IMG/VR virus record: IMGVR_UViG_3300031251_000119
Location: 1 to 20,812 of that record
Direction: 5' to 3' (one strand)
Length of the DNA: 20,812 nt
DNA from: a virus
Shown here: one piece after another, positions 1 through 20,812 of the stretch
Layout: each line of letters opens with the position of its first letter
Position numbering within the stretch: position 1 is the first letter of the stretch
Made by a program: the position numbers and the translations under genes
Notes under the pieces: generated by a model
What the model saw: only the letters and a program-made list of their open reading frames with translations
What the model was told of the DNA's origin: nothing
The model's database searches: none

Positions 1-2
1 TA

Positions 3-833
3 CAACGATGGACAGAATTTACAAAGACTTGGCAATTTACTGATGAGTATAAAAACATTGAGATGCCATTCGTAACAGTAGTTAGAAGACCTGATATACA
101 ACAAGGACAAAATCAAGCTGGTCTTTGGAACATTCCTGGAAACCGAACATATACATACATGAAGGTTCCTACTTTTGATGGAATCAGAAAAGGTGTTGAT
201 TTATACAAGGTTCCTCAACCAACATCAGTTGATATAACCTATGAAGTTAGATTATTCACCAATAGAATGAAGGACTTGAATCGATTTAACAGAAAGATAC
301 AACGAGCTTTCCAATCAAGACAGTGTTATATAAATGTAAATGGGCATCCAATGCCATTACACTTGGAAAATATTGGGGATGAAAGTAATATTGATGATTT
401 TCAAAACAGACGATTTTATGTTCAAATGTTTGAGATGAAACTTCTTGGATATATATTGGATGAAGATGATTTTGAAGTTGTTCCAACATTAAATCGTTCA
501 GTAGTTATGATGGAACTTGATGAGAATAACATTTACAATAAGGTTATTTTTGACCCAATAAAAAGAGGTAATGTTGTTACATATAACTTTATCTATAAAC
601 CAAAATCTGAAGCACAATTCACATTCAATGCACAATATGATGTATCATTTACACAATTGGTTAACATTGAAAACATAACTAGAATAATAATATCAGTAAA
701 TAACATGGTTGTATTTGATGGAACAGTATTGACAACACCTATCATATTACATGCAAACGATGTTATCATTGTAACTATAACTAAAAATTTTCTTTCAAAC
801 GGAAAGTTCACATTAATTGGTAATACTATATAA
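3..833 (+). CDS. Partial tail/baseplate-type structural protein (5' end outside window)
   Basis: The reading frame is open from the first complete codon at position 3. The first ATG (63) lies inside a conserved-looking stretch, so the true start is upstream of the window and about 277 residues are visible. The visible N-terminal part is rich in Arg, Pro and aromatic residues (for example VTVVRRPDIQQGQNQAG). The C-terminal part (about the last 90 residues) is beta-rich and looks like an immunoglobulin-like or carbohydrate-binding sandwich. There is no signal peptide or membrane segment. The stop overlaps the next ATG by one base (TAATG), so it is translationally coupled to the fibre gene. From this position and from general resemblance to structural proteins of Bacteroidetes contractile phages I infer a virion, probably tail or baseplate, protein. 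I see no catalytic motif and do not recognise a named family. Confidence 0.7.
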   Translation, partial: QRWTEFTKTWQFTDEYKNIEMPFVTVVRRPDIQQGQNQAGLWNIPGNRTYTYMKVPTFDGIRKGVDLYKVPQPTSVDITYEVRLFTNRMKDLNRFNRKIQRAFQSRQCYINVNGHPMPLHLENIGDESNIDDFQNRRFYVQMFEMKLLGYILDEDDFEVVPTLNRSVVMMELDENNIYNKVIFDPIKRGNVVTYNFIYKPKSEAQFTFNAQYDVSFTQLVNIENITRIIISVNNMVVFDGTVLTTPIILHANDVIIVTITKNFLSNGKFTLIGNTI

Positions 834-3682
834 TGGGTAATTTAAGCAATTCATCAGATATAAATCAAACATTTATTCTAGAACCACTTTTGGTTACTGG
901 TGATACACCTACATTGTCTGCATGTACGATATTTTATACAAATAATATTCAATCTTGTAGTGGTGATACTCAAATATTATTAGGTACCAATTTAATAATA
1001 TTTAATGGTAATTTTTATTCTAATAATGGTCTTACTGCAAATACAATATCAGCAACTACTTACTTAAATTTACCTATCGACATTCATATTACAGGAGGTA
1101 CTTACTCTAATGGATCAGCTACGTTCACAAATAATACGGGTGGTACATTTAGTGTTAGTGGGTTTAGTTCAAGTGCTACATTTACAGGAGGAACGGTTGC
1201 TGGACCTACCAACTTTACCAATGGCTTAACAGCAAATACAATAAGTGCAACTACTTATTTTAATCTACCTATTGATATTCGAATTACTGGTGGTACTTAT
1301 TCAAATGGAAGTACCACATTTACAAATAATACAGGTGGTACGTTTAGTGTCAGTGGGTTTAGTACAGGAAGTTCAAATACAATATGGACAACTGGAAGTA
1401 CTGGTCAGTATTCAATTAAAGCAATTAATGATAGTAATCTTGATGCAACAGGTAGTTATGCAATAGCAGAAGGATATAATACTCTTGCTAGTGGAGATTA
1501 TTCTCACGCTGAAGGGTTATTTACTGTTTCTAGCGGTGTTTCTAGTCATGTTGAAGGAAACCAAACTAAAGCACTTGGTGATTTTTCACATGCAGAAGGA
1601 AATCAATCAACAGCTAATAATAATACAACACATGTTGAAGGTTATCAATCAACAGCTAATGGAAACGTTAGTCATTCTGAAGGTTATCAAACTACTTCTA
1701 TTGGTGATAATTCACATTCTGAAGGTTATAATACAACAGCTATTGGTTTTACAAGTCATGCTGAAGGTGGTTTAACTATTGCTAATGGTGGTTTCTCACA
1801 TGCTGAAGGATATACAGCAACAGCTCTTGGTGATTTCTCACACACAGAAGGTATATATACAACAGCTATTGGTCAATTTTCACATGCTGGAGGTAATACA
1901 AGTATTGCTAATGGTGATGGAAGTTTTGTTCATGGTCAATCATCAATAGCAAGTGGAACAACAACAATAGTTTTAGGTGATAACATAACAGGTACAACTG
2001 ATAATACATTATATGTTGATCGATTAAATGTGAAAACAATTAGTGGTGATACATCAATAATGAATATTGGTATTGATATTAACGGATTTATTACTACAGG
2101 AACAAGTGCTTCTAGTTTTAGTGGTGGCACTGTAATTGGACCAACTAATTTCACAAATGGTCTAACTGCTAATACATTTTCAGCTAGTACTTATTTTAAC
2201 CTTCCTATTGATATAAGAGTAACAGGAGGAACATACTCTAATGGAACAGGAATAGCTATTTTTAAAAATAATACAGGTGGAACATTTAGTGTTAGTGGCT
2301 TTAGTACAGGAAGTACAGATATATATACAACAGGAGTAACATTATCTAATTCAACAGTAACATTCAGAAGAAATGATAATAATACATATGGTATTAATCT
2401 ATCTGCTTTAACTACAGGTTATCTTCCATTAAGTGGTGGAACACTTACAGGTCGAGTTACTGGAACAACATTTTTTGTTAATGATGCAGTTGAATTTAGT
2501 GGTGATTCAATTAATATAAGTACACATATAACTAATCCAACACTATCAGCAAATACTAATTGGTTTGTTGATGATTCAGGACCATATATTGGAGCTTGGT
2601 CAGCAACACCAGTTACATTTAATGCTGGTGATTTTGTAAGTTATCTTGGGGATATCTATCAAAATCAAACAGGTAGCAACTCAACATTTAATCCATCAGT
2701 TGATCCATTTGGCGATTGGTTATTGTCTTATAATAATTATGTTGGAAGTTTCAATCCATCATCTGTTTATGCTATTGGAGTAGTGGTTGATTATCAAGGA
2801 TTTATTTATACCCATCTAACTAATACAAATCTTATTTATAATAATATAGCTTATAATGGAAGTGGATTTACCTTTGGTTCTAATGCAGCTACATATGCAA
2901 CTATTTATCCAACAAGTCTTGATGTTCCAGAAATTACAAGTCCAACAGGAACATTAACTTTATTTACATCTAATGTTTTAGTTAATGCTTTTTCATTTAA
3001 TGTAGGTGCAAGTAGTAATATTTTTATGAATGCTACAAATTATTCTTATTTTGGTATTAACGGTAATTATAATAATCTTGTATTTTTCAATAATTCAGCT
3101 GGTGATATTCTAAGTCCAAATACAGATGCATATGCAAGTTTATTTGCTACAAAAAATTCAAGAATTAATTCAACAGCATATAACTCACCAATACTTGGTG
3201 GTTCTAATGGATTAATGCAAGCTGGTATTCAAAATTCAGTTATTTTAGGTGGTAACGGAGTAACAGCTACAACAAATAATACAGCTTATGTTGATCGACT
3301 TAATATCAAAACTATTGGATCAGGTTCTACAATAATTAATTTAGGATTGGATTCATCAGGTAATGTAGTAACTGGAAGTACTGCTGGTACAGAAGTATTT
3401 GTAACAGGTGGAACATACAATAACTCTACTACTAATGGTACTGCTATATTCACAAATAATACGGGTGGTACATTTAGTATAAATGGATTTAGTTCTAGTT
3501 TTACAGGAGGAACTGTTACAGGTAATACAACTTTTAATGCTGGTCTTTCAGCATCAACAATAACAAGTACAAGTTTAACAGCTAGTACAATAAGCTCAAC
3601 TACAATAACTGTAACTAATATTATAAGTAATGATATTGACTTTCCTACTATAGCTGCATTTAGATTCTTAACAGGTAACTAA
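833..3682 (+). CDS. Tail fibre/adhesin with YadA-head-like SHAEG repeats (949 aa)
   Basis: This is a very long Gly/Ser/Thr/Asn-rich protein of modular fibre type. Residues about 65-195 contain two copies of a module with the core NGLTANTISATTY...PIDI...TGGTYSNG...FTNNTGGTFSVSGF. A third copy starts near residue 442, and a degenerate fourth lies near the C-terminus. Residues about 206-395 hold some twelve 14-residue repeats ending in SHAEG, SHSEG or SHVEG, which is the left-handed beta-roll repeat of YadA-type trimeric adhesin heads as found in phage fibres. The stretch ends with the cap STTIVLGDNITGTTDNTLY in a variant form. Near residue 530 is LPLSGGTLTG, a short motif very common in phage tail fibres. 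I see no C-terminal chaperone or autoproteolytic domain. It probably forms a trimeric fibre for host attachment. Translation is coupled to the upstream gene by a one-base overlap. Confidence 0.8.
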   Translation: MGNLSNSSDINQTFILEPLLVTGDTPTLSACTIFYTNNIQSCSGDTQILLGTNLIIFNGNFYSNNGLTANTISATTYLNLPIDIHITGGTYSNGSATFTNNTGGTFSVSGFSSSATFTGGTVAGPTNFTNGLTANTISATTYFNLPIDIRITGGTYSNGSTTFTNNTGGTFSVSGFSTGSSNTIWTTGSTGQYSIKAINDSNLDATGSYAIAEGYNTLASGDYSHAEGLFTVSSGVSSHVEGNQTKALGDFSHAEGNQSTANNNTTHVEGYQSTANGNVSHSEGYQTTSIGDNSHSEGYNTTAIGFTSHAEGGLTIANGGFSHAEGYTATALGDFSHTEGIYTTAIGQFSHAGGNTSIANGDGSFVHGQSSIASGTTTIVLGDNITGTTDNTLYVDRLNVKTISGDTSIMNIGIDINGFITTGTSASSFSGGTVIGPTNFTNGLTANTFSASTYFNLPIDIRVTGGTYSNGTGIAIFKNNTGGTFSVSGFSTGSTDIYTTGVTLSNSTVTFRRNDNNTYGINLSALTTGYLPLSGGTLTGRVTGTTFFVNDAVEFSGDSINISTHITNPTLSANTNWFVDDSGPYIGAWSATPVTFNAGDFVSYLGDIYQNQTGSNSTFNPSVDPFGDWLLSYNNYVGSFNPSSVYAIGVVVDYQGFIYTHLTNTNLIYNNIAYNGSGFTFGSNAATYATIYPTSLDVPEITSPTGTLTLFTSNVLVNAFSFNVGASSNIFMNATNYSYFGINGNYNNLVFFNNSAGDILSPNTDAYASLFATKNSRINSTAYNSPILGGSNGLMQAGIQNSVILGGNGVTATTNNTAYVDRLNIKTIGSGSTIINLGLDSSGNVVTGSTAGTEVFVTGGTYNNSTTNGTAIFTNNTGGTFSINGFSSSFTGGTVTGNTTFNAGLSASTITSTSLTASTISSTTITVTNIISNDIDFPTIAAFRFLTGN
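1451..1950 (+). repeat. 42-nt period repeat coding for SHAEG units (first cassette)
   Basis: About twelve tandem units of roughly 42 bases encode 14-residue repeats whose conserved core is S-H-[AVST]-E-G. Copies differ in almost all third positions, so the array is an old coding repeat rather than a recent expansion. A related but longer array lies at 10657-11572. Confidence 0.85.
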
Positions 3683-3707
3683 CAAATAAAAATAAAAAAA
3701 TTAAATT

Positions 3708-4163
3708 ATGTCATTCAACACAAATCAAATTCCAGTATACGCAGTAACTCCTAAAACAGACTATGGTATATTAAATGCAGCAAGTGCTGGTGTATTAACA
3801 GGTGGAACTAATACAGTAATATGTTTTACAGCTTCAACTGCTGGATCACGTGTATATTCCATGATTGCATCAACTAACGATACAGCTGCTGTAAATCTAT
3901 TTTGTTTTATAGATAAAGGTGGCTTAGGTACAACCTATATGCCATTTGCTCAAGTTAATGTACCATTATCATCAGGTAACTTAGCTAGTACATTAATGGT
4001 AGATTGTTTAAATGCATCAGTATCAGTTGGTTTACCAATTGATAATGTAGGTAAACGTTATGTAGAGCTTGCTCCTAATGATAGAATAGCTGTCTCAACA
4101 GTAGCCAATATGACAGCAGCTAAAGCTTGTATGGTTGTATGTATGGGTGCTCACTATCAATAA
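3708..4163 (+). CDS. Small virion-type protein, unknown family (151 aa)
   Basis: This is a compact beta-rich protein without signal peptide, membrane segment or charged tails. It has six Cys scattered through the chain. A C-terminal stretch (VGLPIDNVGKRYVELAPNDR, then a run with MTAAKACMVV) resembles small decoration or fibre-associated proteins in other tailed phages, as far as I can recall. I cannot name the family. The start follows a purely A/T leader with no Shine-Dalgarno sequence, as is usual for Bacteroidetes. It sits between the SHAEG fibre and the three receptor-binding-like genes, in the same reading frame as those three and separated from the first by 21 bases. That context argues for a tail-tip or fibre-associated role, which is inference. 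Confidence 0.6.
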   Translation: MSFNTNQIPVYAVTPKTDYGILNAASAGVLTGGTNTVICFTASTAGSRVYSMIASTNDTAAVNLFCFIDKGGLGTTYMPFAQVNVPLSSGNLASTLMVDCLNASVSVGLPIDNVGKRYVELAPNDRIAVSTVANMTAAKACMVVCMGAHYQ

Positions 4164-4184
4164 TCAATAAATTAACTAATAATT

Positions 4185-4637
4185 ATGTTACAAGGATTAG
4201 GACACGGATTAAATGGGATAAATTTAATGAATCCCAACATGGAACTTTTCACAGAGTGGGAAGATTTTCCAGCATCTATTTGGCAAGCTAGTCAAATTGG
4301 ATGGTCTGCTGGTACATTTACACGAAGTGTGTATAAGTATAAAAAGATTGGTTCTTTAGTTTTATTGAATATTAAAGTTCAAGGAACAAGTAATTTAGCT
4401 ACGACACAAACTACATTACCATTACCATTTAGTGTGGTAAAAAATAATGCAGCAAATATTAGATATCAAGGTGGATCACTAATAACAAATAGTGGAGTTG
4501 CTGCACTTGGATTATATGATGTTTTTAATAAAACAATAAGATTCTTTACCAGTTATGCTGCTACAGGAAATTGGACAGCAACTGGTATAAAACAAGTGAC
4601 GACACCAACCTATTGTTTTTATTTTACAAACGAATAA
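4185..4637 (+). CDS. Receptor-binding-like tail protein, paralog 1 of 3 (150 aa)
   Basis: This is the first of three neighbouring paralogs. The shared plan is: a short N-terminal lead (here with MLQGLGHGLNGIN), a segment with a Tyr/Lys-rich strand and KIG, then a GTSN motif followed by a Thr-rich strand ending in LP, and a C-terminal strand with WTATG. This resembles the beta-sandwich modules at the C-termini of many phage tail fibres and receptor-binding proteins, where the GTSN...T...LP signature is frequent. Here the module is a stand-alone protein. It has the most divergent N-terminal region of the three (Trp-rich, residues 25-45). It probably sits at the distal tail and binds the host surface. 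The role is inferred from fold-like motifs and location only. Confidence 0.6.
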   Translation: MLQGLGHGLNGINLMNPNMELFTEWEDFPASIWQASQIGWSAGTFTRSVYKYKKIGSLVLLNIKVQGTSNLATTQTTLPLPFSVVKNNAANIRYQGGSLITNSGVAALGLYDVFNKTIRFFTSYAATGNWTATGIKQVTTPTYCFYFTNE

Positions 4638-4640
4638 TAT

Positions 4641-5069
4641 ATGTATAAAGGATTAACAAAAGGAACTGATGATGGTGGTCTCAATATAATGGTTGGAGAC
4701 TGGATTACTTATGTTCCAACACTTACAGGATTCAATACAGCATCTGCAATAACTAATGTATTTTTATATAAAGTTATTGGTAAGACACTTATGTTTCAAT
4801 CTATAATAGCTGGTACATCAAATTCAGCTGCATTTACTTTTAGTTTACCTATTCCAATAAAACTCCCTCTTGATACTTCAGGTAATGGATTAGCAATAAA
4901 TGTACCTTGTTCAGCAGCAAATGGTGGTGTACAAATATTAACTGCTATTGCATTTTTCGGCACACCAGATTCATCAACTGTAACTATGAATGTAACAGCT
5001 ACATCAGCAGTATGGACAACATCATCAACTAAACAAGCCTATTTAAATGGGTTTTATGAGATTTATTAA
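4641..5069 (+). CDS. Receptor-binding-like tail protein, paralog 2 of 3 (142 aa)
   Basis: This protein has the clearest receptor-binding module of the three. Near residue 20 it has WITYVPTLTGF, a typical opening of phage fibre C-terminal domains (W-x-x-Y-x-P-T). It continues with YKVIGKTLMFQ, then AGTSNSAAFTFSLP, a variable central loop region and a final strand with VWTTSS. The start lies three bases after the stop of paralog 1 and in the same frame (TAA, one codon, ATG), which suggests coupled translation and origin by tandem duplication. Sequence identity to the neighbours is confined to the short motifs, so the copies have diverged far, as expected for host-range proteins. No signal peptide or enzymatic motif is visible. 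Confidence 0.65.
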   Translation: MYKGLTKGTDDGGLNIMVGDWITYVPTLTGFNTASAITNVFLYKVIGKTLMFQSIIAGTSNSAAFTFSLPIPIKLPLDTSGNGLAINVPCSAANGGVQILTAIAFFGTPDSSTVTMNVTATSAVWTTSSTKQAYLNGFYEIY

Positions 5070-5072
5070 ATT

Positions 5073-5501
5073 ATGAAAAGAGGACTTAATTCATTTGGAG
5101 ACTTGAATACACAGGATTATGTGGTTCTATTTGATAGCACTAGATTTGCTGATGGACTTAAATATTGTACTGGATTCTCATCATTATCAACTGATGGAGC
5201 TTTAGCTTATAAAATAGTTGGTAATATGTTATTCTGTTCTTTCTTTTTTGAGGGAACTTCAAATGCAACAACAAAGACATTTACAATTCCACTTGGACAG
5301 AGTATTCAAATACCAACAAATACAAATAACCAATTTATGGTTAGAGTTATGAATAATGGTGGTGCTGCAACTACTGGATTAGCTAGAATTAATGCTGGTA
5401 ATGGTACTATAACAGTAACTGTATTTAATGGAATAACTACATGGACAGCATCTGGTAATGCCTTTTTTATAGGTCAATTTATGGTTCCAATCAATTTATA
5501 A
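5073..5501 (+). CDS. Receptor-binding-like tail protein, paralog 3 of 3 (142 aa)
   Basis: This is the third paralog, again three bases after the previous stop and in the same frame. Shared landmarks are YKIVGNMLF, then EGTSNATTKTFTIPLG, then a NNGGAATTGLARI segment and a final WTASGNAFFIGQF strand. The N-terminal lead (MKRGLNSFGDLN) matches the short Gly/Asn-rich leads of paralogs 1 and 2, which may be the part that docks to the tail. The opening W-x-x-Y-x-P-T of paralog 2 is absent here. A host-surface binding role is inferred from the module type and the position among fibre genes. Confidence 0.62.
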   Translation: MKRGLNSFGDLNTQDYVVLFDSTRFADGLKYCTGFSSLSTDGALAYKIVGNMLFCSFFFEGTSNATTKTFTIPLGQSIQIPTNTNNQFMVRVMNNGGAATTGLARINAGNGTITVTVFNGITTWTASGNAFFIGQFMVPINL

Positions 5502-5528
5502 TAACAGGTATACATAAACTAAAAAGAT

Positions 5529-5536
5529 ATATTTAT
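5529..5536 (+). promoter_or_regulatory. ATATTTAT motif, candidate late promoter element
   Basis: The 14 bases ending here (AAAGATATATTTAT) recur identically before the gene at 7912. The motif is 7 bases ahead of the ATG at 5544, or 25 bases ahead of the in-frame ATG at 5562. The functional reading is inference. Confidence 0.35.
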
Positions 5537-5543
5537 CTAATAT

Positions 5544-5849
5544 ATGGCTGGATTTAAACATATGGAGGAAGATTTAAAGAAATACTCAGAAGTATTAACT
5601 ATAAAGCTTCGTGATGATCTTAAAAATAATGGTCATTATTCAAGTGGTAAATTGGATCAGAGTATTAATGTAACATTAAAAGTTGAAGGAAATGGTGTAG
5701 CTTTGGATTTCAAAGCTTTAGACTATATAAAAAAACTTGAAAATGGTAAGTTTTGGACTGAATGGATTAAAAAACAAATTCCAGATATAAATAATATTGT
5801 AGCAAAAGCTATGCAAAAAGATATAATAGAAGATTTAAAACAACAATAA
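5544..5849 (+). CDS. Small tail-completion-like protein (101 aa)
   Basis: This is a short charged protein. Residues 7-28 form a Lys/Asp-rich amphipathic helix, followed by SSGKLDQSINVTLKVEG and a short strand, and then helices containing WTEWIKK to the C-terminus. The order helix, then S-G-x-L-x-x-S-I, then beta strands is reminiscent of HK97 gp10-like tail completion/neck proteins, but the match is weak and I offer it only as a possibility. The start is uncertain: ATG 5544 is very close to the upstream ATATTTAT motif, and a second ATG at 5562 (MEEDLKK) is possible. The stop lies two bases before the GIY-YIG endonuclease start. Before that endonuclease arrived it probably lay directly next to the structural gene now at 6420. 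Confidence 0.55.
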   Translation: MAGFKHMEEDLKKYSEVLTIKLRDDLKNNGHYSSGKLDQSINVTLKVEGNGVALDFKALDYIKKLENGKFWTEWIKKQIPDINNIVAKAMQKDIIEDLKQQ

Positions 5850-5851
5850 TA

Positions 5852-6433
5852 ATGTCAATAAGCTTTATAAGTACACCAGCTCTAATATCACCTGTATTTT
5901 ATATATATTTACATATAAGATTAACAGATGGTTCTCCATTTTATGTTGGTAAAGGTAATGGTAGAAGAGCTACTAGAACACAACATAGAAATAATTGGTG
6001 GCATAATATTGTTAATAAACATGGATTTGATATCATTATGCTTGAAGAAGGATTAACAGAAGAACAAGCATTAGAAAAAGAGATTTATTGGATTAATAGA
6101 ATAGGTCGAAAAGATCAAGGTAAAGGACCACTTGTTAATATGACAGATGGAGGTGAAGGAAAAAGTGGTAATGTAACAAGTGATGAAACTAAAAAGAAAT
6201 TAAGTAAATTAAACAAAGGTGCTAATAATGCTTTTTATGGTAAAAAACATTCAGAAGAAACAATAAATAAAATGAAAACTCTTTTAGCTAAAAGAGTCGT
6301 TTCAGATGAAACAAAATTAAAAATGTCTTTATCACATACAGGTCAAAAAAGAACTGAAGAACAAAAGCTAAGAATGAAAATTGCACAAATTAAAATAGCA
6401 AATTTAAAAAGATATAATAATGATAACATTTAA
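5852..6433 (+). CDS. GIY-YIG homing endonuclease with NUMOD3 motifs (193 aa)
   Basis: The nuclease core is clear: YIYLH at residues 17-21 and FYVGKGNGRR at 30-39 form the GIY-YIG signature in its YVYLH/FYVGKG variant, with R38/R39 in the helix, E77 as candidate metal-binding Glu, and N96 plus the GGEG turn (100-103) closing the domain. Residues 110-140 contain a NUMOD3 DNA-binding motif (KKLSKLNKG...FYGKKHSEET), and 151-180 hold a second, degenerate one. This is a free-standing homing endonuclease that would cut related phage genomes lacking it. Residues 2-15 (SISFISTPALISPV) are not part of the family but resemble the first residues of the next gene. It starts 2 bases after the previous stop and overlaps the next gene by 14 bases. 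Confidence 0.9.
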   Translation: MSISFISTPALISPVFYIYLHIRLTDGSPFYVGKGNGRRATRTQHRNNWWHNIVNKHGFDIIMLEEGLTEEQALEKEIYWINRIGRKDQGKGPLVNMTDGGEGKSGNVTSDETKKKLSKLNKGANNAFYGKKHSEETINKMKTLLAKRVVSDETKLKMSLSHTGQKRTEEQKLRMKIAQIKIANLKRYNNDNI

Positions 6434-7862
6434 TTCTCTTCCTTCGATTATATCTCCAGTTTATAATCCTATATACTTTGATGTACAATCTACAAATACA
6501 TCTCAAGGTCTATTTAAGTATGTATTTCAACTCTATTCACCTTTTAATGCTTCAACGATCTTAAGCACAGTAAAAATGCTTCCAAGACCTGATACTACTT
6601 GTATTTATAATCCAGCCAGAATTCTTGAATCTAAATTATCATTTGATTCTAATATTCAAAATATAGTTACAATTACAGCTTCAACTAATCATTATACTTC
6701 ATATAAGGTTAATTTTGGAGAGGAATATCAATACAATTGGAATTATTCTGATTATTTTTATTGTAATGCATTCTCAACCTTCCCATATACAGCCTTTACA
6801 GCTAATATTGGTTTTACTGGTTCTACACCACACTATTATTCAAGTGGTGATGTTATCACAATTACACATCAAAGTCCAGCTCAAAATCCTCAATTTACAG
6901 GAACTTGGACAGTATTGGCTGTTCCTAATCCATATCAAATAATTACAAGTATTACATCTGCTACTGGTTCATCAGCTGAAACTGGAACAACTATTTATTC
7001 TGATAGACGAGTTACAACCATTTCTGGATTGACTGGTTATACTGGTTATACATTTAATGGTGTTAATCAATATGATGAAATTCCATCTTGGAATTATCTT
7101 AGCTATATCATGACAGGTACTACTGGAAGTAAGAAATTCTTAACCAATATGCCAAGAAACGGTGTATATTTAAAAAATACTAATCGAGGAACACTTTCAT
7201 TCTTTAACTATTTAACAACAGCAAATATTATAAGAGTTATTACTTATCAAAATTCTGGTGGTACACTTACTACAAATATTCCTATAACAATTCCTAATAC
7301 TAATGATATTGTTCATATTCCATCTGGAATTTATAATATTAATGGTATGTCAGCTAATACAATAAATATAACAAGAGACTATCAATATACTGTTGCTTTA
7401 GTTGGTGGTGGTGGATTTATATCTGAATCAATACTATATTTAATTGATGGTAGATGTTCAAAATATGATGGAGTAAGACTTCAATTCTTAAATAGACTTG
7501 GAGGTTATGATTATGTCAATTTTGATATGGTTTCAAGACAAACAGTTAATACAACTAAATCTTATTTCAAGAAGAGACTTGATTATAATTATTCAGTTGG
7601 TGCAAGAGAAAAGACAGTATTGGATGTAAATGGCAATTATGTATTTACAGTTAATTCAAATTGGATGGATGATGCAGAATCAGCTTGGATGGAGGAATTA
7701 CTTACCAGTTCAGTTGTGAATATTATTCAACCAGATGGAACTTGTCTTCCAGTTAATGTACTTGAACAAAGTGTTGAAATACAAAAAACCATCAATAATA
7801 AGATGATCATGTATTCATTTAATCTTGAATCAGCCTTTACAATCAACGGACAAAGAAGTTAA
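6420..7862 (+). CDS. Tail/baseplate-type structural protein (480 aa)
   Basis: This is a beta-rich, aromatic-rich protein without signal peptide or membrane helices. It opens with SLPSIISPVYNPIYFDVQS, an opening I associate with a structural protein family in Bacteroidetes phages that sits next to a protein like the one at 7912. The middle part (residues 120-250) is rich in Thr/Gly/Tyr. The C-terminal half has RLGGYDYVNF and a long regular beta region to residue 475. Its ATG lies within the last codons of the upstream endonuclease (14-base overlap), so translation is coupled to or reinitiated after the endonuclease. The first 14 residues resemble residues 2-15 of that endonuclease. A baseplate or tail role is inferred from position. 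Confidence 0.65.
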   Translation: MITFNSLPSIISPVYNPIYFDVQSTNTSQGLFKYVFQLYSPFNASTILSTVKMLPRPDTTCIYNPARILESKLSFDSNIQNIVTITASTNHYTSYKVNFGEEYQYNWNYSDYFYCNAFSTFPYTAFTANIGFTGSTPHYYSSGDVITITHQSPAQNPQFTGTWTVLAVPNPYQIITSITSATGSSAETGTTIYSDRRVTTISGLTGYTGYTFNGVNQYDEIPSWNYLSYIMTGTTGSKKFLTNMPRNGVYLKNTNRGTLSFFNYLTTANIIRVITYQNSGGTLTTNIPITIPNTNDIVHIPSGIYNINGMSANTINITRDYQYTVALVGGGGFISESILYLIDGRCSKYDGVRLQFLNRLGGYDYVNFDMVSRQTVNTTKSYFKKRLDYNYSVGAREKTVLDVNGNYVFTVNSNWMDDAESAWMEELLTSSVVNIIQPDGTCLPVNVLEQSVEIQKTINNKMIMYSFNLESAFTINGQRS

Positions 7863-7889
7863 TATTGGGTAAATAGATTTCTTAAAGAT

Positions 7890-7897
7890 ATATTTAT
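7890..7897 (+). promoter_or_regulatory. ATATTTAT motif before the 1591-aa protein gene
   Basis: The motif ends 14 bases before the ATG at 7912, the same distance as at the gene starting at 15935. It lies in the only sizeable gap (49 bases) in this part of the structural run. Interpreted as a candidate late promoter. Confidence 0.4.
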
Positions 7898-7911
7898 TAA
7901 TAAATTAGCTT

Positions 7912-10900
7912 ATGAATTCAAACGTTGAAATTCTTGTTTATGGCACTAGTGGTAGTACAGCAGTAGGTATTCTGGATTTATTTGATTCAGAACCAATTAC
8001 TCTTAGTATTGCTGTATCTGACATTAAGGACATAAAGACACGTAAATCAACCTTTTCTCAATCATTCACCGTTCCTGGTACAAGAAACAACAATACCCTT
8101 TTCAATTTCTTATTTGAAATAGGATCAGATTCTCAATTTGATCCAAGAAAGAAAACACCTTGTCAATTACTTGTGGATACAATTCCAGTAATGACAAATG
8201 GTAATCTTCAATTAACAGCTATCAACGTTGATGATCAAAAGAGCATTACTTATGAAGTAAGTGTATTTGATGAAGTTGAGGACCTTATTGATGCTATTGG
8301 TGATAGAGAATTAACTGATCTTAGCTTCTCTGGATTGAATCATACTTGGAGTTATTCAAGTATTACAGCTTCATGGACTGGTTCAAGTCAACCTTATTTC
8401 TATCCTATGATGGATTATGGATATGATTTGAATATCACTCAATTGAATAATGGAACTGGTATGACAGTTAATCAATTCTATCCAGCTACTCAAGTTAAAA
8501 CAATAGTTGATAAGATTTTTAGTGGTGCTGGATTTACATATTCAAGTACTCTATTTGATTCAACATATTTTAAGAATTTATATATTCCATTTAATGGAAC
8601 AACCAATTTCAATAATACACAAGCTTGGGCAAAGAGACAACAATTTAATGTTCAACCTAAATTGAATGTTAGTTTTTCTGGTACAGTTAATCCTCAATCA
8701 AATGCCAATTTAAGTATTACTTATGATTCAATAGGTCAATTTAATAATACAACTGTATTCCCTGCATTTGATAATGGTAGCTTATTCAATCCAAGTACAT
8801 TTAAATATACAGCTGATACTCTTTCTATTCAATCATTTAAGGTTCAATTAGATTGGATGTTATCAGCATCAACAGGAAATCTTGGTTCTACTTATGGTAT
8901 TATAAGAGGTGCTAGATTCTTCAGATCAGGTTATATGAATGGTACACAACCATTCCAAAGTGTTTTAAATACAACTGTACCTCATGTTTCAAGAAATGTA
9001 CAGTATATTGAAGCATATGAATCAGCTCCTTGTGATAATCCAAATTCAGGAAATCCTTTCTATTATATTCAACCAGGAGAGGCTGTATGGGCAAATCTTG
9101 TTGTTGAAGCTGCTGACTTAACTGGTATTGGAACTGCTTATACAGCAACCATCAATATTTATTTATCTGGTACATTCTTTAGTAATTCAGTTAGTACTCA
9201 AGCAATTCCAAATCAAGTTCTTAATTATGATCTTCTTATTCCATCTAAGATCAAGCAAATTGAATTTTTAAATAGCATCATAAATATGCATAATTTATAT
9301 GTAGTTTCTGATGTTAATAATTCAAAACATTTAACCATATTACCAAGAGATCAATATTATTCTGGTGGTACAACAAAAGATTGGTCAAAATTATTAGATG
9401 AATCACAAAAGGTTAATGAAGTTGTTTTATCAGAACAAACTAATAAGAGATTTATTTTCTCTTATAAAAATGATAGTGATTATTATAATAACGATTATTC
9501 AACAGTAACTAATAAGATATTTGGTGATTACTATTATATAATTGATAATGACTTTGTAAAGGATGATAAGAATATTGATTTGATATTCAGTCCAACACCA
9601 AGTATTCCAGTATTAGAATCAAACTTATTTGTACCAGTTGGTATTACAACACAAGTTGTAAATGACTTTGTTATTCCTAAGATTGGTAAGGTTGATAGCA
9701 ACGATCAATTCGGTGCAACCAATTTCAATATAAGAATTCTTCAAAAGAACTCAGGTAACTTATTACCATTATCAACAGATACTTGGCAATTTGAAGGAAA
9801 TATCTATAATCAATTTCCGTACCTTGGCATGCTAAATCACCCGTTCTCAGGGGATACAGATATTTCATTTGGTACAGTTAATTATGAATATTATACACTT
9901 CCAGATATTACAGATAATAATCTTATCAATAATTATTGGAAAACATATCTTGATCAAATTGCAGATAAAAACAGCAAATTGATTACAGCTTATTTCAAAT
10001 TAAGTCCAGCTGATATTCAAAATTTCAAATTCTCTGATAGCATATTCGTTGATGGATTAACTTCAGATGGTGGTCATTATTTTATTGTAAATAAGATTGA
10101 ATATACACTTACAAGCAATATGCCTAGTAAGGTTGAATTAATTAAGGTTAATGATAAAACAGTTATCAAAGGAAGATCAGCAGTTCCATATATTCCATAT
10201 ACAAGACCAAGACAAGTAATAAATCTTGCTGGTGGTTTAAGTCTTTCAACTGGAAGTGTTGCTATTGGTGATAGTGTAACGATATCTCAAATGTCAAGTG
10301 GTAGCTTAGCTATTGGTGATAATATACTTATTGATGGAGGTTCTAGAGATAGCTTTGCCATGGGTAGTAGTTTAAGAATTGGTGGTGGAAGTCAAAACTC
10401 ATTTATAATGGGTAATAATAGTGCTATTAGTGCTAATACAATTAATTCATTTGTATTGGGAAATAATATGACTGGAACAAGTTCAAATACTCTTTATACA
10501 AATAATATTGTTCTTTCTAGTTCAAGTACACTTACAATTGGTAATACAGTAATCAGTTCAACAGGAACAACAACTGATCCATGGAAATCAGGAAGTACAG
10601 GAACATTTTCAATAAGAGCAAATAATAATACAGCAATTGATGCTATAGGTAACTATGCAGTTGCTGAAGGTAATAATACAACAGCATCAGGATTCACCAG
10701 TCATGCTGAAGGTAGTAACTCAACATCACAAGGAAACTATTCACATGCTGAAGGTTTAGGTTCATTATCACTTGGAACTGCAAGTCATGCAGAAGGTAGT
10801 ACAAATGCTAATGGTGACTTCTCACATGCAGAAGGTAATGCAAGTGTATCAAATGGAGCTAGTTCCCATGCTGAAGGCTCATCAAGTGCAAATGCTGATT

Positions 10901-12687
10901 ATTCTCATTCAGAGAATTTTGGTACAGCTAATGGATTATATTCACATGCTGAAAATAGTTCAATTACATATGGTGATAATTCACATGGTGAAGGAACAGG
11001 AACAGCAAGTGGTCAAACATCCCATGCTGAAGGCTATAATACTCTAGCACTTGGAACTGCAAGTCATGCTGAAGGTGGTGATCCAAACTTTGTATTTGCC
11101 ACACCAACAACAGCAATTGGAGCTGCAAGTCATGCTGAAGGATTTCAAACAACAGCCATAGGAACTTATTCACATAGTGAAGGTGACTCAACTACAGCAT
11201 CTGGATTCACAGCTCATGCTGAAGGATTTAGTACATCAGCACTTAATGATTATACACATAGTGAAGGTTATTTAACAATAGCTGGTGGATTATATTCACA
11301 TGCTGAAGGTAATGGAAGTATTGCATCTGGATTGATATCTCATGCTGAAGGTGGTGGTTCAACAGCAATTGGAACTAATTCACATGCTGAAGGTGGTAAT
11401 TCAATAGCGTCTGGGATTCAAAGTCATAGTGAAGGATCACAAACAACAGCACTAGGTGTTAGTAGTCATTCTGAAGGTGATAATACAACTGCAAAAGGTG
11501 ACAAAAGTCATGCTGGTGGTCATTCATCCATTGCATCAGGTGATACATCATTCGTTCATGGAAATAATAGTATTGCAATAGGGTCAAGTACAATAGTCCT
11601 AGGTGATAATATAACAGGAGCAACTAATAATACGCTTTATAGTAGTAATTTAAATGTTGCATCAAAAACAGTTTTAAGCACAGTAACAGCCACTACTATA
11701 TCAGCTATTACTGTTACTGCATCAACTAGATTAGATGTTGGTTTGACAGCATTTAATACAATTAACACAGAAAGACTTTTAGTTGATGATGGGGTTGCAG
11801 CAACTGCATATTCTAATACTATTGTTGCTAAAGCAAATACTAATAATTATGCTCAATTCAATATTACTAACTCAAATTCAGGTACAAGTGCATCATCAGA
11901 TATAGTTGCAACTGCTAATAATGGTAATGAAAATATCAATTTTATTGATATGGGGATTAATTCATCTGGTTATACTGATATTGTTGGGATAGCAAATGAT
12001 GCTTATGTTTATTCAACAGGGAATAATTTATATATTGGAAACGCTACTGCTAGTAAAAATATTCAATTTTTTACTGATGGAACTAATTCTGCTAATACAA
12101 GAGTTACTGTTACGTCAGCCTCAACAAGATTTGATGTTCCTATTTTATCTGGTGCTACTGATTTAATGACATATATTAATACTACAATGTCTAGATATAC
12201 AACATTAGTATTTGGTGGTATATTATTAGGAACAGCTACAGCTGCTGGTACATTTTTAATAACAGGACAACTTAATACAGCTGTTAAAAGTAATACAACA
12301 GCAGCTGGAGGTGTCGGTATTGCTTATATTAATATAGTAGCTGCTGATTATCCAGCTATTAATGGTTTAAATCCAAAGTTAAGAATCAGAGCAAGTTTAT
12401 CAACAAATAACATAGCACCTACTGGTGGTTATACTTTTGGCTTATATCCAGTTAGAGTAACTGGTGGTACAGCAACTAATATTACATTTAGTGCTGGTAC
12501 CGTTGTATCTGGTAGTCAAACTACTTCGATTATCGCACCAGCAAGTGGAACAACAACAAATGTAGTAGGAAGTGATTTTGCATTACCAACAGATGGTTTA
12601 TATGTAATTGGATTAGTTACAACAGCAACAACAGCTGCTAACTCAGTAACATCAACAGTCAGTTATTTACAAATGAGATATAATTAA
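7912..12687 (+). CDS. Tail protein fused to YadA-head-like adhesin (1591 aa)
   Basis: The protein has two parts. Residues 1 to about 770 are a tail/baseplate-like protein; the stretch around residues 37-70 (DIKDIKTRKSTFSQSFTVPG, then NNNTLFNFLFEIG) is typical of a large structural protein of Bacteroidetes phages. From about 774 to 895 come loose YadA-head-like units (SLAIGDN, SFAMGSS, SFIMGNN, SFVLGNN). From 910 to 1240 there are about 22 units ending in SHAEG or variants, closed by the cap STIVLGDNITGATNNTLY. Next is a segment with NYAQFNITNSNSGTSASSDI, a domain seen in other phage fibres, and a C-terminal beta domain from about 1426. It probably anchors in the baseplate and projects an adhesive fibre. 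No self-cleaving peptidase domain follows the repeats. Confidence 0.78.
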   Translation: MNSNVEILVYGTSGSTAVGILDLFDSEPITLSIAVSDIKDIKTRKSTFSQSFTVPGTRNNNTLFNFLFEIGSDSQFDPRKKTPCQLLVDTIPVMTNGNLQLTAINVDDQKSITYEVSVFDEVEDLIDAIGDRELTDLSFSGLNHTWSYSSITASWTGSSQPYFYPMMDYGYDLNITQLNNGTGMTVNQFYPATQVKTIVDKIFSGAGFTYSSTLFDSTYFKNLYIPFNGTTNFNNTQAWAKRQQFNVQPKLNVSFSGTVNPQSNANLSITYDSIGQFNNTTVFPAFDNGSLFNPSTFKYTADTLSIQSFKVQLDWMLSASTGNLGSTYGIIRGARFFRSGYMNGTQPFQSVLNTTVPHVSRNVQYIEAYESAPCDNPNSGNPFYYIQPGEAVWANLVVEAADLTGIGTAYTATINIYLSGTFFSNSVSTQAIPNQVLNYDLLIPSKIKQIEFLNSIINMHNLYVVSDVNNSKHLTILPRDQYYSGGTTKDWSKLLDESQKVNEVVLSEQTNKRFIFSYKNDSDYYNNDYSTVTNKIFGDYYYIIDNDFVKDDKNIDLIFSPTPSIPVLESNLFVPVGITTQVVNDFVIPKIGKVDSNDQFGATNFNIRILQKNSGNLLPLSTDTWQFEGNIYNQFPYLGMLNHPFSGDTDISFGTVNYEYYTLPDITDNNLINNYWKTYLDQIADKNSKLITAYFKLSPADIQNFKFSDSIFVDGLTSDGGHYFIVNKIEYTLTSNMPSKVELIKVNDKTVIKGRSAVPYIPYTRPRQVINLAGGLSLSTGSVAIGDSVTISQMSSGSLAIGDNILIDGGSRDSFAMGSSLRIGGGSQNSFIMGNNSAISANTINSFVLGNNMTGTSSNTLYTNNIVLSSSSTLTIGNTVISSTGTTTDPWKSGSTGTFSIRANNNTAIDAIGNYAVAEGNNTTASGFTSHAEGSNSTSQGNYSHAEGLGSLSLGTASHAEGSTNANGDFSHAEGNASVSNGASSHAEGSSSANADYSHSENFGTANGLYSHAENSSITYGDNSHGEGTGTASGQTSHAEGYNTLALGTASHAEGGDPNFVFATPTTAIGAASHAEGFQTTAIGTYSHSEGDSTTASGFTAHAEGFSTSALNDYTHSEGYLTIAGGLYSHAEGNGSIASGLISHAEGGGSTAIGTNSHAEGGNSIASGIQSHSEGSQTTALGVSSHSEGDNTTAKGDKSHAGGHSSIASGDTSFVHGNNSIAIGSSTIVLGDNITGATNNTLYSSNLNVASKTVLSTVTATTISAITVTASTRLDVGLTAFNTINTERLLVDDGVAATAYSNTIVAKANTNNYAQFNITNSNSGTSASSDIVATANNGNENINFIDMGINSSGYTDIVGIANDAYVYSTGNNLYIGNATASKNIQFFTDGTNSANTRVTVTSASTRFDVPILSGATDLMTYINTTMSRYTTLVFGGILLGTATAAGTFLITGQLNTAVKSNTTAAGGVGIAYINIVAADYPAINGLNPKLRIRASLSTNNIAPTGGYTFGLYPVRVTGGTATNITFSAGTVVSGSQTTSIIAPASGTTTNVVGSDFALPTDGLYVIGLVTTATTAANSVTSTVSYLQMRYN
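10657..11572 (+). repeat. 42-nt period repeat coding for SHAEG units (second cassette)
   Basis: About 22 tandem units, mostly 42 bases, encode 14-residue YadA-head-like repeats. Two units are shortened (GSTNANGDF and SSSANADY types) and one is lengthened by an insertion with PNFVFATPTTA. The flanking caps match those of the array at 1451-1950. Confidence 0.85.
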
Positions 12688-12702
12688 TAAATTTGATTTA
12701 TT
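12686..12702. terminator. Weak A/T-only hairpin between convergent genes
   Basis: AATAAAT, loop TTG, ATTTATT. The 7-bp stem overlaps the stops of the 1591-aa gene and of the small minus-strand gene. It has no G/C pairs, so a terminator role in either direction is only possible. Confidence 0.25.
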
Positions 12703-12850
12703 CTTCACCGTATAAATCCTTTTTTGTTGAGCAAGATTCACGAATTAGTTTCTCAACAAATTGAAACATCTTGAGACCATTTTGATCACAGTATTTTTTT
12801 AATAATTCATGTGTTTTGGTTGTTATCTTTATATTTTTATCCCTTTTCAT
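12698..12850 (-). CDS. Small ribbon-helix-helix-like protein (50 aa)
   Basis: The reading frame runs from ATG at 12850 to TAA at 12698. The protein begins MKRDKNIKITTKTHELLKKY and continues CDQNGLKMFQFVEKLIRESC. The pattern is a short basic strand (residues 4-10), helix one (11-24), an NG turn, and helix two (27-40). This is the layout of Arc/MetJ-type ribbon-helix-helix DNA-binding proteins, and small proteins of this look are common in large phages. Amphipathic spacing of Leu/Phe/Val supports a real protein. It is convergent with the 1591-aa gene and diverges from the sheath gene, so a role in regulating sheath transcription is possible, but that is inference. A TAnnTTTG box lies 22 bases ahead of the ATG. 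Confidence 0.72.
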   Translation of the reverse strand: MKRDKNIKITTKTHELLKKYCDQNGLKMFQFVEKLIRESCSTKKDLYGEE

Positions 12851-12872
12851 ACCTATTTTCTTATAAGTATGT

Positions 12873-12880
12873 CAAAAGTA
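12873..12880 (-). promoter_or_regulatory. -7-like box (TACTTTTG) for the small minus-strand gene
   Basis: Read on the minus strand it matches TAnnTTTG and is 22 bases from the ATG at 12850, close to the spacing of the other host-type promoters here. No TTG is found about 20 bases upstream, so it lacks the -33 half. Confidence 0.4.
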
Positions 12881-12943
12881 TGAAAAAAAACCTACTAATT
12901 CTAATATATCTTTTTGATGTAGACCACTTTTGAAAAAACCTTA

Positions 12944-12951
12944 ATATTTAT
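12944..12951 (+). promoter_or_regulatory. ATATTTAT motif upstream of the tail sheath gene
   Basis: It lies 49 bases before the sheath ATG. The rest of the 150-base gap (12851-13000) is A/T-rich and contains a TATAAATA at 12981-12988, identical to the T4 late -10 box, 12 bases before the ATG. Which of the two is used cannot be told from sequence. Confidence 0.4.
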
Positions 12952-13000
12952 AATAAACAAAACGATAAAGTAAAGAATAATATAAATAAAACAGAAAAAT

Positions 13001-15853
13001 ATGGCAACACAAGTATTCGTCAGTCCAGGTGTTTATACATCAGAAAAAGACATAACATTTATCACACGTCAAGTTGGTGTAACAACCCTTGGTTTGGTAG
13101 GTGAGACAACTATTGGTCCAGCTTTCCAACCAATCTTCATCAGCAATTACGGTGAATTTCAATCTTTCTTTGGTGGTTTAAATGCAACTAAGGTAAAAGA
13201 CACTGGTGCTCCATTATATGAGTTACCTTACATCGCAAAATCATACTTATTACAATCAAATCAATTATTTGTAACTAGAGTTCTAGGATTTTCTGGTTAT
13301 GATGCTGGTTTAGGTTGGGGTGTTACACTTGATGGTGCTTTAGACCCATCAACATCTGCAACTACTGGTAGCCACACTTATAGTGGTGCTACAACTGCAA
13401 CAACACTTATTAACTATTATATTTCAACAGGTGGTACACTTACATACACATCTAATGATTCATTAGTTCAAACACTTATCAGTAACGGTCAATTAACAAC
13501 TAGCTTAGCGTTCTTAGCAACTGCTACAACTGGTACTTCTGTTACTATTCCACCAACATTTATCAAAACAGGTAATGTATTCAGTGGTACATCATTTAAC
13601 TTATATGTTAAAACGATTACTACAGTACTTAGTGCAACAACTGGAACAACAACTGGTATAACAACCACTTATTCTGGTACTGCTTATACTGATGTTGAAA
13701 ATAAATTGGTTGCTTTACTTCGTTCAAGAGGTACAGTAAACGTATCAACTCAATTACCAGCATTTGAAGTGACTGGTGCTACTGGAGTTCAATTTGATCC
13801 AGCTTATACTGCTGCAACATCTAATCCATTGGGTATATTCTCATTGAGTGGAAATTCTACACTACAAGGTCTTTTTGACTATACAGTGTCAATGGATAAA
13901 ACTCAAAACAATTATTTACCTAAGGTATTAGGTAGAGGTGCTCAAGATGGCAAAACAGCGTTATTCGTTGAAGAAATATTTGATCACATGTTTACAAGTT
14001 TAAATGCTGATGGTAAAATCAGAGGTATTAAACAAAGCTTGGTTAATTACAGTACAAAATACTCTGATTATCTAAATCAATATCAACCAGCTGTCACACC
14101 TTATGTGGTTTCTGAATTGAGAGGTAATAAAGTATTGAGACTTTTCAGATTCAATACAATCTCTGATGGTAATGCTGCTAACGAACAATTTAAAATTTCA
14201 ATTGTTAATATCAAACCTGATACAAAAGAATTTGACGTAATAGTAAGATCATTCTATGATACAGATGCACAACCTGTTATCTTAGAAGCTTTCACTCGTT
14301 GTACAATGGACCCAACTTCTGCTAATTTCATTGGTAGAAAGATTGGTACGCTTGATGGAGTTTATGTTTCTAAATCTTCTTATGTACTTGTTGAATTGGA
14401 TGATACTTCTGATACAAGTGATGCATTCCCAGCTGGTTTCGTAGGTTATCCAATTCGTGATTACCAAACAAACAGTAATTCAAGTGTTGTTAATCCTAAG
14501 TTAATGTACAAACAAACTTATGGAACATTTGAAAATAAACGTAAATTCTATTTAGGACTTTCAGAAACAGTTGGTATTGATGCTGACTTCTTCGACTACA
14601 AAGGTGTGCCAACAACAACTAGCCCAAATATCTGGACTGGTATGACACATGGTTTCCACATGGACGTTGATGCTAGTGGTGTTACAATTGACAATGTAGT
14701 AGTTGTTATTGACAACAGTGGTAATACATACAGCCCAATCTTCTTATTTGATACAGGTAATGCTGAATTCAGAACTGAAGCTGGATTATTAAATACTCCT
14801 TACGAAAAGATTTATGCTCGTAAATTCACATTTGCACCTTATGGTGGATTTGATGGATGGGATATCTATAATACTAGAAGAACAAATACTGATAACTTCC
14901 TTATCAATGGAACTTATGGTGCTGCTGGTTTAACTAGTGGTGCATTCTCAAACAGAACACTTACTAATGGTGATTTGGGTATCAATTCAGATTATTACGC
15001 ATACTTAGAAGCTATCTGGACATTCAGAAATCCAGAAGCGGTTAACGTTAATGTGTTTGCTACTCCAGGTATCGATAGCTTTGATAACACAAACCTTGTT
15101 GAAGCAACCATCGATATGATTGAGCAAGAAAGAGCCGATTCATTATACATCATGACAACTCCAGATACTGATAGTGCTGGTGATGCATTGACTGTTGATG
15201 ATGTCGTCAATAACTTAAGTGATATGTATGATAGCAATTATTCTTGTACTTACTGGCCTTGGAATCAAATCAATGATGCTGAAAACAATGTATTGATATT
15301 TGTTCCACCAACAAGAGATGTTGTAAGAAATATTGCATTGACTGATAATATTGCATTCCCTTGGTATGCTGTTGCTGGTATCCAACGTGGTGATGTAGAT
15401 GCTATTCAATCTAGAAAAAAATTAACCCTTGCTGAAAGAGATACTCTTTACGAAAACAGAATTAATCCAATCACTACCTTCACATCTGATGGTATCAAAA
15501 TTTGGGGTAATAAAACTCTTCAAGTTAAAGAAACTGCTCTTAACAGAATCAATGTTAGAAGACTTTTACTACAAGCAAGAAAACTTATTTCTGCTGTATC
15601 TATCAGATTGTTATTCGAACAAAACGATACAATCGTTAGAAACCAATTCTTAGCTCTTGTAAATCCAATCTTGGATAACATTAGAACAGAAAGAGGTTTA
15701 ACAGACTTCCGTGTGGTTCTTTCAAAAGACCCAGAAGATATTGATAGAAATCAATTGACAGGACAAATCTTCTTGAAACCAACAAGAAGCTTAGAGTTCA
15801 TTCAAGTTGAATTTGTTATCATGCCTACTGGTGCATCATTTGATAATATTTAA
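13001..15853 (+). CDS. Contractile tail sheath protein, T4 gp18-like (950 aa)
   Basis: This protein forms the contractile sheath around the tail tube. The N-terminus (VFVSPGVYTSEKDITFITRQ) and the following GLVGETTIGPAFQPIFISNY match the sheath handle region of T4 gp18 and relatives. The C-terminus (from about residue 825) has GIKIWGNKTLQ, then RINVRRLLLQARKLI, and a final strand with LEFIQVEFVIMPTG, the conserved sheath core. It is much longer than T4 gp18 (659 aa). A Thr/Ser/Gly-rich stretch at about residues 117-280 and further material in the centre are probably surface domains added to the sheath. The leader is A-rich without a Shine-Dalgarno sequence. A strong terminator follows the stop. 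This is the most confident structural call in the window. Confidence 0.95.
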   Translation: MATQVFVSPGVYTSEKDITFITRQVGVTTLGLVGETTIGPAFQPIFISNYGEFQSFFGGLNATKVKDTGAPLYELPYIAKSYLLQSNQLFVTRVLGFSGYDAGLGWGVTLDGALDPSTSATTGSHTYSGATTATTLINYYISTGGTLTYTSNDSLVQTLISNGQLTTSLAFLATATTGTSVTIPPTFIKTGNVFSGTSFNLYVKTITTVLSATTGTTTGITTTYSGTAYTDVENKLVALLRSRGTVNVSTQLPAFEVTGATGVQFDPAYTAATSNPLGIFSLSGNSTLQGLFDYTVSMDKTQNNYLPKVLGRGAQDGKTALFVEEIFDHMFTSLNADGKIRGIKQSLVNYSTKYSDYLNQYQPAVTPYVVSELRGNKVLRLFRFNTISDGNAANEQFKISIVNIKPDTKEFDVIVRSFYDTDAQPVILEAFTRCTMDPTSANFIGRKIGTLDGVYVSKSSYVLVELDDTSDTSDAFPAGFVGYPIRDYQTNSNSSVVNPKLMYKQTYGTFENKRKFYLGLSETVGIDADFFDYKGVPTTTSPNIWTGMTHGFHMDVDASGVTIDNVVVVIDNSGNTYSPIFLFDTGNAEFRTEAGLLNTPYEKIYARKFTFAPYGGFDGWDIYNTRRTNTDNFLINGTYGAAGLTSGAFSNRTLTNGDLGINSDYYAYLEAIWTFRNPEAVNVNVFATPGIDSFDNTNLVEATIDMIEQERADSLYIMTTPDTDSAGDALTVDDVVNNLSDMYDSNYSCTYWPWNQINDAENNVLIFVPPTRDVVRNIALTDNIAFPWYAVAGIQRGDVDAIQSRKKLTLAERDTLYENRINPITTFTSDGIKIWGNKTLQVKETALNRINVRRLLLQARKLISAVSIRLLFEQNDTIVRNQFLALVNPILDNIRTERGLTDFRVVLSKDPEDIDRNQLTGQIFLKPTRSLEFIQVEFVIMPTGASFDNI

Positions 15854-15875
15854 ATGAGACTATTTTATAAACAAC

Positions 15876-15901
15876 AAAGAGCTTCCAATGGAAGCTTTTT
15901 T
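15876..15901 (+). terminator. Intrinsic terminator after the sheath gene
   Basis: Stem AGCTTCC / GGAAGCT with loop AAT, extended by A-T and one G-T pair to about 11 bp, then an uninterrupted run of T. It begins 23 bases after the sheath stop. Confidence 0.85.
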
Positions 15902-15912
15902 GTTTTATGCCG

Positions 15913-15920
15913 ATATTTAT
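15913..15920 (+). promoter_or_regulatory. ATATTTAT motif after the sheath terminator
   Basis: It lies between the terminator and the next gene, 14 bases before the ATG at 15935. A gene directly after a strong terminator needs its own promoter, which makes this site one of the better candidates for the late element. Confidence 0.5.
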
Positions 15921-15934
15921 AGTAAAAACAAGTT

Positions 15935-17086
15935 ATGACTAAAATAAAGATAACAGGAAAACAATATAATACAATTGTATTACATGAACAACAAAGCCGT
16001 TTAAATGCTTCTGGTGATCTTATTACTGAATCATTGGACCCAAGTGTTGAATTGTTGGAAGAAGGTTGGAGAGAGGTTGTTTTAGGGGTTGCATTAATGT
16101 TAGGTGTTGGTCTTAGTGGTCCAAATAAACTTGCAGCTCAAAATGCTGTTAAAAATGATTCTACAATGGCTCAAATTAAATCTACTTTGGATAGTGAGCT
16201 TAAAACAAAAGAATTATCTGCTGCTTTTAAAGAAAAAGGAATGCAAGACCCAGATTCTTTGTTGGCAAAAAATGCCAACAAAGTTATTAGTCAATTTAAT
16301 GAAATAGCTGCTGATAATAATATCAAATATAGAGTAACAACTAAAGCTGTTGATAACCTAGCAGCTTTAAATACAGCGTTAAAACAAGGTTATGCTTTAA
16401 AGCAAACAGATGTTACTACTGATACAACAAAAGCTCCGTTAACAAATAATATTACAACAGTAAGAGATACTATTGAAGTTGAATTGGGAAGTGATAATTT
16501 ATTTGTTACTGGTGGTTATACACTTAGTACAGCTGGTAGTCAAATCATAACATCCACTCTAGATTCAATCAAAAGTCAAGGCGGTAAAATAATTGGTGCT
16601 AACATCGAATCATCAACAGATGCTGAGGTTATTCACAAGTTTCAAAATCAATCGGACCCTACTGGAAATATTAAATTAGCTTCATTAAGAACACAGAGTG
16701 TATCTACTCTTTTAACTCAATTAGATTCAGGTGCTGCTATTACACATAGAGAAATTCCTAATAATGGTGCTGATGTAGTTAGTACAAAAGAATTTTCAAA
16801 TGCTGCATCTAATCCAACTACACTTGATTCATTGAGAGGACAAACAAGTCAATTCCGTTATGTAAAAATTAAAATTGTTGTTGAATTTGAGCAACAAGAT
16901 ACGACCCAAAAACCAAAACCAGAAGAAATCATTAAAAATTACAGATATGAACTAGTTAAGGTTATTGAGACGAAAGGTAAAGCAAGTAAGATACACACAA
17001 AGGTACATTTTGCACACAAAAAGTTCACTTGTAAACCACACAAATCTGGAAAATTTGTAGTTGATAAGTGTTCTACTCACTTTTAA
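15935..17086 (+). CDS. OmpA-like (peptidoglycan-binding type) domain protein (383 aa)
   Basis: The N-terminus (MTKIKITGKQYNTIVLHEQQ) is a Lys/Gln-rich helix. Residues about 47-62 (VVLGVALMLGVGLSG) form a short hydrophobic segment, not a classic signal peptide because it starts too late. Residues 75-160 are helical. From about 187 to 300 the order is VELGSDNLFVTGGYTLSTAG, a helix, the strand GGKIIGANIESSTDAE, and later KLASLRTQSVSTLL. This follows the OmpA-C plan (strand, helix, strand ending near the G-x-T-D position, then L-x-x-x-R-x-x-x-V-x-x-x-L), which in that family contacts peptidoglycan. The C-terminus is Lys/His-rich. It may be a virion or lysis protein touching the cell wall. It is convergent with the CAP gene and overlaps it by 14 bases. 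Confidence 0.6.
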   Translation: MTKIKITGKQYNTIVLHEQQSRLNASGDLITESLDPSVELLEEGWREVVLGVALMLGVGLSGPNKLAAQNAVKNDSTMAQIKSTLDSELKTKELSAAFKEKGMQDPDSLLAKNANKVISQFNEIAADNNIKYRVTTKAVDNLAALNTALKQGYALKQTDVTTDTTKAPLTNNITTVRDTIEVELGSDNLFVTGGYTLSTAGSQIITSTLDSIKSQGGKIIGANIESSTDAEVIHKFQNQSDPTGNIKLASLRTQSVSTLLTQLDSGAAITHREIPNNGADVVSTKEFSNAASNPTTLDSLRGQTSQFRYVKIKIVVEFEQQDTTQKPKPEEIIKNYRYELVKVIETKGKASKIHTKVHFAHKKFTCKPHKSGKFVVDKCSTHF

Positions 17087-17624
17087 AATTCATCACTACA
17101 TAAAATTTAACTTCGTAGTGGCTTACAAAATTTTTATATTCAATTGTTTTATCACCGATCTTGATTGTATTGGATTTAAACTTGATGTCAGTTGTTATGA
17201 TATCAAATCCAATTGATTTATAGTCTCCAAGTAAAATTGCTTTGTGTTTAGGTGATTGATCAAACATGTAAATAGCATAAAGCTTAACATATTTAACAAC
17301 ATCCGTATCATTTTCAGGTTCGATATAATCAATACCAAAAACACTTTTCAAAAAACAAATAAATCTGGTTTTTTCGTCATTGGTTGAGGGCAGGGAGCTA
17401 CCCATCGTTGCAATTTCAGTTGTTACATGTGAGTGACTAAGGCTATCTTGTTTGATGATGACAGCTGTTTGTGTTTTAGACACCTTAGCAAGATCACAAG
17501 ACCAAACTAATGCTGATTTACCATTAAAGCTTCTGTATTGATTGATAAACCCAAGCATTTCCGTATCTTGAGCGTAGATGCTGGTAGATACTGTGATAAA
17601 GAGTGCAATGATTAGGTTTTTCAT
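17073..17624 (-). CDS. Secreted CAP-superfamily (SCP/PR1-like) protein (183 aa)
   Basis: Start at the ATG at 17624; an in-frame TTG at 17645 would give seven more residues but lies inside the promoter -7 box. Residues 1-19 (MKNLIIALFITVSTSIYAQ) are a signal peptide with a probable cut after A18. The CAP features follow: INQYR...G...LVWSCDLAKVS at 27-49, SHSH at 63-66 with TEIATMG in the place of the usual G-E-N segment, and SPKHKAILLGDYKSIGFD at 124-141 matching the W-x-x-S-x-x-H...iG element. CAP proteins of bacteria are extracytoplasmic and of varied function; no activity can be assigned. It is transcribed against the late genes from its own host-type promoter, like a moron gene of bacterial origin. 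Confidence 0.75.
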   Translation of the reverse strand: MKNLIIALFITVSTSIYAQDTEMLGFINQYRSFNGKSALVWSCDLAKVSKTQTAVIIKQDSLSHSHVTTEIATMGSSLPSTNDEKTRFICFLKSVFGIDYIEPENDTDVVKYVKLYAIYMFDQSPKHKAILLGDYKSIGFDIITTDIKFKSNTIKIGDKTIEYKNFVSHYEVKFYVVMNFKSE

Positions 17625-17642
17625 AACGTTTTTATTACCTAA

Positions 17643-17674
17643 CAAAGGTAAGTAAAAAATATTTAAATACCAAA
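17643..17674 (-). promoter_or_regulatory. Bacteroidetes-type promoter for the CAP gene
   Basis: On the minus strand: TTTG (17674-17671), 20 bases, TACCTTTG (17650-17643). This is a perfect match to the -33 TTTG / -7 TAnnTTTG pattern, with the ATG 18 bases beyond the -7 box. It also fixes the CAP gene start at 17624. Confidence 0.8.
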
Positions 17675-17678
17675 CATT

Positions 17679-17975
17679 TTAAGAATTTTCTTCTAATATA
17701 TTGTAAATCATAGTGATAATCTCAGGAATACCATAATTTTTGGCCCATTCACCATCACTTAAATTCAAACTATTAGCCTTTTTAGAATATAATTTATATA
17801 GCTTTTTAGCTGTTAATTTGGTTTGAACCTTGTGTTTGATTAGGATATCAAAAACGATACCACATACTTCTTCACCAGAAAAAGTTGTTTTCCAATCCAA
17901 AAGTTCAGCGATTTCATCTACTTCACTCTTATATTCCTTTAAAAGCTTTGCTTTTGTAAGTGATAATTTGCCCAT
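17679..17975 (-). CDS. Small protein of unknown function (98 aa)
   Basis: I do not recognise this protein. It starts MGKLSLTKAKLLKEYKSEVD, with a Lys/Glu-rich first helix, then an acidic DEIAELLDW segment, then FSGEEVCGIVFDILIKHKV, a basic helix with KLTAKKLYKLYSKKA, and a C-terminal helix. The overall picture is a soluble all-helical protein with no signal peptide. The three parts with alternating charge could fit a small DNA- or protein-binding domain. It has its own perfect host-type promoter 16 bases upstream and lies 54 bases before the CAP gene in the same direction, so the pair behaves as two separately started minus-strand genes inserted between the OmpA-like gene and the tail tube gene. 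Confidence 0.6.
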   Translation of the reverse strand: MGKLSLTKAKLLKEYKSEVDEIAELLDWKTTFSGEEVCGIVFDILIKHKVQTKLTAKKLYKLYSKKANSLNLSDGEWAKNYGIPEIITMIYNILEENS

Positions 17976-17991
17976 TTTACTCTAATAATAA

Positions 17992-18022
17992 CAAAGATAC
18001 CAAAAAAAACTTAGATAAACAA
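17992..18022 (-). promoter_or_regulatory. Bacteroidetes-type promoter for the 98-aa gene
   Basis: On the minus strand: TTG (18022-18020), 20 bases, TATCTTTG (17999-17992), then 16 bases to the ATG. It fits -33 TTG / -7 TAnnTTTG. Confidence 0.75.
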
Positions 18023-18042
18023 GTATATTTTCTGTTTCTCCC

Positions 18043-18050
18043 ATATTTAT
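18043..18050 (+). promoter_or_regulatory. ATATTTAT motif, distal site before the tail tube gene
   Basis: The motif is flanked by CCC and GGG (CCC-ATATTTATA-GGG) 83 bases before the tube ATG. On the minus strand it reads TATAAATA and could instead serve the 98-aa gene. Confidence 0.3.
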
Positions 18051-18082
18051 AGGGTGAGAGAGAATATTTCTTAAAAAAAATA

Positions 18083-18113
18083 ATTCTTATGATATTTATT
18101 TAGAAATAAGAAT
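18083..18113 (+). promoter_or_regulatory. ATATTTAT motif inside an inverted repeat before the tail tube gene
   Basis: ATTCTTAT (18083-18090) and ATAAGAAT (18106-18113) are exact inverted repeats enclosing 15 bases that include ATATTTAT (18092-18099). The motif ends 34 bases before the ATG at 18134. It may be a late promoter with a repressor site, or a leader hairpin; the function is inferred. Confidence 0.4.
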
Positions 18114-18133
18114 ACATTTAAAACAAACACAAC

Positions 18134-18622
18134 ATGGCTGATTTATTAATGAAAATGCCTTTGCCTTACGAACCTAAGAAAAAGAATCGTTGGCTGATCA
18201 CTTTCCCAGCGGATTTAGGTATCCAACAATGGTGGTTATCATCTGCATCAAGACCTTCAATCACACAAAACGAAGTTGAAATTCCATTCCTTAACACATC
18301 AACATGGGTTATTGGACGTTTCACTTGGGAAGCGATTGATGTTACTTTCCGTGATCCAATTGGTCCATCGGCATCACAAGCAATTATGGAATGGGTTCGT
18401 CTTCATTCTGAATCTATCACAGGTCGTCAAGGTTATGCTGCTGGTTACAAACGTCCAGTTGAACTTGAAATGCTTGATCCGACAGGAGTTGTTGTTGAAA
18501 AATGGTTACTAGATGGAACTATGTTAACAAACGTTGGTTTTGGTGATTTATCTATGGATGATGATGGTATTGCTGATATTACAGCAACACTAAGATTTGA
18601 TAGAGCTATACTCTTGTTTTGA
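18134..18622 (+). CDS. Tail tube protein, T4 gp19-like (162 aa)
   Basis: This is the inner tube subunit of the contractile tail. The length is almost that of T4 gp19 (163 aa). Typical features are the N-terminal MPLPYEPKKKNRWLITFP, the strand and turn ASRPSITQNEVEIPFLN, then FTWEAIDVTFRDPIGPSASQ, the helix AIMEWVRLHSE, and near the C-terminus LTNVGFGDLSMDDDGIADIT followed by the final strand LRFDRAI. Six of its nine Arg codons are CGT, while most other genes here use AGA, consistent with selection for high expression. In T4 the tube gene directly follows the sheath gene; here about 2.3 kb of accessory genes lies between them. Confidence 0.93.
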   Translation: MADLLMKMPLPYEPKKKNRWLITFPADLGIQQWWLSSASRPSITQNEVEIPFLNTSTWVIGRFTWEAIDVTFRDPIGPSASQAIMEWVRLHSESITGRQGYAAGYKRPVELEMLDPTGVVVEKWLLDGTMLTNVGFGDLSMDDDGIADITATLRFDRAILLF

Positions 18623-18678
18623 TCTATCTGGTTATCAAGTAGTTACATTATATTTAACAAAATTGGTTGGTCAAATAC

Positions 18679-18708
18679 TTGACTTATTAAATTCTTTTAG
18701 TATACTTG
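18679..18708 (+). promoter_or_regulatory. Host-type promoter for the endonuclease gene
   Basis: TTGACT then TATACT with 16 bases between, which also reads as TTG-N19-TATACTTG, one mismatch from the Bacteroidetes -33/-7 pattern. It lies 36 bases ahead of the ATG at 18745. Confidence 0.6.
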
Positions 18709-18744
18709 TTTAAATAACATTTATATTAAAAGAATTTTTATTTT

Positions 18745-19620
18745 ATGATAGTTTGTAAAGAATGTAATAGAGAATTTGAATCATTAGATTCATTAAGAAG
18801 ACATAGAAGACAGAAACATGGGATTAATGCTGAACAAACATATGTTGATTATATATTAGGTGGTATTGAACCTAAGTGTAAATGTGGTTGTGGAGATAAG
18901 CCAAAATACTTGGGTATTGATGCTGGATATAATGATTATATGCGTGGACATGCTGCTAGAATAAATAATAATTGGGGGCATAATAAAACAGCACTTGAAA
19001 AATCTCATGCAACACAAAAAAGAATGCATGATGAAGGTAACCTTAAAGTATGGAATGATGGATTAACAATTGATGATGAAAGGGTGAGAAAGAATATTGA
19101 TAAGGTTATGGCTAATCCAAATCGTGGTGCAAATATTTCTAAGAAGTTATTTGGTGTTGAGAAAAGTGATGAGCATAAAGCAAATCTAAGTAAAACAGCT
19201 ATTATTAGATGGTCTAATAAAGAAGAAAGAGATAAACAAGCTGATAGATTAATTAAACGTTTAATTAAAAATAATTATAGAAATAAGAAAACAAAATTAG
19301 AATCCAAATTTGAAGAATTATTAGCAACATTAAATGTTAATTTTAAATATCAACATCAAGTTAGTTCATGTATTTTTGATTACCTAATTTTAGATAAAAA
19401 TACAGTTATTGAAGTAGATGGTGATTTTCATCATTGTAATCCTAATTCAACACATAGAATTCCTAAATATCCAATCCAATTTAAATCAATCGGTAATGAT
19501 ATTAGGAAAAACCTAATAGCTAAAGATAATAATATGAAACTACTTAGATATTGGGAATCTGATATAAACCAAAGACCAGAATGGGTTATTGAGGAATTAA
19601 AACGAGAATTAAATTTGTAA
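18745..19620 (+). CDS. Zinc-finger EDxHD-type (Vsr-like fold) homing endonuclease (291 aa)
   Basis: Residues 4-25 form a C2H2 zinc finger (C4, C7, H20, H25), followed by a CKCGCG cluster at 45-50 that may bind a second zinc. Residues 90-170 are a basic linker with NUMOD3-like features (SDEHKANLSKTAIIRW). The nuclease domain spans about 186-280: E186 in LESKFEELL, D212 in IFDYLI, the E223-V-D-G-D-F-H-H block, D252 in GNDIRKNLIA, and LLRYWESDI. This is the arrangement of the EDxHD family of phage homing endonucleases (I-Bth0305I type), related to Vsr and PD-(D/E)XK nucleases. It stands directly after the tail tube gene, a conserved gene of the kind such elements target, and has a separate host-type promoter. 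Confidence 0.85.
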   Translation: MIVCKECNREFESLDSLRRHRRQKHGINAEQTYVDYILGGIEPKCKCGCGDKPKYLGIDAGYNDYMRGHAARINNNWGHNKTALEKSHATQKRMHDEGNLKVWNDGLTIDDERVRKNIDKVMANPNRGANISKKLFGVEKSDEHKANLSKTAIIRWSNKEERDKQADRLIKRLIKNNYRNKKTKLESKFEELLATLNVNFKYQHQVSSCIFDYLILDKNTVIEVDGDFHHCNPNSTHRIPKYPIQFKSIGNDIRKNLIAKDNNMKLLRYWESDINQRPEWVIEELKRELNL

Positions 19621-19645
19621 ATTAATTATTTTTTTTGTACCTTTG
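19614..19645 (+). promoter_or_regulatory. Bacteroidetes-type promoter before the 180-aa gene
   Basis: TTTG (19614-19617), 20 bases, TACCTTTG (19638-19645), then 20 bases to the ATG at 19666. It is a perfect -33/-7 match and the same as the CAP gene promoter in both boxes and spacing. Confidence 0.8.
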
Positions 19646-19665
19646 TATAAATAAAAATAATAATT

Positions 19666-20208
19666 ATGAAATTTAAAGAAAGTTTAACTGATATCGATAA
19701 TTATAGACTTGAACATTTTTACTCTAAAAAAGAAATTGAGGAGAGGTTTGATGGGTTTCCAGAAGAAATTAGAGATATGCTAGATTTAGCTATTTTATTT
19801 TCATATCATAATATTTTTCAACAATACAACATTTTTAAAAAAAATAATTATAATATTTGTTATTTTATAGATAGAATTGAAATACATGGGTTAGATAATG
19901 AGGATCATTATTCTGAAAATAAACGTAGTAAAATAAATGCTAGTAGAGAAGATGCATACTTTAAAAAGAATAAAGTTATTATGAGATTTCCTTACAAAGC
20001 AATAAATATTGATGGGAAAGTTTATAACATTTTACAATTTGAAATGATTGATGATATAGATTCGAAGAAACTTGACGATATAGCTATAGAAACACTTAAG
20101 AATAGAGAATCGGTTATTAAACACATTAAAAGTATTAGATTTAAAGATGCGATTAACATCAATAAAATTATTTTTACATGTAACGATTTAATTATAGATA
20201 CTAAATAA
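19666..20208 (+). CDS. Protein of unknown function (180 aa)
   Basis: I do not recognise the family. The protein is soluble and rich in Ile, Asp, Lys and Asn. The N-terminal third is helical (MKFKESLTDIDNYRLEHFYS, then KKEIEERFDGFPEEIRDMLD). Residues 45-75 have aromatic and Asn-rich strands (NIFQQYNIFKKNN, then YFIDRIEIHG). Residues 105-140 form a beta hairpin with VIMRFPYKAINIDGKVYNIL, and the C-terminus returns to mixed helix and strand. There is no signal peptide, membrane helix or obvious catalytic cluster. The promoter is a perfect host type, so early expression is likely. It is convergent with the minus-strand gene at 20503 and the coding ends overlap by 8 bases, without a terminator in between. 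Confidence 0.6.
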   Translation: MKFKESLTDIDNYRLEHFYSKKEIEERFDGFPEEIRDMLDLAILFSYHNIFQQYNIFKKNNYNICYFIDRIEIHGLDNEDHYSENKRSKINASREDAYFKKNKVIMRFPYKAINIDGKVYNILQFEMIDDIDSKKLDDIAIETLKNRESVIKHIKSIRFKDAININKIIFTCNDLIIDTK

Positions 20209-20503
20209 GTCTAGTACCATTTTTCATTACTTTTTTTATTGTGGATTTGGTTTCTGGAGCATTAGCTGTCCAATAAGCAAAATCAGGTAAAATTTCAATT
20301 TCTTCCATATTTTTGATATTAACTTCATGACCAATGTTGAAGGTGGCTTTATACTGTTTTTGTCCAAATATAAGTTCACCATTTTCATTTATTGTTTTAT
20401 AGTTTATTATCCAAGAATTATGATGTTCAAATATATAAAACACATTAAAATATAGTTCTCTAGCTGTTTGTCTGTTTTCATTATTTTTAATATATTTGTT
20501 CAT
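20201..20503 (-). CDS. Protein of unknown function (100 aa)
   Basis: I do not recognise this protein. It begins MNKYIKNNENRQTARELYFN, followed by an aromatic-rich strand pair (VFYIFEHHNSWIINYKT), a hairpin with NGELIFGQKQYKATFN, and ILPDFAYWTANAPETKST near the C-terminus with a basic end. Its ATG overlaps the stop of the upstream gene by four bases (ATGA), so the two are translationally coupled in one minus-strand operon whose promoter lies beyond the window. The composition suggests a small soluble beta-rich protein. No motif points to a function. Confidence 0.58.
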   Translation of the reverse strand: MNKYIKNNENRQTARELYFNVFYIFEHHNSWIINYKTINENGELIFGQKQYKATFNIGHEVNIKNMEEIEILPDFAYWTANAPETKSTIKKVMKNGTRLI

Positions 20504-20811
20504 ATTTCGATTATAAATGTTTTACGTGGTATTTTATACTTTCTTTGAAGAATGGCAATTCGATCTTGAATTGCCAAGTTATTATTTATAGTATTTTTTA
20601 TCTTTAATTCAGATATAAATTGTTTAGCTAAATCGTTTGATAAATCATATTTGTCTAATCTGTTTAACCCATTCTTTCCAGTAATAGGCAATTGACATAA
20701 GAGATCAATAGTGAAATGTAATACATCTATGTTAAAATATGTTTTAATTGTCTTTTTTATTAATTCTACTGAATGATTTTCTGAAATATCAAAAACTCTT
20801 TGGAGTTCAAA
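20500..20811 (-). CDS. Partial protein of unknown function (5' end outside window)
   Basis: The frame is open from the window edge to TGA at 20500, so at least 103 residues are seen and the true start is beyond 20812. A TTG at 20691 could be taken for a start, but the frame upstream continues with plausible protein sequence (FELQRVFDISENHSVELIKK, then TIKTYFNIDVLHF). The visible part is mostly helical, with DKYDLSNDLAKQFISELKI and, near the end, DRIAILQRKYKIPRKTFII. The helix with QRKYKIPRKTF could form a helix-turn-helix-like or other nucleic-acid-binding unit, but I cannot confirm it. It is coupled by ATGA to the gene that follows. Confidence 0.5.
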   Translation of the reverse strand, partial: FELQRVFDISENHSVELIKKTIKTYFNIDVLHFTIDLLCQLPITGKNGLNRLDKYDLSNDLAKQFISELKIKNTINNNLAIQDRIAILQRKYKIPRKTFIIEI

Positions 20812-20812
20812 T

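Follow-up and report, generated by a model that had tools for sequence, protein, structure and literature searches.

A phage GIY-YIG endonuclease carrying a tail-protein-like N terminus: probable capture of a gene start by a homing-type element

In a 20.8-kb IMG/VR viral window (the whole stretch of DNA analysed, 20,812 nucleotides), the first 15 residues of a GIY-YIG endonuclease are, as sequence comparison confirms, a diverged copy of the N terminus of the 480-aa tail protein encoded immediately downstream. The arrangement is probably the product of an insertion after codon 15 of the tail gene, with the native 5′ end of that gene now forming the N terminus of the endonuclease and a replacement 5′ end serving the tail gene. 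The initial annotation of this DNA had proposed an insertion near codon 15, with the endonuclease taking over the original start and another start serving the structural gene, and that reading is supported by the N termini of homologues, by the gene order of endonuclease-free loci (L028/L058) and by related endonucleases that lack the extension.

Layout of the locus

The window encodes a tail sheath, a tail tube and other tail genes, and the endonuclease lies in a run of tail genes in the order 101-aa gene, endonuclease, 480-aa gene and 1591-aa gene (Table 1). The reading-frame coordinates first assigned to these genes are accurate, as are the 2-base gap in front of the endonuclease (5849 to 5852) and the 14-base overlap between the endonuclease and the structural gene (6420-6433). 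A second assembled contig (L001/L053) has the same layout within the same 900-nt block, and this rules out an artefact of this record's assembly alone.

Table 1. Features of the endonuclease locus (window coordinates)
Feature	Position	Strand	Remarks
101-aa gene	5544..5849	+	Upstream of the endonuclease; homologues (phmmer E 4.4e-14 and 2.7e-8) immediately precede the structural gene in L028/L058 and are close to it in L033/L059
AAAAAGATATAATA, copy 1 (14 nt)	5815..5828	+	Within the 3′-terminal part of the 101-aa gene; repeated exactly at 6406-6419
GIY-YIG/NUMOD3 endonuclease, 193 aa	5852..6433	+	ATG at 5852, 2 nt past the 101-aa gene
Putative native codons 1-15 of the structural gene (captured), MSISFISTPALISPV	5852..5896	+	Now the N terminus of the endonuclease; from the profile score and extension-less endonuclease homologues
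Endonuclease proper: GIY-YIG domain, then NUMOD3 repeats	5897..6433	+	Stop TAA 6431-6433; Pfam; homologues start at the 5897 position
AAAAAGATATAATA, copy 2	6406..6419	+	Abuts the structural ATG; may be left over from a duplicated gene junction or be a shared upstream element
Putative replacement 5′ end of the structural gene, MITFNSLPSIISPV	6420..6461	+	One residue below the family-norm length; 14-nt overlap with the endonuclease stop
480-aa tail/baseplate protein	6420..7862	+	AlphaFold; VIA-align match to 6v8i_AC

Elsewhere in the window, two large open reading frames (833-3682 and 7912-12687) contain YadA-head-like SHAEG repeats, and diverged repeat DNA is common to both. A CAP-domain (cysteine-rich secretory) protein with a signal-like N terminus is encoded on the minus strand at 17073-17645, opposite to the tail genes. 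Just past the tail-tube-like gene, an open reading frame at 18745-19620 combines a C2H2 zinc finger with a DUF559/Vsr-like nuclease and is probably another mobile endonuclease.

The two N termini and their relatives

The endonuclease contains a GIY-YIG domain (PF01541, E = 1.3e-4, 22.7 bits against a cut-off of 22.6) followed by NUMOD3 DNA-binding motifs in two stretches (PF07460, E = 1.8e-16, 60.2 bits), and it matches the homing endonuclease family phrog_314 in PHROG (E = 8.6e-27). Its conserved nuclease residues are intact, with Tyr 19, Tyr 31, Gly 33, Arg 39 and Glu 77 invariant in an 18-sequence alignment (A5), and the core folds confidently in the AlphaFold model (block pLDDT about 84-95). 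These features point to an enzyme of the GIY-YIG/NUMOD3 homing type that is predicted to cut DNA; the overlapping reading frames and the lack of an Rfam intron match mark it as probably free-standing, outside an intron or intein.

Residues 3-15 of the endonuclease (ISFISTPALISPV) align without gaps to residues 2-14 of the structural protein (ITFNSLPSIISPV), with 8 of 13 positions identical, a match noticed at the outset and now borne out by a profile of independent homologues. The ungapped alignment scores 43 with BLOSUM62, a value reached by 1 of 20,000 shuffles in which the endonuclease 15-mer was shuffled and scored against the first 40 residues of its neighbor. The profile is a position-specific scoring matrix (PSSM) of 41 unique structural-family N termini, with the window's own sequence left out. 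On it, the endonuclease 15-mer scores 11.2 bits (iid p = 5e-6), which none of 5,028 non-family Met-15-mers reached, and the four most divergent true family members score 8.0-9.8 bits in leave-one-out tests. When all loci are compared (30,250 Met-15-mers), the next-best non-family sequence has 6.3 bits and the endonuclease alone exceeds it. With 13 residues ahead of P[VA], the endonuclease copy has the canonical length; its structural counterpart in the window lacks one residue and, aligned with a one-residue gap, fits several relatives about equally well. Which of two copies on the scale of 15 residues is the native one cannot be shown from sequence alone.

The structural protein has no match in Pfam, PHROG or NCBIfam, none among annotated phages at 1e-3 (a further search gave weak, partial matches only) and no confirmed match in bacterial genomes. 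Since annotated phages and bacterial genomes yielded no usable relatives, the family was gathered from viral contigs with a degenerate CCNGTNTAYAAYCC... motif search of IMG/VR, followed by an alignment search. Uninterrupted homologues share the N-terminal pattern M[AS]xxxxxxPxxxxP[VA]YNP, and a methionine, 12 residues and P[VA]-Y-N-P (or a close variant) begin 74 of the 84 loci examined. The initial annotation had anticipated such a start directly after the small upstream gene, and this is what is seen where that gene is present: in the endonuclease-free L028/L058, only 1 nt separates the counterpart of the 101-aa gene (phmmer E = 4.4e-14) from MAISLTSTPKAVMPVYNPIWF..., and a 1591-aa gene homologue comes next. 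This order and spacing without the endonuclease indicate that the endonuclease occupies the native start position of the structural gene. Besides L028/L058, the uninterrupted alleles comprise dozens of more distant homologues; across all of them, the nearest are only about 51-52% identical, and the set includes no closer empty-site relative. Resemblance to the ISPV segment is thus present in the family profile, contrary to one outcome that would have counted against the initial reading.

The homologue closest by body sequence (51%) is that of L054/L057 (IMGVR_UViG_3300025325_000006; L054 5286-6881, minus strand), in which ~149 unrelated residues take the place of the N terminus and end immediately in front of PVYNPI, at the joint seen in the window.

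Among ~67 non-redundant GIY-YIG relatives, the N-terminal extension is present in none; they begin with a methionine at or near the YxY core, usually as M-A-Y-V-Y-R-H-I-R. The segment is therefore not one that these endonuclease homologues carry in other places, the second outcome that would have spoken against capture. Structure prediction gives the two copies different characters. In the 480-aa protein (pLDDT 84), an Ig/FN3-like domain begins with strands made by the N-terminal residues, at its edge, and the matching segment is a confident strand (block mean pLDDT 89-91), whereas residues 1-10 of the endonuclease have a mean pLDDT of 52 and no secondary structure. The segment thus appears superfluous in the endonuclease but integral to the tail protein, which, in these models, plausibly needs it while the nuclease does not. 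Residues 350-475 of the tail protein resemble a baseplate chain of phage 80alpha (6v8i_AC; VIA-align Z 8.4 over 114 residues). Matches to complement and alpha-2-macroglobulin (Foldseek/VIA) were read as common Ig-like folds rather than relatives.

Proposed mechanism and alternative explanations

In the proposed mechanism, a free-standing GIY-YIG/NUMOD3 element would have entered a conserved tail/baseplate gene after codon 15, within the strongly conserved stretch that encodes P[VA]YNP. Codons 1-15, the native start among them, would have become joined in frame to the endonuclease core. Translation of the endonuclease would then begin where that of the structural gene once did, 2 nt past the upstream gene, presumably with translational coupling. 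Downstream, the element would supply a diverged replacement for codons 1-14, with its own ATG and the 14-nt overlap with the endonuclease stop, and through this second 5′ end the tail protein would still be made whole. As a mobile element, it would spread by cutting the intact gene of an uninfected relative near the ISPV/YNP codons; repair would copy in the endonuclease together with the recoded 5′ end, displacing the native end, and the recoded end would resist re-cutting. At a 5′ end, what is displaced includes the initiation region with its start codon, and in the window this piece would have been fused in frame to the nuclease.

Intron open reading frames commonly extend in frame into the upstream exon. 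The endonuclease could accordingly be a group I intron frame continuous with an upstream exon (MSISFISTPALISPV), its mRNA being spliced to YNPIYF, and its best NCBIfam match, below the cut-off, is indeed a group I intron endonuclease. We rejected this very improbable reading on two grounds. A cmscan of 5400-7000 at E up to 1 gave chance-level matches only, with no group I or II intron, and across the whole window no Rfam family was reached at gathering scores, the scope being the intron types in Rfam. Moreover, just ~28 nt separate the endonuclease stop from the YNP codons, and they are occupied by the intact alternative start region. Chance or convergent likeness of the two N termini gains something from the mere 15 residues involved and their low DNA identity, but it can be set aside as extremely unlikely: the profile score (iid p = 5e-6) is the sole non-family value above 6.3 bits in ~30,000 Met-15-mers, position and length match the family, and the segment is missing from other endonucleases. 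Nor does it seem at all likely that the shared N terminus, instead of being a by-product of insertion, serves as a functional signal, such as a tag for packaging the endonuclease into the virion. That the segment is recognizable despite low DNA identity would fit some constraint, but in the tail-protein family it is the first strand of an Ig-like domain, and the native 5′ piece lies unfused beside other phage endonucleases (L007, L350 and L298), so fusion is not required.

Given an insertion, the origin of the second 5′ end has two candidate explanations. We favor its arrival with the element from another phage over a local, diverged duplicate. No donor was found, and with the copies identical at 22 of 42 bases (52%) over 14 codons, the 12-14 codons are too few to place. 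Local duplication, possible though rather doubtful, would have the element insert between genes or into the gene and imprecise repair duplicate the junction, the 5′ ends then diverging in place with nothing contributed by another phage. Both copies do lie in one phage, the 14-nt AAAAAGATATAATA repeat fits a duplicated junction, and exact short flanking repeats occur in L185 (20 nt) and L035 (30 nt). Against it stand the low DNA identity of the two 5′ ends and the mitochondrial parallel, in which the duplicate end was judged foreign (PMC3630166).

The AAAAAGATATAATA repeat would also fit a copied arm that starts within the upstream gene, a situation evident in L007. A repeat of 14 nt was reached by 53 of 20,000 shuffled pairs and by 6 of 19,599 random genome-stretch pairs, so it is suggestive only. 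A similar motif, AAAGATATA, occurs four times on the plus strand (5523, 5817, 6408 and 7884; ~0.8 expected), once ahead of each of four consecutive gene starts at distances of 12-35 nt, and also 31 nt ahead of the structural start in L028. Because it precedes two other genes in the cluster, AAAGATATA was dropped as proof that the duplication reaches into the upstream gene, which is thus only suggested. It is possibly a shared promoter or translation element, and the 14-nt repeat could itself be a recurring upstream motif.

Duplicated gene ends in other phages and in mitochondria

We compared the left and right flanks of 119 non-redundant related phage endonuclease copies. The null of this survey includes related loci and therefore overstates chance scores; that of a smaller set is cleaner. 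Besides the window, which in this anonymous survey alone is only moderately significant (null 0.1-0.4% per locus), about nine copies are flanked by a duplicated host-gene end, three 5′ and six 3′. For two of these, L298 and L185, the evidence is homologous genes or exact DNA repeats and not the survey score.

In the 5′ case L007 (2913-3804), a 29-codon native remnant, MKIKDIINESKDTLKLPNIDVGDEVKVGG and a stop, precedes a GIY-YIG gene and, beyond it, the complete gene, whose 5′ end has diverged, MKIRDIIEDQKDILNLPSISKGDMVLVG...; the duplication takes in the junction with the preceding gene, whose LNED-stop end is now the endonuclease's own C terminus. L350 has an MTTFKWVV remnant, the endonuclease and then MTSYKWVI..., and L298 has MRIYEPKNRID, the endonuclease and then MIYEFRNRIE.... 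Of the 3′ cases, L139 has a duplicated host-gene end, and in L035 (12143-13650) the 3′ end of a 221-aa gene is duplicated, 30 nt exactly, beyond a convergent GIY-YIG gene. L185 (17-3804) has two fibre-like genes ending in IVATK, each followed by a GIY-YIG gene, and the first endonuclease ends in KIVATK like the fibre gene, with a 20-nt exact repeat. L147, L148 and L295 have one common target gene. The small gene struck at its 3′ end in L147/L148 is 5′-whole there, and the reverse holds in L298, making each the empty site of the other.

Fusion of a native start in frame to the nuclease is confined to the window among these cases. The initial annotation had raised the sharing of this fusion by other phages; for this target, a search returned only the same phage, and what does recur is duplicated host-gene termini beside other phage GIY-YIG genes. 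One candidate, the GIY-YIG gene of L114, lies upstream of the small gene before a structural homologue and shows no fusion. Other GIY-YIG-like genes near structural homologues lie before terL (L079/L080) or, as a 195-aa open reading frame, upstream of the small gene (L118). In L188 (~2480-3115), the endonuclease leader TTATATTAAAAAAACA recurs (15 of 16 nt) ahead of the following gene, which starts ATGGCA and encodes a GroES-like protein; this is possibly a capture of the leader and first two codons of that gene.

Mobile open reading frames with duplicated gene ends are known from mitochondria: Allomyces macrogynus atp6, Glomus sp. atp6, atp9, cox2 and nad3, Rhizopus oryzae atp9 and Mortierella verticillata cox2 (PMC3630166). 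As is proposed for the window, an endonuclease frame lies within a conserved gene, and the element's diverged copy of the gene end replaces the displaced native end. Those elements, mostly LAGLIDADG, replace the 3′ (C-terminal) end, whereas the phage GIY-YIG element of the window would replace the 5′ end and so gain a native start codon and initiation site. The mitochondrial 3′ form has its likeness in phage loci L139, L035, L147/L148/L295 and L185. Insertions in Tremella fuciformis likewise duplicate part of the host gene, and exchange of gene fragments was proposed for them, but they are mitochondrial, mostly annotated as introns, and the insert stays in some cDNAs (PMC7315562).

In phages, mobE in Aeh1 nrdA and mobA in the T4 topoisomerase are also free-standing endonucleases inside essential coding regions, but the split genes give two polypeptides that reassemble (PMC2988022), whereas the tail protein of the window would be whole by way of its second 5′ end. 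T4 seg and mob endonucleases resemble the present case as promoter-less homing genes that use neighbors' expression signals, with start and stop codons that overlap; the T4 genes, though, overlap their upstream neighbor, and no captured coding segment of a downstream gene is described there (PMC2988022). Split genes and overlaps are described in PMC2988022 and PMC10448857, replacement ends are not, and no description of phage terminus replacement was found in the open-licence papers searched, which is weak evidence of absence. Terminus replacement as such is known from the fungal mitochondrial elements; what appears to differ here is the 5′ start-capture form in a phage.

It may well be that free-standing GIY-YIG endonucleases of phages are commonly terminus-replacing elements, which insert in the first or last codons with a recoded copy of the gene end, sometimes including the end of a neighboring gene. 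They would keep the host gene alive and immune to re-cutting, shuffle gene ends between phages and sometimes receive the native start or stop region; the window would be the start-capture form. A selfish nuclease could then enter an essential coding region by means of a spare gene end, without intron, intein or protein splitting, which would widen the safe homing sites in phages and provide a route for swapping N and C termini between them. It would account for odd short N-terminal extensions and leftover mini-frames beside phage endonucleases, and it warns annotators that endonuclease N termini may be pieces of neighboring genes. The pattern would also link phage homing genes to the mobile frames of fungal mitochondria, in a setting where cultivable phages allow testing.
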